From: an uncultured Trueperaceae bacterium
Lineage (GTDB): Bacteria > Deinococcota > Deinococci > Deinococcales > Trueperaceae
DNA: 64,000 nucleotides
Reading direction: 5' to 3'
Assembly (NCBI GenBank): GCA_937873495.1
Contig: CALMXZ010000002.1
Span: forward strand, 124,001-188,000
Positions 1-64,000 of this stretch are shown one piece after another. Below the pieces are notes generated by a model. It made no database searches, was not told the origin of the DNA, and saw only the letters and a list, made by a program, of their open reading frames with translations. Made by a program: the position numbers and the translations under genes. Every line of letters starts with the position of its first letter. Position 1 is the first letter of the stretch.

Positions 1-734
1 TCGCCACGCACACGCGTGAGACGATCTTCACGGCGCCGCCGCCGCTGCTCTTCGGCGACGCGCTCCAGCGCAACTACGAGGGGCTCGTCGCCACCCTCCC
101 CTTCTGGCGCAACATGTGGAACAGCGTCTACGTGGCGGGCATGGCGACCGTCACGACCCTGTTCTTCTGCTCCCTGGCCGGCTTCGCCTTCGCCCTCTAC
201 GAGTTCAGGGGCCGCAACCTGCTCTTCGGCTTCCTCGTGGCTTCGCTGACGTTCCCCCAGCTCCTGAACATCATCCCGTACTACCTCATCATCGACTTCA
301 TCGGCTGGCTCGACACCCCGCGCGCCCTCTGGTTCCCCGGCATGGCGAGCGCCTTCGGCATCTTCCTGATGCGCCAGTACATCGCCTCGGCCATCAACCG
401 CGACTTGCTCGACGCCGCGAGGATCGACGGCGCCACGGAGTTCCGTATCTACTGGAGCGTCGCGCTTCCCCTCATACGGCCGGCGCTCGCCACGCTCGCC
501 CTCCTCACGTTCATCGGCCAGTGGAACAACTTCCTCGGCCCGCTCGTCATCCTGCGCAGCCGCGCGACCTTCACGCTGCCGCTCGCCCTACGCTCGCTGC
601 AAGGGCTGGTCAACACGGACTGGGGCGTCGTCATCCTCGGCACGGCCCTGGCGGTCGTGCCGCTCCTGGTGCTCTTCTTCTTCGCCTCGCGTCAGGTGAT
701 CGAGGGGCTGACGGCCGGGGCTGTCAAAGGCTGA
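1..734 (+). CDS. Carbohydrate ABC transporter permease, MalG type (5' truncated by window)
   Basis: The reading frame is open from base 3 to the TGA at 732-734, so the 5' part of the gene lies outside the window. The visible part has several membrane segments and the binding-protein-dependent permease EAA loop (DAARIDGATEF...LPLIRPALATLALL) that docks on the ATPase. The QWNNFLGPLVILRS stretch is typical of MalG/UgpE-like inner-membrane permeases for oligosaccharides. It overlaps the next gene by one base (TGATG), and two glycosidases follow, so it probably imports the oligosaccharide that these enzymes act on. The substrate cannot be read from the sequence. Confidence 0.9.
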   Translation, partial: ATHTRETIFTAPPPLLFGDALQRNYEGLVATLPFWRNMWNSVYVAGMATVTTLFFCSLAGFAFALYEFRGRNLLFGFLVASLTFPQLLNIIPYYLIIDFIGWLDTPRALWFPGMASAFGIFLMRQYIASAINRDLLDAARIDGATEFRIYWSVALPLIRPALATLALLTFIGQWNNFLGPLVILRSRATFTLPLALRSLQGLVNTDWGVVILGTALAVVPLLVLFFFASRQVIEGLTAGAVKG

Positions 735-2068
735 TGGCCGGCGCCGGAGCGGGCGTTACCCGTGCGGGGCGCGGCGCCAAGCGTCGCCGTGGGGCTGCTC
801 GCCTCGTGGCCGCTCTGGGCGCGGCGGCTTTCCTCGTCCCTGGCGCCCACGCCCAGGCCACGGTGTGGGTCGGCGCAGGCACGGGCCTGCGCATCGCGGA
901 GCAGGCGCTGAGCGGCTTCAACTACGGCAACTCCATGCGCGTGGTGGGGTGGGAGGAGCGGTTCGCGGCCCTAGGCGTCACGTCGTTGCGCTTCCCGCCC
1001 GGCAACGTAGCCGACGAGCAGCCGCTCAACGACGCGGCCGTCGCCGCGCTCGGGGTGAACTGGGAGCTGCTCGGCAGGCCCGAGGTCACGTTCGTCGCCA
1101 ACCTCTTCACCGGCAGCCCGGGCGAGACCGCCGCGTCGGCGCGCCTCCTCACGGCGGCCGGCATCGACGTCACGCTCTGGGAGATCGGCAACGAGCCCGA
1201 CCTCTACGCCGCCAACAGGCTCGACCCGTCGTGGACGCCCGAGCGCTACTGCGCCGCCTTCCGCGAGCACGGCGCCGCGCTGCGGGAGGTCATGCCGGGG
1301 GCGCGCCTGGCCGGCCCCGGCGTGTCGGGCGCGCGGCCGGGCGGCATGGTCTACCTGGCTGAGGTCCTGCGCCTATGCGGTGACGTCATCGACGTCCTCA
1401 CCTTCCACGTCTACCCGACTGACGGCACCTGGAGCGACGCCGCCGCGTTGGCCACCGCCGACCTCGTCACGGGCGAACTCGAACGCGTGGCGGCTTGGCT
1501 CGCCGACCGGGACGCCAACCCGCTCGGCTATGAGCGCCACATCGAGGTAGGTGTCACCGAGTTCGGGCTGTCGTGGCGCACGAACAACTTCCATCATCTG
1601 GAGGACATGACCGCCGCCCTGTGGCTGGCCGACACGCTCGGCCGCATGGCGACCGGCGGAGTGGCGATCGGCCACTACTTCGCCCTGCAGGCGATGGGCG
1701 GTCACGGCCTGATCGATTCGAGCGGTTGGGTGCGGCCGACCTACCACGTCTACGCCCTCCTGGCCGGCTTCCGCGGTGAGGTGCTCGAGACGGCGGTCGC
1801 GGGCGCCCCCGGCCTCACCGCCTACGCGGCCACGGAGGACGGCGGCATGAGCGTCCTCGTCGTGAACCTGTCGGGGGACGCCATCACCGTCGCGCTCGAG
1901 CTACCGGCGGGCGCGCCGAACGAGTTCGAGGCGCGCATGTTGAACGACACCACCTTCGATCGGTTCGACGGGCCGAGCGCGGGCGCCTACGCCGCCGGCA
2001 CGGAGCTGGCGGTGCCTGCCATGACCATCGTCATATTGCGAAGCGCGTCTCCTAAGAGCGAGGAGTGA
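734..2068 (+). CDS. Secreted clan GH-A glycoside hydrolase (arabinofuranosidase/glucuronidase-like)
   Basis: 444 aa. The ATG at 734 overlaps the permease stop. The N-terminus is Arg-rich followed by a hydrophobic stretch ending in an AHA signal-peptidase site near residue 40, so export is likely. The barrel carries WEIGNEPD (candidate acid/base Glu154) and VTEFGLSW (candidate nucleophile Glu276), the paired glutamates of clan GH-A, and ends in a beta-rich domain. Family-level assignment (GH51, GH79, GH39 or GH30) is not possible by eye. Co-transcription with a sugar permease and a GH1 enzyme suggests stepwise breakdown of a plant or microbial polysaccharide. Confidence 0.7.
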   Translation: MAGAGAGVTRAGRGAKRRRGAARLVAALGAAAFLVPGAHAQATVWVGAGTGLRIAEQALSGFNYGNSMRVVGWEERFAALGVTSLRFPPGNVADEQPLNDAAVAALGVNWELLGRPEVTFVANLFTGSPGETAASARLLTAAGIDVTLWEIGNEPDLYAANRLDPSWTPERYCAAFREHGAALREVMPGARLAGPGVSGARPGGMVYLAEVLRLCGDVIDVLTFHVYPTDGTWSDAAALATADLVTGELERVAAWLADRDANPLGYERHIEVGVTEFGLSWRTNNFHHLEDMTAALWLADTLGRMATGGVAIGHYFALQAMGGHGLIDSSGWVRPTYHVYALLAGFRGEVLETAVAGAPGLTAYAATEDGGMSVLVVNLSGDAITVALELPAGAPNEFEARMLNDTTFDRFDGPSAGAYAAGTELAVPAMTIVILRSASPKSEE

Positions 2069-2071
2069 TGC

Positions 2072-3400
2072 ATGATCGACCGCACGGCCTTCCCTGAGGA
2101 CTTCACCTGGGGTGTCGCCACGTCTTCCTACCAGATCGAGGGCTCGACCGACGCGGACGGCGCCGGGCCGTCCATCTGGAGCACGTTCTGCGCAGAACCC
2201 GGGCGGATCGTCGACGGCTCGGACGGCGCGGTGGCCTGCGACCACTACCGCCGTTGGGGGAGCGACCTCGACCTCATCAAGGAGCTGGGCGTGACCGCCT
2301 ACCGCTTCTCGCTGAGTTGGCCGCGCATCCTGCCGGAGGGTAGGGGCCGCGTCGAGCAGCGCGGGCTCGACTTCTACGACCGCCTCGTCGACGGGCTGCT
2401 GGAGCGCGGCATCGAGCCGTGGGCCACCCTCTACCACTGGGACCTGCCGCAGGCGCTGCAAGACGTCGGCGGCTGGCCGGAGCGCTCTACCGCCTACGCA
2501 TTCGCCGACTACGCCGACCTCGTCACGGCCCGGCTCGGCGACCGCGTGCGCGCGTGGGCCACCCTCAACGAGCCGTGGTGCAGCGCCTTCCTCGGCTACG
2601 AGGCCGGCGAGCACGCCCCCGGCCTGCGGAGCCGCAGTCACCACCTGCAGGCGTCGCACCACCTGCTCCTCGCGCACGGGCTCGCCCTCCCCCGCATGCG
2701 GAGCAACGCCCCCGGCTCGCTGCACGGCATCGTCCTCAACCTGAACCCGAGCTACCCGGCGAGTCTGGACCCGGCGGACGTCGCCGCGGCGCGCCGCTTC
2801 GACGGCTTCTTCAACCGCTGGTACCTCGACCCCGTGCTGCGCGGCTCCTACCCGGACGACGTCTGGAGCGACTACGGGCCGGCGGTCCCGCGCGTCGAGC
2901 CTGGCGACATGGAGACGATCGGCGCTCCCATCGACTTCCTCGGGGTGAACTACTACAGCAGGACGGTGGTGGCCGACGCGCCGGGCGCCCCGTGGCCCGC
3001 CACGCGCGACGTCGGGTTGTCCGTGCCACGCACGGCCATGGGCTGGGAGGTAAGGCCGCAAGCCTTGACCGAGCTCTTGGTGCGCTTGGGGCGCGACTAC
3101 CGTTTGCCGCCCGTCCACATCACGGAGAACGGCGCGGCGTACGAGGACGTCGAAGAGGGCGGCTTCGTCTCCGACCCCGAACGCGTCGACTACCTGCGCG
3201 CGCACCTGGCCGCCGTGGCGGACGCCGCCGCGGCCGGCGCGCCCGTCGCCGGCTACTTCGCGTGGAGCCTCCTCGACAACTTCGAATGGGCGCAAGGCTA
3301 CACGCGGCGCTTCGGTCTGGTGCACGTCGACTTCGCGAACCAGCGCCGCAGCCTCAAGGAGAGCGCTCGCTGGTACCAGCGCTTCCTGGCCGGGGGCTGA
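2072..3400 (+). CDS. Beta-glucosidase, GH1 family
   Basis: 442 aa, the usual length for bacterial GH1 enzymes. The start has an AGGAG at 2061-2065. It begins with the family signature FPEDFTWGVATSSYQIEG, has TLNEPW with acid/base Glu167 and ITENGAA with nucleophile Glu352, and ends with the substrate-binding SLLDNFEWAQGY segment. There is no signal peptide, so it should act in the cytoplasm on beta-linked disaccharides or oligosaccharides brought in by the upstream ABC transporter. It is the last gene of the sugar operon; the next gene has its own promoter-like box. Confidence 0.95.
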   Translation: MIDRTAFPEDFTWGVATSSYQIEGSTDADGAGPSIWSTFCAEPGRIVDGSDGAVACDHYRRWGSDLDLIKELGVTAYRFSLSWPRILPEGRGRVEQRGLDFYDRLVDGLLERGIEPWATLYHWDLPQALQDVGGWPERSTAYAFADYADLVTARLGDRVRAWATLNEPWCSAFLGYEAGEHAPGLRSRSHHLQASHHLLLAHGLALPRMRSNAPGSLHGIVLNLNPSYPASLDPADVAAARRFDGFFNRWYLDPVLRGSYPDDVWSDYGPAVPRVEPGDMETIGAPIDFLGVNYYSRTVVADAPGAPWPATRDVGLSVPRTAMGWEVRPQALTELLVRLGRDYRLPPVHITENGAAYEDVEEGGFVSDPERVDYLRAHLAAVADAAAAGAPVAGYFAWSLLDNFEWAQGYTRRFGLVHVDFANQRRSLKESARWYQRFLAGG

Positions 3401-3448
3401 CGCTTAAGGAAGTGTATTGTTCTACCCCGGCCGGAAGCCCACGGCTGT

Positions 3449-3461
3449 TACAGTGACTGCC
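3449..3461 (+). promoter_or_regulatory. -10 box TACAGT of mglB, leaderless type
   Basis: TACAGT at 3449-3454 lies 7 nt before the ATG at 3462. This is the spacing seen at many other genes in this window and implies that transcription starts at or next to the start codon. No good -35 is visible at 16-18 bp. Confidence 0.5.
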
Positions 3462-3962
3462 ATGCTCGAGCCGTCCCTCGACCTCTACGGCACCACGTTC
3501 GATACGGTCGACGGCATCCTGCGCGAGCTGCTCGCCAAGAGCAGGGCTCGTTACGCCCTCATCATCGACCACAAGGGTTTCGTGCTCATGCACGCGCGCT
3601 CGCTGTGGGCGCCCAAGCCGCCGTCGCTCGACTCGTTCGCGACCCTGGTGGCCTCCAACTACGCCGCGAACCGCGCCATCGCCAACCTCTTCGGCGAAGC
3701 CGGGTTCAGGGAGACGGTCCAGCAGGGCGCCGAGGTTGGCACCTACCTCGAGGAGCTCGGCAGCGAGGCCCTGCTCGCCACGGTGTTCGACTCGACCGCC
3801 CAGCTCGGGCGTGTGAAGCTCGCGGCCAAGCACGCCGCGGACGCCATCCGGGTCGCCCTGGAAGGCGCGACGGAGGCGCCGCCAAGCATGCGGTTCGACG
3901 CTGAGTTCCAGCAGGACGCCACGGCGCTCCTCGACGGCCTCTTCGGTGCGAGGGACAGATGA
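3462..3962 (+). CDS. mglB: MglB-like roadblock protein, GAP of MglA
   Basis: 166 aa from the ATG at 3462; an in-frame TTG at 3417 lies upstream of the promoter box and is not favoured. The protein starts with a helix and then the Roadblock/LC7 fold (about residues 10-115), with a C-terminal extension. In Thermus and Myxococcus MglB dimers bind MglA-GTP and stimulate GTP hydrolysis, controlling polarity or motility. Its ATGA overlap with mglA supports complex formation. The assignment rests on the fold plus the adjacent MglA-type GTPase. Confidence 0.85.
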
Positions 3963-4549
3963 GCACGATCAACTTCTCCGCGCGCGAGATCAACTTCAAG
4001 ATCGTCTACTACGGTCCGGGCCTCTCCGGCAAGACGACGAACCTCAAGCAGATCTACCAGCAGGTGCCGGCCGAGGCCAAAGGCGAGATGGTGTCGTTGG
4101 CCACGGAGGACGAGCGCACGCTGTTCTTCGACTTCCTGCCCCTCGACCTCGGCAAGGTCAACGGCTTCAAGACGCGCTTCCACCTCTACACGGTGCCCGG
4201 CCAGGTCTTCTACAACTCCTCGCGCAAGCTGATCCTGCGCGGCGTCGACGGCGTCGTGTTCGTCGCCGACTCGTCCATGGCCCGCCTGCGTGCGAACGCC
4301 GAGAGCCTGCGCAACCTGCGCGAGAACCTCCAGGAGTACAACCTGCGCCTCGCCGACGTGCCTTACGTCATCCAGGCCAACAAGCGCGACGTGCCGGATG
4401 CGATCGGCATGGACGCGCTCAAGGCCGTGCTGGACCGCGAGGGCAAGGTGCAGTTCTACGAGGCCGTCGCCTCCAACTTCGAGGGCGTGTTCGAGCCCCT
4501 CAGGGGCGTGGCGACCATGGTCCTCGAGAAGCTGGCCCAGAAGGCCTGA
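3959..4549 (+). CDS. mglA: MglA-type small Ras-like GTPase
   Basis: 196 aa, the same size as Thermus MglA. The P-loop GPGLSGKTT (about residues 20-28), an [18 protein letters not shown] switch region, the TVPGQVFY switch II and the QANKRD nucleotide-specificity motif are all present. The Gly-Leu-Ser P-loop variation is characteristic of the MglA family rather than of Ras. It acts as a cytoplasmic GTP switch for polar localisation. It overlaps mglB by 4 nt. Confidence 0.93.
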
Positions 4550-4600
4550 GCGTTAGCCGGAACCACACCTGGACGGCCGAAACGGCCTCGGGGTGCGTGC

Positions 4601-4613
4601 TATGTTCGACCCG
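4601..4613 (+). promoter_or_regulatory. -10 box TATGTT of gcvT, leaderless type
   Basis: TATGTT at 4601-4606 is followed by 7 nt and then the ATG at 4614. It decides the gcvT start: the in-frame ATG at 4602 would lie inside the -10 element. No glycine-riboswitch-like structure fits in the 64-nt gap. Confidence 0.5.
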
Positions 4614-5675
<1,062 letters not shown>

Positions 5676-5724
5676 TGCTGGCAGTACACGTGCGGCACAG
5701 CGCCGCTTCCCTTAGGAGCAGGAC

Positions 5725-6111
5725 ATGAAGACACCGACAGAACTGCGTTACGCCGAGTCACACGAGTGGGTCGCCTTGGACGGCGGCACGGCCACCGTCG
5801 GCATCACGGATTTCGCTCAGGACCAGCTCGGGGACGTCGTCTTCGTCGAGCTTCCGGAGGTAGGGCGGCGGGTGAGCAGAGGCGAGCAGATGGCGGTCAT
5901 CGAGTCCGTCAAGACGGCCTCCGACATCTACGCCCCCGTCTCCGGCGTGATCGAGGCCGTCAACGACGCGCTGGATGGGCAGCCGGAGCTGATCAACTCC
6001 GAACCGTACGGCGGCGGTTGGCTGGTGCGCATCGGGCTCTCCGACGCTGGCGAACTGGGCAGCCTGCTGGACGCGGCGGCCTACGCGGCGAGCGCCTCCG
6101 AGGAGCACTGA
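5725..6111 (+). CDS. gcvH: Glycine cleavage H protein
   Basis: 128 aa. AGGAG lies 7 nt upstream of the ATG. HEWV near the N-terminus, the [12 protein letters not shown] motif with lipoyl-accepting Lys63, and [12 protein letters not shown] near the C-terminus define GcvH. It shuttles the aminomethyl group from the P protein to the T protein. Its stop is directly followed by the GTG of gcvPA. Confidence 0.97.
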
Positions 6112-7461
6112 GTGCGCTACATCCCGCACACGCGGGAGGACGTCGAGCGCGCGCTGGCCAAGGTCGGCGCGCCTTCTATCGACGCCCTCTTCGCGGACCT
6201 GCCGCAGGAGCTGCAAGACCCCGACATCCAGGTGCCGGCCGGCATGGACGAGGCGAGCCTGCTCGCGCACCTGCGGGCGTTGGCGGCCAAGAACCGGCCT
6301 GAGGGCCCGAACTTCCTCGGCGGCGGCGCGCGCAGGCATTTCACGCCCTCCGTCACGGCCCACCTTGCCATGCAGAGCGAGTTCGTCACCGCCTACACGC
6401 CGTACCAGCCGGAAGTGGCCCAGGGCATCCTGCAGGCCACCTTCGAGTACCAGACCATCATGGCCGAGCTGACTGGCCTGCCCGTCAGCAACGCGAGCAT
6501 GTACGACGGTGCCAGCGCCGTGGCCGAGGGCGTGCTCCTCGCCATGCGCCAGACGGGCCGCGACCGGGTGTTCGTCAGCCGCGGCGTGCACCCCGAGACG
6601 CGCGCCGTCATCGCCACCTACCTGGCCGCCCTCGACCTGGAGCTCGAGCTCGTCGACCTCGACCCGTACACGACGCCGGCGCCCGGCGTGACGGACGACG
6701 TTGCCTGCGTCGTCGCCCAGCAGCCCAACTACCTTGGCTACGTCGAGGACATGCCTGCGCTCGTCGACGCCGCCCACGCGGCGGGCGCACTGCTCGTCGC
6801 CGCGGTCGACCCACTGAGCCTCGCCGTCCTTGCCCCTCCGGGCGAGTACGGCGCCGACATCGCCGCCGGCGACGGCCAGACGCTCGGCAACCCCCTCAAC
6901 TTCGGCGGTCCGGCGTTCGGGTTCATGGTCGTCGGCGAGGAGCTCATCAGGCAGTTCCCTGGTCGCCTCGTCGGCGAGACGGTCGACGTCGATGGCAAGC
7001 GGGCCTTCGTGCTAACGTTGCAGGCCCGCGAGCAGCACATCCGCAGGTCGAAGGCCAAGTCGAACATCTGCTCCAACCACCAACTGACGGCCATCATGGC
7101 CGCCATCAACGTCGCCGCCCTCGGGCCGACCGGCCTGCGCGACCTGGCCGTCGGCTCCGTCGTCAACGCCCACAAGCTCGCGGACGCTCTGAGCGCTGCC
7201 GGCTTCGCGCCGCGCGTCGAGGCGCGCTTCTTCAACGAGTTCGTCCTGCCCGTCGGCCAACCGCCGGCCAAGCTCCGCTCGGCGCTGGCGCGGGCCGGCG
7301 TGCACGCCGGGGTGGCGGCGCCGGCCGAGTACGGCTTCGGCGACGCCATCATCCTCAGCGCGACGGAGAGCACCACGACGGCGGACATCGAAGCCCTGGT
7401 GACGGCGCTGCTCGCTTGTGACGCAGGGCGCGCGCGCGCGCTGGAGGCCGACCATGCCTGA
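6112..7461 (+). CDS. gcvPA: Glycine dehydrogenase (decarboxylating) subunit 1
   Basis: 449 aa, the N-terminal half of the split P protein. GTG start at 6112 immediately after the gcvH stop, with GAGGAG six nt upstream. It begins RYIPHT and includes FLGGGARRHF, TPYQPE, NASMYDGASAVAEG and SKAKSNICSNHQL, typical of GcvPA. It lacks the PLP-binding lysine, which is in the partner subunit. The split alpha2/beta2 form, as in Thermus, is used here instead of the long single-chain P protein. Confidence 0.95.
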   Translation: MRYIPHTREDVERALAKVGAPSIDALFADLPQELQDPDIQVPAGMDEASLLAHLRALAAKNRPEGPNFLGGGARRHFTPSVTAHLAMQSEFVTAYTPYQPEVAQGILQATFEYQTIMAELTGLPVSNASMYDGASAVAEGVLLAMRQTGRDRVFVSRGVHPETRAVIATYLAALDLELELVDLDPYTTPAPGVTDDVACVVAQQPNYLGYVEDMPALVDAAHAAGALLVAAVDPLSLAVLAPPGEYGADIAAGDGQTLGNPLNFGGPAFGFMVVGEELIRQFPGRLVGETVDVDGKRAFVLTLQAREQHIRRSKAKSNICSNHQLTAIMAAINVAALGPTGLRDLAVGSVVNAHKLADALSAAGFAPRVEARFFNEFVLPVGQPPAKLRSALARAGVHAGVAAPAEYGFGDAIILSATESTTTADIEALVTALLACDAGRARALEADHA

Positions 7462-8914
7462 GAGCTCCGGGGTGCACGCGCGACTCCCCCTCATCTTCGA
7501 ACGGTCAAGGGCCGGGCGCAGGGCCTCCCAGCCCCCCGCGCCCGAGCAGGCCGACCTCGCCGCCCTCCTCGGCGCCGACAACCTCCGCCGAGCCCAGCCG
7601 CGCCTACCCGAGGTCAGCGAGCTCGACCTGGTCCGGCACTACACGCAGCTCGCGCATCGCCAGATGAGCATCGACGCCAACATCTACCCGCTCGGCAGCT
7701 GCACCATGAAGTACAACCCCAAGGTCAACGAGGAGGCGGCCAAGCTCTTCCAGGACCTCCACCCGTACCAGGCCGAGGAGACGGTGCAGGGCGCGTTGCA
7801 GCTCCTCTTCGAACTGCAGGGTGACCTCGCGACGATCACGGGCATGGATGCCGTCAGCCTCCAGCCCGCAGCCGGCGCGCACGGCGAGCTGGCCGGCATC
7901 CTGATGATCAGGGCGTACCACCGCGCACGCGGCGAGGGTGCGCAGCGGCGCATCGTCCTCGTACCGGACGGCGCCCACGGCACCAACCCGGCCACCGCCG
8001 CCATGGCCGGTTACGACGTCGTCGAGGTGCCGACCGGCCCCGACGGCGAGGTCGACCTCGCGGCGTTGCAGGCGCGCCTGACGCCCGAGGTCGCGGCCGT
8101 CATGCTCACGAACCCCAACACGCTCGGGCTCTTCGAGCGGCGCATCGTCGAGATCGCCGAAGCCGCGCACGCGGTCGGCGCCCAGCTCTACTACGACGGC
8201 GCCAACCTCAACGCCATCGTCGGGAGGGCGAGGCCGGGCGACATGGGCTTCGACGTCGTGCACCTCAACCTGCACAAGACCTTCACCACTCCGCACGGCG
8301 GGGGTGGGCCGGGAACCGGACCGGTGGGCGTCAAGGCGCACCTGCGCGAGTTCCTGCCCGTGCCCGTCGTCGCGAAGGACGGCGAGCGCTACTACCTCGA
8401 CGAGGACGCTCCGAACACGATCGGCCGTATGCGCTCGTTCTACGGCAACTTCGGCAACCTCGTGCGGGCTTACACCTACATCCGCTCGCTCGGGCGCGAG
8501 GGGCTGCGCGAGGTCAGCGGCTACGCCGTCCTCAACGCCAACTACCTGCGCATGCGCTTCAAGGAGCTCGGGTTCACCGTGCCCTTCGACCGCGTGAACA
8601 TGCACGAGTTCGTCGCGCAGCCGCCGGCCGGCCTCAAGACGCTCGACATCGCCAAGGCGCAGCTCGACCACGGTATGCACCCGGCGACGGTCTATTTCCC
8701 CCTGATCGTCAAGGAAGCGCTCATGGTGGAGCCGACCGAGACGGAGTCGCTCGAGTCCCTCGACGCCTACGTCGACACCTTGGCCGAGATCCTGGAGCGC
8801 GCGGCCGCCGAACCGGGCTACTTGCGCGGGGCGCCGTACGCCACGCCCGTGCGGCGCCTCGACGAGGTGCGCGCGGCGCGCCAGCCCGTCCTGCGCTACG
8901 ACTTCGAAGGGTAG
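7454..8914 (+). CDS. gcvPB: Glycine dehydrogenase (decarboxylating) subunit 2
   Basis: 486 aa. The ATG at 7454 has GGAGG six nt upstream and overlaps gcvPA by 8 nt, suggesting translational coupling. PLGSCTMKYNPK, QPAAGAHGE, DGAHGTNPA and HLNLHKTF with PLP Lys275, followed by a Gly-rich loop, identify the C-terminal half of the P protein. Together with GcvPA it decarboxylates glycine and loads H protein. An in-frame GTG at 7418 is further from any ribosome-binding site. Confidence 0.96.
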   Translation: MPESSGVHARLPLIFERSRAGRRASQPPAPEQADLAALLGADNLRRAQPRLPEVSELDLVRHYTQLAHRQMSIDANIYPLGSCTMKYNPKVNEEAAKLFQDLHPYQAEETVQGALQLLFELQGDLATITGMDAVSLQPAAGAHGELAGILMIRAYHRARGEGAQRRIVLVPDGAHGTNPATAAMAGYDVVEVPTGPDGEVDLAALQARLTPEVAAVMLTNPNTLGLFERRIVEIAEAAHAVGAQLYYDGANLNAIVGRARPGDMGFDVVHLNLHKTFTTPHGGGGPGTGPVGVKAHLREFLPVPVVAKDGERYYLDEDAPNTIGRMRSFYGNFGNLVRAYTYIRSLGREGLREVSGYAVLNANYLRMRFKELGFTVPFDRVNMHEFVAQPPAGLKTLDIAKAQLDHGMHPATVYFPLIVKEALMVEPTETESLESLDAYVDTLAEILERAAAEPGYLRGAPYATPVRRLDEVRAARQPVLRYDFEG

Positions 8915-8933
8915 AACCAGGCGCAACAAGCGC

Positions 8934-8972
8934 GAGCGGCGCCCCCGACCGAGATGGTCGGGGGCGCCGCTC
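8934..8972. terminator. 17-bp hairpin ending the gcv operon
   Basis: A perfect 17-bp inverted repeat (arms 8934-8950 and 8956-8972, 5-nt loop) lies between convergent gcvPB and erpA. There is no clear T-run on either side, so it may be a bidirectional terminator or an mRNA end stabiliser. Confidence 0.7.
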
Positions 8973-9011
8973 TCTAGGCTCTCGCGGGTCGCTCGGTGCG
9001 CGAAAGCGGCG

Positions 9012-9410
9012 CTAGGCGGCGCAGCCGCTCGAACCGTCGCCGCTCGGGGCGGCCGCGCCGTCCGTCCGGAAGCTGTGGCCGCAACCGCATTCGCTGGAGG
9101 CGTTCGGGTTCTTGACGCTGAAGCCGCCGCCGAGCAGGCTCTCGACGTAGTCGACCCGCGAGCCGCGCAGCAAGGGCCAGCTCCGTTCGTCGACGACGAG
9201 CTTGACGTCGCCCACTTCGAAGACCCGGTCGCCGGCGAGGCGCTGGTCGTCTACGCGCATGCCGTACTGGTAGCCGCTGCAGCCCCCGGACTTCACGAAC
9301 ACCCGGATGGCCGCGTTCTCGTTGCCGTTCCCCTTCAGCAACTGACCGGCCTTCTCTGCGCCGGCGGGGGTCAGGCTCAGGCTGTCGATGTCGGGCGTTG
9401 GCAGTGACAT
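9012..9410 (-). CDS. erpA: A-type iron-sulfur carrier (ErpA/IscA family)
   Basis: 132 aa. The start is the ATG at 9408-9410, 7 nt after a TATCCT box. It has the three metal-binding cysteines of A-type carriers: SGGCSGYQYG (Cys44) and SECGCGHSF (Cys108, Cys110). It delivers Fe-S clusters to apo-proteins in the cytoplasm. The tail after the last cysteines is Gly/Ser-rich and ends SSGCAA. ErpA, IscA and SufA cannot be told apart with certainty by eye; an isolated gene without isc or suf neighbours favours ErpA. Confidence 0.88.
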   Translation of the reverse strand: MSLPTPDIDSLSLTPAGAEKAGQLLKGNGNENAAIRVFVKSGGCSGYQYGMRVDDQRLAGDRVFEVGDVKLVVDERSWPLLRGSRVDYVESLLGGGFSVKNPNASSECGCGHSFRTDGAAAPSGDGSSGCAA

Positions 9411-9423
9411 GCCGACGAGGATA
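9411..9423 (-). promoter_or_regulatory. -10 box TATCCT of erpA, leaderless type
   Basis: On the minus strand TATCCT (9418-9423) is followed by 7 nt and the ATG. The same hexamer and the same spacing occur at nfeD. Confidence 0.5.
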
Positions 9424-9492
9424 CGCCATGGGAGGCGCGGACGATGACGCCTGGGTACGTTCCGCGAGCCTCGAGGCGCCGGCCGCCGAGCC

Positions 9493-9521
9493 TGGACGCG
9501 CGGTCGGCCGCCGGGTATACT
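9493..9521 (+). promoter_or_regulatory. Promoter upstream of tRNA-Trp
   Basis: TGGACG (9493-9498) and TATACT (9516-9521) are separated by 17 bp and match the sigma-A consensus at four and five positions. The tRNA starts about 70 nt further on, which leaves a 5' leader to be trimmed by RNase P. Confidence 0.5.
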
Positions 9522-9595
9522 TCGTTTTCGGCTGGCGCGGCGCGTGTCGCTCACGCGGCGCGGTCGTCTCGCCGGTCGGCATGCGAAGCGCCCAG

Positions 9596-9671
<76 letters not shown>

Positions 9672-9678
9672 GGTCGCC

Positions 9679-9706
9679 ACGGCACCCCAGTACGCTGGGG
9701 TGCCGT
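9679..9706 (+). terminator. Hairpin after tRNA-Trp
   Basis: Perfect 12-bp stem (9679-9690 and 9695-9706) with a TACG tetraloop, 7 nt after the tRNA CCA end. No T-run follows, so it could be a terminator or a 3' processing signal. Confidence 0.6.
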
Positions 9707-9736
9707 CATGCGTCGAGGACGCGCAATCCCCCGTGG

Positions 9737-9749
9737 TATCCTCCAGCGT
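9737..9749 (+). promoter_or_regulatory. -10 box TATCCT of nfeD, leaderless type
   Basis: TATCCT at 9737-9742, 7-nt spacer, GTG start at 9750. This supports the GTG start against longer in-frame openings, which would run back through the tRNA gene. Confidence 0.5.
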
Positions 9750-11108
9750 GTGAACCAGCACGCTCATCGCGCCGCTAAGCCGGCCAGGTTCCTGGCGGCG
9801 TTCCTCGTCGCGTTGCTCCTGTGTACGACCGCGTCGGCGGCGACCAACGAGGTATGGGTCGTGCCGATCGACAACGAGATCAGCACCGCTACCACCGCCT
9901 TCGTACGCAACCGCGTCAACCAGGCCAACCAGGAGCAGCCGCTCGCGCTCGTGCTGTACCTCGACACGCCTGGCGGGGCGGTGGCCGCCATGCAGGACAT
10001 CGTCGGCATCGTCCTGCACGACGCGCGCGTCCCCACCATCGCCGTGGTCCAGAACGCGTTCAGCGCGGGCGCCCTCGTGGCCATGAGCGCCGAGCACCTG
10101 GCCATGCTGCCGGGTTCGAGCATCGGCGCCGCCCTCCCCATCATCTCCACCCCTACCGGCATCCAGGCCGTCGACGAGAAGTTCTCCTCCGCCCTGCGCG
10201 GGGAGTTCCGCAGCGTGGCGGAGGCGCGCGGTCGCAATCCCGTGATCGCCGAAGGCATGGTCGATCCCAAGGTCGAGGTCCCCGGTCTCTCGACCGCCAC
10301 GGAGCTCATCACCCTCACCGCGCGGCAGGCCGTCGAGTACGGCATCGCCGATACGGAGGCCGCCACGCTCGACGCCGCCCTCGCCGCCTTCGGCTTCGCG
10401 GGCGCTCGCGTCGTGCGGCTCGAACCCGGTCTTGGCGAGAGGCTCGCCGCCCTCCTCGCGCGGCCGCTCGTCGCGGCCGCCCTGATCGTCCTCGGCGTCG
10501 GCGGGCTCCTCATCGAGGCCTTCACGCCGGGCTTCGGCATCCCCGGCGCCATCGGGCTCGTCGCCCTGGCCGTGTTCGCCGCCGCCGCTTACTTCGCCGA
10601 CCCGCTCGGCCTGTTCGACGTCGCCATCCTCGTGGTCGGCATCGTGCTCCTGGCCGTGGAGGTCTTCCTGCTCCCGGGCTTCGGCGTTCCCGGGGTACTC
10701 GGCCTCGCCGCCATCGTCATCGCCCTCGTCAGGATCTTCGAGGAGGGGACCATCCCCGTGCTCGGCTACACGGTCCTCTTCGGCGGCGTCCTCCTCGGCG
10801 TCCTGCTCTGGCTCCTGCCCAACAGCCGCCTCGCCGCGGCGTTCCGCCTGACGACACGCATAGCGACGCCGGACGGCGGCGGGCTCCAGTTCCGCAGCGA
10901 GAGCCAGGACCTGGTGGGCCAGGAAGGCATCGCCATGTCCGACCTAAGGCCCGCCGGCGTGGCCCGCTTCGGCCAGGACCGCGTCGACGTCGTCAGCGAA
11001 GGCGAGTTCGTGAACGCCGGCGCCACCATCAAGGTCTTACGCGTCGAGGGCAACCGCGTCACGGTGCGCGCCGTTGACGGGCGTTCGGCCCCCGAACAGC
11101 GTGCCTAG
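9750..11108 (+). CDS. nfeD: NfeD-family membrane protein with ClpP-like protease domain
   Basis: 452 aa, GTG start. Signal-like segment at residues 12-31, then a ClpP/crotonase-fold serine protease region with Ser105 (FSAGAL) and Lys144 (DEKF) as the likely catalytic pair. Four or five hydrophobic segments follow (about 235-365), and the C-terminal OB-fold NfeD domain (about 385-445) includes GQEGIAMSDLRPAG. Long-form NfeD proteins work with flotillin or stomatin partners; floA is the next gene. It opens a block that matches the Bacillus yqeZ-yqfA-phoH region. Confidence 0.92.
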   Translation: MNQHAHRAAKPARFLAAFLVALLLCTTASAATNEVWVVPIDNEISTATTAFVRNRVNQANQEQPLALVLYLDTPGGAVAAMQDIVGIVLHDARVPTIAVVQNAFSAGALVAMSAEHLAMLPGSSIGAALPIISTPTGIQAVDEKFSSALRGEFRSVAEARGRNPVIAEGMVDPKVEVPGLSTATELITLTARQAVEYGIADTEAATLDAALAAFGFAGARVVRLEPGLGERLAALLARPLVAAALIVLGVGGLLIEAFTPGFGIPGAIGLVALAVFAAAAYFADPLGLFDVAILVVGIVLLAVEVFLLPGFGVPGVLGLAAIVIALVRIFEEGTIPVLGYTVLFGGVLLGVLLWLLPNSRLAAAFRLTTRIATPDGGGLQFRSESQDLVGQEGIAMSDLRPAGVARFGQDRVDVVSEGEFVNAGATIKVLRVEGNRVTVRAVDGRSAPEQRA

Positions 11109-11162
11109 GAACAACAAGCTAGCCAGCGCCGCCAATGAGCGCAGCAGCCACAAGGAGAGCAC

Positions 11163-12140
11163 ATGGACATCCCGCTACTGATCCTCGCCGGCGCAATAAT
11201 CCTCTTCTTCATCATCCTGTTCAACTTCATCCCGGTCGGCCTGTGGATCTCCGCCGTCGCTGCGGGCGTCAAGGTCTCGCTCTTCTCCCTGCTGGCCATG
11301 CGCCTGCGGCGCGTACCGCCCAACCAGATCATCCTGCCGCTCATCAAGGCGGACAAGGCCGGCATCGAGGTCAACCAGAATCAGCTCGAGGCCCACTTCC
11401 TCGCGGGCGGTAACGTCAACCGTGTGGTCGACGCGCTGATCGCGGCCGACAAGGCGCGCATCGCGCTCCCGTTCGACCGGGCCGCCGCCATCGACCTGGC
11501 CGGCCGCGACGTGCTCGACGCTGTCAAGGTCTCCGTCAACCCGCGCGTCATACAGACGCCCAACGTGAGCGCCGTCGCCAAGGACGGCATCGAGCTCATC
11601 GCCACCGCCCGCATCACGGTGCGCGCCAACCTCGAACGCCTCGTTGGCGGCGCCGGCGAGGAGACGATCATCGCGCGCGTTGGCGAGGGCATCGTCTCCT
11701 CCATCGGCTCCACCGACAGCCACAAGCACACCCTCGAGAACCCCGACATCATCTCCAAGACGGTGCTGGCTAAGGGTCTCGACTCCGGCACGGCCTTCGA
11801 GATCCTCTCCATCGACATCGCCGACGTCAACGTCGGTCGCAACATCGGTGCCCAACTGCAGACGGACCAGGCCGAGGCCGACAAGCGCGTCGCGCAGGCG
11901 AAGGCGGAGGAGCGCCGCGCCATGGCCGTGGCCGCCGAGCAGGAGAACCGCGCCCACGTCGAGGCCATGCGCGCGAAGGTCGTCGAGGCCGAAGCCGAGG
12001 TGCCGCAGGCCATCGCCCAGGCGTTCCGCGACGGCAACCTCGGTATCATGGACTACTACTCCCTGCAGAACATCCAGTCGGACACCACCATGCGCGGCAG
12101 CATCGGCCGAGCCGCCGAGGAGGGTAGCGACCGAGGGTGA
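11163..12140 (+). CDS. floA: Flotillin-like membrane scaffold FloA
   Basis: 325 aa. AAGGAG precedes the ATG. An N-terminal hydrophobic hairpin (about 3-45) is followed by the PHB/flotillin domain ([20 protein letters not shown]...) and a charged coiled coil rich in Glu/Ala ([19 protein letters not shown]). It forms membrane microdomain assemblies. Its place after nfeD is the same as yqfA after yqeZ in Bacillus. It overlaps the next gene by 4 nt. Confidence 0.95.
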
Positions 12141-12969
12141 ACATCGGTTTCGAGGAGATCATCGGCCTGATCTTCTTCGTCTTCTTCTTCGTCGTGCCGC
12201 TGTTCACGAAGAAGAAAGGCCAGCAGGGCGGTCAGGCGCCCGCCAAGCCGACCGCCCCGAGGGCCGGCGGCGCGGGGCAGGGTGCGCCGGCCACGCAGCC
12301 AACGGCCACGCGGCCAACGGCCGCCCAGCAGACCGGCGGGGCGCGGGCCGACGCGAGCGGGTCCGGGCGACAGCCGCAGTCTTTCCGCGAGATGCTCGAG
12401 GAGATCCAGCGGCGGGTGGCGGAGGCCGAGGGGGCGGCGCAGCGAGGCGCCGGTCAGGCGCCGGCAGGGCAGCCCGCCCAGGCGGCGCCGACGCGGCCGA
12501 CCGCCACGCCCACCACCTTGCCACCCGCGCACCAAGGCGGGTTGGTCAGCGGGCAGTACAGTGGCCGGCTCGTCACGGGCGGCCCTGCCGGGGGCCAGCT
12601 CGTTTCCGGCAACGCGCCTGCGCTGGGGCTCGGGCGCGAAGGCACCTCGGCTCCCCTCCCCGAGTCCGAGCCGCTCAAAGTGACGCGGCGGCGGGTCGAC
12701 TCGCGCCGCGCCGTCGACGCCCACGAGCAGGTCGTACCGCGTGGCGGGCGCACGCCCGCCGGGAGACAGGGCGCGAGGTCCGGAGCGGCTACACTGGGCG
12801 CGCCAGGTGCACTGAGAGAACCGGGTGGCAGGGGTTCCCATGGCGGCCTGCACGGTGGCGTTGGGGGACCGGCGTTCCTCGGCGCCGGACGAGACGACCT
12901 CTTGCGCGGCATGATCTGGCATGAGGTGCTCTCCGAACCGGCAGCCATCAAGCGCCTCAGGAGGACGAG

Positions 12970-12985
<16 letters not shown>
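12137..12985 (+). CDS. Unknown membrane-anchored Pro/Ala-rich protein
   Basis: 282 aa, GTG start in a GTGA overlap with floA. An N-terminal hydrophobic anchor (about 6-22, with several Phe) ends in Lys residues, so the rest should face the cytoplasm. Most of the remainder is low-complexity Pro/Ala/Gly/Gln/Thr, with one short charged helix ([16 protein letters not shown], about 79-94). The last 30 residues, [20 protein letters not shown], resemble a short C-terminal motif (ILSEILGPP-like) found in many small uncharacterised bacterial proteins. It occupies the place held by yqfB/yqfC/yqfD in Bacillus. I do not recognise a function; a FloA partner is a guess from position. Confidence 0.7.
12959..12972 (+). 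promoter_or_regulatory. Shine-Dalgarno AGGAGG pointing to an ATC start of phoH
   Basis: AGGAGG at 12959-12964 is 5 nt from an ATC codon at 12970-12972 in the phoH frame, and 17 nt from the first conventional start (TTG 12982). Normal spacing is 5-9 nt, so ATC is the better placed initiator. Confidence 0.5.
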
Positions 12986-13936
<951 letters not shown>

Positions 13937-13953
<17 letters not shown>

Positions 13954-15943
13954 ACGCCTGCGGGCGGCGGCGGCCGGTCGGTACTGGCTGCTGGCGCTAC
14001 TGGCGGCCGTCGCGTTCGGGCTCATCCTGTACAGCGTCTACGGCACGCGGCAGCGCACGCCGCTGCGCGTCGGGCAGCCCAGCCCGCAGACCTTCGTCGC
14101 ACCCGTCGCGACCCAGGTCGTCGACCTCATCGCCACGCAGCGCGAGCGCCAGTCGGCCAGGGCTCAGATCGAGCCCGTCTACACGTCCGACCTGCAGGTC
14201 ACGACGCTCGTGCTGGCCGCCGTGACGAGCTCCGGCCTGCCGGCGCCCGTCATCGATGAGGTGATAAGCCGCTACCAGGAGCCGCGCGGGGTCAGGGCAG
14301 CCGACCTGGCCGGCCTGATCGAAGAGGTGACGAGGCTGGCGCCGCCCGACAGGCAGCGCGAGACGCGCCTCGTGCTCGAGCGGCGCCTGGCCGCGAACTC
14401 GGTCCCCAACGACCGCCTCACCCAGGTGGCGCGGGATGCCGCCGCGACGGCGGTGGCGCCAGTCATGCAGTCGGTCGACGCCGGTCAGGTCCTCGTGCGC
14501 GAAGGCGAGCCGCTCACGGACGACGAGCTGCGCGTCCTCGACCAGCTCGGGCTCTACAACGCCCGCGACGAGGCGGCGTCACAGACTACCTGGATAGTCG
14601 TCGGCATCGTCCTCCTCACGATCATGCTCATCGCGCCGCTCGTCACGGCCAGAGCCATGCTGCGCTCCGCCATGTCGTTCCGCAAGGTGGCCTTCCTCGT
14701 CGCCCTGTCACTCGCGGTGTTGGCACTGCAGCGCCTCGTGGTGGACGCCTCGCCCCACTTCCTGTTCGCCTTCCTCGTGCCGCTGGTGGTGGCCGCGCTC
14801 TTCGGCCCGCGCGCCTCCATGCCGTGGGCGGCCTGGATGGCCCTCGCGGTCGGTCTCATCGTGCAGGCCTCCCCCCTGTTCGCCGTCGCCGCCACCCTCA
14901 TCGGCAGCGCCGTCGCCGCCCACCTGGCGCGGAGCCTCACCAGCCGTCTCAGCCTCCTGTTCGCCGGGACCCTGGGCGGCTTGGCGGCGGCGGTGTCGCT
15001 CGTCGGTCTCGTGCTGCTTGGCGGGGGCATGACGCCGGGCGGCATGGCGGCCGGCGCCGCCCTGCTCTTCGCGGGGGGCGTGCTGGCCGGCGTGCTGGCG
15101 CTCGGGCTCCTGCCCATCGCCGAGAGCGGGTTCGGCTTCCTGACGGACTTCCGCCTAGTGGAGCTGTCGAGCCCCAACCACCCGCTCCTCCAACGGCTGA
15201 TAACCGAGGCGCCCGGCACCTACCAGCACAGCCTCATCATCTCCAACCTGGTCGACCAGGCCGTGAAGAACGTGGGCGGCAACGCCCTGCTCGCCCGCGT
15301 CGGCGCCCTGTACCACGACGTCGGTAAGATCAAACGGCCCGGGTTCTTCGTGGAGAACCAGTTCTCCGGCGACAACCCCCACGACCGCGTCAGCCCGCAC
15401 CTCTCGTACCTCATCATCACGAACCACGTGCGCGAGGGCGTCGAGCTGCTCGAGGAGTACCGGATGCCGGAGGAGCTCACTGCCTTCGCGGCCGAGCACC
15501 ACGGCACCACGGTCCTCAGCTACTTCTACAAGCGCGCGCTCGACGAGGGGCAGGTGGAGGAGCTGAACTTCCGCTACCCGGGTCCGAAGCCGCGCTCCAA
15601 GGAGACGGGCATACTCATGCTCGCCGACGCCGTCGAGTCGGCTTCACGGACGCTATCGGACCCGACCCCGACGAGCATCCGCTCGCTCATCGACCGGATC
15701 GTCAAGCAGCGCCTGCAGGACGGCCAGTTGGACGAGACGCCCCTCAACTTCCACGACCTTGACGTCGTGGCCGCGACCTTCCAGCGCATGCTGACGGCCA
15801 TCCTCCACCGTCGCATCAACTACCCGAGCGCCGAAGAGGTGCGCAACCTCAAGCGCGCGAAAGCGGAGGCACCGGCGAAGGAGGGCGGCCAAGGTGGCGC
15901 ACGTAGAGGTGTTGGACGAGACGGAACGCTTCCCTCGCGTTGA
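13937..15943 (+). CDS. pgpH: Seven-TM HD-domain phosphodiesterase, PgpH-like (c-di-AMP)
   Basis: 668 aa. One N-terminal membrane helix (about 12-32), an extracytoplasmic 7TMR-HDED domain to about 210, six or seven membrane helices (about 218-410), then a cytoplasmic HD domain with LYHDVGKI (His460-Asp461), ITNHVREG and FAAEHHGT. PgpH of Firmicutes breaks down cyclic di-AMP. A Bacillus homolog (yqfF) sits in the same position after phoH. No diadenylate cyclase is in this window. Confidence 0.9.
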
Positions 15944-16343
15944 GCGCCTCGAGGTGGTCCTCGCGGCCTACCTCGACGTGGAAGGCTGGCGGGAGCGCGA
16001 GTTGACGGTCGTCCTCGTCGACGACGAGGCCATGGCGGAGCGCAACGAGCGCGACCGGGGGGTGGTGGGTCCCACCGACGTGCTCTCTTACCCAACCTTC
16101 GAACCGGACGGGCGGTGGTTCCCCGGCGTGTCGCACCTCGGCGACATCTTCATCAGCCTCGACACTGCCCGGCGCCAGGCCCTCGAGCACGGCCACGACC
16201 TCGAGACCGAGGTCCTCGTGCTCGCCGGACACGCGATCACTCATCTCGCCGGCTTCGACCACGTCGACGAGGCCGCCTGGCGCCCGTTCCTCGAGGCGCA
16301 GGCCAAGGTGGTCGCGTTGGCGAGGCAGGCTGACGGCGCGTGA
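15894..16343 (+). CDS. ybeY: Endoribonuclease YbeY
   Basis: 149 aa, GTG start preceded by AAGGAGG at 15878-15884. It overlaps the end of pgpH by 50 nt. The zinc-binding motif GHAITHLAGFDH gives His113, His117 and His123, and TDVLSYP and HLGDIFIS are family motifs. YbeY acts in 16S rRNA 3' maturation and ribosome quality control. Gene order phoH-pgpH-ybeY-dgkA-cdd matches Bacillus. Confidence 0.95.
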   Translation: MAHVEVLDETERFPRVERLEVVLAAYLDVEGWRERELTVVLVDDEAMAERNERDRGVVGPTDVLSYPTFEPDGRWFPGVSHLGDIFISLDTARRQALEHGHDLETEVLVLAGHAITHLAGFDHVDEAAWRPFLEAQAKVVALARQADGA

Positions 16344-16735
16344 GCGACGAGAGGCGCCTTGGCGGCCGCGGCCTGGCGCGCGCTTTCGGGTTCGCTTACC
16401 AAGGCCTGCACACGGCCTGGAGCACCCAGCGGAACTTCCGGATCGAAGTGGCGATCGGCGCCGTGGCCGGCCTGCTCTGCTGGTGGTCAGGGGCGCCGTA
16501 CACGCCGGTGCTCGTGATGACCGGCCTGGTCCTCGGCCTCGAGCTGATCAACAGCGCCGTCGAGGCGCTCGTCGACCTCGTCGAGCCGAACGTCAACCCG
16601 ACGGCCGCCGCGGCCAAGGACCTCGCCGCCGCCGCCGTGCTCGTGGCGGCCGGAGTTGCGCTCCTGGTGGGCGTGCTCGTGATCGGGCCGCCGCTCGTGT
16701 ATAAGCTGAGCGGCCTGTTAGGGGGTGGAGCGTGA
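16340..16735 (+). CDS. dgkA: Diacylglycerol/undecaprenol kinase
   Basis: 131 aa, GTG start in a GTGA overlap with ybeY. RNFRIEV, GLELINSAVEALVDLVEP and AAAAKDLAAAAVL are signature segments, and three membrane helices are predicted. In Gram-positive-type members of this family the lipid substrate is undecaprenol, feeding cell-wall lipid carrier recycling. Small integral inner-membrane protein. Confidence 0.93.
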   Translation: MSDERRLGGRGLARAFGFAYQGLHTAWSTQRNFRIEVAIGAVAGLLCWWSGAPYTPVLVMTGLVLGLELINSAVEALVDLVEPNVNPTAAAAKDLAAAAVLVAAGVALLVGVLVIGPPLVYKLSGLLGGGA

Positions 16736-17148
16736 TGAGCGAACATCCGAGCGACGGCGCGCCGGACGGCGTGCCGCAGGACCTGTGGCTGGCGGCGCAG
16801 AGAGCGCAGGCGAACGCCTACGTGCCGTACTCGCGCTTCCCCGTCGGGGCGGCAGTGCGCGCCCCTTCCGGCACGATCTACGCGGGGGCCAACGTGGAGA
16901 ACGCGAGCTTCGGCCTCACGCGCTGCGCCGAACAGTCGGCCGTCCAGGCGCTGGTGACGGCGGGCGAGCGCGTCTTCACGGAGCTGGTCGTCGTCTCCTC
17001 GGCCGCCGAGCCCGCCACGCCGTGCGGCGCCTGCCGGCAGGTGCTCTTCGAGTTCGCGCCGCAGGCGCGCGTCTACCTGGTTAACACGGCCGGCGTGCTC
17101 AGGGAGACGACGGTGGCCGAGCTCCTCCCGGCCGGCTTCCGACTCTAG
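16735..17148 (+). CDS. cdd: Cytidine deaminase
   Basis: 137 aa from the ATG at 16735 (a GTG at 16732 is also possible). TRCAEQSA (Cys64, catalytic Glu66) and PCGACRQ (Cys97, Cys100) form the zinc site of homotetrameric cytidine deaminases. It converts cytidine and deoxycytidine to uridine forms in pyrimidine salvage. It is the last gene of the nfeD-to-cdd block; a new promoter follows. Confidence 0.96.
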   Translation: MSEHPSDGAPDGVPQDLWLAAQRAQANAYVPYSRFPVGAAVRAPSGTIYAGANVENASFGLTRCAEQSAVQALVTAGERVFTELVVVSSAAEPATPCGACRQVLFEFAPQARVYLVNTAGVLRETTVAELLPAGFRL

Positions 17149-17199
17149 CCAAGCGCGCTGAGTGCCGCCAGCAGCAGGCGGTTCTCACGAGCCGCTGGG

Positions 17200-17213
17200 T
17201 ATACTCCGCCGTG
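17200..17213 (+). promoter_or_regulatory. -10 box TATACT before the TPR gene, leaderless type
   Basis: TATACT at 17200-17205 is 5 nt from GTG 17211 and 8 nt from ATG 17214. The mRNA must therefore begin at or within a few bases of the start codon. Confidence 0.5.
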
Positions 17214-19337
17214 ATGCGACGATCCTCTACTACCTTCTCGGTGCTGGCGCTCACCCTGGCGCTTACCTTCGCGGCCGCGCAGGGCACCACGGCCGTGAAG
17301 CGCGTGGTGATCCTTCCGTTCGACACGGATGCGGCGGTGTCTCCGTACCAGCTGGGGCTGCCGACGGCCCTGCAGCACGCCCTCAACCAGTTGCCCGGCA
17401 TGTACGTGCCCCCGGTCGGCGACGCCGCCCTCGTGGCCAACAAGGCCGCGGCGGCGCAAGTGGACGTCGGCGCCACGGTCGGCAGGCTGTTCGACGCCAG
17501 CGCGGTCGTGACCGGCAGCGTCACCACCGGCGGCGGTGGCGTGAGGGCGGCGCTCAACGTGGCCGTAGGTGGCGGCGTCCAGACGCTGCAGGTGCAGGGT
17601 AGCGACCCTGCCGCCCTCGCCGCGAGCGCGGCGGAGGCGGTCGCCAAGGTCGTCGCGCCCGACGCCTCGAGCGCCGCGCTCGCCAAGGTCAAGGCCGCCG
17701 CCGCGCAGACCCCGAGCGTGGCCAGCCTCGGGCCGACGGGCCTGGCGGCCTCCGGCCTGCCCGGCGTGCGTGCGGACGACCTCGCCGTGGCGGCCGAGCT
17801 CGACGCCGGCTCGGCGTGGGTGGCTGTCGAGTACGCCCGCACCGTGGCCTTGGACGGTGACCTTGAGACGGCCGTGGCTGCCGCCAAGCGCGCCGTCGCG
17901 CTCGCACCCGACGATGCCGAGGTCCAGGCGACCGCCGGCGTCGTATTGGACGCGGCCGGCGACGAGGCCGCCGCCGCCGCGTTCGAGGCCGCCCTCGCCG
18001 CCAACCCCGCGCACGCCGTCGCCCTCGTCGGCCGGGCCGCGCTCCGCGGTGGCGCGGACGCGAGCACGGACCTCCAGGCGGCCATCTCGGCCTACCCCCG
18101 CTTCGTCGACGCTTACGTGCGCCTGGCCGGGCTGCAAAGCGACTCCCAACGCGCGCTCCAGACCCTCAGACGGGCCGAGAGCTACTCCCCCGAGTCCGTC
18201 CTCCTGCGCGGCTCCGTCATGCGGCGCCTAGTGAGCGCCGGCGCCGGCGGCGACGCGCTCGCCTACCTCCAGCAGGCGCTCACCGACCCGTTGGCTCGCT
18301 CCGCCGGTCTATACGCCCTGGCGCGCCTGCTGCCGTCCGCGTACGCCGACCAGGCGCTGCGCATCGTCGGTGACGGTCAGGAAGCCTACCCGGACAGCGT
18401 CGACCTCAAGGTCGCCCAGGCCGATCTCCTCCTGCAAGCCGGCAGAGCCGAAGAGGCCGAGGCGCTCCTCGGTCCGCTGTTCACCCAGTACCCCACGGAC
18501 CTGTCCGTCGGCAGCCTCCTGGCGGTCGCGCAGGCGCGCCGCGGCGACCTCGCCGGCGCGAAACGCACCTACGAGGCGCTGCGCGGCACCGGCGCCCAGG
18601 TGGACAGGGGCCTCGCCGAGCTCTACCTTGCCGCCGGCCGCGCCGCAGGCGCCCTCGGCCTCGTCGAGCCGCTCGTTGCCTCCGATCCGGAGGACGCCGA
18701 GCTGCAGGCGCTGTACGGTACGGCCCTCGTGCGCGTCGGCCGCCTCGCGGACGGACGCCAGGCGCTCGAGAAGGCCCTGGCCATCGATCCGGCGCAGGCC
18801 ATGGCGCGCCGCAGCCTCGACCTCCTCAGCCAGCAGAGCCAGCTGACCGGCGGGGCGGAAGTGACGTTCTCCGAGGAGGCCGGCGTGGCGTTCCAGCAAG
18901 GCCTCTACGCGCTCGACGTCAGCGACTACGCCGCCGCCGCCGCCGCGTTCTCGCGCTCTAACGCCGCGCAGGCAACGGGGCTCGCCTCCTTCTACCTCGG
19001 CTACTCCAAGCAGCTGGGCGGCGACACGCGCGGCGCCGTCGCAGACTACGAGTTGGCGCTCCAGACCTACCCGAGCTCGGACACCGTCCTCAACAACCTC
19101 GGCTACGCCCAGATCGAACTCGGGCGCTTCGACCTGGCGCTCGACTACCTCCGCAGGGCCGTCGCCGCCAACCCGGAGAACGCCCAAGCCCACCTGAACC
19201 TCGGCATCGTCTATTACGCGATCCAGCGCTTCGACGACTCGATTACCGAGTTCACCGAGGCGGGCCGGCTCGACCCGGGCCTGCAGACCACCACAGACGG
19301 CCTCATCGCCGACGTCCGCAAGCGCATGGGGCAGTAG
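17214..19337 (+). CDS. Exported TPR-repeat protein with TolB-N-like domain
   Basis: 707 aa from the ATG at 17214 (708 from GTG 17211). A signal peptide (about 1-24, ending FAAAQG) is followed by a segment starting VKRVVILPFDTDAA that resembles the TolB/CsgG-type amino-terminal fold (about 28-165). Alpha-helical tetratricopeptide repeats then fill most of the rest, with the clearest TPR units near the end (DTVLNNLGYAQIELGRFDLAL, ENAQAHLNLGIVYYAIQRFD). TPR domains bind other proteins, so an envelope assembly or scaffold role is likely. The exact role is unknown. Confidence 0.8.
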   Translation: MRRSSTTFSVLALTLALTFAAAQGTTAVKRVVILPFDTDAAVSPYQLGLPTALQHALNQLPGMYVPPVGDAALVANKAAAAQVDVGATVGRLFDASAVVTGSVTTGGGGVRAALNVAVGGGVQTLQVQGSDPAALAASAAEAVAKVVAPDASSAALAKVKAAAAQTPSVASLGPTGLAASGLPGVRADDLAVAAELDAGSAWVAVEYARTVALDGDLETAVAAAKRAVALAPDDAEVQATAGVVLDAAGDEAAAAAFEAALAANPAHAVALVGRAALRGGADASTDLQAAISAYPRFVDAYVRLAGLQSDSQRALQTLRRAESYSPESVLLRGSVMRRLVSAGAGGDALAYLQQALTDPLARSAGLYALARLLPSAYADQALRIVGDGQEAYPDSVDLKVAQADLLLQAGRAEEAEALLGPLFTQYPTDLSVGSLLAVAQARRGDLAGAKRTYEALRGTGAQVDRGLAELYLAAGRAAGALGLVEPLVASDPEDAELQALYGTALVRVGRLADGRQALEKALAIDPAQAMARRSLDLLSQQSQLTGGAEVTFSEEAGVAFQQGLYALDVSDYAAAAAAFSRSNAAQATGLASFYLGYSKQLGGDTRGAVADYELALQTYPSSDTVLNNLGYAQIELGRFDLALDYLRRAVAANPENAQAHLNLGIVYYAIQRFDDSITEFTEAGRLDPGLQTTTDGLIADVRKRMGQ

Positions 19338-19378
19338 GCCGGGGCCGACCCTTGCTCTGCCCGCTCCCCGTAGCGCGC

Positions 19379-19391
19379 TAGCATGTGACGC
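19379..19391 (+). promoter_or_regulatory. -10 box TAGCAT of hisC, leaderless type
   Basis: TAGCAT at 19379-19384, then 7 nt, then the ATG at 19392. A TTGCTC at 19352-19357 is 21 bp upstream, too far for a normal -35. Confidence 0.45.
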
Positions 19392-20486
19392 ATGACGATA
19401 AGGACCGCCGTCAAGGCCCTGGCGCCGTACCGTTTCACCCCGCGGCCAGAGCCCATCAAGCTCGACCAGAACGAGAGCCCGGACGACGTGCCCGCGCTCC
19501 TCAAGCAGCGGGTCGTGCGCGCGCTCTCGGACGTGGCTTGGAACCGCTACCCCGACCTCGGGCCGCGGGCGCTCGAGGCGCGTCTCGCGCAGCGCCACGG
19601 TGTGGCGGCCGAGGCGGTGGTGGTCGCCAACGGCTCCAACACCCTCATCCAGGCCATCACCATCGTCTCCGCGCTGGGGCGTAGCGTGATCACGGTCGCG
19701 CCGACGTTCGCGGTCTACTCCGCGCAGGCGCACCTGTTGGGTGCCGAGCTCGTCGAGGTCCCCCTCCTACCGGGCTTCGCCCTGCCGGCACGGGAGTTGG
19801 TGGCGGCCTCGGCGGGCCGCTCGGGCGTGCTCTTCCTCGCCAACCCGGCCGCGCCGACCGGCAACCTGTTCACGGAGAGCGAGATGGAGCGGCTGGTCGA
19901 AGCCGTCGGCCCTGGACTACTGGTCGTGATAGACGAAGCCTACGCCGAGTTCGCAGGCAAGAACCTGGAGGCCATGGCCGCGCGTCACGAGAACGTCGTC
20001 GTCCTGCGCACGTTCAGCAAGGCCTTCGGGCTCGCCGGGGCGCGCGTCGGCTACGCGCTGGCGCACCCGGGGGTCGCGGAGGAGCTGCGCAAGGCGCTCC
20101 TGCCGTTCAGCGTCGGCGCCTGGCAGACGGCCGTCGCCACGGCCTTGCTGGACGAGCAAGGCCTCGTGACCGAGCGGGTGCGCCACGTGCTGGCCGAGCG
20201 TCGTCGCCTGAGCGCCGCCCTCGCTGCGCTGCCCGGCGTCGAGCCGTTCCCGTCGGAGGCGAACTTCATCCTGTTCCGGGTCGCGGACCCGGCGGCTTGG
20301 TACCACCGCCTTCTCGCGGCCGGGGTCGTGATCAGACGCCAGGACCACCTGCCAGGCGCCGAGGGCTGCCTCAGGGTCTCCGTCGGCACCGGCCCGGAGA
20401 ACGACGCGTTCTTGGCCGCTTGCGAGGCGGCCGCTGGTGCGAGCGGGCCCTTGGAGGGACGAGATGGAACCGACACGCAGCGCTGA
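19392..20486 (+). CDS. hisC: Histidinol-phosphate aminotransferase
   Basis: 364 aa, class II aminotransferase fold type I. IKLDQNESP at the N-terminus, NPAAPTGNLF, DEAYAEF and RTFSKAFGLAGARVGYA with PLP Lys210 are all in place. It converts imidazole-acetol phosphate to histidinol phosphate. It is followed by hisB and hisH but not hisA or hisF, so the his pathway is split across the chromosome. The last 23 nt overlap hisB. Confidence 0.93.
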   Translation: MTIRTAVKALAPYRFTPRPEPIKLDQNESPDDVPALLKQRVVRALSDVAWNRYPDLGPRALEARLAQRHGVAAEAVVVANGSNTLIQAITIVSALGRSVITVAPTFAVYSAQAHLLGAELVEVPLLPGFALPARELVAASAGRSGVLFLANPAAPTGNLFTESEMERLVEAVGPGLLVVIDEAYAEFAGKNLEAMAARHENVVVLRTFSKAFGLAGARVGYALAHPGVAEELRKALLPFSVGAWQTAVATALLDEQGLVTERVRHVLAERRRLSAALAALPGVEPFPSEANFILFRVADPAAWYHRLLAAGVVIRRQDHLPGAEGCLRVSVGTGPENDAFLAACEAAAGASGPLEGRDGTDTQR

Positions 20487-21072
20487 GGTAGTTCGCGAGA
20501 CGCGCGAGACGCGCATCCGCGTCGCCGTCGACCTGGACGCTTCCTCGGCCGATGCTCCGGCGGCCGGCACCGGACGCGTCGCGACCGGCCACGGCTTCCT
20601 CGACCACCTCCTGGAGCAGCTCGTGCGTCACGGACGCTTCGCGCTCTCGCTCGCCGGCAGCGGCGACCTGCACGTCGACGTCCACCACCTGGCCGAAGAC
20701 TGCGGCATCGTCATCGGGCAGGCGTTCTCAGAGGCGCTCGGGAGTCGTCAGGGCATCGAGCGTTACGGGAGCGCGTTCGTCCCGATGGACGAGACGTTGG
20801 CTCACGTCGTGGTCGACCTGTCCGGCCGCCCGCACATCACCTTCGACCCTGGGGCGCTGCACGGCGACTCGGGCGGCTTCACGGCGTACCACCTTCGCGA
20901 GCTGCTGCGGGGCTTCGCCAACCACGCCGGCGCGACGTTGCACGTGCGCCTCATCAGCGCCGACGACACGCACCACGCCTGCGAGGCCGTGATGAAGGCC
21001 TTCGCCCGGGCGTTACGCGACGCCGTGAAGGTCACGCACACCGACCTGCCGTCCACCAAGGGCATGCTGTGA
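20464..21072 (+). CDS. hisB: Imidazoleglycerol-phosphate dehydratase
   Basis: 202 aa, the monofunctional form without a histidinol-phosphatase domain. The ATG at 20464 has GGAGGG upstream and overlaps hisC by 23 nt. HGFLDHLLEQL, DVHHLAEDCGI and the C-terminal DDTHHACEAVMKAFARAL give the conserved histidines that bind manganese. It dehydrates IGP to imidazole-acetol phosphate, the substrate of HisC. Confidence 0.95.
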   Translation: MEPTRSAEVVRETRETRIRVAVDLDASSADAPAAGTGRVATGHGFLDHLLEQLVRHGRFALSLAGSGDLHVDVHHLAEDCGIVIGQAFSEALGSRQGIERYGSAFVPMDETLAHVVVDLSGRPHITFDPGALHGDSGGFTAYHLRELLRGFANHAGATLHVRLISADDTHHACEAVMKAFARALRDAVKVTHTDLPSTKGML

Positions 21073-21707
21073 GCTTCACGAGCGTCGTCATCGATTACGG
21101 CGCGGGCAACCTGCGGAGCATCGAACGGGCCTTGGCGGTCGCCGGGCTCTCGCCGAGGGTCGTGTCCGACCCGGCGGCCGTCGGCGAGCCCGACCTGCTC
21201 GTCCTCCCAGGGCAGGGGCACTTCGGACAGGTGGCGCGCGCCTTCAGGGTGTCCGGTTTCGAGTCGGCGGTGCGTGACCACGTGGCCGGCGGGCGGCGGT
21301 TCCTCGGCATCTGCGTCGGCCTCCAGCTCCTGCTCGACGGCTCGGACGAGGCGCCCGGCGAGCCGGGGCTCGGCCTCCTGCCGGGCTGGGTCAGGCGCTT
21401 CCCGCGCGGCGCGGCGCCGGTACCCCAGATGGGTTGGAACCGGCTGACCAAGGGCACGGACTTCCCGCTCCTGACCGGCGTAGCGTCCGGGGCGTACGTG
21501 TACTTCGCGAACTCCTACTACGCCGACGTCGACCTCGAGCACCGCCCAGCGGCCAGCGCCACCACCGAGTACGCCGGCGTGAGCTTCCTGTCGGCCTTCT
21601 CCCTCGGCAACGTCCACGCCACGCAGTTCCACCCCGAGAAGAGCCAGACCGTCGGGCTGCGGGTCCTCGCCAACCTGGCCGCCGTCACGCACGGGGCCGC
21701 CGCGTGA
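21069..21707 (+). CDS. hisH: Imidazole glycerol phosphate synthase, glutaminase subunit
   Basis: 212 aa, GTG start in a GTGA overlap with hisB. Class I glutamine amidotransferase with nucleophile Cys82 (FLGICVGLQLL) and the His188/Glu190 pair in FHPEKS. It supplies ammonia to HisF, which is not in this window. It overlaps the next gene by 4 nt. Confidence 0.95.
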   Translation: MSFTSVVIDYGAGNLRSIERALAVAGLSPRVVSDPAAVGEPDLLVLPGQGHFGQVARAFRVSGFESAVRDHVAGGRRFLGICVGLQLLLDGSDEAPGEPGLGLLPGWVRRFPRGAAPVPQMGWNRLTKGTDFPLLTGVASGAYVYFANSYYADVDLEHRPAASATTEYAGVSFLSAFSLGNVHATQFHPEKSQTVGLRVLANLAAVTHGAAA

Positions 21708-22387
21708 ACTTACGAACGCTGGCGTGGCTGCTGCTCGGGGCGCTGCTCGTCGGGCAGGCGGCGGCGCAGGACGGCGGCCCCTCGGCTTGGGCCGTGCAGA
21801 CCGTGGCGCTCCGCGACTACCGCGAGGCCCAGGCGGCGGCGGCCGAGCTGCGCGTCAGGGACTTCGACGCGTACACGGAGTTCGCCATGCAGGACGGCAT
21901 GCAGTTCGTGCGTGTCCGCGTCGGCTGCTTCATGAGCCGCGAGGCAGCCGAGGCCATGGCGGACGCCTTGCGTGAGCGCGTCACGAAGGAGGCCGCCGTC
22001 GTCGAGTACACGGTCGGCGGGCCGGCGCGGGCCTGCGCAACGAGCACGATCGGCTTCGTCAAGCCGTCCGAATGGGAGCCGGTGCGCGAGCCGGGTGCCC
22101 TCCCGGCCTTCAACGTCAAGGTGAGCGGCCTCGGCGCGCGCGTGATGCACGACGGCAACCGCTGGCGGCTCGAGCAAGGCTACGGACCGATCCCGTTGCT
22201 CGGCGAGCAGCCGAGCGCCGAGTTCACCGAGGCCGTGCGGGGTGGGGTCCGCTTCGTGGCCGAGGTCGTCGAGGGCCACGCCTACATCATCTGCCCTGGC
22301 CGCCTGCTCGCGCAGGTCGGCGAGGTCGCCATCGTCGAGCAGGGCGACCTACTCGTGGCGTGCGACTTCAAGAGCGAGGCGCCGTGA
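21704..22387 (+). CDS. Secreted SPOR-like domain protein
   Basis: 227 aa, GTG start inside the hisH stop. A signal peptide (about 1-20, GQAAA) is followed by a region (about 25-100) with the look of a SPOR fold: WAVQTVALRDYREAQAAAAELR, FVRVRVGCFMSREAAEAMADAL. SPOR domains bind septal peptidoglycan. The C-terminal half (about 115-227) is beta-rich and unrecognised. Placed between hisH and rapZ with 4-nt overlaps on both sides. Confidence 0.7.
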   Translation: MNLRTLAWLLLGALLVGQAAAQDGGPSAWAVQTVALRDYREAQAAAAELRVRDFDAYTEFAMQDGMQFVRVRVGCFMSREAAEAMADALRERVTKEAAVVEYTVGGPARACATSTIGFVKPSEWEPVREPGALPAFNVKVSGLGARVMHDGNRWRLEQGYGPIPLLGEQPSAEFTEAVRGGVRFVAEVVEGHAYIICPGRLLAQVGEVAIVEQGDLLVACDFKSEAP

Positions 22388-23304
22388 GCCGCGGCGAACG
22401 GGCGAACCGGGCGCAGCCGGACCAGGAAGCGGCGACCCGCCCACTTGTCGTGCTGACGGGTCTGAGCGGCGCCGGCAAGACCTCGGCGCTGCACGCCCTC
22501 GAGGACCTCGGCTTCTACACGGTCGACAGTCTGCCGCCGAAGCTCTGGGCGGCGTTCGTTGACACGCTTGGGGGTGACTGGAAGGGCATCTGCATCAGCA
22601 TCGACATCCGCGTGCGCGAGCTGCTCGCTGACGTGCCCGACGCGGTGGCCGAGCTGAGGGACCGCGGCTTCGCCCCGCGCCTGATCTTCCTCGACGCCTC
22701 AGACGAAGTGCTCGTGAAGCGTTACAACTTCACGCGCCGCGCCCACCCCATGGCGGCCGGCACGCTCACCGCCGACCTGGCGGCGGAGCGCGTCGCGCTG
22801 CAACCGCTGCGCGCCCTGGCCGACGACGTCATAGACACGTCGAACACGGACGTTCGCGCGCTCACGCAGCTCCTGTGGGACCGCTTCTCAGGTGGGGTCG
22901 GCACGCTGCTACGACTCGTGTCGTTCGGCTTCAAGCGCGGCATCCCCACGGACGTCGACGTCGTGCTTGACGTGCGCGGCATGCCGAACCCGTACTACTC
23001 CGAGAAGTTGCGGCGCCTGCCGGGCACCGAGACCGCGGTGCAGGAGTACGTGTTCACGCCAGAAGCGCTGGAGCTCTACCACCAGATCCGCATGCTCGTG
23101 CGCTCGCTCGCGCACCTGGCGGAGAGCTCCGGCCGCAACACGTACACCGTGGCCGTCGGCTGTACCGGGGGGCAGCACCGCTCCGTCGCGGTGGTCGAGC
23201 GCCTGAGCCAGGACCTGGCCGGCGCGTACCGCAGCAAGCCCCAACACCGCGACCTCGCCGCCGCGCTGGAGGAGCACGGCCGCGGCGCAGGGGAAGCTCC
23301 TTGA
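22384..23304 (+). CDS. rapZ: RNase adapter/nucleotide-binding protein RapZ (YvcJ family)
   Basis: 306 aa, GTG start in a GTGA overlap. Walker A GLSGAGKTSA around Lys32, GFYTVDSLPPKLW, FLDASDEVLVKRY, the FKRGIP-DVDVVLDVRGMPNPYY segment and the C-terminal VGCTGGQHRSVAV are all RapZ signatures. In E. coli RapZ senses glucosamine-6-phosphate status; in Firmicutes the homolog YvcJ sits next to yvcK, as here. Confidence 0.94.
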   Translation: MSRGERANRAQPDQEAATRPLVVLTGLSGAGKTSALHALEDLGFYTVDSLPPKLWAAFVDTLGGDWKGICISIDIRVRELLADVPDAVAELRDRGFAPRLIFLDASDEVLVKRYNFTRRAHPMAAGTLTADLAAERVALQPLRALADDVIDTSNTDVRALTQLLWDRFSGGVGTLLRLVSFGFKRGIPTDVDVVLDVRGMPNPYYSEKLRRLPGTETAVQEYVFTPEALELYHQIRMLVRSLAHLAESSGRNTYTVAVGCTGGQHRSVAVVERLSQDLAGAYRSKPQHRDLAAALEEHGRGAGEAP

Positions 23305-24650
23305 GGCGTCCGGCCGCCGTTGGCAGGCTCCTCCTGTGGCTGGCACCTGGCATGGGCGTCAAGCGCCACCTCGCCGTCGCGATGGCGGGCGGTCTGCTCG
23401 CGCTGCTCGGTGTCCTCGCCTGGAGCCTGTGGGCCTTCGACGAGGAGCGCAGGCAGGTGGCGGAGCCCCTCGAGCGGGCGCTCGGCTCTGGCACGTGGGA
23501 CGCCTACGGCGGCTGGGCCGCGGCGGCCACGGCGCTCGCCGGCATCGTGATCGTGGTGATCGCCGTCGGGCGCCTCAACCGGTCGCTGCTCTCCAACTGG
23601 CTCCCCCACCCAGATGACGCGGCGCTGCTCCTCAACCGCAAGGTCGTGCTCGCCAAGGGACCGCGGATCGTCGCGCTGGGAGGCGGCACAGGCCTCTCCA
23701 ACCTCCTGAGGGGCCTACGCAAGCACACGACCAACCTGACCGCAGTCGTGGCCGTGAGCGACGACGGCGGCAGCTCGGGGCGCCTGAGGGCCGCCTTCGA
23801 CATGCCCGCGCCTGGCGACCTCACGGACTGCATGGCCGCGCTGTCCGACAACGAATCGGAGCTCGCCCGCCTCCTGCAGTACCGCTTCACCCGCGGCGAG
23901 GAGCTGCGCGGGCACACCTTCGGCAACCTCCTCATAACGTCCGTCACGGAGGTCGAGGGCGACTTCGGCAACGCGCTGCGGTCCATCAATCGGCTACTCG
24001 ACCTCTCCGGCAGGGTGTACCCTGCGACTGCGCAGCCCGTGACCTTGGTGGTCGAGAAGGAGGGCGGCGAGACCGTGAGGGGGGAAGTCAACTTGCGTTC
24101 TGTGAAGGGCGCCGTGGTGCGCATGCGAACGGAACCCGATCAGCCGGAGGGCTTGCCGGAGGTGGAGCGCGCCATCCGCGCCGCCGACCTGATCGTCCTC
24201 GGGCCAGGCAGCCTCTTCTCGAGCACCATCCCGCCGCTCCTCGTGCCATCGGTGCGCGAGGCCATCAACAAGAGCCGCGCCAAGCTCGCCTACGTGTGCA
24301 ACATCATGACCGAGGCGGGCGAGACGGACGGCTTCGACGCCTTCGACCACGTCGTCGCCATCGAGAAGCACGGCGTCAGGGCGCCGGACGTCGTCCTCTG
24401 GAACTCCACGCCCGTCGATCAGGCGCGGCTCGTCAACTACTCGGAGGAGGGCGCCGAGCTCGTCGGCCGCGCACGCTCCAGCCTGGAGCTGGCCGGCGTG
24501 TCCGTGCTCGAGTTGCCGCTGCTCGGGAGTGGCGCCTACGCCCAGCACGACAGCGACAGGCTGGCGACCGTCCTCGCCGACCTGGCGACGAGCGGGGACA
24601 GGTCCCTCAAGGTAGGTAAGACTGTGCGGGTGACCGGAGTGAGCCCGTGA
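23301..24650 (+). CDS. yvcK: YvcK/CofD-like protein (gluconeogenesis/cell-envelope factor) with N-terminal membrane segments
   Basis: 449 aa, TTG start in a TTGA overlap with rapZ. Two hydrophobic segments (about 21-42 and 70-92) precede the cytoplasmic YvcK domain. That domain contains IVALGGGTGLSNLLRGLR, VSDDGGSSGRLR, PGDLTDCMAALSD, FTRGEELRGHTFGNLL and ADLIVLGPGSLFSSTIPPLL. YvcK binds UDP-sugars and is needed for gluconeogenic growth and cell-wall homeostasis in Bacillus. The membrane tether is not in the Bacillus protein. WhiA, usually the next gene in Gram-positives, is absent. Confidence 0.92.
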   Translation: MRRPAAVGRLLLWLAPGMGVKRHLAVAMAGGLLALLGVLAWSLWAFDEERRQVAEPLERALGSGTWDAYGGWAAAATALAGIVIVVIAVGRLNRSLLSNWLPHPDDAALLLNRKVVLAKGPRIVALGGGTGLSNLLRGLRKHTTNLTAVVAVSDDGGSSGRLRAAFDMPAPGDLTDCMAALSDNESELARLLQYRFTRGEELRGHTFGNLLITSVTEVEGDFGNALRSINRLLDLSGRVYPATAQPVTLVVEKEGGETVRGEVNLRSVKGAVVRMRTEPDQPEGLPEVERAIRAADLIVLGPGSLFSSTIPPLLVPSVREAINKSRAKLAYVCNIMTEAGETDGFDAFDHVVAIEKHGVRAPDVVLWNSTPVDQARLVNYSEEGAELVGRARSSLELAGVSVLELPLLGSGAYAQHDSDRLATVLADLATSGDRSLKVGKTVRVTGVSP

Positions 24651-26758
24651 TCCTCCCCACCATCCTGGCCCTCGTGGCCCTCAGCGTCGCCGACCCGAGC
24701 GGAGACGCGTTCGGCGACGGTACCCTCACGCCGCCTACCGCGCCCGTCTACGCCGACACGGCCGTCTTCGACATCAGGGCCGTCGAGCTCGCCGCCGTGG
24801 ACGGCGGCACGCGCTTGAGCGTCTCCCTCGGCTCCCTCGGGTTGGCGGGCGGCGCCGCCGGTGCCGTCGAGCTCGGCGAGGCCGAGCCGCCGCCGGCCGC
24901 CGAAGGGGGCGACCCCGCGACGCCGGGCGGCGGCGAGCAGGAGGAGTTGGTCGCCGAGGTGCCGCTGACCGGGTTCCTGCCCACGGTCGTGGACGTCTAC
25001 CTGGTCGCCGCCGGTCCCGGCTTCACCGAGACCCTCCCCGGGCCCGACCTGGACTTCCCTGCCGGCACGGCGTGGCAGTACGCCGTGCGGATCAGCAGTG
25101 ACGGCGCCTACCTCGTCGCCTACCACGACGCGCCTGCTGTGCCGACGACGAGCGGGGGCGGGTCGGAAGCGGTCGACGAGATCGGCGGCGGCCAGCCGCC
25201 AGCCGTCGGCGTGGATCCAGCCGGCATGGGCGGCGAGACCGGCCCTGAGGTCTCCGAGCCCGGGCCCGGCGACATGCCGAGGCTCGCGCTGACGGTCAGC
25301 CGCCGGGGGCGCGACCTCGTCGTCTACCTCCCCGTTGCCTTGGCAGACGACACGCGCGTCCAGGCCATGTCCGGCGTGTACGACCCGTTCTCGCCGACCG
25401 GCTGGCGGGCGCTCAGCCAGACGCCTTCCCCCTGGGCGTTCTCCGGCGCCGACGCGCAGGTCAGCCCTGTCATCGACCTGGTGGCCGCCGATCCCGAGGC
25501 CCAAGCGGCCGCCATCCGAGCGGGGGTGCTGCCACGGCAGTCCGAGGCCCGCGCCTTCAGGTTCACCCCGTGGCCATACGTGATGGCGCTCGGCCTCCTG
25601 CTCGCCATCGTCGGCCTCGTCTCCCGCGGCCGGGTCAGACCCGCTAAGCAGGACGCCGCGGGCGTGGCGGCTGCCGCCCTCTCGGCGGAGGAGGCCGGTG
25701 CGGTCGGGGCGACCGGGGCCGAGGCCACGACCGAGACCGAGACCGAGGTCGAGGCCACGGCCGCGGCCACCACAGTGGCGGTTCCCCTGGAGGACGCTCT
25801 GTCCGGATCTTTGGTGTCCGGATCTTTGGTGTCCGGATCTTTGGCGTCCGGCGCTCTAGTGTCCGGCGCTGCCGGTGCCGAGGGCGGTGGCGTGGAAGGC
25901 GCGATCGTAGCGGCCGCTGCCGAGCCGGTCGTCGAGGAGATCCCCGAGCCGGTCGTCGAGCGGGAGCTCGCCGACGGTCCCGTCGCGCTGCCCGCGGACG
26001 AGCCGGCACCCGCGCCTGGCGCCGCCACGGTCGTCACGTTGGGCCGCGGGTCGTCGGCGTGGCCCTCCGACGGGCCGGAGCAGGACTCGTTCGACCGCGC
26101 CCCGTCGGCCCTTGCGTTCGGTGACGAGTGGGAAGCGCTCCCGGACGCCGACCTGGCGGCCGGCTTCCGGACGGTGACGCCGGCCGCGGAGCGGGACGAG
26201 ACCGATTATGACGACGACGATGACGACGACCTCTACGACCCGGTAGCCACGGCGGCCGACGCCCTGGCCGCGGAGGTCGCGGCGGCCGACGAGGCCGGCG
26301 CCGCCGATCAGGAGCTGCTGGTCGACGACACCGACGAGCTCGTCCTCGACACCGGCGAGCGCGAAGCCGCCTTGGGCCTGCTGCGGGAGCTGGGGGCTGA
26401 GCAGGCGGCGGAGCCGGTCGTGGAGCCGCCGTCCGAGCCGACGCTGGAGCGCACGCCGGACCTTGACCTGGCAGCAGAGCAGGCGTCGAAGGCAGCGCCG
26501 GCGACGAGCGCCAAGGACCCGTTCGGCACCGAGGCAGGCAACACGTTCCTGCTCCCCATCGACGACCCGAGCGCCGTCGAGGACTTCATCGACGAGTCGG
26601 GCGGTGAGGAGAGCTTCTGGCACCCAAGAGCGCGTCCCTCCTACCGTCGGCCCCCGACGATCGAAACGGCACCGGAACTCGTCGCAGGGGCGGCGGACGA
26701 AAACCCGGCGCTACCGGAGACCGGCGGCGCGCCGGACGAGGACGCTGACCTAGTTTAG
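24647..26758 (+). CDS. Membrane protein with glucodextranase C-like extracytoplasmic domain and acidic low-complexity tail
   Basis: 703 aa, GTG start in a GTGA overlap with yvcK. Signal-like N-terminus, then an extracytoplasmic region (about 16-300) beginning DPSGDAFGDGTLTPP that resembles the beta-sandwich found at the C-terminus of glucodextranase-type enzymes. A membrane helix follows (about 308-326) and then a long cytoplasmic tail of about 375 residues rich in Ala, Glu, Asp, Val and Pro. The tail includes five S-G-[SA]-x-x pentapeptides (about 386-410) and a run of Asp (about 523-529). I do not recognise a function; sugar or wall sensing coupled to YvcK would be a guess. Confidence 0.65.
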   Translation: MILPTILALVALSVADPSGDAFGDGTLTPPTAPVYADTAVFDIRAVELAAVDGGTRLSVSLGSLGLAGGAAGAVELGEAEPPPAAEGGDPATPGGGEQEELVAEVPLTGFLPTVVDVYLVAAGPGFTETLPGPDLDFPAGTAWQYAVRISSDGAYLVAYHDAPAVPTTSGGGSEAVDEIGGGQPPAVGVDPAGMGGETGPEVSEPGPGDMPRLALTVSRRGRDLVVYLPVALADDTRVQAMSGVYDPFSPTGWRALSQTPSPWAFSGADAQVSPVIDLVAADPEAQAAAIRAGVLPRQSEARAFRFTPWPYVMALGLLLAIVGLVSRGRVRPAKQDAAGVAAAALSAEEAGAVGATGAEATTETETEVEATAAATTVAVPLEDALSGSLVSGSLVSGSLASGALVSGAAGAEGGGVEGAIVAAAAEPVVEEIPEPVVERELADGPVALPADEPAPAPGAATVVTLGRGSSAWPSDGPEQDSFDRAPSALAFGDEWEALPDADLAAGFRTVTPAAERDETDYDDDDDDDLYDPVATAADALAAEVAAADEAGAADQELLVDDTDELVLDTGEREAALGLLRELGAEQAAEPVVEPPSEPTLERTPDLDLAAEQASKAAPATSAKDPFGTEAGNTFLLPIDDPSAVEDFIDESGGEESFWHPRARPSYRRPPTIETAPELVAGAADENPALPETGGAPDEDADLV
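25801..25875 (+). repeat. Coding minisatellite, 15 bp x 5
   Basis: Units start at 25801, 25816, 25831, 25846 and 25861, each beginning GTCCGG. The first two are identical (GTCCGGATCTTTGGT), the third differs by one base, and the last two are more diverged. The period keeps the reading frame and codes for SGSLV-type pentapeptides. Codons such as TCT and TTG are unlike the surrounding GC-rich usage. Confidence 0.9.
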
Positions 26759-26787
26759 TGACAGCCTGGGTCGCCCTTAGGCTTCGC

Positions 26788-28083
26788 TCAGTTGCCGTAC
26801 GTTCCGGTCGAGGTCGCCGCCTGCTTGGCGACGGCGAGTTCGACGCGCGCGCCGAGCTCGCGCAGACGCTCGGCGACGCGCTCGTAGCCGCGGTCGACAT
26901 AACGCATGCCGCTGACCTCGCTCAGCCCTTCGGCGGCCAGCGCGGCCACGATCAGGGCTCCGCCGGCGCGGATGTCGGCGGCGTGCATGGCCGCGCCCTT
27001 GAGGGGCCCGCCGCGGATCTCGAGGCACTGGTCTTCCAGCACGAGCCTTGCGCCTGCGCGCACGAGCTCGTCGACGTGCGTGAAGCGATCAGGGTACACG
27101 TGATCGCGAACGTGGCTCAGCCCGGGCAGTGTGGCCAGGTAGGCGGAGAAAGGGGCCTGCAGGTCGGTGGGGACGCCGGGGTACTCCCGCGCGTCGACGT
27201 CGATGGGGCGCAGGGGTCCGGTGGCGTCGACGCTCACGCTGCCCTGGCCGCGCGTGACGACGACCCCGGTGCGCTCAATGGCGTCGAGGACGGCGCTCAT
27301 GTGCTCCGGCGCCACGTCCGTTACGGTGATCCGCCCGCGCGTGGCGGCCGCGGCGAGGAGGTAGGTCCCGGCCTCGATGCGATCGGCGATGGGGCGGTAG
27401 TCGACGCCCCGCAGCCGCTCGACGCCCCGGATGCGGATGGTGCTCGTGCCGGCGCCCTCGATGTCGGCGCCCATGGCGCGCAGCATGTTGGCGAGGTCGG
27501 GTACCTCCGGCTCGCGGGCGGCGTTCTCGATGACGACCTCGCCGGCCGAGAGCGCCGCGGCGAGGATGACGTTCTGCGTGCCGCCGACGGTCGGGGCCTC
27601 GAACGCGACCGTGCCGGCCAGCTTGCCGTGGCGGAACGCGTAGAAGTCGCCGTCCTCTTCCTGGATGGTTGCGCCGATGGCCTCGAAGGCGGCGATGTGC
27701 CGATCGACGGGGCGCGGGCCGAAGGCGCAGCCGCCCGGCATGCTCACGCGGGCTTCGCCCGTGCGGCCGAGGAGGGCGCCCATCACTACGAACGAGGCGC
27801 GCATCTTGCTGACGAGCGAGTACGGGGCGTGGTGTGAGACGAGGTTGGCGGCGTGGAGGTGCAGGTCGTGCCCCTCCCAGCGGGTGGCCACGCCGACGTG
27901 GCGCAGGATCTCCTCGCTCACGAGCACGTCGGAGAGCCTCGGGACGTCCCTCAGCACCACCGGCTCGTCGGTCAGGAGGGCGGCCAGCATGAGGTAGAGG
28001 GCCGAGTTCTTGGCCCGGTAGGCCGGTATCTCCCCTACGAGGGGCGTTCCTCCGCGTACCAGTAGGACGTCGTCTTGCGGCAT
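26788..28083 (-). CDS. murA: UDP-N-acetylglucosamine 1-carboxyvinyltransferase
   Basis: 431 aa from the ATG at 28081-28083, which has GGAG six nt upstream; a TTG four codons earlier is less likely. KNSALYLM near the N-terminus and MPGGCAFGPRPVDRH with the PEP-reactive Cys119 identify MurA. It makes the first committed precursor of peptidoglycan in the cytoplasm. The Cys implies fosfomycin sensitivity of the enzyme. Convergent with the yvcK operon and divergent from the gene at 28300. Confidence 0.95.
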   Translation of the reverse strand: MPQDDVLLVRGGTPLVGEIPAYRAKNSALYLMLAALLTDEPVVLRDVPRLSDVLVSEEILRHVGVATRWEGHDLHLHAANLVSHHAPYSLVSKMRASFVVMGALLGRTGEARVSMPGGCAFGPRPVDRHIAAFEAIGATIQEEDGDFYAFRHGKLAGTVAFEAPTVGGTQNVILAAALSAGEVVIENAAREPEVPDLANMLRAMGADIEGAGTSTIRIRGVERLRGVDYRPIADRIEAGTYLLAAAATRGRITVTDVAPEHMSAVLDAIERTGVVVTRGQGSVSVDATGPLRPIDVDAREYPGVPTDLQAPFSAYLATLPGLSHVRDHVYPDRFTHVDELVRAGARLVLEDQCLEIRGGPLKGAAMHAADIRAGGALIVAALAAEGLSEVSGMRYVDRGYERVAERLRELGARVELAVAKQAATSTGTYGN

Positions 28084-28299
28084 CTCGTTCTCCAAGGGGC
28101 GCCGTGGGCGCGCTCGTTGACTGATCGGACCGCCGGTCTCGCCGGCGGGAGGGTGGAAGCGAGAGTTACCGCAGCACGATGTGCAAGTTACACAAGACCC
28201 TCAGTGGCAGTGTATGCTGCTAGGTACGTCGCGTCAAGAACATGCTCATGCTGCTGTAGACTTAGAGCCGTTGACGTTACGACGCATGGAGGAACGGCC
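28084..28299. promoter_or_regulatory. Divergent murA / ribbon-helix-helix control region
   Basis: 216 nt. Rightward there are possible -10 boxes TATGCT (28213-28218) and TAGACT (28257-28262), and GGAGG at 28288-28292 before the TTG at 28300. A near-palindromic GTGCAAGTTACAC lies at 28181-28193. No single promoter stands out. Confidence 0.35.
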
Positions 28300-28509
28300 T
28301 TGGCCAAGCGCGAGAAGAGCAAGCGGCTCCAGGTGGTCATAACCGAAGAGCAGGACTCGCTCCTCACCAAGACGGCGTACCAGCTCTCCAACCCGGAGCG
28401 GTTGGTCTCGAAGTCCGAGGTCGTGCGCCTCGGCATCGAGATGCTCAACCGCGCCGTGGAGCAGGGCGAGCTCGACCCTGAGATCCTGAAAGCCCTCGAC
28501 GAGGCCTAG
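28300..28509 (+). CDS. Small ribbon-helix-helix-like protein
   Basis: 69 aa from a TTG start with GGAGG seven nt upstream; longer in-frame openings lack a ribosome-binding site. The N-terminus is basic (AKREKSKRLQVVITEEQ), the first strand plus VSKSEVVRLGIEMLNRAV helix pattern fits a MetJ/Arc/CopG-type DNA-binding fold, and the C-terminus is acidic. It may regulate itself or the kinase gene 18 nt downstream. No toxin partner is visible. Confidence 0.65.
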   Translation: MAKREKSKRLQVVITEEQDSLLTKTAYQLSNPERLVSKSEVVRLGIEMLNRAVEQGELDPEILKALDEA

Positions 28510-28527
28510 GCCGGTCATGGCGTAGGC

Positions 28528-30378
28528 ATGTTCGAGCCTGGGGAGAGAGTCGACGACCGTTATGAGGTCCTCGGCCCGCTAGGGGTCGGGGGCATGGCCC
28601 ACGTGTTCCGGGCGCGCGACACGCACCTGGAGCGCACGGTCGCGCTCAAGGTCCTGCGCCCGCACCTGACGGAGGCGGACAGCGAGCGGTTCAGGCGCGA
28701 GATCCGCGCGTTGGCGCGGCTCAACCACCCCGGCATCGTGGCCATCTACGACCTCGGCCTCGGGAAGCACGTCTACTTCGCCATGGAGCTCATCGAGGGC
28801 GGGCCGATGACGGATCTCGGTCCATACGAGGGCGACCCCGAGAGCGTCGACCGGCTCCTCGGCGCCGCTATCACCGTGGCGGAGGCCCTCGGCTACGTGC
28901 ACCGGCTCGGCATGGTCCACCGCGACCTCACCCCCCGCAACATCCTCGTGACGGCGCACGGCACTCCCAAGGTCATGGACTTCGGCCTCGTCCAGCTCAC
29001 CGAGACGTCAAGGGCGCTCACCCGCACCGGCTTCACCCTCGGGACGCCGCAGTACATGGCTCCCGAGCAGGCCACGGGCGAGCCTACCGGCGCCGCGACG
29101 GACCTCTACGCGTTCGGGGCCGTGCTGTACCGCGCGGTGACCGGCAAGGCGGCGTTCGACGCCGACAACGACCAGGCCGTCCTCTACCAGCACGTCTACG
29201 GCACACCCACCCACCCGCAGGAGCTCAACCCGCAGGTGCCGAGCTCCCTGGCGCGCCTCATCTTGGCGCTCCTCGAGAAGGACCCCAACAAGCGCCCCAC
29301 CTCGGGCTGGGCGGTGGCCGACACCCTGCGCGCCGTCCGCGCCGCGGAGCTGCAGCGCGCGCCGCAACGAGCCCAGGCGGGGCCCGGGCGTACCGGGGCG
29401 TACCCGACCGGTCCGGCGAACGCCGCCGCGCTGCAACGGCTCTGGACGGTGGCCCTTGACGAGGGGCCGCAGTTCCCGTCCGGGCTCGCCTCTGCCGCGG
29501 GCTTCCTGTTGGTGGGGCAGCGCTCGGACTCGCTGGCGGTCGTGCGCCCTGCCGACGGCGGGCTCCAGACCACCTTCGCGCTGCACGACGAGGCGAGCCA
29601 GCCGCCCCTCGTGCTGGGTGACACGCTCTACGTCGTCAGCCGCGACGGGGCCATCAGGGCCGTCGTCTGGCCACGCGGGGAGGTGGCGTGGCAGCGCCTC
29701 GACGACGAGGTGGTCGGGGCGGCGCCATACGGCGAGGACCTCGTCCTAGCCCTGGCGGACGGGGTCGCGCGGTGGACGCCCGCCGGCGACGAGCTCTGGC
29801 GCGTCGCGCTCGGTGCTCCCCCCGCGGCCGCGCCGACCTTACACGCGGGTCTGACCCTCGTCCCGACGCGCGACGGCTGGCTCCATGCCGTGCGCACCGA
29901 GGCCGGCGCCCCGGCCTTCAAGGTCGAGGTGGGCGCGATCACCACGCCACCTTCCGCCGCGGGCGGCCTCCTGTTCATCCCGGTCAGGCAGGGCGAGGTC
30001 CACGCGTTCGACCTGGCCAAGCGCGAGGTCGTCTGGAGCTACGACCTGGAGGGCGAGCAGTGGAGCACGCCCGTCGCGTGGCAGCAGTACGTCTACGTCG
30101 TGTCGTGGGGGCAACGCCTGCACTGCCTGGCGGCGCGCAGCGGCGACGACGTCTGGACCCGCCCGCTACCGGCGCCAGTGACGGCCCCACCCGTGGTCGC
30201 GGCCGGCAACCTGTACGTCGTCACGGAAGGGGGCGACCTCATCGTGCTCGACGCGCGCAGCGGCCGCGTGCTGCTACTCGACCGCGTCGCGAACGCCGCC
30301 ATCCAGGCGCCGCCCTTGCCGCTCGGCGAACGCCTCTTCGTTGCGGCGCTCGACGGCACCTTGGCGGCCTACGGCTAG
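28528..30378 (+). CDS. Ser/Thr protein kinase fused to PQQ-like beta-propeller
   Basis: 616 aa. Kinase domain about 10-270: glycine loop LGVGGMAHV, VALK Lys41, catalytic VHRDLTPRN (Asp133), DFG Asp151 and the GTPQYMAPEQ activation segment. After a Pro/Gly linker (about 285-300) comes a C-terminal domain (about 305-616) of repeated DGAIRAVV/GDDVWTR/ARSGRVLL-type blades, as in PQQ-dependent propellers. No membrane helix separates the two, so the sensor is probably cytoplasmic, as in AfsK of Streptomyces. Targets are unknown. Confidence 0.9.
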   Translation: MFEPGERVDDRYEVLGPLGVGGMAHVFRARDTHLERTVALKVLRPHLTEADSERFRREIRALARLNHPGIVAIYDLGLGKHVYFAMELIEGGPMTDLGPYEGDPESVDRLLGAAITVAEALGYVHRLGMVHRDLTPRNILVTAHGTPKVMDFGLVQLTETSRALTRTGFTLGTPQYMAPEQATGEPTGAATDLYAFGAVLYRAVTGKAAFDADNDQAVLYQHVYGTPTHPQELNPQVPSSLARLILALLEKDPNKRPTSGWAVADTLRAVRAAELQRAPQRAQAGPGRTGAYPTGPANAAALQRLWTVALDEGPQFPSGLASAAGFLLVGQRSDSLAVVRPADGGLQTTFALHDEASQPPLVLGDTLYVVSRDGAIRAVVWPRGEVAWQRLDDEVVGAAPYGEDLVLALADGVARWTPAGDELWRVALGAPPAAAPTLHAGLTLVPTRDGWLHAVRTEAGAPAFKVEVGAITTPPSAAGGLLFIPVRQGEVHAFDLAKREVVWSYDLEGEQWSTPVAWQQYVYVVSWGQRLHCLAARSGDDVWTRPLPAPVTAPPVVAAGNLYVVTEGGDLIVLDARSGRVLLLDRVANAAIQAPPLPLGERLFVAALDGTLAAYG

Positions 30379-30416
30379 CGCAGCGTGCAAGCGGTGGCGA
30401 CCATGCCTAGCTGGAG

Positions 30417-30454
30417 TGAAACGTAAGGCCCGCGGTCGCGGGCCTTACGTTTCA
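30417..30454. terminator. Bidirectional hairpin between kinase gene and cimA
   Basis: A 17-bp stem (30417-30433 with 30438-30454) and a GGTC loop sit between convergent genes. The ends are A/T-rich (TGAAA / TTTCA), giving short U-runs for both directions. Confidence 0.8.
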
Positions 30455-30472
30455 GTAGCGGCGGCGCGAGGC

Positions 30473-32116
<1,644 letters not shown>

Positions 32117-32125
32117 GCGCTCACC

Positions 32126-33682
32126 TCAGGGCGTGGCCATGGTGACGGCTTTCGCCTCCACCTTGGCGCGCCCGACACCGGCCGCTAGCTTGTTGATGAC
32201 GTCGACGTACGCGAGCACGGACGAGTGGACGACGTCAGTCGAGATGGCGCGGCCGTACAACGTCCGCCCGTCCGCCGTCGCCCGGATGGTGACCTCGCCG
32301 AGGGCGTCCGTGCCGCTACCGATGGCCTTGAGGTCGTAGCTCTCGAGCTCGAACGGGATCGGGGCGAGCGTCGCGAGCGCCTTGTAGGCGGCGTCGACCG
32401 GCCCCGAGCCGGTGGCGGTCGCCTCCAGCAGCTCGGCGGGGGTGCGCAGCCGCACGAGCGCCTGCGGGGTCATGCCGCCCATGCCCGACTGGAACTGGAG
32501 GTGGTCGAGCCGGTACGTCTCGGCGACCTTGACGATCTCGTTCTCGACGAGCGCCCGCAGGTCGTCGGTGGTGACGCTCTGCTTGAGGTCCGCGAGCTCC
32601 TTGAACTGCTTGAACAGCTCGTTGAGCTGTTCGGCGGAGAGGTCGACGTAGCCGAGCTCCCCGAGGCGCTGCCTGAAGGCGTTGCGCCCGGAGTGCTTGC
32701 CCATCACCAGGACGCCGGCCTCGCGCCCCACGAGCTCGGCGTTCATGATCTCGTAGGTGCTCTTGTTCTTGATGACGCCGTCCTGGTGGATGCCCGCCTC
32801 GTGGGCGAACGCGTTCTCGCCGACGATGGCCTTGTTGGGCTGCACGAGCATCCCCGTGTAACGCGAGACGAGCCGGGAGACGCGGTAGAGCTCGCGGGTG
32901 TTGATGCCGATGTCGTGCCCGAAGTGGTCGCGGCGCGTGTACAGGGCCATGGCGACCTCCTCGAGCGACGTGTTCCCCGCCCGCTCGCCGATGCCGTTGA
33001 CCGCCACCTCCACCTGTGTGGCGCCGTTCTCGACGGCCGCCAGAGTGTTCGCCGTGGCGAGGCCGAGGTCGTCGTGGCAGTGCGTCGAGATGCTGACGCC
33101 GTGCGCCTCGGGGACGTTGACGAAGATGGCGCGGATCAGCGCCCCGTAGTCCTGGGGGGTGCCGTAGCCGGTCGTGTCTGGGATGTTGACGGTCGTAGCC
33201 CCCGACCGGATGGCCGTGCGCACGAGCTCGTAGACGAACTGCGGGTCGGCGCGCATGCAGTCCTGCGCGGAGAACTCCACGTCGTCCGTGAACTTCTTGG
33301 CGTACTTGACCATCTCTTCCGATATCGCGAGCACCTCGGCGCGCGTCTTGCGCAGCATGTACTCGAGGTGCACGTCGCTGGCGCTCGTGAAGATGTGGAT
33401 GCGCCCGCGCTCCGCGGGCTCGATGGCCTTGGCGGCACGCTCGATGTCGAGCTTGTGCGTCCTGGCCAGCGCGGCGATGACCGGTCCGCGGACCTCGCGA
33501 GCGATCTTGTCGACGCACTCGAAGTCGCCCTCCGACGTGATCGGGAAGCCGGCCTCGATGATGTCGACGCCCAGCTTCGCCAGCGCGAACGCGATCTCGA
33601 GCTTCTGCTGCGTGTTGAGCGCGACGCCAGGGCTCTGCTCCCCGTCGCGCAACGTCGTATCGAAGAACTTGATGTACGACAT
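32126..33682 (-). CDS. leuA: 2-isopropylmalate synthase
   Basis: 518 aa. FFDTTLRDGEQSPGVAL, GFPITSEGDF, FTSASDVHLEYML, STHCHDDLGLATANTLAAVENGA and the NGIGERAGN motif identify LeuA, with a C-terminal regulatory domain (about 390-510). It commits 2-ketoisovalerate to leucine. Fourth gene of ilvBNC-leuA-cimA. It is separated from ilvC by 100 nt holding a strong hairpin. Confidence 0.95.
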   Translation of the reverse strand: MSYIKFFDTTLRDGEQSPGVALNTQQKLEIAFALAKLGVDIIEAGFPITSEGDFECVDKIAREVRGPVIAALARTHKLDIERAAKAIEPAERGRIHIFTSASDVHLEYMLRKTRAEVLAISEEMVKYAKKFTDDVEFSAQDCMRADPQFVYELVRTAIRSGATTVNIPDTTGYGTPQDYGALIRAIFVNVPEAHGVSISTHCHDDLGLATANTLAAVENGATQVEVAVNGIGERAGNTSLEEVAMALYTRRDHFGHDIGINTRELYRVSRLVSRYTGMLVQPNKAIVGENAFAHEAGIHQDGVIKNKSTYEIMNAELVGREAGVLVMGKHSGRNAFRQRLGELGYVDLSAEQLNELFKQFKELADLKQSVTTDDLRALVENEIVKVAETYRLDHLQFQSGMGGMTPQALVRLRTPAELLEATATGSGPVDAAYKALATLAPIPFELESYDLKAIGSGTDALGEVTIRATADGRTLYGRAISTDVVHSSVLAYVDVINKLAAGVGRAKVEAKAVTMATP

Positions 33683-33754
33683 ACCCTCTACCTCTTCCCT
33701 GCTCGTTCGCCGCGGTCGGACGCGGGCGCGCCGGCCGCCTGGCGGTGTACGCTC

Positions 33755-33776
33755 GCGCGCCCCGAGCGGGGCGCGC
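33755..33776 (-). terminator. Intra-operon hairpin between ilvC and leuA
   Basis: A 9-bp all-GC stem (33755-33763 with 33768-33776, loop GAGC). No U-run follows on the minus strand, so it more likely lowers read-through or protects the ilvC mRNA 3' end than acts as a full terminator. Confidence 0.45.
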
Positions 33777-33782
33777 CCCTCG

Positions 33783-34781
33783 TCAACGCTTGCCTCCTAT
33801 GAACGGCATCATCTTCCGTAGTCGGGCGCCGGTACGCGCGAGCAGGTGCGCTTCCGTCGCCTTGCGGCCGGCCTTCAGCCGCGCCTGGCCGGTGACGTTC
33901 TCCATGAGGAAGTCGCTCGCGAACGCGCCGCCCCTGATGTCGGCCAGCACGCGCTTCATCTCCTCCTTCGTCTGCTCCGTGACGATGCGCGGGCCCGTGC
34001 GGTAGTCGCCGAACTCGGCCGTGTTGCTCACGGAGTAGCGCATGCGTTCCATCCCGCCCTCGTAGATGAGGTCGACGATCAGCTTCATCTCGTGGACGCA
34101 CTCGAAGTAGGCGATCTCCGGGTCGTAGCCCGCCTCGACGAGGGTCTCGAAGCCCGCCTGCATGAGGTGGGTGACGCCACCGCACAGCACGGCCTGCTCG
34201 CCGAACAGGTCGGTCTCGGTCTCCTCGCGGAAGCTCGTCTCGAGCACGCCGGCACGCGTCCCGCCGATGGCCTTGGCGTACGCCAGCCCCAGGTTCTTGG
34301 CGTTCCCGGTCGCGTCGACGTGGATGGCGAGGAGGCACGGAACGCCGCCGCCTTCCGTGTAGACGCGCCGCACGAGATGGCCGGGGCCCTTCGGGGCGAC
34401 CATGAAGACGTCGACGCCCTCCGGCGCCGTGATCTGGCCGAAGTGGATGTTGAAGCCGTGCGCGAACAGGAGCGCGTTGCCAGGGCGCAGGTTCGCCCTG
34501 ACGTGGGCCTCGTAGACGGCCTTCTGCACCTCGTCGGGCAGGAGGACCATGATCAGGTCGCCCGCCGCGGCGGCCTCCGGCACCTCCATGACCTTCAGGC
34601 CGGCCGCCTCGGCCTCGGCCCAGGACGCCGAGCCGCGCCGCAGGCCGACGACCACGTCGGCGCCCGACTCCTTGGCGTTCAGGGCGTGAGCGTGCCCCTG
34701 GGAGCCGTAGCCGAGCACGGCGATCGTCTTGCCGGAGAGGTGCTGGAGGTTGGCGTCAGAGTCGTAGTAGATGTTTGCCAT
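33783..34781 (-). CDS. ilvC: Ketol-acid reductoisomerase
   Basis: 332 aa, class I length. NADPH-binding [47 protein letters not shown] and [13 protein letters not shown] are all diagnostic. It converts acetolactate and acetohydroxybutyrate in the valine and isoleucine branch. The ATG at 34779-34781 has a distant GAGGAG; 90 nt separate it from ilvN. Confidence 0.97.
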
Positions 34782-34871
34782 GCGTTTCTTGGGTCTCCTC
34801 GTTGCGCGCCGCTCGCGGCGGCGTCTGGAATGGGGTGTCCGGGCGTGTAGGGCGGTGGATGGGCCGAGCGC

Positions 34872-35399
34872 TCAGCCGCCCGCGGTGCGTTCCAGCGCGA
34901 TCCTGCCGGTGCGGATGAGCTCGACGATCCCGAACGGGCGCATCTGCTCGATGAAGGCGTCCATCTTGCGCTCGTCGCCCGTCACCTCGAAGACCAGGGC
35001 GGTCCTGGCGACGTCGAGGATGCGCGCCCTGAAGTCCTGGGCGATCTGGCGGATCTCGACGCGCTCGTCGGGGTTCTTGACGGCGACCTTGAGCAGCATC
35101 AGCTCCCGGTCGACGGACCGGTCGGTCGTATGGTTCACGACGGTGAGCACGTCGATGAGCTTGTGGAGCTGCTTCTCGACCTGCTCGATGGTGTCGTCCG
35201 GGCCGCTGACCACGAAGGTGGTCCTGCTGATGCCCGGGCGCTCCGACTGCGCGACGGAGAGCGACTCGATGTTGAAGCCGCGCCGCGCGAAGAGCCCGGC
35301 GATGCGCACGAGGACGCCGGGTTTGTCCCTCACGGCCACGCTGAGCACGTGCTGCTTGCTGCGCGACCCGTTGGCGGAGCCGGTAGCCGAGCCGCTCAC
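34872..35399 (-). CDS. ilvN: Acetolactate synthase regulatory subunit
   Basis: 175 aa. GTG start in a GTGA overlap with ilvB. A short Ser/Gly-rich N-terminus is followed by the ACT domain HVLSVAVRDKPGVLVRIAGLFARRGFNIESL and the C-terminal ALS_ss_C-type domain (about 95-170). It binds valine and gives feedback control of IlvB. Confidence 0.96.
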   Translation of the reverse strand: MSGSATGSANGSRSKQHVLSVAVRDKPGVLVRIAGLFARRGFNIESLSVAQSERPGISRTTFVVSGPDDTIEQVEKQLHKLIDVLTVVNHTTDRSVDRELMLLKVAVKNPDERVEIRQIAQDFRARILDVARTALVFEVTGDERKMDAFIEQMRPFGIVELIRTGRIALERTAGG

Positions 35400-37102
35400 C
35401 GAGCCACCGGTTCCGGCTCGGCGACCGCCTGGGCGTCGGGCTCCTGGTCACCGAGGATCATCTCGTCGACGCCGGCGCCCGCCGGGACCATCGGGAAGAC
35501 CTTCTCGGCCTCGTAGACGAAGAAGTTGAGGAGCACGGGCTTCCGGGCCGCCACGGCGGCCCGGATGGCGCTCTTGGCCGTCTCGCGGTCGTGGATGTTG
35601 TGGCCCTCGATGCCGTACGCCTCGGCGAGCTTGGCGAAGTCCGGGTTGGAGTCCGCGAGGTAGATCTCGCTGTAACGCTGGGCGTGGAAGAGCTCTTGCC
35701 ACTGGCGCACCATCCCGAGCACGCCGTTGTTGAGGATGGCGATGACCACCGGGAGGTTCTCCTTGTAGAGGGTGGCCAGCTCCTGGATGTTCATCTGGAT
35801 GCTGCCGTCGCCCGCGATCAGGACGACCGTCTCGCCCTTGCGTGCGATAGCGGCGCCGATGGCGGCGGGGAGGCCGAAGCCCATGGTGCCGAGACCGCCT
35901 GACGTGATGAACGAGCGCGCCTTCGTGGTCGGGAGCATGCGGGCGGCGAACATCTGGTGCTGCCCGACCTCCGTCGCCACGACGCACTCCCCCGCCGTCG
36001 CCTCGCGCAGCATGGCCAGGATCTCCTGCGACACGAGCGGCTTGTCGAGCGTGTACTTCTCCGGGTACGTGGCCTTCCAGCCGGCGAGCGTCTCGCGCCA
36101 CTCGCCGATGTCGAGCGGGCCGAGCTCCTGCGTGAGGCGCGGCAGCACGTCGCGCAGGTCGCCTACCACCGGCACGTGCGCCTTGACCAGCTTGCTGATC
36201 TCGGCCGGGTCGATGTCGATGTGGACGACCGTGGCGTTGGGCGCGAAGCGGCTGATCTTGCCCGTCACCCGGTCGTCGAAGCGCAGGCCGGCTCCGAGGA
36301 TGAGGTCGCAGTGGCTGATCGCCTTGTTCGCCGAGACGGTGCCGTGCATGCCGGGCATGCCGAGGGACTCGTCCGCCGCGGGCGGGTAGGCCCCGATGCC
36401 CATCAGCGTCGTGATGACGGGGATGCCGGTGCGCTCCACCAGCTCGGCCACCTCGCGCGGCGCCACCTGGCCGCCGCCGCCGACGATCAGCACGGGGCGC
36501 TTGGCGGCCCGGATGGCCTCGGCCGCCCTGCGGATCTGACCGGCGTGACCGACGATCGTCGGCTTGTAGCCGGGCAGGTCGATCTCGGCGTCGAGGGAGC
36601 CGTCGTACTTGGCGAGCTGGACGTCCTTGGGGATGTCGACGAGCACCGGGCCCGGCCTACCGGTCGAAGCGATGTGGAACGCCTCCGCGAGCACCTGGGG
36701 GAGCTCCTCGATGCGCTTGACCAGGTAGTTGTGCTTGGTGACTGGGCCGGTGATGCCGTAGACGTCGGCCTCCTGGAACGCGTCGGTGCCGATGAGGCCG
36801 CTCGAGACGTTGCCCGTGATCGCCACCACGGCCGAGGAGTCCATCATGGCCGTAGCGAGACCCGTCACCAGGTTGGTCGCCCCGGGTCCGGACGTGGCGA
36901 AGCAGACGCCGACCCTGCCGCTCGCCCGGTAGTAGGCGTCGGCCATGTGCGCGCCGCCCTGCTCGTGCCTGACGAGGACGTGTTTGATCGGCGAATCGTA
37001 GAGCGCGTCGTAGATGGGCATGATGGCGCCGCCGGGGTGACCGAATATCACCTCCACGCCATGCCTCTCGAGGAGCTTCATCACGACTTCCGAACCTGTC
37101 AT
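35396..37102 (-). CDS. ilvB: Acetolactate synthase catalytic subunit
   Basis: 568 aa from the ATG at 37100-37102, preceded by GGAGG at 7 nt; the frame is open further upstream but that part is the leader region. Family motifs include FGHPGGAIMPIYDAL, RHEQGGAHMADAY with TPP Glu47, SGPGATNLVTG, the GDGSIQMNIQEL ThDP/Mg motif and LNNGVLGMVRQWQ. It makes acetolactate or acetohydroxybutyrate. Expression is controlled by the upstream attenuator. Confidence 0.96.
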   Translation of the reverse strand: MTGSEVVMKLLERHGVEVIFGHPGGAIMPIYDALYDSPIKHVLVRHEQGGAHMADAYYRASGRVGVCFATSGPGATNLVTGLATAMMDSSAVVAITGNVSSGLIGTDAFQEADVYGITGPVTKHNYLVKRIEELPQVLAEAFHIASTGRPGPVLVDIPKDVQLAKYDGSLDAEIDLPGYKPTIVGHAGQIRRAAEAIRAAKRPVLIVGGGGQVAPREVAELVERTGIPVITTLMGIGAYPPAADESLGMPGMHGTVSANKAISHCDLILGAGLRFDDRVTGKISRFAPNATVVHIDIDPAEISKLVKAHVPVVGDLRDVLPRLTQELGPLDIGEWRETLAGWKATYPEKYTLDKPLVSQEILAMLREATAGECVVATEVGQHQMFAARMLPTTKARSFITSGGLGTMGFGLPAAIGAAIARKGETVVLIAGDGSIQMNIQELATLYKENLPVVIAILNNGVLGMVRQWQELFHAQRYSEIYLADSNPDFAKLAEAYGIEGHNIHDRETAKSAIRAAVAARKPVLLNFFVYEAEKVFPMVPAGAGVDEMILGDQEPDAQAVAEPEPVAR

Positions 37103-37158
37103 CCTCTTACCTCCGAGGGCAGCTGCCGTTCTTGCCTCGCTACGAGCCGTCTGAAACG

Positions 37159-37189
37159 AAAAACCCCGCCGTGCTCGCATCCGGCGGGG
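37159..37189 (-). terminator. Rho-independent attenuator in the ilvB leader
   Basis: On the minus strand CCCCGCCG (37182-37189) pairs with CGGCGGGG (37164-37171) and is followed by five T (37159-37163), 56 nt before the ilvB start. It is the only hairpin in the window with a full U-run. The 5' arm can also pair with GCGGGG at 37226-37231, inside the leader-peptide gene, which would form an antiterminator. Confidence 0.88.
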
Positions 37190-37212
37190 CTCAGTGGCAG
37201 GCTTGACGTTGA

Positions 37213-37287
37213 CTAGCCGGCACGACCCCGCGAGCTGGTAATTAGTAGGCCCCAGCTGGTGATCGCTCCCGACAGAGAAACCGTCAT
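37213..37287 (-). CDS. ilv leader peptide (24 aa)
   Basis: A short ORF on the minus strand, ATG at 37285-37287 and TAG at 37213-37215. It codes for 24 residues, among them Val3, Leu5, Ile9, Leu14, Leu15 and Ile16. The central GLLI stretch uses CTA CTA ATT (37240-37248), rare codons in this GC-rich DNA. These codons sit in the loop of a hairpin AGCTGG/CCAGCT (37252-37257 with 37233-37238). A ribosome stalled there through lack of charged Leu or Ile tRNA would leave 37226-37231 free to form the antiterminator; a ribosome at the stop codon would cover it and allow termination. The ATG is 8 nt from the -10 box, so the leader gene itself is probably leaderless. Confidence 0.8.
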   Translation of the reverse strand: MTVSLSGAITSWGLLITSSRGRAG

Positions 37288-37295
37288 TGGCGGGC

Positions 37296-37325
37296 ACTAT
37301 ACGGGCGTCGCGCGCGCGGTGTCAA
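37296..37325 (-). promoter_or_regulatory. ilvBNC-leuA-cimA promoter
   Basis: On the minus strand TTGACA (37320-37325), an 18-bp spacer and TATAGT (37296-37301). The -35 is a perfect sigma-A consensus, the best promoter in the window. Transcription should start near 37288-37290, within about 3 nt of the leader-peptide ATG. Confidence 0.85.
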
Positions 37326-37500
37326 CCCGCCTGGAGAGTTCGCGCCGTGACGCTCGGTGTTCCTGGCCCCTCGAGGAGCGGGGCGGTCGTGCATAACCGC
37401 TCGCATAAGCGTCACGGTCGGCGCGCCCACGGGCCACGAAGTGACGGCGACACATGGCCGGGGGCTTCGCTTGGCGCACAATCAAGCAGTCCTGCTGCTG

Positions 37501-37514
37501 GGAGGTCCGCCATC
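37501..37514 (+). promoter_or_regulatory. Shine-Dalgarno GGAGG and ATC initiation codon of spoVS
   Basis: GGAGG at 37501-37505 is 6 nt from ATC at 37512-37514. No ATG, GTG or TTG in frame lies near it. The ATC aligns with the initiator Met of SpoVS proteins, which begin MEILKVS; here the sequence is (I/M)EILRVS. Confidence 0.75.
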
Positions 37515-37832
37515 GAAATCCTACGCGTCTCCGGATCGTCTCGTCCTAACTCGGTGGCCGGCGCCATCGCGGCGCTCCTGCGGAGCGAGGGCGAGGTGGA
37601 AGTCCAGGCCATCGGCCCGCAGGCGGTCAACCAGGCCGTGAAGGCCATCGCCATCGCCCGCTCCTACCTGGAGAACGACCGGCTCGACCTGTACGCCGTG
37701 CCGTCGTTCGTGCGCCTCGAGCTGCTTGGCGAGGAGCGCACGGCGGTGCGCTTCCTCGTGACGGCGCGGCCGGTCGTAGGGGGCGCGGTTCCCGACCCCG
37801 ACGAGGCGCCAGGCATGCCGATCACGGGCTAG
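37512..37832 (+). CDS. spoVS: SpoVS-family Alba-like protein, apparent ATC start
   Basis: 106 aa. EILRVSGSSRPNSVAGAIA, VQAIGPQAVNQAVKAIAIAR and EERTAVRFLVT follow the whole SpoVS family pattern, from the second residue to about residue 88, with a short Pro/Asp-rich tail. SpoVS is a small Alba-fold protein, known as a sporulation factor in Bacillus but also present in non-sporulating Deinococcus-Thermus, where its role is unclear. The nearest conventional in-frame start would add tens of low-quality residues and has no ribosome-binding site. Confidence 0.88.
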   Translation: MEILRVSGSSRPNSVAGAIAALLRSEGEVEVQAIGPQAVNQAVKAIAIARSYLENDRLDLYAVPSFVRLELLGEERTAVRFLVTARPVVGGAVPDPDEAPGMPITG

Positions 37833-37880
37833 CCGCCCGGCCCTCTACAGCGCGCCCGCGCGCTTACCTGACGTGCGCGG

Positions 37881-37892
37881 TAACGTGGCCGC
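37881..37892 (+). promoter_or_regulatory. -10 box TAACGT of the rsmB-like gene, leaderless type
   Basis: TAACGT at 37881-37886 is 6 nt before the GTG at 37893; no ribosome-binding site is visible. Confidence 0.4.
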
Positions 37893-39230
37893 GTGGGCGG
37901 AACGCGGTCACGCACTGCGGCGGTCGGACGCTTCGCGCCTTCGGGCGCGACGGTCGACGAGCCGCGGCGCATGGCGCTCAGCGTGCTCGGCCGCCTGCGT
38001 GGTGGCGCCTTCCTGGCACCCACGCTGCACGAGCTCCTGAGCGCCGCGCCGTTCGACCGGGCCGGGCGGGGGCTCGTCACCGACCTCAGCTACGGCGTCG
38101 CCAGGCGCATGATCGAGCTCGACGCGGTGTTGGCGCCGCTGCTCAAGCGCCCCGACCGCCTGCCGCCGACGGTGATGGACGCGTTGCGGCTCGGCGCTTT
38201 CGAGGTGGTGCACCGGGGCACGCCGCCGTACGCCGCCGTCGACGCCTGGGTCGGCATCGTCAAGCGCGAGGCACCCGGGCTGGCCGGCCTCGTCAACGCG
38301 GTCCTGCGGCGCGTGGCGCCGCTGCCTGCCGGCGGGCCTTCCCACACCGCCGCCGCTCTGCGCACCTCACTGCCCGTGTGGCTGTACGAGCGCTTCGGTA
38401 CCGCGCTCGGAGCCCGCGCCTCCGAGGCCGCAGAGGCCATGCTCGAGCCGGAGCCGCTCTGGCTGACGGCGTTCGACCCGGCGGCCCGGACCGCCCTCGA
38501 GGCGGACGCCGCCGGCGTGGCAGCCTACGGCCCGGCCCGGCCGGGCCGGCCCGGCTCGTTGCGGGTCATGGCGCCCATGAGCGTCGACCGCCTCGCGGCC
38601 TTCACCAGCGGCCTCGTGCAGCCCCAGAACCCTGCCTCCCTGCAGGTTGCGTTGCTCCTCGACCCGCCGCCCGGGGCGCGCGTCCTCGACCTGGCGAGCG
38701 GGAGGGGCGTGAAGAGCGCGGTGCTCGCCGCGCTCGGCGCCGACGTGTGCGCCGTGGAGCTCGACCCGCGCCGTTCGGCCGCCGCCGAGCGCAACCTGCG
38801 GCGCCTCGGCCTACGGGTGCGGCACGTGAGCGCGGACCTGACGCGCCCGCTCGACGTCGCCCCCGCGCTGCACGTCCTCCTCGACGCGCCGTGCAGCGGC
38901 ACGGGCACGCTGCGAGGCCACCCGGAGATCAAACTGCGGCTGACCCCCGAGGGCGTCGCCGCCGCGGCCGAGACTCAGGCGCGCATGCTCGAGACGGCGG
39001 CGGCCGTGGTAGCTCCAGGCGGCGTGCTCCAGTACGCCGTCTGCGCCCTCACGCCGGAGGAGGGTACTGAGGTCGTGGCGCGCTTCCTTGCCTCGAGCCA
39101 CGGCCGCGGGTTCGCCGCGGAGTCGTTCGAGCTGCCCCTCCCGACGCACGCGGCGGAGCACGGCCGCTACACCCTGCCCTTGGAGGGGCTCGACGGCTTC
39201 TACGTCGCGCGCTTGCGTAGGGCGGCTTGA
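37893..39230 (+). CDS. rsmB: 16S rRNA m5C methyltransferase, RsmB/NOL1-NOP2 type
   Basis: 445 aa. An N-terminal NusB-like helical domain (about 25-150, PPYAAVDAWVGIVKREAPGLAGLVNAVLRR) is followed by the methyltransferase: PASLQVALLLDPPPGARVLDLASGRGVKS, motif IV DAPCSGTGTLRGHPEIKLR and motif VI LQYAVCALTPEEG with the catalytic Cys. The NusB domain points to RsmB, which makes m5C967 in E. coli 16S rRNA. The position modified here is inferred. Confidence 0.88.
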   Translation: MGGTRSRTAAVGRFAPSGATVDEPRRMALSVLGRLRGGAFLAPTLHELLSAAPFDRAGRGLVTDLSYGVARRMIELDAVLAPLLKRPDRLPPTVMDALRLGAFEVVHRGTPPYAAVDAWVGIVKREAPGLAGLVNAVLRRVAPLPAGGPSHTAAALRTSLPVWLYERFGTALGARASEAAEAMLEPEPLWLTAFDPAARTALEADAAGVAAYGPARPGRPGSLRVMAPMSVDRLAAFTSGLVQPQNPASLQVALLLDPPPGARVLDLASGRGVKSAVLAALGADVCAVELDPRRSAAAERNLRRLGLRVRHVSADLTRPLDVAPALHVLLDAPCSGTGTLRGHPEIKLRLTPEGVAAAAETQARMLETAAAVVAPGGVLQYAVCALTPEEGTEVVARFLASSHGRGFAAESFELPLPTHAAEHGRYTLPLEGLDGFYVARLRRAA

Positions 39231-39267
39231 GCAGGACCCGGGCGGCCGCGAAGCGGTACCCTGGCCC

Positions 39268-40293
39268 ATGTCGAGCGAGGGAACACGTAACGCCGCGCCC
39301 GCGGCAGGCGCCGTGGCGGTCGCCGAGGCCGCGCCTGGCCAGAGGCCCGTGTCTGTCCAACTCTCCGAGCGCGTCCACGCCGTGCCGGGGGGCGTCAACT
39401 GCGCCATCGTCGACGCGGGAGACGGCCGCGCGCTCCTAGTCGACAGCGGTCAGGACAAGGAGTACGGACGCAAGGTCCGCAAGGCGCTCGACGCGCTCGG
39501 GCTGGAGTTGGCCGTCATCCTCGCCACGCACTCGCACGCCGACCATTACGGCGGCAACGCCTACCTCCTCAGGCAGTTTCCTGACGCGCGGGTCTGGGCA
39601 CCCGAGATCGAGGCGGACATCATCCGCACCCCGATGCTCGAGCCCATCTACCTCTTCCACGGTGCCAAGCCGTTGCCCGAACTCACCAGCAAGTGGCTGC
39701 AGGCCGAAGCCTCCCCGGTCCACCGCATCGTGGGCGCCGGTCACGAGGTCGTCGGCGGCGTCGGCCTGGAGCTGCTCGACGTGAGGGGGCACGCCCACAG
39801 GCAGCTGGCCGTGGTCGTCGACGACGTGCTACTGGCCGCGGACGCCGTGTTCGGCGCCGAGACGTTGGAGAAGTACCCGATCCCGTTCGCGCAGGACGTG
39901 GTGGGCCAACTGCGCGCCTACGAGACGGTGGCCGGGGTGGACGCCAGGGTCCTCCTCCCCGGCCACGGCGCCCCGACCGGCGACATCGCCGGCGTGGCCG
40001 AGGCTAACCGCCTGTCCGTGCTCCTGGCGGCCGACGCCGTCCTGGCCGCCTGCGCCGTGGCCGGAGCGCCCATCGGCACTAGCACCGAGGACGTGGTGGT
40101 GCGCTCCGCCGAGAGCCTTGGCGTCGCTCTCGACGACCTGGCGCGCTATCACCTCAACTTCTGCGTCGTGTCCGCCCACCTCGGGCGGCTCCGCGAGCTG
40201 GGCGAGATCACTTGCGCGGTCGAGGCCGGGCGCCTCGTATGGCGGCGTGGCGCGCCCTCCGCCGATAGCGTCGAGAAGGGCGGGGTCGCATGA
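39268..40293 (+). CDS. Metallo-beta-lactamase-fold hydrolase
   Basis: 341 aa from the ATG at 39268, 5 nt after TACCCT. HSHADHYGGNAYLL is the HxHxDH zinc motif, RGHAHRQLAVV and LLPGHGAPTGD give the further metal ligands. A helical C-terminal region (about 225-330) has a LADLARYHLNF-like winged-helix look seen in LACTB2-type enzymes. Substrate unknown; hydroxyacylglutathione hydrolase or an RNA/nucleotide phosphodiesterase are options. It overlaps the next gene by 4 nt. Confidence 0.8.
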   Translation: MSSEGTRNAAPAAGAVAVAEAAPGQRPVSVQLSERVHAVPGGVNCAIVDAGDGRALLVDSGQDKEYGRKVRKALDALGLELAVILATHSHADHYGGNAYLLRQFPDARVWAPEIEADIIRTPMLEPIYLFHGAKPLPELTSKWLQAEASPVHRIVGAGHEVVGGVGLELLDVRGHAHRQLAVVVDDVLLAADAVFGAETLEKYPIPFAQDVVGQLRAYETVAGVDARVLLPGHGAPTGDIAGVAEANRLSVLLAADAVLAACAVAGAPIGTSTEDVVVRSAESLGVALDDLARYHLNFCVVSAHLGRLRELGEITCAVEAGRLVWRRGAPSADSVEKGGVA

Positions 40294-41666
40294 GGCTCAC
40301 GAGCGCCGGCGCCGCGCGCACGGTCACGGGCAGCTGTCACCACCTGGATCTCGGCGACTTCCAGCTCGTCGTCGACTGCGGCCTCTTCCAGGGCGGGGCC
40401 GAGCTGGACGCGCTCAACCGCGCGCCCTTCCCGTTCGAGCCGCGTGGTCTCGGCAGCGTGCTCGTCACCCACGGGCACCTCGACCATGTCGGCCGCCTGC
40501 CCCTGCTCGTCAAGGCGGGCTACCAAGGCAGCTTCCTCGCCACCAAGGCGACGGTCGATGTGGCCGCCATCATCCTCCGGGACGCGGCCAAGATCCAGGA
40601 GGAGGACTTCGAGCGCGACCTGCGCAAGGCGCGCCGCGCCGGACGCGAGGCCGAGCTGCAGGGTCCGCTCTACACCGTGGCGGACGCCGAGGCGGCCATC
40701 GCCCGCTTCCAGAGCGTGGCGATGCACGAGGCCGTGCGCGTCGCCGACGGCGTCACGGCGACGTTCAGGCCGGCGGGCCACATCCTCGGCAGCGCCTACA
40801 TCGAGCTCCAGACGCGCGCGGCCCGGGTCGTCTTCTCCGGCGATCTCGGCAACCGCGAGAGCAGCATCCAGGCGCCGACCGAGCCGCCGAGCCGGTGCGA
40901 CGTGCTCGTGATCGAGTCAACCTACGCCGATCAGACGCATCCGACGCGGGCCGAGACGGAGGCCCGCTTCCGCGCCGCGCTCGGGCGCTCGCTCGCCAAG
41001 GGCGGCAACGTCATGATCCCGACGTTCGCGGCCGAGCGCGCCCAGCAGGTCCTCTACCTCCTGAACCGCCTCATGAGCGCCGGGCAGGCCCCGAGGTTGC
41101 CTGTCTTCCTCGACTCGCCCATGGCCGCGAAGATGACGCGCCTGTACCAGGAGTGCGCCTGCGACTTCCGCCCTGAGATAGCGGCCCTCATAGACGCCGG
41201 CGAGGACCCGTTCGAGCCGCCGACGCTCCGCTACGCCGTCACCGCAGACGACTCCAAGGCCATCAACGAGGTCGAAGGCGGGGCGGTCATCATCGCCGGT
41301 TCCGGCATGATGACCGGCGGTCGCATCAGGCACCACCTCAAGCACAACCTATGGCGCGAGGAGGCGACCCTCATCGTGGTCGGTTACCAGGCGCACGGCA
41401 CGCTCGGCAGGGTCCTCCTTGACGGCGCCAAGCGCGTCAAGCTGTTCGGTGAGGAGGTCGTCGTGCGGGCGGCGATCGAGAACATCAAGGGGTTCTCCGC
41501 GCACGCCGATCGCGACGACCTCCTGGCGTTCCTCACCCCGACCGACGCGGCGCACGTGCTTCTCGTCCACGGGGAGCCCGAGGTCATGGACGGCTTCGCC
41601 GCTGAGCTCCGCCAGACGGGGCGCCGGGTTTCGCTACCAGAGCTCGGTGTGCCACTGGACCTGTGA
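40290..41666 (+). CDS. Beta-CASP metallo-beta-lactamase ribonuclease
   Basis: 458 aa. LVTHGHLDHVGRLPLLV carries the HxHxDH site. PAGHILGSAYIEL, FSGDLGNRESSI, VIESTYADQTHP, the SGMMTGGRI and GYQAHGTLGR beta-CASP motifs and the FSAHADRDDLL segment are all present. This matches the CPSF73-like RNases of Thermus (TTHA0252 type) rather than RNase J. It likely degrades or processes mRNA in the cytoplasm. The last 14 codons are copied twice downstream. Confidence 0.9.
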   Translation: MRLTSAGAARTVTGSCHHLDLGDFQLVVDCGLFQGGAELDALNRAPFPFEPRGLGSVLVTHGHLDHVGRLPLLVKAGYQGSFLATKATVDVAAIILRDAAKIQEEDFERDLRKARRAGREAELQGPLYTVADAEAAIARFQSVAMHEAVRVADGVTATFRPAGHILGSAYIELQTRAARVVFSGDLGNRESSIQAPTEPPSRCDVLVIESTYADQTHPTRAETEARFRAALGRSLAKGGNVMIPTFAAERAQQVLYLLNRLMSAGQAPRLPVFLDSPMAAKMTRLYQECACDFRPEIAALIDAGEDPFEPPTLRYAVTADDSKAINEVEGGAVIIAGSGMMTGGRIRHHLKHNLWREEATLIVVGYQAHGTLGRVLLDGAKRVKLFGEEVVVRAAIENIKGFSAHADRDDLLAFLTPTDAAHVLLVHGEPEVMDGFAAELRQTGRRVSLPELGVPLDL

Positions 41667-41803
41667 GCGGGGGGCGCCCCTGCGCCAGGTCTCGCTGCCG
41701 GAGTTGGGTGTGCCGCTCGACTTGTGAGCGGGGGGCGCCCCTGCGCCAGGTCTCGCTGCCGGAGCTCCGTGTGCTGCTGGAGTCGTGAGCCGTGGGGCGC
41801 ACG
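41621..41803 (+). repeat. 61-bp direct repeat, three copies, derived from the beta-CASP gene 3' end
   Basis: Copies are 41621-41681, 41682-41742 and 41743-41803. Each contains a version of the last 14 sense codons plus stop of the beta-CASP gene and, after the stop, the palindrome GGGGCGCCCC in the first two. Copy 2 would code RQVSLPELGVPLDL and copy 3 RQVSLPELRVLLES, each followed by TGA. As 61 is not a multiple of 3, each copy is in a different frame. From the stop of copy 1, the next 40 nt are repeated exactly one period later. Confidence 0.9.
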
Positions 41804-41860
41804 ACCCCGCAGTCAGCCACATTACGGAGCCGATGAGCAGGTTGGGGGTTTACTAGTCGC

Positions 41861-44260
41861 ATGGATTGGGAACTGCCAGTTATCGCGCTTCGCAGCCAGG
41901 TGGTGCTGCCGCGCACTCTCGAGAACGTGGACGTCGGCCGGCCGAAGTCCAAGCGCGCCCTCGAAGAGGCGCAGGCGGGCGACAACCGCGTGCTGCTCGT
42001 CGTCCAGCGCGACTCGCGCATCGACGACCCCAACGAGTCCGACCTCTACTCGGTCGGCACCCTCGCCGTGGTCAAGCAGGTCATCCGCCTACCGAACGAC
42101 ACCCTCCAGGTCCTCGTCGAGGGTCGGGACCGCGCCACCATCGAGGAGTACGTGCAAGGCTCCGCGCTCCGGGCCCGCGTCTCGACCATCACCGAGGTGG
42201 GGGTCGACAGGCAGGACGAGAAGGTCATGGCGCTCGTCGAGCAGGTCAAGGTCGCCTTCGGCGAGTATGCGCAGCAGAACAAGAACATGCGCCTCGACTC
42301 GTTCCACCTGGAGAACCTCCGCGCTATGAAGGAGCCCGGCTCCCTCGCCGACGTGGTGGCCAAGTTCGCCACCTGGGACGTGGCGGACAAGCAGGCCGCC
42401 CTCGAGGAGGCCTCCGCGGTCAAGCGCCTCGAGCTCGTCTTCGGGTTCCTCACCCGCGATCTCGAGCGCTTCGATACCGAGAAGGAGATCAGCGCCCGCG
42501 TCAAGCAGCAGATGGACTCGAACCAGCGCGAGTACTACTTGCGCGAGAAGATGAAGGCCATCCAGAAGGAGCTCGGCTCGGGCGAGGAGAGCGAAGGCGA
42601 GGAGCTGCGGGCCAAGGTGGATGCCAAGAACCTGCCCGAGCACGCCAAGGAGCGGGCCCTCAAGGAGATCGACCGGCTCGAGAAGATGGCCGGCGGCTCG
42701 CCAGAGGCCACCGTGGTGCGCACCTACGTCGACACCCTCCTCGAACTCCCATGGAGCGAGATCGACGAGGAGCACCTCGACATCGGCAACAGCCAGAAGG
42801 TGCTCGACGAGGACCATTACGCGCTGGAGGAGCCCAAGGAGCGCATCCTGGAGTTCCTGGCCGTGCGGCAGCTCACGAAGGACGTGGAGTCGGCCGATTA
42901 CAAGGCGCCCATCCTCTGCCTCGTCGGACCCCCGGGCGTCGGCAAGACGAGCCTAGGGAAGTCCATCGCGCGCAGCCTCGGGCGCAAGTTCGTGCGCATG
43001 AGCCTGGGCGGCGTGCGCGACGAGGCCGAGATCAGGGGCCACCGCCGCACCTATATCGGCAGCCTCCCTGGCCGCATCATCCAGGGGATGAAGACGGCCG
43101 GCACGATCAACCCGGTCTTCCTGCTCGACGAGGTCGACAAGATGACGGCCGATTTCCGGGGCGACCCGTCGTCCGCGCTCCTCGAGGTCCTCGACCCCGA
43201 ACAGAACAACACGTTCGCCGACCACTACCTCGAGATCCCCTACGACCTCTCGAAGGTCATGTTCATCACGACGGCCAACACCCTCTCCACCATCCCCCGG
43301 CCGCTCCTAGACCGCATGGAGGTCATCCAGATCCCCGGCTACACGCTCGTCGAGAAGCTGGAGATCGCCAAGCGCTACCGTGTGCCCCGCCAGCTCCGCG
43401 ACCACGGTCTGGCCGAGCACCTCGCGTTCGACGACGGCGCCATCCGCCGCGTCGTCACGGAGTACACGCGCGAGGCCGGGGTGCGCAACCTCGACAGGCT
43501 CATCGCCAAGGCCGCCCGCAAGTCGGCCAAGGAGTACCTCACCGGGCCGTGGGAGGGCGTGCGCAACGTCGACTCCGACGCCGTCCGCGTCCTCCTCGGC
43601 GTGCCGCCCTACCGCGACGAGCAGGCCGAGAAGCAACCGCAGGTCGGCTTGGCGCACGGGCTCGCCTGGACGTCGGTCGGGGGCGTGACGCTCGACATCG
43701 AGACGGTCGCCGTCTCCGGCAAGGGCGTGACGACCCTGACCGGTCAGCTGGGCGACGTCATGAAAGAGAGCGCCCAGGCCGGCATAGCCTTCCTGCGCAA
43801 GCACGCCGAGGAGTACGGCATCGCCCCGGACTTCCACGAGAAGCGCGACCTGCACGTGCACGTGCTGGAAGGCGCCACGCCGAAGGACGGCCCCTCCGCC
43901 GGCATCGCCATCGCGAGCGCGGTCGTCAGCGCCCTGACCGGCCGACCCCTGCGTGGCGACGTCGCCATGACGGGCGAGATCACGTTGCGCGGCCGCGTCC
44001 TGCCCATCGGCGGCGTGAAGGAGAAGCTCCTCGCGGCGCACCAGGCCGGCATTGGCACGGTCATCCTGCCCAAGGACAACGAGGCGAACCTGGAGGAGGT
44101 GCCAAGCGTCATCCTCGAGGACCTCGAGGTGGTGGCGGTGAGCGACTTCCGCCAGGTCCTCGACATCATGCTGCTGCCGGAGGAGCAAGGCGATAGCGTC
44201 GGGGCGTTCGTGCCGCCGGCCGCCGACCGGCAGGGGGCGCAGCCGGGCACCCCCGGCTGA
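41861..44260 (+). CDS. lon: ATP-dependent protease Lon
   Basis: 799 aa. An N-terminal substrate-binding domain starts [16 protein letters not shown]. The AAA+ core has Walker [14 protein letters not shown] and [31 protein letters not shown]. The protease domain has [10 protein letters not shown] with Ser679 and [10 protein letters not shown] with Lys722, the same numbers as the E. coli catalytic dyad. It degrades misfolded and regulatory proteins in the cytoplasm. No Shine-Dalgarno is visible; TTTACT lies 6 nt before the ATG. Confidence 0.97.
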
Positions 44261-44269
44261 CCGACAGGC

Positions 44270-44935
44270 CTAGACCCCGCGCGGCTCCGGTGCCAACCAC
44301 GGCATCAGGGCCAGCAGCACCGCCTGCACGTACAGATCGGACCGCGACACGAGGCCCCGGGTCAGCACGCCAGCTGCCCCGGGGCCGTCTTTCGCCCGCT
44401 CGAGCCCGTAGGCGGCGTCGAGCGCCGTACCGAGCTCCTGGCCGGCCGAGACGCGCTGGGCGAGGAACGGCGGCACCTCGAACGTCGCGCTGCGGGCTGA
44501 GCCGAGCCGCCCCGCGCGGTCCGTCACGACGACCCAGGCGCTGGTGTACAACCGGCCGCCTGAAGCCGGACCGTTCGCGTCCGGAGCCGCACGGGCGCCG
44601 CCGGCGCCGTTCTCCGACCAGTGGCGGCCGACGCCCGCCTCGATGCCGACGCCCAGCTGCGCGCCTGGCACGAGCGCCAGCGCGCCGCGGGCCCGGGTGA
44701 GGGCCCCGGCGTACGTCTCGTCGTCGCCTACCGGTTGTGCCGGCACGCCCGACGGCGTGTTCACGTGCGTCACCGCGACGAAGTGCCCGTGCACCTTCCG
44801 TAACGCGCTCTCCACCGCCCGGACCTTCGCCGGGCTGGTCGACCCGAGAACGACGTAGCGCATGCTCGCCAGCACGCTCTCGGACGGGGCTCCGAACGCG
44901 TCGTCGCCGGTCTCCGCCGGTCGGTCGTCGTCCAT
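44270..44935 (-). CDS. Non-canonical purine NTP phosphatase, YjjX/NTPase I family
   Basis: 221 aa. VVLGSTSPAKVRAVESALRK, VPAQPVGDDETYAGALTRARGAL and VGIEAGVG are the family motifs; the middle has an extra Gly/Ala/Asn-rich insert (about 107-128). Such enzymes hydrolyse ITP, XTP and similar damaged nucleotides. The start abuts the manA stop with no gap; an internal ATG at 44861-44863, just before RYVVLGS, would also give a full domain. Convergent with lon, 9 nt apart. Confidence 0.82.
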   Translation of the reverse strand: MDDDRPAETGDDAFGAPSESVLASMRYVVLGSTSPAKVRAVESALRKVHGHFVAVTHVNTPSGVPAQPVGDDETYAGALTRARGALALVPGAQLGVGIEAGVGRHWSENGAGGARAAPDANGPASGGRLYTSAWVVVTDRAGRLGSARSATFEVPPFLAQRVSAGQELGTALDAAYGLERAKDGPGAAGVLTRGLVSRSDLYVQAVLLALMPWLAPEPRGV

Positions 44936-45997
44936 TCAGGCTCCCTCCCCCACCGCCGCCCTGAGGACGTCGCCGTCGCCCTCCAGGGCGTAGCCGCCGA
45001 GGCCCGCAGGCAGTACGACCGCCGCGCCACGCTCCAACGGCAGTGTGTGACCCGCGGCGGACAGGCGCGCAGAGCCGCTGGTCAGGACTATTAGCTCGAG
45101 GGAGCGGGCGGTCGTTGCGTCGGACGCTGGGGCGGCCGGTGTCAGCCGGCGCGCGTCGAGCACGAACTCGGGCAGCTCCACCGCTCGGCGCCACTCGCCC
45201 GGTTCGAAGGTAGCACTGCGGGGCCGGTAGGGCCCGCCGGTCAGGTCCGCTACTGCCAGCGCGTGCTCCACGTGCAACTCGCGCGGCTTGCCGTCCGCCC
45301 CGGTTCGCCCGTAGTCGTAGAGCCGGTAGGTGAGGTCGCTCGCCTGCTGGATCTCGAACAGGAAGCACCCGGCACCCACGGCGTGCACCGTGCCGGCCGG
45401 GTTGACGACCACGTCGCCTGCGCGCACGCCGACGCGATGTAGCAGGTCCGCGAACGTGCCGTCGGCCAACGCCGCGCGCGCCTGCGCCTCGCTCACGTCG
45501 CGCACGAAGCCGCGCAGCACGGTCGCCCCCGGGCCGCACTCGAGCATGAGCCAGGCTTCCGCTTTGCCCAGGTGGCCGCTGGCGGCCTCGACCGTCGCGG
45601 CGTAGGCGTCGTCGGGGTGCACCTGCACGGAGAGGTCGGCGGCCGCGTCGAGGAACTTGGCGAGCAAGGGCACGCGGGCCCCGTAGCGCTCGAACGGGGC
45701 GGCGCCCACCAACGCCGCTCCGTGGGTCGCGGCCACCGTGCCAAGCGTGAGCCCGGCGTACCGACCGTTCTCGACGCGGTTGTCGGCGTCGACCAGCCAA
45801 CACTCCCCTACTGGCTCCCCGGCGGGCCCGCTCACCGGGGCCGCGGCGGACCCGGCGCCGAGCCACTCGGCGAGGCGGGCGCCGCCCCAGATGCGCCTGT
45901 ACAGGTGCGGGCGCAGCAGCAGCGGGTACGCCTCGAACCCCGCTGCCGTGCCGCCGGAGACGGTCGCTCCGACGGAGGCGGTCGCTCCGACGGTCAT
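44936..45997 (-). CDS. manA: Mannose-6-phosphate isomerase, class I (manA)
   Basis: 353 aa. RIWGGARLAEWL, GECWLVDADN, LSVQVHPDDAYA, GKAEAWLML, NPAGTVHAVGAGCFLFEIQQASDLTYRLYDYGR match short-form type I phosphomannose isomerases of Gram-positives. The zinc ligands lie in QVHPDD and PAGTVHAVG. It interconverts mannose-6-P and fructose-6-P. The first 20 residues are Ala/Gly/Thr-rich and may not belong to the fold. ATGA overlap with the upstream dehydrogenase gene. Confidence 0.9.
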   Translation of the reverse strand: MTVGATASVGATVSGGTAAGFEAYPLLLRPHLYRRIWGGARLAEWLGAGSAAAPVSGPAGEPVGECWLVDADNRVENGRYAGLTLGTVAATHGAALVGAAPFERYGARVPLLAKFLDAAADLSVQVHPDDAYAATVEAASGHLGKAEAWLMLECGPGATVLRGFVRDVSEAQARAALADGTFADLLHRVGVRAGDVVVNPAGTVHAVGAGCFLFEIQQASDLTYRLYDYGRTGADGKPRELHVEHALAVADLTGGPYRPRSATFEPGEWRRAVELPEFVLDARRLTPAAPASDATTARSLELIVLTSGSARLSAAGHTLPLERGAAVVLPAGLGGYALEGDGDVLRAAVGEGA

Positions 45998-47364
45998 CTA
46001 GGAGCCCGCACCGGTAGCTTCTTGCCCGGGTTCATGATGCCGGCCGGGTCGAGGGTCACCTTGATGGCCTGCATGAGGCCGAGCGCCTCACCGTGCTCGC
46101 GCTCCATGTACTTCAGCTTGCGTAGGCCCACGCCGTGCTCGCCCGTGGCGGTGCCGCCAAAGTCGATGGCGCGGTACGTCATGCGGTCGACCACGCCCTG
46201 CGCCAGCGCCCGCTCGGCTTCGTCCCCGACGTAGAGCGTCAGGTGGAAGTTCCCGTCGCCGACGTGACCGACCACGTGCACGTCGAGCCCATGGTCGGCG
46301 CAGTCGGCCATGGCGGTGGCGACGGCGGTGGGCAGCTGCGAGATGGGCACCGCCACGTCGGTGATGATGCTGTCGAGCCCCGGGTGAGCCGCGTTGGCGG
46401 CGAACAGCATGGTGTGGCGCGCTTCCCACAGCCGCGCCCTCTCGCCGGCGTCGGTGGCGGCCTCGAAGGCGGTCGCGCCCGCCTCGGCGGCGAGCTCGCG
46501 GGCTATCTCCACCTCGGCCGCGATGCCGGCCGGGTTGCCGTGGAACTCGAGGAAGATGGTCATCTCTTCCGGGAACGTGGTGCCGGAGTAGGCGTTGACG
46601 GCCCTGATGCTCACCGGGTCGATCAGCTCGCAACGCGCCACGGGTACACCGGCCTGGATGAGCCTGGTCACGAACGAGGTCGCGGCGAAGGCGTCCGGGA
46701 ACGGCAGCCTGGCCGCGGCCGCGGCCTCTGGCAAGCCGACGAGGCGCAGAGTCACCTCGGTGATCACCCCGAGGGTGCCCTCCGCACCCGTGAACAGGGC
46801 GCAGAGGTCGTAGCCGCTCGCGGACTTGCGGGCGCGGTTGCCGAGGCGCAGCACCTCGCCGGTCGGCGTCACGACCTCGAGGGCGAGCACGTAGTCGCCG
46901 GTCGTGCCGTAGCGGACGGCGGCCGTGCCGGACGCGTTGGTGCTCACCATGCCCCCGAGCGACGCATGCGCGCCCGGGTCGATCGGGAAGAACAGGCCGT
47001 GGCGGCGCACGTGGTCGTTGACCCGGGGGTACGTGACGGCGGGCTGCACGACGACGAGGAGGTCCTCTGGGCGCGACTCGAGGATGCGGTCCAGCCGCCC
47101 GAGGTCGAGGGAGATGCCGCCGGCCACGGGCACCGTGTGGCCTTCCAGGCTCGAGTTGGCAGCGACCGGCGTGACCGGTATGCCCCGTTCGGTCGCGAAG
47201 CGCAGCACCCGGCTCACCTCGTCGGTGCTCTGCGGGTAGACGACGACAGCCGGCATGACCGCGGCGGCGTACGACTCGCCGCGCGAGTGCTGAGACAGGG
47301 CCGCGGCGGTCGTGTCGACGCGATCGGCGCCCAGGAGGAGCGAGAGTTCGTCTGCGATGGCCAT
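45994..47364 (-). CDS. FAD-linked hydroxy-acid dehydrogenase (GlcD/D-lactate dehydrogenase family)
   Basis: 456 aa from the ATG at 47362-47364, 7 nt after a TACAGT box. The PCMH-type FAD domain starts about residue 35 (VVVYPQSTDEVSRVLRFA, VTPVAANSSLEGH, DPGAHASLGGMVSTNASG, KSASGYDLCALFTGAEGTLGVITEVTLRL). The C-terminal FAD-oxidase domain has HVVGHVGDGNFHL and GTATGEHGVGLRK. It oxidises D-lactate, glycolate or a related 2-hydroxy acid; the substrate cannot be fixed by eye. Confidence 0.9.
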   Translation of the reverse strand: MAIADELSLLLGADRVDTTAAALSQHSRGESYAAAVMPAVVVYPQSTDEVSRVLRFATERGIPVTPVAANSSLEGHTVPVAGGISLDLGRLDRILESRPEDLLVVVQPAVTYPRVNDHVRRHGLFFPIDPGAHASLGGMVSTNASGTAAVRYGTTGDYVLALEVVTPTGEVLRLGNRARKSASGYDLCALFTGAEGTLGVITEVTLRLVGLPEAAAAARLPFPDAFAATSFVTRLIQAGVPVARCELIDPVSIRAVNAYSGTTFPEEMTIFLEFHGNPAGIAAEVEIARELAAEAGATAFEAATDAGERARLWEARHTMLFAANAAHPGLDSIITDVAVPISQLPTAVATAMADCADHGLDVHVVGHVGDGNFHLTLYVGDEAERALAQGVVDRMTYRAIDFGGTATGEHGVGLRKLKYMEREHGEALGLMQAIKVTLDPAGIMNPGKKLPVRAPR

Positions 47365-47377
47365 GCGCCCCACTGTA
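47365..47377 (-). promoter_or_regulatory. -10 box TACAGT of the FAD dehydrogenase gene, leaderless type
   Basis: On the minus strand TACAGT (47372-47377) then 7 nt then ATG. The identical hexamer and spacing occur before mglB. Confidence 0.5.
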
Positions 47378-47397
47378 ATGCGGGGCGGGTGAGCAAG

Positions 47398-47437
47398 CGT
47401 TGTGGGGCACCGACCGGCCGGCCGCTGCCCCACAACG
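47398..47437 (-). terminator. Hairpin downstream of the first peptide-binding-protein gene
   Basis: A perfect 12-bp inverted repeat (47398-47409 with 47426-47437) with a 16-nt loop that is itself CCGGCCGG-rich. It lies between the stop at 47483 and the promoter of the next gene on the same strand. No U-run. Confidence 0.55.
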
Positions 47438-47482
47438 TTCGCTAGCTTGTTCGGCGGCGCGCCGGGCGGCGGCGCGAGCCGC

Positions 47483-49054
47483 TCACTCGGTCTTCGTTAC
47501 GCCGTGCAGGTCAACTGAGCTGAAGCCAAGCGGGCTGGGTATCCAACCGTGGATGTTGGCGCGCGTGGCGTTGAGCGAGCGGTTGTGCGCCACGGGCATC
47601 GCCATCGCCTGGTCGGCGATGATGTCGTTCACCTTGGCGTACAGGGCGGCGCGCGCGTCGGGGTCCGCGATCTGGCGGGCCTCGGCGAGGGCGGCGTAGA
47701 CCGCGTCGTCGGCCCAACCGCTGCGGCCGAGGGCCGAGGGGCCGAAGAACGTGAGGAGGAAGTTGTCGGGGTCGGCGTAGTCGGCGTTCCAGCCGATCAT
47801 GTACATGGCGAACTTGCCGGCGCGGTAGTCGGCGCCGTACGTCGTCCAGTCCTCGGTCTTGAGCTCGGCGTTGATGCCGACGTCCGCGAGGTAGGACGCG
47901 ATGGTCTCGGCGATGGGCTGCGGCGACAGGAAGTACGGGCGGCTAACCGGCATGTACCAGAACTCGACGTCGAAGCCGTTCGGGAAGCCGGCCTCCGCGA
48001 GGAGTTCCTTGGCGCGTTCGGGGTTGTACTCGTAGGGCCACGGCTCGCCGTGCCCGAAGAGGGAGGGCGGCAGGAGGTCCTGCGCCGTCACGCCGAGGCC
48101 CTCGTAGAACGCGTCCACGATGGCGTCGCGGTCGACGGCGTGCATGATGGCGCGGCGCACGAGGACGTTGTCGAGCGGCGCATGGTCGATGTGGATGGCG
48201 ACGTAGCCGACGTTGAGCTCCGAGCTGGCCGTCTGGACGACGAGGTTCGGGTCGGCTTGGACGGTGGCGAGGTCGTCTGACGTGAGGAGCACGGCGACGT
48301 CGATCGTGCCGGCCTGCAGCTCGGCGAGGCGGGCAGTCGGCTCCTGGATGCCACGGAACACGACGCCGGCCACGCCGGCCGGGCCGCCCCAGTAGTCGTC
48401 GTTGCGCTCCAGCACCACGCGTTCGCCCTCGGTCCACGAGACGAACTTGAAGGGGCCGGTGCCGACGGCGCCGAAGCCAGGGGTGCCGTAGCTGACGCCG
48501 GCCGCCTGGATGGCCGTCGGGCTACCGAACTGGAAGTAGACGGCCGCCCACAGGGCCGGCAGGAACGGTGCGGGCTTCGTGAGGTTCATGCGCACCGTGT
48601 GATCGTCGACGACCTCTACGTCGGCGACGAGGTTGGAGCCGCTCTCGACGGTGCCACCGAACGTGGCGTCCCACATGGCGAACGTCTTGCCATCGGCGCG
48701 GTTGCCGGCCGGGTTGTCCGCGTGGTTGAGGCGGTCGATGTTGAACTTGACAGCCGCGGCGTCGAACGGCGTGCCGTCGTGGAAGCTCACGCCTTGGCGG
48801 AGGTCGAAGGTCCAGACGGTGGAGTCCTCGTTGGCGCTCCACGAGGTGGCGAGGGCCGGCACGAGGTCGGTGGAGCCGGGCGCGAAGTCAATGAGGCGCT
48901 CGGCGATCTGGCGGCTCACGACGAGGGAGTTGCCATCCGTCGTATCGACGGCGTCGAGGGACGTCGGGAAGCCGGAGACGCCGTAGACGAGCGTCTGGGC
49001 CTGCGCCGACCCGAGTACGATGAACAGCGCCGCGATCAATGCTGCTTTCTTCAT
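47483..49054 (-). CDS. Peptide ABC transporter substrate-binding protein (copy 1)
   Basis: 523 aa from the ATG at 49052-49054, with AGGAGG just upstream. The signal peptide MKKAALIAALFIVLGSAQA is followed by family 5 solute-binding domain motifs: ERLIDFAPGSTDLVPALATSW, WTFDLRQGVSFHDGTPFDAAAVKFNIDR, VGTGPFKFVSWTEGERVVLERNDDYW. It captures di- or oligopeptides, or another DppA-type ligand, outside the membrane. It closely resembles the protein encoded at 52113-53681 along its whole length. It is transcribed separately from the permease genes. Confidence 0.93.
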   Translation of the reverse strand: MKKAALIAALFIVLGSAQAQTLVYGVSGFPTSLDAVDTTDGNSLVVSRQIAERLIDFAPGSTDLVPALATSWSANEDSTVWTFDLRQGVSFHDGTPFDAAAVKFNIDRLNHADNPAGNRADGKTFAMWDATFGGTVESGSNLVADVEVVDDHTVRMNLTKPAPFLPALWAAVYFQFGSPTAIQAAGVSYGTPGFGAVGTGPFKFVSWTEGERVVLERNDDYWGGPAGVAGVVFRGIQEPTARLAELQAGTIDVAVLLTSDDLATVQADPNLVVQTASSELNVGYVAIHIDHAPLDNVLVRRAIMHAVDRDAIVDAFYEGLGVTAQDLLPPSLFGHGEPWPYEYNPERAKELLAEAGFPNGFDVEFWYMPVSRPYFLSPQPIAETIASYLADVGINAELKTEDWTTYGADYRAGKFAMYMIGWNADYADPDNFLLTFFGPSALGRSGWADDAVYAALAEARQIADPDARAALYAKVNDIIADQAMAMPVAHNRSLNATRANIHGWIPSPLGFSSVDLHGVTKTE

Positions 49055-49236
49055 CCTGCCTCCTGTGAGCGGTAGGGCGCCTGCCAGCAACGACGTGCTC
49101 GACCATCTGGATGATGGTTGTCGGCCAGGTGCTCGAAGACGCCTCCACCTGTTTGTAAGGCCTTGATGATACCACGGCCCCGGCGCGCTATTCGCGTGAG
49201 GGGCGGCGCCATAGGCTCGGGGCGGCGCCGGCACGT

Positions 49237-49249
49237 TACACTTCGCCGG
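49237..49249 (+). promoter_or_regulatory. -10 box TACACT of the histidine phosphatase gene, leaderless type
   Basis: TACACT at 49237-49242, 7-nt spacer, ATG at 49250. It selects this ATG over an in-frame ATG at 49265. Confidence 0.45.
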
Positions 49250-49879
49250 ATGGGAAGCGAAGCGATGTTGGAGCTATGGCTAATCCGCCACGGCGAGACC
49301 GACTGGAACCGCGAGGGACGCATACAGGGTCTGAGCGACAACGCCCTGAACGACCTCGGCCGTGCGCAGGCGCGCGCCCTCGGCGCCCGGTTGGCCGCTA
49401 CCTCGTTCGACCGCGTCTACTCCTCCGACCTGAGCCGCGCCCTGGAGACGGCCCGGCTCGTCTTCCCCGGCCGGACTCCGGTGCTCGACGTCCGGCTGCG
49501 CGAGGTGGCGGGCGGGGTCCTGGAGGGCAAGACCGCCGCCGAGATGTCCGAGGACGAGGTGCGCGTGAAGGAGCTCAGGGCGTCCGGACGGACGGACGTG
49601 CGGCCGGACGGCGGCGAGTCGTATCAGGACGTGATGGTGCGCGTCAGGGAGTGGCTCGCCGACCTGCCCAGCCAGGGCCGCGTGGCGTGCGTGACGCACG
49701 GCGGCGTCATCCACACGGCGCTGAAGATCGTCCTCGGCCACGGCGACGACTGGTCGGGCGCCCCGATCATCGCGATAACGAACGCCAGCGTCAGTGTGGT
49801 GAGCATGGGCGCGCGGACGGTCGTCGAGCGGGTGAACGACCACGCCCATCTGGAGACCCTCGCACTAGCCGCGCGCTAG
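49250..49879 (+). CDS. Histidine phosphatase (phosphoglycerate mutase-like)
   Basis: 209 aa. LWLIRHGETDWN has the phospho-acceptor His14, YSSDLSRALETARL the second Arg, and ACVTHGGVIHTAL the late His. This is the GpmB/CobC-like branch of the superfamily; alpha-ribazole phosphatase or a broad sugar-phosphate phosphatase are both possible. It lies alone on the plus strand between minus-strand transport genes. Confidence 0.88.
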   Translation: MGSEAMLELWLIRHGETDWNREGRIQGLSDNALNDLGRAQARALGARLAATSFDRVYSSDLSRALETARLVFPGRTPVLDVRLREVAGGVLEGKTAAEMSEDEVRVKELRASGRTDVRPDGGESYQDVMVRVREWLADLPSQGRVACVTHGGVIHTALKIVLGHGDDWSGAPIIAITNASVSVVSMGARTVVERVNDHAHLETLALAAR

Positions 49880-49929
49880 CTGCGCGGCGACCGCTTGGTC
49901 CGGCGTCCGGCGCGGCCGCACCGCGCCGG

Positions 49930-50820
49930 TCAGATGTTGCGCAACCGCGGGTCGAGGATGTCGCGGATCGCGTCGCCGAGGAGGTTGAAGCCGACCACGG
50001 CCAGGAAGATCGCGATGCCGGGGAAGATCGACATCCACGGCGCCCTGAGGAACTGCGAGAAGCCGTCGCGAATCATCAGCCCCCACTCCGGGGCCGGGGG
50101 CTGTGCGCCGAGGCCGAGGAAACCCAGGGCGGCTACGTCCAGGATGGCGGTGCCGATGGAGAGCGTGAGCTGAACGATGAGCGGGGCGAGCGAGTTGGGC
50201 AGCACATGCTTGAGCACGACCCTGATGCTGCCGGACCCCAGCGCCCTGACCGCTTGCACGTACTCCGACTGGCGCACCTGCATGACTACAGAGCGCACTA
50301 TTCTCGTGTAGATCGGCACTTGCGTTATGGCGATCGCGATGAGGGCGTTCGTCAGGTTAGGACCGAGCGTCGCCACGATCGCGATGGCCAGCAGGATGCC
50401 AGGGAACGCCAGCAGGATGTCGACCACCCACACGATGACGGTGTCGAGCCAGCCGCCGACGTAGCCGGCGATCAGCCCCAGGAGCGTCCCTATAAGGACC
50501 GCGAAGGCGACGGCGATGAGGCCGGCCCGCAGGCTGATCCGGCCGCCGTGCAGCACGCGCGTGAAGTTGTCGCGGCCGAGTTCGTCCGCGCCGAACCACC
50601 GCTCCGCGCTCGGCGGGCTGAGACGCGCCCGTAGGTCGCGGTCGCGCCTGGCGTCGTAGGGCTTGAGCACGGGCGCCAGCAACGACACGAGGACGAGGAG
50701 GACGACGATGGCGAGGCCGAGGACGCCGGTGGGGTGGCGGAAGAAGCGGCGCACGAGGTCGTTGCCGCGCTTGCGGTTCGTCGTTTCGCCGACGTTCGAA
50801 GCCGTTGCCGTGCCGTCCAT
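49930..50820 (-). CDS. dppC: Peptide ABC transporter permease (DppC type)
   Basis: 296 aa. An N-terminal OppC_N segment (RRFFRHPTGVLGLAIVVLLVLVSLLAPVL) precedes HWLG-like WFGADELGRDNFTRVLHGGRISL. Five or six membrane helices follow, with the EYVQAVRALGSGSIRVVLKHVLPNSLAPLIV coupling loop. It forms the inner-membrane channel with DppB. The gene follows dppB by 47 nt. No DppD/DppF ATPases lie in the window. Confidence 0.94.
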   Translation of the reverse strand: MDGTATASNVGETTNRKRGNDLVRRFFRHPTGVLGLAIVVLLVLVSLLAPVLKPYDARRDRDLRARLSPPSAERWFGADELGRDNFTRVLHGGRISLRAGLIAVAFAVLIGTLLGLIAGYVGGWLDTVIVWVVDILLAFPGILLAIAIVATLGPNLTNALIAIAITQVPIYTRIVRSVVMQVRQSEYVQAVRALGSGSIRVVLKHVLPNSLAPLIVQLTLSIGTAILDVAALGFLGLGAQPPAPEWGLMIRDGFSQFLRAPWMSIFPGIAIFLAVVGFNLLGDAIRDILDPRLRNI

Positions 50821-50867
50821 CTACCCTCCTCCGTTGCTGTCGCTGCCTATGAGTCGAGTGGTCGTGG

Positions 50868-51923
50868 TCATGCGTACTGGATCCTCGGGTCGATGAGCGT
50901 GTAGGAGAGGTCGACGAGCAGGTTGACGAACACGAAGAGGGTGGCCACGAAGATCACGCCTCCCTGGATGATGGGGTAGTCGCGGGCCGCGATGCCGTCG
51001 TAGACCCACCGCCCGATGCCCGGCCAGCTGAAGACCGTCTCCGTCAGGATGGCGCCGGAGAGGAGCGAGCCGAAGCTCAGGCCGATGACGGTGATGACGG
51101 GCAGGAGGGCGTTGCGCAGGCTGTGCTTGCGCACCACCGTCAGCTCCGAGAGACCCTTGGCGCGGGCCGTGCGCACGTAGTCCTGGCCGAGCACCTCCAG
51201 CATCGCCGAACGCGTCATGCGCACGACGATGGCGAGCGGGATGGTGCCCAGCGCGATCGCGGGCAGGACCAGGTGCCTGGCGGCGTTCAGCGCGCCCTTG
51301 AAGTTGCCGGCGAGCAGGCCGTCGAGCACGTACATGCCCGTGATGGGCTGGATCGAGGTGGACACCGAGAGCCGGCCGGAAGGCGGCAGCCAGCCGAGCA
51401 CGACCGCGAAGACGTAGATGAGGATGATGCCGAGCCAGAAGACCGGGAACGACACGCCCGCGATGGCTACCAGCATCACGCCCGTGTCTGCCAGGGTGCC
51501 GCGCCGCAGCGCCGCCCACATGCCGGCCGGGATGCCGATGACAACGGCGAGCAGCATGGCCGCCAGCGTGAGCTCGAACGTCGCGGGGAAGCGGTGCAGG
51601 AGGCTCTGGGTGATGGGCACGAGCGTGAGGATGGAGCGGCCGAGGTCGCCGCGCAGCATGCCGCCCATGTAGTCGAAGTACTGCGAGTCGAAGAGGTCGC
51701 CGAACCTGCCGGTCTCGCGGTACTCGGCCGTGTTGAAGAACAGCGGCCGGTCGAGCCCCAGGTCGGCGCGGAGCCGTTCCACGAGGTTCGGCGCCGCGCG
51801 CTCCCCGAGCATGGCGATCGCCGGGTCGCCAGGGATGATGCGCGTGAGGAAGAAGATGAGCAGGGTCACCCCGATGAGCACGGGGACCAGACCCAACAGG
51901 CGACGGACGATATACGCGGTCAA
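50868..51923 (-). CDS. dppB: Peptide ABC transporter permease (DppB type)
   Basis: 351 aa, TTG start at 51921-51923 with AGGAG seven nt upstream. It begins TAYIVRRLLGLVPVLIGVTLLIFFLTRIIPGDPA, typical of DppB. The QDYVRTARAKGLSELTVVRKHSLRNALLPVITVIGL coupling loop and a LLSGAILTETVFSWPGIGRW segment are present. There are six membrane helices. It pairs with DppC for di- or oligopeptide uptake. Confidence 0.95.
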   Translation of the reverse strand: MTAYIVRRLLGLVPVLIGVTLLIFFLTRIIPGDPAIAMLGERAAPNLVERLRADLGLDRPLFFNTAEYRETGRFGDLFDSQYFDYMGGMLRGDLGRSILTLVPITQSLLHRFPATFELTLAAMLLAVVIGIPAGMWAALRRGTLADTGVMLVAIAGVSFPVFWLGIILIYVFAVVLGWLPPSGRLSVSTSIQPITGMYVLDGLLAGNFKGALNAARHLVLPAIALGTIPLAIVVRMTRSAMLEVLGQDYVRTARAKGLSELTVVRKHSLRNALLPVITVIGLSFGSLLSGAILTETVFSWPGIGRWVYDGIAARDYPIIQGGVIFVATLFVFVNLLVDLSYTLIDPRIQYA

Positions 51924-52027
51924 GCGCTTACTCCTAATAGGACCCGGCGAGCGGGCACGCGGCGGCCGCTGCGCCCAACGTAGCCGAGTCGATCACTGAT
52001 TCTTGCAGCAACATAACCCGGACAGGC

Positions 52028-52105
52028 CGGGGACGCCCCGTGTGGCGCGTCCCCGACGCTGCCGGTAGGGTGTTCGGCAGCGCCTAGATCACGCTGCCGA
52101 ACACC
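52028..52105 (-). terminator. Two tandem hairpins between peptide-binding-protein gene 2 and dppB
   Basis: A 14-bp perfect stem (52069-52082 with 52092-52105, 9-nt loop) lies 7 nt after the stop codon, and a 9-bp stem (52028-52036 with 52047-52055) follows. Neither has a U-run. They could limit read-through so that the binding protein is made in excess over the permeases. Confidence 0.6.
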
Positions 52106-52112
52106 TGGGCGC

Positions 52113-53681
52113 TTACTGCGCCTTCGTGACGGAGTGCAGGCTGACGGAGCTGAAGCCGAGCGGGCTCGCGATCCAGCCTTCGATGCCGACGCGCGTCGCG
52201 TTCAGCGAGCGGTTGTGCGCCATCGGGATCGAGATGGCCTGATCGGCGACCGTGTTGACGACCTGAGCGTAGAGCTCGGCGCGACGGTCCTGATCGGCGA
52301 TCTGGCTGGCCTCCTGGATGAGGGCGCGGGTCTCCGGGCTATCCCAGCCTTGGTCCGTGAGGGACGAGGGGCCGAAGAAGGTGCGGAGGAAGTTGTCGGG
52401 GTCGGCGTAGTCGGCGTTCCAGCCGATCATGTACATCGGGAACTTGCCGGTCTGGTAGTCGGCGAGGTACGTCGCCCAGTCTTCCGTCATGAGTTCGGCG
52501 GTGATGCCGACGTCGGCCAGGTACGAGGCGATCGTCTCGGCGATCGGCTGCGGGGCCGGGAAGTACGGGCGGCTGACCGGCATGTACCAGTACTGCGTCG
52601 TGAAGCCGTTCGGGAAGCCGGCCTCCGCGAGGAGCTCCTTGGCCTTCTCCGGGTTGTACTCGTACGGCCAGTCTTCGCCGTGGCCGAAGAGCACGGGCGG
52701 GAGGTGGTCCTGGGCGACGACGCCGAGGCCCTCGTAGAAGGCGCTCACGATGGCGTCGCGGTCGATGGCGTAGGCCACGGCGCGGCGTACGAGCACGTTG
52801 TCGAACGGCGCGTTCGCCTGGTGCATCGAGACGTAGCCGACGTTGAGTTCGGTGTCGGCGATGGCAGCCTTGAGGTTGGGGTCGTTCTGGACCGTCGCCA
52901 GGTCGTCGCTCGTCAGGTTGACGGCGATGTCGATCGTGCCGGCCTGGAGTTCGGCGAGGCGGGCGGTGGGCTGTTCGATGCCGCGGAAGACGAGGCGTTC
53001 GACGCCGGCGGGGCCACCCCAGTAATCGTCGTTACGCTCGAGGACGATGCGCTCGCCTTCGATCCACTCGACGAACTTGAAGGGGCCGGTGCCGACGGAG
53101 CCGACGTTCGGCGTGCCGTAGTTGACGCCGGCGGCCATGACGGCGGTCGGGCTGTTGAACTGGAAGTAGACGGCGGCGAACAGCGCCGGGAGGAACGGGG
53201 CCGGCTGGGTGAGGGTCAGCTGGATCTCGTAGTCACCCGTGGCAGCGACGCTCTCGATGAGGTTGCCGTCGCCGACCGGACCGCCGAAGACCCAGCCCCA
53301 CGGCACGAAGGTCTTGCCTTCGGCGCGGCCGCTGTACGGGTGGTTCGGGTCGTTCCACCGGTCGAGGTTGAACTTGGCGGCCTCGGCGTTGAACGGGGTG
53401 CCGTCATGGAAGTTCACGCCCTGGCGGAGCTCGAACGTCCAGACTGTGGCGTCGTCGTTGGCGCTCCACGAGGTGGCCAGGCCGGGGATGAGGTCGGTCT
53501 TGCCCGGCGCGAAGTCCACGAGGCGCTCCGTGACCTGTCCGCTGACGACGAGCGAGTTGCCGTCTTGCGAATCGACGGCGTCAAGCGAGGCGGGGAAGCC
53601 GCTCGACCCGAACACGAGGGTCTGTGCGCTCGTCAGCCCGAGCGTGAGGAGTAGAGCGAGCAGCAGTACCAGTTTCTTCAT
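52113..53681 (-). CDS. dppA: Peptide ABC transporter substrate-binding protein (copy 2)
   Basis: 522 aa from the ATG at 53679-53681 with GGAGG upstream. The signal peptide MKKLVLLLALLLTLGLTSA is followed by a family 5 binding protein that mirrors copy 1 almost segment for segment (TLVFGSSGFPASLDAVDSQDGNSLVVSGQ versus the equivalent in copy 1). It is upstream of dppB-dppC in the same orientation and is the more likely partner of these permeases. Confidence 0.94.
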   Translation of the reverse strand: MKKLVLLLALLLTLGLTSAQTLVFGSSGFPASLDAVDSQDGNSLVVSGQVTERLVDFAPGKTDLIPGLATSWSANDDATVWTFELRQGVNFHDGTPFNAEAAKFNLDRWNDPNHPYSGRAEGKTFVPWGWVFGGPVGDGNLIESVAATGDYEIQLTLTQPAPFLPALFAAVYFQFNSPTAVMAAGVNYGTPNVGSVGTGPFKFVEWIEGERIVLERNDDYWGGPAGVERLVFRGIEQPTARLAELQAGTIDIAVNLTSDDLATVQNDPNLKAAIADTELNVGYVSMHQANAPFDNVLVRRAVAYAIDRDAIVSAFYEGLGVVAQDHLPPVLFGHGEDWPYEYNPEKAKELLAEAGFPNGFTTQYWYMPVSRPYFPAPQPIAETIASYLADVGITAELMTEDWATYLADYQTGKFPMYMIGWNADYADPDNFLRTFFGPSSLTDQGWDSPETRALIQEASQIADQDRRAELYAQVVNTVADQAISIPMAHNRSLNATRVGIEGWIASPLGFSSVSLHSVTKAQ

Positions 53682-53915
53682 GTAGCCTCCAGTTTCCACG
53701 ACGTGGTCGGCATGGGGCCGCCTCGGCGCTTTCGTATGGGTGACGCGCTCGAGCTGCCCGTGCTGTACCAACGTTCGACGCCTGCGATGCTAGCACGTGA
53801 CGTACCGCACACGAGACGCCCGTGCTTCAGCTTCCGTTCACCTGCGCGAGGGGCGGGAACCGCGCTGCCACGCGGGCTTACTGCCGCCGGCGGCGGCGGG
53901 CCGAGGCTTAAGTGT
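53682..53915. other. Intergenic region between dppA copy 2 and the LolD-like gene
   Basis: 234 nt. On the minus strand a TAGCAT (53789-53794) could be the -10 of the dppA gene, leaving an untranslated leader of about 100 nt. I see no gene or repeat in it. Confidence 0.35.
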
Positions 53916-54617
53916 TCACGCGACCGTTGGGGCCGCCTCGGCGACCTCGGCCGGCCCCAGCCGACCGTCGACGAGCCGGAGCTTGCGCACGCCGGGTCGG
54001 TCGACCAGGCGCTCGTCGTGCGTCACGGCCACCACGGCGGTGCCCTCCTCGGCCGCGAGGGCGACGAGCAGGTCGAAGACCTCCTCCGCCCTGGCGTGAT
54101 CGAGGGAGCCGGTGGGCTCGTCGGCGAGGATCACCTTCGGCCGCAGGGCGAGCGCGCGCGCTACGGCCGCCCGCTGGCGTTCGCCGCCCGAGACCTTGGA
54201 GGGCGGATGGTCGAGGCGGCCACCTAGGCCCACCCGCCTCAGGAGGTCGGCGGCGCGCCCCTCGTCGGGCTCGCCAAGGATGCGCGACGGCATGGCGACG
54301 TTCTCGAGCAGCGTGAAGTCGGGTAGCAGGTAGTGGTTCTGGAACACGAGCCCGACGTACCGGGCCCTGCGAGCGGACAGTTGCCGCGGGGCGTGCTCGT
54401 GCACCGGGAAGTCGCCCCAGTAGATCTCGCCTGCGTCCGGCCTGTCGAGCCCGCCCAACAGGTGCAGCAGGGTGCTCTTGCCGGAACCGGACGGCCCCAG
54501 GACGGCGACCACCTCGCCTGCTCGCACGCTGAGCGACGCGCCGGAGAGGACCTCCACCGCCCCGCCGGGCGAGTCGAACCGGCGTTCGAGGGCGCGACTC
54601 GCAAGAACGGGCGTCAC
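53916..54617 (-). CDS. ABC transporter ATP-binding protein, LolD/MacB type
   Basis: 233 aa from the GTG at 54615-54617, which is 6 nt after a TATAGT box; the frame is open for 19 more codons upstream. Walker A LGPSGSGKSTLLH, the Q-loop VFQNHYLLPDFTLLENVAMP (LolD-like), signature KVSGGERQRAAVARAL and Walker B VILADEPTGSLDH. This subfamily powers lipoprotein release or export with FtsX-like permeases. No permease gene is adjacent. Confidence 0.88.
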   Translation of the reverse strand: MTPVLASRALERRFDSPGGAVEVLSGASLSVRAGEVVAVLGPSGSGKSTLLHLLGGLDRPDAGEIYWGDFPVHEHAPRQLSARRARYVGLVFQNHYLLPDFTLLENVAMPSRILGEPDEGRAADLLRRVGLGGRLDHPPSKVSGGERQRAAVARALALRPKVILADEPTGSLDHARAEEVFDLLVALAAEEGTAVVAVTHDERLVDRPGVRKLRLVDGRLGPAEVAEAAPTVA

Positions 54618-54629
54618 GGGGTTACTATA
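54618..54629 (-). promoter_or_regulatory. -10 box TATAGT of the LolD-like gene, leaderless type
   Basis: On the minus strand TATAGT (54624-54629), 6-nt spacer, GTG. It lies in the divergent region shared with the Crp-type gene. Confidence 0.45.
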
Positions 54630-54703
54630 CGGGCCGGTCGCGAAACGTTGCTCCACACCGCGCCCTGACGGCACCCGGGCCGCGAAGCCACCTGGAGTCC
54701 ATT

Positions 54704-55411
54704 GTGAACAGCGATGCGGAACGACTCGAGATCCTGGAACTGCTGAAGCGGGTCCCCCTCTTCGCCGGCGCCCCGGACAGGGCGCTCGACATCGCCGCAG
54801 CCGCGGTGCGCAAGCGGGGTTACGAGGCTGGCGTCACCATGTTCCAGGAAGGCGACAAGGGCGAGGCCCTCTACATCATCGCCTCGGGCCTGGTGAAGCT
54901 CTCGAAGGTCGACCTCGGTGGCCACGAGAAGACGCTCGCCATCCTGCAGTGCCCGGAGTACTTCGGCGAGATGGCGCTCCTCGGCGAGTCGACCCGCAGC
55001 GCGACGGCCGTCACGCTGAGCGAGGTGCAGGCCTTCCTCCTCTTCAACGACGACTTCCGCAAGCTCATCGCCGATTACCCGGCCATCAGCCTGAACCTGA
55101 ACGCCACCCTGGCGGAACGCCTCCGCGGCATGGACGACGAGTCGCAGGTCCTCTCCTACAAGGATGCCCAGGGGCGCGTGGCCTACGTGCTGCTGAAGCT
55201 CTATCAGGGCGGCGTCGTCGAGCACGAGGAGGAGCGCGCCCTCGTGCGCCTCACCCACCAGGAGCTCGCGAACCTCGCGGGCACGTCGCGTGAGACCGTC
55301 ACGCGCGCGCTGAAGGCCCTCGAGGTCGAGGGCGTCATCGAGACGCGCCCCAAGGAGGTCTTCATCACCGACGCGGCGGGGCTTGACGAGATCCTCCACG
55401 GCATCCGCTGA
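54704..55411 (+). CDS. Crp/Fnr-family transcription regulator
   Basis: 235 aa, GTG start with GGAG six nt upstream. The N-terminal cyclic-nucleotide-binding domain (about 15-130) contains FGEMALLGESTRSATA, which keeps the Glu and Arg-Ser of the cAMP-contacting motif. A dimer helix follows, then the Crp-type helix-turn-helix (about 185-215) LTHQELANLAGTSRETVTRALKALE. No Fnr-type cysteine cluster is seen, so a cAMP-type sensor is more likely than an oxygen sensor. Targets unknown. Confidence 0.92.
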   Translation: MNSDAERLEILELLKRVPLFAGAPDRALDIAAAAVRKRGYEAGVTMFQEGDKGEALYIIASGLVKLSKVDLGGHEKTLAILQCPEYFGEMALLGESTRSATAVTLSEVQAFLLFNDDFRKLIADYPAISLNLNATLAERLRGMDDESQVLSYKDAQGRVAYVLLKLYQGGVVEHEEERALVRLTHQELANLAGTSRETVTRALKALEVEGVIETRPKEVFITDAAGLDEILHGIR

Positions 55412-55478
55412 GCGCGCGTAGCGCGAAAGCATGAGGCCGCGCGTGGGCACGGCGCGACGTCTGCCCCAGCGCGCGGCG

Positions 55479-56132
55479 TCAGGGGGTCGCGGGTGAACCG
55501 TCGGCCAGACGGCGCGCCAGCCGGCCTCGCAGATGCTGCTCGACCTCGGGCCAATCGAGGTCCGTGATGCCGTAGACCATCGTGTCGCGAACGTAGCCGT
55601 CCTTCGCGACCTGGTGCCGTCGCAACACCCCCTCGAAGCGGGCGCCGAGCGCCAGGATGGCCCTCTGGGAGCGCACGTTACGCGTGTCGGTGTGGATCTG
55701 GACGCGGTGCATCCCCAGCCCCTCGAACGCGAAGCGGAGCAGGAGGAGCTTGCTCTCGATGTTCACGCCCGTGCGGAACGTGGCCGGGTCGTACCAGGAG
55801 AAGCCGAGCTCGCAGCGCAGATGCCTGAAGTCGATCTCGCTCAGGCGGCTCGTGCCGACCACCTTGCCGGCGGCGTCGAGGATGGCCACCGGGTAGGCAT
55901 GACCGGCGTCGCGCTGAGCGAAGACCGCGCCGAAGTACTTCTCGGCAGCGGCCTCGTCCGTCGGGGTGGACGTCAGCCGGAACTCTTCAGGATGCGCGAA
56001 GGCGATCCTCAGCAGGTCGGGCAGGTGGCGTTGCTCCAGTGCCTCGATGCGCACGAGCGTTCCCTGGAGGACCGGCCGCGCCGTCAGGGCGTCAGCCTTC
56101 ACTGCCCCCGTGGTCACCGCGTCCGCGGTCAC
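55479..56132 (-). CDS. GNAT-family N-acetyltransferase, RimJ/RimL-like
   Basis: 217 aa, GTG start in a GTGA overlap with the upstream phosphatase. After about 20 Ala/Thr-rich residues come LVRIEALEQRHLPDLLRIAFAHPEEF, GTSRLSEIDFRHLRCELGFSWYDPATFRTGVNIESKLLLLRFAFE, and HRVQIHTDTRNVRSQRAILALGARFEGVLRRH, the classical RimJ/RimL acetyl-CoA segments. It acetylates a protein N-terminus, or an amino acid or small amine. The substrate is unknown. Confidence 0.88.
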   Translation of the reverse strand: MTADAVTTGAVKADALTARPVLQGTLVRIEALEQRHLPDLLRIAFAHPEEFRLTSTPTDEAAAEKYFGAVFAQRDAGHAYPVAILDAAGKVVGTSRLSEIDFRHLRCELGFSWYDPATFRTGVNIESKLLLLRFAFEGLGMHRVQIHTDTRNVRSQRAILALGARFEGVLRRHQVAKDGYVRDTMVYGITDLDWPEVEQHLRGRLARRLADGSPATP

Positions 56133-56695
56133 CGTGGCACCCGCTCACTGCCAAGGGGCGCGCGAAGCGGACCGTCGACGTCGAGGTCGAACGGAACGAT
56201 CTCGGCGTGGTCGACGAGCCGCTGCACGCCGACCAGACTGCCGATGACGACCCCGTGGGTGACCACCACGAGCGTCTGGAAGCGGCGGTAGCGCTTCAGT
56301 ACCGCCAGGACGCGGTCGCGGACCTCATCGACCGACTCCCAGGGCGCGTCCTCCTCGATACGCGTGCCGGAGAGGCTCTGGCGGGCGCGCTCGAAGCTCT
56401 TCGGGTCGATCTCCGCCAACGGGTCCTTCTGCGGCAACCATTCGTGCAGGTCGTGCTCGACGTACAAGGGCTTGTTGATGGCGCGGCTCAGGAGCGCCGC
56501 GGACTCGAGGGCCCGCGTGTAGGTGCTGCACAGGATGGCCTCGGCCTCGCGGAGCCGGTAGTCGCGAGCGATGGTGTCTATCTGGATACGCCCGAGCGCG
56601 GTGAGGGGCGCGAACTCCTTGGCGACGCCGCGAGCGCCGCGCGCCTCGACGAGGCCGTAGTCCGTCTCACCGTGGCGTACGAAGTAGAGTCTCAC
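56129..56695 (-). CDS. Histidine phosphatase family protein
   Basis: 188 aa from the GTG at 56693-56695, which has GAGGAG 4-5 nt upstream; a GTG four codons earlier overlaps that ribosome-binding site. RLYFVRHGETDYG gives phospho-acceptor His8, LTALGRIQIDTIARDYRL, CSTYTRALESAALL and VVVTHGVVIGSLVG complete the fold. Substrate unknown. It forms a two-gene unit with the acetyltransferase. Confidence 0.85.
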   Translation of the reverse strand: MRLYFVRHGETDYGLVEARGARGVAKEFAPLTALGRIQIDTIARDYRLREAEAILCSTYTRALESAALLSRAINKPLYVEHDLHEWLPQKDPLAEIDPKSFERARQSLSGTRIEEDAPWESVDEVRDRVLAVLKRYRRFQTLVVVTHGVVIGSLVGVQRLVDHAEIVPFDLDVDGPLRAPLGSERVPR

Positions 56696-56847
56696 GTAGC
56701 TCCTCACCTGAAGGCGGTCGCCCTGCCGAGCGGCGGGCTTGAGCCAAGTTATCAGCGGGGGCCGAACGCTACTGTTCGAATGTTTACTCCCTCTCCTCTG
56801 AGCCGCCGTCATGGGCTCTCACACAGGTAGAATCGCCTACGGAAGCT

Positions 56848-57792
56848 ATGGACTTAACAGCTCTCTACCGCAACACCACCCTCGCCATCGCAGGCGCGAA
56901 ACCCGTCAAGTCGGTCATCGGACGCTACGGCTGGCGCCTCGGTGTAGGGCGCTTCGTGGCCGGCGAGGACATCCGTTCAGCCGTGCCCGTGCTCCTCGCC
57001 ATCCAGGCGAGCGGCCGGCGCGTCATCCTCGACCTGTTGGGCGAGTTCGTCGAGAGCGAGAGCGCATCGAGGGCGGTGGCCGACGCCGTGAAGGAGTGCG
57101 TCGCCGTCGCGCGCGCGAGCGGTGTGGAGCCGTACTTCAGCGTCAAACCCACGCAGCTCGGCCTCGGCGTCGGTTCGGAGCTCGCGTTCGAGCTGGCGGA
57201 CGGCATCGCGAGCGTCATCGGTGCCGCCGGTGGTCACCTCTGCCTCGACATGGAGAACGTGCCTTACGTCGACGGCACGCTCGACCTCTACGACGCGCTG
57301 CGGCGGGCCGGCCACCACCACGTGAGCACCGTGCTGCAGAGCTACCTCTTCCGCACACCGGACGACCTGGACAGGTTGAGCGGCATCGCTGCCGCGTACC
57401 CCGGCGTCACCACGGCCGTGCGACTCGTGAAGGGCGCCTACCGCGAGACGGCCGAGCACGCCATCCAGGACGTGGCCGGCATCGAGGAGGCTTACCGCAC
57501 CCTCGCCTACCGAGCGCTCGGGGCGGGGCTCAAGCTCAACGTCGGCACGCACGACGAGGGCCTGCAGCGCGAGCTGCTCGCCTACGCCAAGGGCGCCGCG
57601 CTCGGCCACGACCGGTACGAGGTGCAGATGCTCTACGGCGTGAAGCCGCAGCTCCAGGAACGCCTGAGCGCCGCCGGGCTGCCCGTGCGCGTCTACGTCC
57701 CGTTCGGCTCCGATTGGTACGGCTACTTCAGCCGCAGGCTGGCCGAACGCCCCGCCAACCTCGCTTTCGTGGCGCGCGGGCTGTTCGGCTGA
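56848..57792 (+). CDS. putA: Proline dehydrogenase
   Basis: 314 aa, the short monofunctional form as in Thermus. PYFSVKPTQLGLG, HLCLDMENVPYVDGTLDLY, VSTVLQSYLFRTPDDLDRL, RLVKGAYRE and the C-terminal RVYVPFGSDWYGYFSRRLAERPANL are FAD- and proline-binding motifs. It oxidises proline to pyrroline-5-carboxylate at the inner membrane face. TAGAAT at 56828-56833 may be the -10. Followed by the second enzyme of the pathway. Confidence 0.94.
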   Translation: MDLTALYRNTTLAIAGAKPVKSVIGRYGWRLGVGRFVAGEDIRSAVPVLLAIQASGRRVILDLLGEFVESESASRAVADAVKECVAVARASGVEPYFSVKPTQLGLGVGSELAFELADGIASVIGAAGGHLCLDMENVPYVDGTLDLYDALRRAGHHHVSTVLQSYLFRTPDDLDRLSGIAAAYPGVTTAVRLVKGAYRETAEHAIQDVAGIEEAYRTLAYRALGAGLKLNVGTHDEGLQRELLAYAKGAALGHDRYEVQMLYGVKPQLQERLSAAGLPVRVYVPFGSDWYGYFSRRLAERPANLAFVARGLFG

Positions 57793-57875
57793 CGGCGACC
57801 GACTGGCGCGCTCCCTCGGCACCGAGGGCGCGACGAAGTCATTCGCGACGCAGTCACTCAAGGAGGACCACCCAG

Positions 57876-59423
57876 ATGCTCTTCGAGCCGTATCGCAACG
57901 AACCGTTCGCCGATTTCTCCGACCCAGCCACCCTCGCGAGCTTCCGGCGCGCCCTGGCGGACGTCGGGGAGCAGCTCGGCCGCGACTACCCCCTCACCAT
58001 CGGCGGCGAGGCCGTCATGACCGGCTCCTTCCTCGAGTCGTACGACCCGTCGCGCAAGGACCGGCTCGTCGGCCGCGCCGCCAAGGCCGGACCGCGCGAG
58101 ATCGAACGCGCCATGGACGCGGCGTGGAACGCCTACGCCGACTGGTCGCGCTGGGGCATGGCCGAGCGCGCCCGCCTGCTCGTCAAGCTCGCGGCCATCA
58201 TGCGGCGCCGGCGCGAAGAGCTGGCCGCCTGGCTCGTGTTCGAGGCGTCGAAGAACTACCTCGAGGCGATCGCCGACGTGGCCGAGGCCATCGACTTCTG
58301 CGAGTACTACGCGCGCACGGCTTTGCCCCTCGCCGAGCCGCTGCCGACCTACGACCAACCGGGCGAGGAGAACACGACGACGTTCCAGCCCATGGGCGTC
58401 GGTCTCGTCATCCCGCCATGGAACTTCCTGCTCGCCATCCTGGTCGGCACCGCCGTCGGACCGGTCGTCGTCGGCAACACGGTCATCATCAAGCCCTCCC
58501 CCGCCACGCCCATCATCGCGGCGAAGTTCATGGAGCTCGTGGCCGAGGCCGGCTTCCCGGCCGGCGTCATCAACCTGCTCACGGGCGACGACGCCGTCCT
58601 CGGCGACGCCCTGGTGGACCACCCACGCACGCGCTTCATCAACTTCACCGGCTCCGTCGCGACCGGCGTACGCATCTTCGAGCGCGCCGCCAAGGTGCAA
58701 CCCGGCCAGCACTGGCTCAAGCGCACCTTCCTCGAGATGGGCGGCAAGGACGCCCTAATCGTCGACGCCTCGGCGGACATCGAATTGGCCGCCACGGCCG
58801 CGGTAGCGAGCGCGTTCGGGTTCCAGGGCCAGAAGTGCTCGGCGATGAGCAGGCTCATCGTGGTCGATGCCGTGTACGACGCTGTGTTGGGGCGCGTCAA
58901 GGCGCTCACGGAAGCGTTGAGCGTCGGACCGGCCGACGAGAACCACGACGTCGGCGCCGTCATCAACGAGCGGCAGTACCAGAAGATCCTCGGCTACATC
59001 GAGACGGGCAAGAGCGAGGCGCGGCTCCTGACCGGCGGCGGGGCGGCGGCGGGCGACGGTTGGTTCATCCAGCCGACCGTGTTCGCCGACGTGCCCGTCG
59101 GCGCGAGCATCGCGTGCGACGAGATTTTCGGGCCCGTGGTCAGCGTCATGCGCGCGCGCGACTTCGACCACGCCCTCGAGATCGCCAACGGCAGCTCCTA
59201 CGCCCTCACGGGGGGCGTGATCAGCAAGGACAGGCGCAACCTCGAGAAGGCGCGCCGCGAGTTCCAGGCCGGCAACCTCTACCTCAACCGGAAGATCACG
59301 GGCGCCCTGGTCGGTGTCCAGCCGTTCGGCGGCTTCAAGATGTCCGGCTCGAACACCAAGGCGGGCGGCCCCGACTACCTGCGCAACTTCATGGAGATGA
59401 AGACCGTCACCGAGCGGTTCTAG
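57876..59423 (+). CDS. pruA: L-glutamate gamma-semialdehyde (P5C) dehydrogenase
   Basis: 515 aa, AAGGAGG 9 nt before the ATG. PPWNFLLAILVGTAVGPVVVGNTVIIKPS (NAD fold), FTGSVATGVRI, LEMGGKDALIV with Glu287 and GFQGQKCSAMSR with the nucleophile Cys321 are present, numbered as expected for the RocA/Thermus type. It converts glutamate semialdehyde to glutamate. The 83-nt gap from putA contains a short direct repeat (GCGACG-AGTCA twice). Confidence 0.95.
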   Translation: MLFEPYRNEPFADFSDPATLASFRRALADVGEQLGRDYPLTIGGEAVMTGSFLESYDPSRKDRLVGRAAKAGPREIERAMDAAWNAYADWSRWGMAERARLLVKLAAIMRRRREELAAWLVFEASKNYLEAIADVAEAIDFCEYYARTALPLAEPLPTYDQPGEENTTTFQPMGVGLVIPPWNFLLAILVGTAVGPVVVGNTVIIKPSPATPIIAAKFMELVAEAGFPAGVINLLTGDDAVLGDALVDHPRTRFINFTGSVATGVRIFERAAKVQPGQHWLKRTFLEMGGKDALIVDASADIELAATAAVASAFGFQGQKCSAMSRLIVVDAVYDAVLGRVKALTEALSVGPADENHDVGAVINERQYQKILGYIETGKSEARLLTGGGAAAGDGWFIQPTVFADVPVGASIACDEIFGPVVSVMRARDFDHALEIANGSSYALTGGVISKDRRNLEKARREFQAGNLYLNRKITGALVGVQPFGGFKMSGSNTKAGGPDYLRNFMEMKTVTERF

Positions 59424-59433
59424 TCGGCCGCGT

Positions 59434-60117
59434 TCACATGCCGCAGCCCAACCGCACCCGCAGGCTCGGGTTGGCTACGGTGAAAGCCACGCCGGCTTGT
59501 TGCGCGGAGAAGGCGATGCCATCGGCCTGAACCTCGAAGAGGAGCTTGTCGGGCTGACCGAGGTCGGCGCCGTCCGGGACGTAGAAGAGCAGCTGGTGCG
59601 TCAGTCCGCCCCCCTGGGGCAGGCTGGCGAAGGTGAGCTGCTGTACGTCGTAAGGGTCGACGCTCAGGATCGTGCCGTCGGCCAGTACCAGCTGGATACC
59701 GTCGCCCGTACCGCTCACGCCGGCGTCCACCGGCATGATGGTCGTGGTGGAGCCGTTGCGGACCTCGACGGTGACGCCCCAGCCGCGCCGGTCGCCCGTC
59801 AACGGCGCCACGTCGGTCACGCGCACCCGCCAGACCCCGTTGAAGAGGTCCTGGCGGAGGCAGCCTTCCACCGATGCGCGTTGGTCGGCGCCGCCCGCCA
59901 CTCGTGGGGGCAACGTCAGCGACAAGGCTCCCCCGTCGAACGTCGCCACCACGCCGACGTCGGTCAGGGCCTGTAACGGCACGTAGACGACGCCGTTCAC
60001 GGTCACGGCGGTGATGGACGACCGAACGCCGTCGACGACGACCGCGTACTCCTGGGCCAGACCGGTGCTCGCGAGGATGGAGAAGGCCAACGTGAGCGCG
60101 ATGAGGGTCCGTTTCAT
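59434..60117 (-). CDS. Exported copper-amine-oxidase-N/stalk-like domain protein
   Basis: 227 aa from the ATG at 60115-60117 with GGAGG 5 nt upstream. A signal peptide (about 1-21, STGLAQ) is followed by a stalk-type domain (about 23-75): YAVVVDGVRSSITAVTVNGVVYVPLQALTDVGVVATFDGGALSLTLP. The C-terminal region (about 85-227) is a beta-rich DUF4352-like module with VRVTDVAPLTGDRRGWGVTVEVRNGS. It ends in a conserved-looking Cys (RLGCGM). Probably surface or periplasmic; function unknown. Confidence 0.72.
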   Translation of the reverse strand: MKRTLIALTLAFSILASTGLAQEYAVVVDGVRSSITAVTVNGVVYVPLQALTDVGVVATFDGGALSLTLPPRVAGGADQRASVEGCLRQDLFNGVWRVRVTDVAPLTGDRRGWGVTVEVRNGSTTTIMPVDAGVSGTGDGIQLVLADGTILSVDPYDVQQLTFASLPQGGGLTHQLLFYVPDGADLGQPDKLLFEVQADGIAFSAQQAGVAFTVANPSLRVRLGCGM

Positions 60118-60210
60118 GTGCACCTCCGAGGCGCGGCCGCTGGTGCCTGACGCGCTGAGCGCCTGCCGCCGGCCGAACCTGATCTGGCCGGGAGCCTAGG
60201 GCGGCGCAGG

Positions 60211-60230
60211 TTATACGCGGGTTATACGGG
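60211..60230 (-). promoter_or_regulatory. Duplicated TATAAC box upstream of the stalk-domain gene
   Basis: The direct repeat GTTATACG-GG occurs twice (about 60210-60229), giving two TATAAC hexamers on the minus strand 10 bp apart. Either could be a -10 element for the gene ending at 59434. Confidence 0.35.
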
Positions 60231-60253
60231 CCGTTGCGCAGGCTTCGTCCGGG

Positions 60254-60931
60254 TCAGGCTCCAGCGGCGAGGCGCACCATCATCACGAGGTGACAGCCCC
60301 AACCGGCGAGCACGAACAGGTGCCAGAGCTCGTGATAGCCGAACACGTCCGGCCGCAGGTGCGGGCGCTTCAGGGCGTATATCACCGCCCCGACGCTGTA
60401 GAAGAGGCCACCCAGAGCCAACCAGACGGTGTTCACCGTCCCGAGCGACCTGGCGACCGGCACGATGGCGAGGACGACGAGCCAGCCCATGGCCAGGTAG
60501 AGCGCAGTGCTGAGCCAGCGCGGTGCGCCCAACCAGAGCGTCTTGAAGACGAGACCGCCGACGGCGCAGAGCCAGACGAGCCCGAAGAGCCACCAGCCCA
60601 GCACGGCCCGCTCCGGCTGCATGGCCACCAGCGTGATCGGTGTGTAGGAGCCGGCGATCAGCACGTAGATGGCGCCGTGATCCAGGCGCCTGAGCCACCG
60701 CTCGCCCGTCGGTCCGGCACGCACGGCGTGTAGCAGGGTGCTGGCGGTGAAGAGTATGACAGAGGCGAGCCCGAAGACCAGGAACGCCACGAGCGCGGTG
60801 GTGTCGCCGCGCGCCAGCACGGCCAGGACCACGGTGGCCGCCACCGCCAGAGCCGCGCCGGCCATGTGCGTCAGAGCGTTGACAGGCTCCTTGAGGCGCC
60901 TGACGAGCGCGGCGCTCCAGGGCGCGTTCAC
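60254..60931 (-). CDS. Hemolysin III family membrane protein
   Basis: 225 aa, GTG start in a GTGA overlap with the ABC ATPase gene. KEPVNALTHMAGAALAV, STLLHAV, LRRLDHGAIYVLIAGSYTPITL, GGLFYSVGAVIYALKRP and GYHELWHLFVLAGWGCHL are the HlyIII/PAQR signatures, with the conserved His and Asp residues in the membrane. Seven helices. PAQR-type proteins are linked to membrane fluidity homeostasis; toxin activity is not implied. Confidence 0.92.
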   Translation of the reverse strand: MNAPWSAALVRRLKEPVNALTHMAGAALAVAATVVLAVLARGDTTALVAFLVFGLASVILFTASTLLHAVRAGPTGERWLRRLDHGAIYVLIAGSYTPITLVAMQPERAVLGWWLFGLVWLCAVGGLVFKTLWLGAPRWLSTALYLAMGWLVVLAIVPVARSLGTVNTVWLALGGLFYSVGAVIYALKRPHLRPDVFGYHELWHLFVLAGWGCHLVMMVRLAAGA

Positions 60932-62226
60932 GCTTGCCGCCCCTCGAGGCCGAGCATCTGAGCCGCGTCGTCGTACTCCACGAGTTCAGCGTACCGGCTC
61001 CACGTGATGGCCGTGCGCAGCGTCTCGTCCGCCGCGTGCGGCGTCAAGCGCTCCTCCAGCTCGCCGAGGAGCTTCGCGTACGGCGCGCGACCGTCAGGGC
61101 TCGCCCGCAGCAGGTCGAGGATGCGCCCGACCAAGGCAACGCGCTCGACCAGCGCCTCTGCGAACAGGGCCTTGCGGTCGTCGCCCTCGGCCGCCTCGAA
61201 GCGTCTGCCGGCACCGGTGAGGATGACGTCGCCACCTTCCAGCCGAACGAACCCGAGCAGCTGCAACGCTTCAGCTACCGGGAAGAGGTCGTCGACCTCC
61301 ATGCGCAGCGAGTGCGCGAACACGGGGAGGTCGGCGTGACCAGAGTAGGGCCGGTCGGCCAGCGCTTCGAGGAGGCCCGCCATGACGCCGGGCGAGGCGT
61401 GCGGGAGGTGGCGGAAGAGTGCGCCGCCCGCCGGCACCGGTGCGGCAGGCACGGTGAGCCCGGCCAGTTCAGAGTAGAGCCGCTCGACGAGCCGCCCGAA
61501 GCGCGGGTCGGTCCGTTCCCGCGGCTGGGGCAGGTCGATGGCGACCTCGGCCGCCACCCGCCCGGGCCGGCTCGCGAAGACCAGGACGCGGTCGCTCATG
61601 AGGACGGCCTCCTCGATGTTGTGGGTGACCAGGACGATGACGGACGTTGGCAGCCTGCCGCTCGACCACAGCTCCAGGATCTCGGAGCGCAGCGCCTCGG
61701 CCGTCAGCACGTCGAGGGCGGAGAACGGCTCGTCCATGAGGAGCACGTCGGGGTGTACGACGAGGGCTCGCGCGATCCCAACGCGCTGCCGCATGCCGCC
61801 GGAGAGCTCGCGCGGGTAGGCCTGCTCGAAGCCGTCGAGCCCGATGAGGTCGATGGCTGCCATGGCCCGCTCGCGCGTCTCTTCCCTGCTCGTCCCGAGC
61901 GCTTGGAGCCCGAGCTCGACGTTGCCTAGCACCGTCGACCACGGGAGCAGGGCGAAGCTCTGGAAAACCATGGCCACCCCCGGCGGTGGAGCTGCGATGG
62001 GCGCGCCGCGGTAGGTCGCGGAGCCGGCGGAAGGCTCGCTCAACCCGGCTATGACCCTGAGCAGTGTGCTCTTGCCCGAGCCGGACCGCCCCACGATGCC
62101 GACGATCTCGCCTTCGTGCAAGGTCAGCGATACGCCCTCCAGGACCGCGAGCGGCTGCCCGCCCGGGCGGGTGAAGGTCTTGCCGATCCCGGTGAGCCGT
62201 ACTATCTCGGTGCCAGTCACTACCAT
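60928..62226 (-). CDS. ABC transporter ATP-binding protein with C-terminal AAA-associated domain (nitrate/sulfonate type)
   Basis: 432 aa. Walker A VGRSGSGKSTLLR, Q-loop VFQSFALLPWSTVLGNVELGL, signature ELSGGMRQRVGIARAL and Walker B VLLMDEPFSALD make an SsuB/TauB/NrtD-like ATPase (about 1-260). The C-terminal 170 residues (LPHASPGVMAGLLEAL...AGRRFEAAEGDDRKALFAEALVERVALVGRILDLLR) match the AAA-associated winged-helix-like domain fused to ABC ATPases. It is probably a regulatory or sensor part. Paired with the permease at 62231. Confidence 0.9.
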   Translation of the reverse strand: MVVTGTEIVRLTGIGKTFTRPGGQPLAVLEGVSLTLHEGEIVGIVGRSGSGKSTLLRVIAGLSEPSAGSATYRGAPIAAPPPGVAMVFQSFALLPWSTVLGNVELGLQALGTSREETRERAMAAIDLIGLDGFEQAYPRELSGGMRQRVGIARALVVHPDVLLMDEPFSALDVLTAEALRSEILELWSSGRLPTSVIVLVTHNIEEAVLMSDRVLVFASRPGRVAAEVAIDLPQPRERTDPRFGRLVERLYSELAGLTVPAAPVPAGGALFRHLPHASPGVMAGLLEALADRPYSGHADLPVFAHSLRMEVDDLFPVAEALQLLGFVRLEGGDVILTGAGRRFEAAEGDDRKALFAEALVERVALVGRILDLLRASPDGRAPYAKLLGELEERLTPHAADETLRTAITWSRYAELVEYDDAAQMLGLEGRQA

Positions 62227-62230
62227 CGCC

Positions 62231-63988
62231 TCACTCTAGGCGGAAGCGCCTGCTTACGCGCCGCTGGACGGGTTCCCAGACGAAACGGTTGATGAGGACG
62301 ACGTAGAGGCTCATGACGGCGATGCCGAGCACGATGCGCGCGCCGTCGCCCGCCGTGGTCGCCTTCACGATGTAGGCCCCCAGCCCAGCGGCCTCGACGG
62401 TCTCGTCGCCCCAATGGACGAGCTCGGCCACGATGCTGGCGTTCCAGGCGCCGCCCGAGGCCGTGATGACGCCCGTGAGGAGCGTCCCGGAGACGGCCGG
62501 GAGCGCGACCTTGCGCCACCATAGGAGCCCGCGCACGCCGAAGCTGGCCGAGAGGTCGCGCAGGTCGCGAGGGATGCCGGCCGCGCCCGCAGCGACGTTG
62601 AAGAGGATGTACCACTGCGTCCCCAGGATCATCAGCGGGCTGAGCCAGACGTTCGGATCGAGGCCGAAGCGGACGATGGCCCACACTGCGAGCGGGAACA
62701 GGAGGTTGGCAGGGAACGCGGCCAGGACCTGGGCCACCGGCTGTACCCAGGCACGTAGCCGCGGCCGCAGACCGACCTGCACGGCTACCGGCACCCACAC
62801 CAGGCTCGCGATCACCACCAGTACGAACACGCGCAGCGCCGTGTAAGAACCGAGTGCCACGACGTGCCACGCCTCGGCCGCGTCGATGGACCGCGCCAGG
62901 TGACCCCACGCCAACGCTACGCAGGCCGCGGCGACCAGGACGGCCGCGACGGTCAGCGCCACGTCGTACCGGCGCTGCCCCGTCTGCTCGCGGCGGGGCG
63001 CTGGGCGCGCAGGCGCGGGCCGCGGGCGCGGCGCCAGGCCGGCCAGGCGGACCGCCAAGCCGCGCACCAGGCGGGAGCGCGTCAACGCGCGGAAGACGAC
63101 CGACTCGGGCTCTTCCTGAGCTCCGCCGTAGCCGACGTCGTATCGGAAGCGGGCCGACCACGCCACCAGCGGCCTGAAGAGCAGCACGTCGTAGGCGACG
63201 ATCACGCACGCCATGGTCAGGACCGCCCAGCCGACGGCGGCCAGGTCCCTGGCCGCAAGCGCCGAGGCGATGTAGGTGCCGACGCCAGGGAGGTCGATCG
63301 TCGTGGTGCCGACGGCGATCGATTCGGCCGCTACCACGAAGAACCACGCGCCGGACATCGACACCATGGCGTTCCAGATGAGAGGCGGCAGCGAGTACGG
63401 GAGCTCGATCCGCCAGAACCGCGCCCAAGCCCCGAGCCTGAACGAGCGCCCCACCTCCTCGAGCTCCTTGGGGACGCTGAGCAGCGAGGCGTAGAGGCTG
63501 AAGGTCATGTTCCACGCCTGGCTCGTGAAGATGGCGAACAGAGCCACGAGCTCCGCGCCGAACACGCGTCCCGGCGTGAGGCTGAGGAAGAACAGCGTGG
63601 CGACCGACACGAAGCCGAGCACCGGCACGGACTGCAAGACGTCGAGGAGTGGGATCAGGAAGGCCCTGGCGCGGCGGTTCTTGGCGGCGAGCGTCGCGTA
63701 GCCGAGCGTGAACACGAACGAGGCGCCGAGCGCGACGACCATGCGCAGGCTCGTTCTGGCGGCGTACCAAGGGAGCGACCGGGGGTCGAGCGAGCGAGCG
63801 CTCGCCTCGGCCTGACCGAGCTCGTCGAAGGCGCCCTTGCTTCCGAGGACGACGAGGAGGAGGACGGCCACCAGCACGGCGAACGCCACGGCGTCCCACA
63901 CGCTCGGGCCGCGCCGCCTGAGCGCCACTGCGACCGGCAGCACGGTCAGCTCGGGACCCGTTGGCGTGTTCCGGCGCGGCTCCATCAC
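62231..63988 (-). CDS. Double-domain ABC permease (nitrate/taurine type)
   Basis: 585 aa from GTG 63986-63988 or 584 from ATG 63983-63985. Two copies of the binding-protein-dependent permease domain in one chain: coupling loops VPKELEEVGRSFRLGAWARFWRIELPYSLPPLI (about 165-200) and IPRDLRDLSASFGVRGLLWWRKVALPAVSGTLL (about 470-505). There are about twelve membrane helices and a Pro/Arg-rich linker (about 305-335). It would not need a second permease subunit. No periplasmic binding protein is seen; it may lie beyond 64000. The promoter region is at the window edge. Confidence 0.92.
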   Translation of the reverse strand: MMEPRRNTPTGPELTVLPVAVALRRRGPSVWDAVAFAVLVAVLLLVVLGSKGAFDELGQAEASARSLDPRSLPWYAARTSLRMVVALGASFVFTLGYATLAAKNRRARAFLIPLLDVLQSVPVLGFVSVATLFFLSLTPGRVFGAELVALFAIFTSQAWNMTFSLYASLLSVPKELEEVGRSFRLGAWARFWRIELPYSLPPLIWNAMVSMSGAWFFVVAAESIAVGTTTIDLPGVGTYIASALAARDLAAVGWAVLTMACVIVAYDVLLFRPLVAWSARFRYDVGYGGAQEEPESVVFRALTRSRLVRGLAVRLAGLAPRPRPAPARPAPRREQTGQRRYDVALTVAAVLVAAACVALAWGHLARSIDAAEAWHVVALGSYTALRVFVLVVIASLVWVPVAVQVGLRPRLRAWVQPVAQVLAAFPANLLFPLAVWAIVRFGLDPNVWLSPLMILGTQWYILFNVAAGAAGIPRDLRDLSASFGVRGLLWWRKVALPAVSGTLLTGVITASGGAWNASIVAELVHWGDETVEAAGLGAYIVKATTAGDGARIVLGIAVMSLYVVLINRFVWEPVQRRVSRRFRLE

Positions 63989-64000
63989 ACCTTTGTATCA

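Follow-up and report, generated by a model that had tools for sequence, protein, structure and literature searches.

The gene spoVS of the Trueperaceae is predicted to begin at an ATC codon, a start position whose support is drawn from comparative genomics rather than from the protein level. We put at roughly 0.7 the probability that this AUC is read by the ordinary CAU initiator tRNA and has been selected for slow, factor-dependent initiation, by which SpoVS would be held at a low or controlled level. Conserved near-cognate initiation is a known phenomenon, classically in infC, and spoVS appears to be a so far unreported member of the class; the literature searched, in which most subscription journals were not represented, yielded no mention of AUC initiation for this gene.

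The spoVS locus and its start codon across the family

The window analysed here is a stretch of 64,000 nucleotides from an uncultured Trueperaceae bacterium, whose genome (G000; 3.4 Mb, 17 contigs) carries one copy of spoVS. The coding sequence lies on the forward strand at 37512..37832 and has 106 codons, counting the ATC at 37512..37514, plus the stop TAG at 37830-37832. Its product belongs to the SpoVS protein family by a match to PF04232 that spans profile positions 1-82 of 83 (E 1.7e-35, 121.1 bits with a cut-off of 24) and starts at the first residue past the ATC. In a phmmer comparison with the Thermus thermophilus SpoVS entries 2eh1 and 2ek0 (E 5.5e-34) the alignment runs residue 2 to residue 2, and the ATC thus stands at the exact place of the initiator methionine in the solved protein. 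The codons that follow it, GAA ATC CTA CGC GTC TCC, encode E I L R V S, which the initial annotation had rightly recognised as a SpoVS N-terminus. It had also placed a GGAGG six nucleotides ahead of the ATC, and the Shine-Dalgarno core is indeed found on the forward strand at 37501..37505 (GGAGGT including the next base), with the spacer TCCGCC, of 6 nucleotides, at 37506-37511.

The divergent neighbour of spoVS, on the reverse strand at 35396..37102 (5' end approximate), is an ilvB-like gene for the acetolactate synthase large subunit, so that spoVS here does not lie behind a same-strand gene. The 3' neighbour, on the forward strand at 37893..39230, encodes an RsmB-like 16S rRNA methyltransferase; its listed start is GTG and the real start is possibly further in. 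Both neighbours were taken from the open reading frame list and identified by sequence only. The ilvB-like gene is kept beside spoVS in about 30 loci, and the RsmB-like gene has matches in 31. The order ilvB (divergent), spoVS, rsmB-like looks common to the window's locus (L001) and about 30 relatives across the family. Elsewhere in the window, a metallo-hydrolase gene occupies 40290-41666, and its end (...VSLPELGVPLDL) seems to recur directly 3' of it, at 41630-41727, like a duplicated 3' end.

We recovered spoVS from 34 of 39 Trueperaceae genomes, most of them fragmented assemblies, and read the aligned start in all 34; no Deinococcus was recognised among the genomes sampled. The start is ATC in 22 of the 34, which answers the question of conservation raised by the initial annotation, and ATA in 2 (L019, L037), ATG in 7 and GTG in 3, where L047 is scored as ATG with its ATG one codon ahead of the aligned position. 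One of the ATC genomes is complete (G017, locus L021) and was identified as Truepera radiovictrix, whose type-strain genome is published (PMC3072082). A diverged second SpoVS copy in another genome (L048, G014:C580; 57% identity) has an ATA start, with an in-frame stop five codons 5' of it and no alternative start between. The combination of GGAGG and ATC is by itself unremarkable, as a scan of the window for GGAGG followed at a spacer by ATC or CTG gave several other sites inside open frames, some clearly gene-internal; it is homology and conservation of the exact codon in 22 genomes that raise the spoVS site above chance.

Selection on the codon and the proposed mode of initiation

On a family tree built from DnaA, IF3, S12 and SpoVS, some rows of which are incomplete for this set, ATC occurs on both sides of the deepest Trueperaceae splits, and the Fitch root state of the spoVS start in the family is ATC, with moderate support (0.69) for the ancestral node. 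The other codons are nested within ATC: ATG in genera g2 and g16 and in genome G028, GTG in part of g7, and ATA in G012 and G014. Relatives with ATG at the same site, which the initial annotation had named as a possible sign of sequencing error, therefore exist, but their nested position marks them as later changes and they carry no error signal for the window. Where the start has become ATG, in two lineages and one further genome, or GTG, in one lineage, the weak codon is dispensable. Across the family, by rough Fitch counts, the third base of the start took 5 steps, while 27 four-fold sites within spoVS took 7-15 (median 12). The contrast is large, and a third base slower than all 27 indicates that the weak codon has been conserved by selection. 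In the sister families sampled, nearly all spoVS genes start with GTG, ATG being found in the small family f5 and in L051. ATG is thus shunned in spoVS by most of the class, and the Trueperaceae went further. The position of the start, its conservation and the constraint upon it are evident from the aligned sequences.

A Shine-Dalgarno core (GGAGG or GGGGG) stands 6-8 bases from the start in 25 of 25 ATC/ATA loci, extending to GGAGGT in 21, and it is as strong in genomes with ATG or GTG starts. The anti-Shine-Dalgarno sequence GGATCACCTCCTTT is present in one relative (G021), the only genome in which exact patterns found the 16S 3' end, those of the window's genome and of T. radiovictrix not being found in this way. 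Past the Shine-Dalgarno sequence no conserved leader was seen, the 12 triplets upstream varying alike at all three positions, and if spoVS is regulated the start codon itself is thus the likely element. Folding around the start, compared by eye, gave no structure in common, and a -10 box 5' of the Shine-Dalgarno sequence occurs in 9 of 25 loci versus 4.6 in shuffles, a weak signal. Codon 2 is GAA in 23 of 24 related loci and codon 4 is CTA or TTA in 15 of 24; in five genes of the window GAA makes up 17 of 166 Glu codons, and CTA and TTA together 19 of 249 Leu codons. Such a preference for window-rare codons near the start, among 24 loci that share kinship, is in keeping with selection acting where initiation takes place.

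A standard initiator tRNA, with a CAT anticodon, was found. A pattern search for an initiator-type tRNA with a GAT anticodon arm gave 11 matches, of which three are unread, and a dedicated tRNA of this kind was rejected at the eight read, none of which is a tRNA gene. The same genomes make parallel use of near-cognate codons in infC, where the start is ATC in 12, ATA in 11 and ATT in 5 of 29 read, behind the same Shine-Dalgarno sequence, and a third-base G is absent from all 28 clearly aligned infC starts.

In Escherichia coli, AUC, AUU and AUA are much weaker starts than AUG and belong to the class rejected by IF3. We propose that the AUC of spoVS would be read by the ordinary initiator fMet-tRNA (CAU), with A and U paired and the third base mismatched, and that the strong Shine-Dalgarno sequence at 6-8 bases would position the codon and offset part of the lost pairing. 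The AUC would slow initiation and make it depend on initiation-factor discrimination, as in infC, and would thereby keep the synthesis of SpoVS, which is a small protein with the Alba fold and of the nucleic-acid-binding type, low or controlled. Low SpoVS output, sensitivity to IF3 and a benefit of AUC are what we infer from this scheme. That low or IF3-sensitive expression is the purpose of the AUC, as the initial annotation had supposed, is plausible by analogy with infC, for which these genomes employ the same codons.

A possible but clearly less probable reading holds that AUC is the start and a tolerated relic, the strong Shine-Dalgarno sequence yielding enough protein with no regulatory role for the codon. 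The shift of several lineages to ATG or GTG agrees with it, as do the equal strength of the Shine-Dalgarno sequence whatever the start codon and a leader that, being otherwise unconserved, gives no hint of a regulatory element. Against it stands a third base slower than each of the 27 four-fold sites, even though a single change to G makes ATG, and the sister families, with their GTG, mostly avoid ATG as well. Selection for a slow, factor-dependent start remains the reading we prefer.

Alternatives to initiation at the ATC

The remaining alternatives deny that translation begins at the ATC. In the window the frame stays open upstream over 84 codons, which include GTG at -41 (37389-37391) and -55 and TTG at -75, and the ATC could in principle be an internal Ile codon of a longer protein; the initial annotation had seen no ATG, GTG or TTG near the ATC, and this is borne out, the nearest in frame being the GTG 41 codons upstream and a GTG at codon 15 downstream. 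Relatives close off the upstream region. There is a TAA at -35 in L003, from the window's own genus, a TGA seven codons ahead of the ATC in L006 and a TAG two codons ahead in L016, and between these stops and the ATC none of the three has an ATG, GTG, TTG, CTG, ATC, ATT or ATA. L004 likewise has an upstream stop with no ATG, GTG or TTG after it, and in L021 the stop is at -12 and the sole candidate after it is a second ATC abutting the first. Over all pairs of 24 loci, spoVS codons 2-13 differ 523, 492 and 1877 times at positions 1, 2 and 3, whereas the 12 triplets 5' of the ATC differ 2199, 2012 and 2125 times; within the genus the corresponding figures are 10, 0 and 67 for the codons and 88, 72 and 86 for the triplets. 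The substitution pattern is that of coding sequence from codon 2 and non-coding sequence upstream, which argues that protein coding begins at the ATC and not earlier. An upstream start, excluded by in-frame stops in the relatives and by the absence of a coding signature even within the genus, is therefore rejected as highly improbable.

A shorter SpoVS begun downstream is scarcely more credible. The window does offer a GTG at codon 15 (37554-37556), but this codon falls inside the conserved SpoVS domain, and codons 2-13, which evolve as protein-coding, contain the first conserved stretch of that domain. L005 has no in-frame ATG, GTG or TTG before codon 39 and L006 none before codon 43, which decides the matter; in L021 the first comes at codon 23.

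We give next to no weight to a sequencing or assembly error for ATG, or to frameshift entry from a start in another frame, since the ATG at this place in some relatives (L031, L032, L040, L042-L044) and the other-frame ATG upstream in a few loci are set against ATC in 22 separate assemblies, one a complete genome, the lack of any other-frame open reading frame across the start in L019, L020 and L037, and other-frame reading frames in the remaining loci that are conserved in neither position nor frame.

With upstream starts excluded and an AUH codon at the apparent true start throughout much of the clade, spoVS falls into the near-cognate class of the infC type. The AUC initiation put forward in the initial annotation is thus supported by the conservation of ATC, the upstream stops, the coding signature from codon 2, the Shine-Dalgarno spacing and the slow evolution of the codon.

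Near-cognate starts in other genes and their significance

Control genes read by the same method start almost entirely with ATG (rplT, ATG 26 and GTG 1; rpmI, ATG 27; rpsG, ATG 19 and GTG 1). The infC genes of the family (L071-L100) start with ATT, ATA or ATC behind GGAGGT, the codon being ATT in the window's genome (L077, G000:C12) and in all five members of its genus read. In rpsL (L131-L150) the apparent start is CTG (GGGAGTGATNNNCTG) in 15 of the 18 loci read, and the other three carry TTG or ATG there; a GTG that lies in frame four codons 5' and overlaps the Shine-Dalgarno sequence is a possible alternative start in the CTG genomes. Trueperaceae dnaA has ATG, GTG or TTG at its start and was rejected as an ATC-start gene common to the family.

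Proteomics of Deinococcus deserti by Baudet et al. in 2010 reportedly revealed non-canonical starts, including ATC for dnaA and CTG for rpsL. Deinococcus dnaA and Trueperaceae spoVS would be alike in phylum, in being conserved genes and in ATC initiation, but the gene differs: the dnaA ATC is not common to the Trueperaceae, while the rpsL CTG apparently is. The spoVS genes of the Thermaceae and other sister families share the gene, the Shine-Dalgarno sequence and the start of the frame, with GTG in nearly all sampled in place of ATC.

The closest comparison is infC, the gene of IF3, which in E. coli starts with AUU, is autoregulated through IF3 discrimination and belongs to the near-cognate class. 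Like infC, spoVS keeps an Ile-type near-cognate start clade-wide behind a strong Shine-Dalgarno sequence; infC varies freely among ATC, ATA and ATT with no G at the third base, whereas spoVS is mostly ATC, with ATG or GTG in some lineages. Unlike autoregulated infC, spoVS, known here from sequence alone, gives no sign of feedback on its own start. It is conceivable, although we think it doubtful, that infC, spoVS and rpsL form a small set of translation and nucleic-acid genes whose near-cognate starts are under common initiation-factor control, and that SpoVS may control its own AUC as IF3 does. The IF3 C-terminal domain and YhbY resemble the Alba fold, to which SpoVS belongs (PMC11621453), and this distantly common Alba-like fold may be taken as a lead for self-control, not as evidence of it.

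Common gene finders accept only ATG, GTG and TTG starts, so spoVS of the Trueperaceae has likely been missed, extended or truncated in annotations. Beyond infC, the gene adds a clade-wide AUC start with a measured constraint. The spoVS start and its dependence on IF3 may be approached in Truepera radiovictrix, of which a cultured type strain exists, and the ATC, ATA, ATG and GTG versions of spoVS in related genera would provide a natural series bearing on why a weak start is kept.
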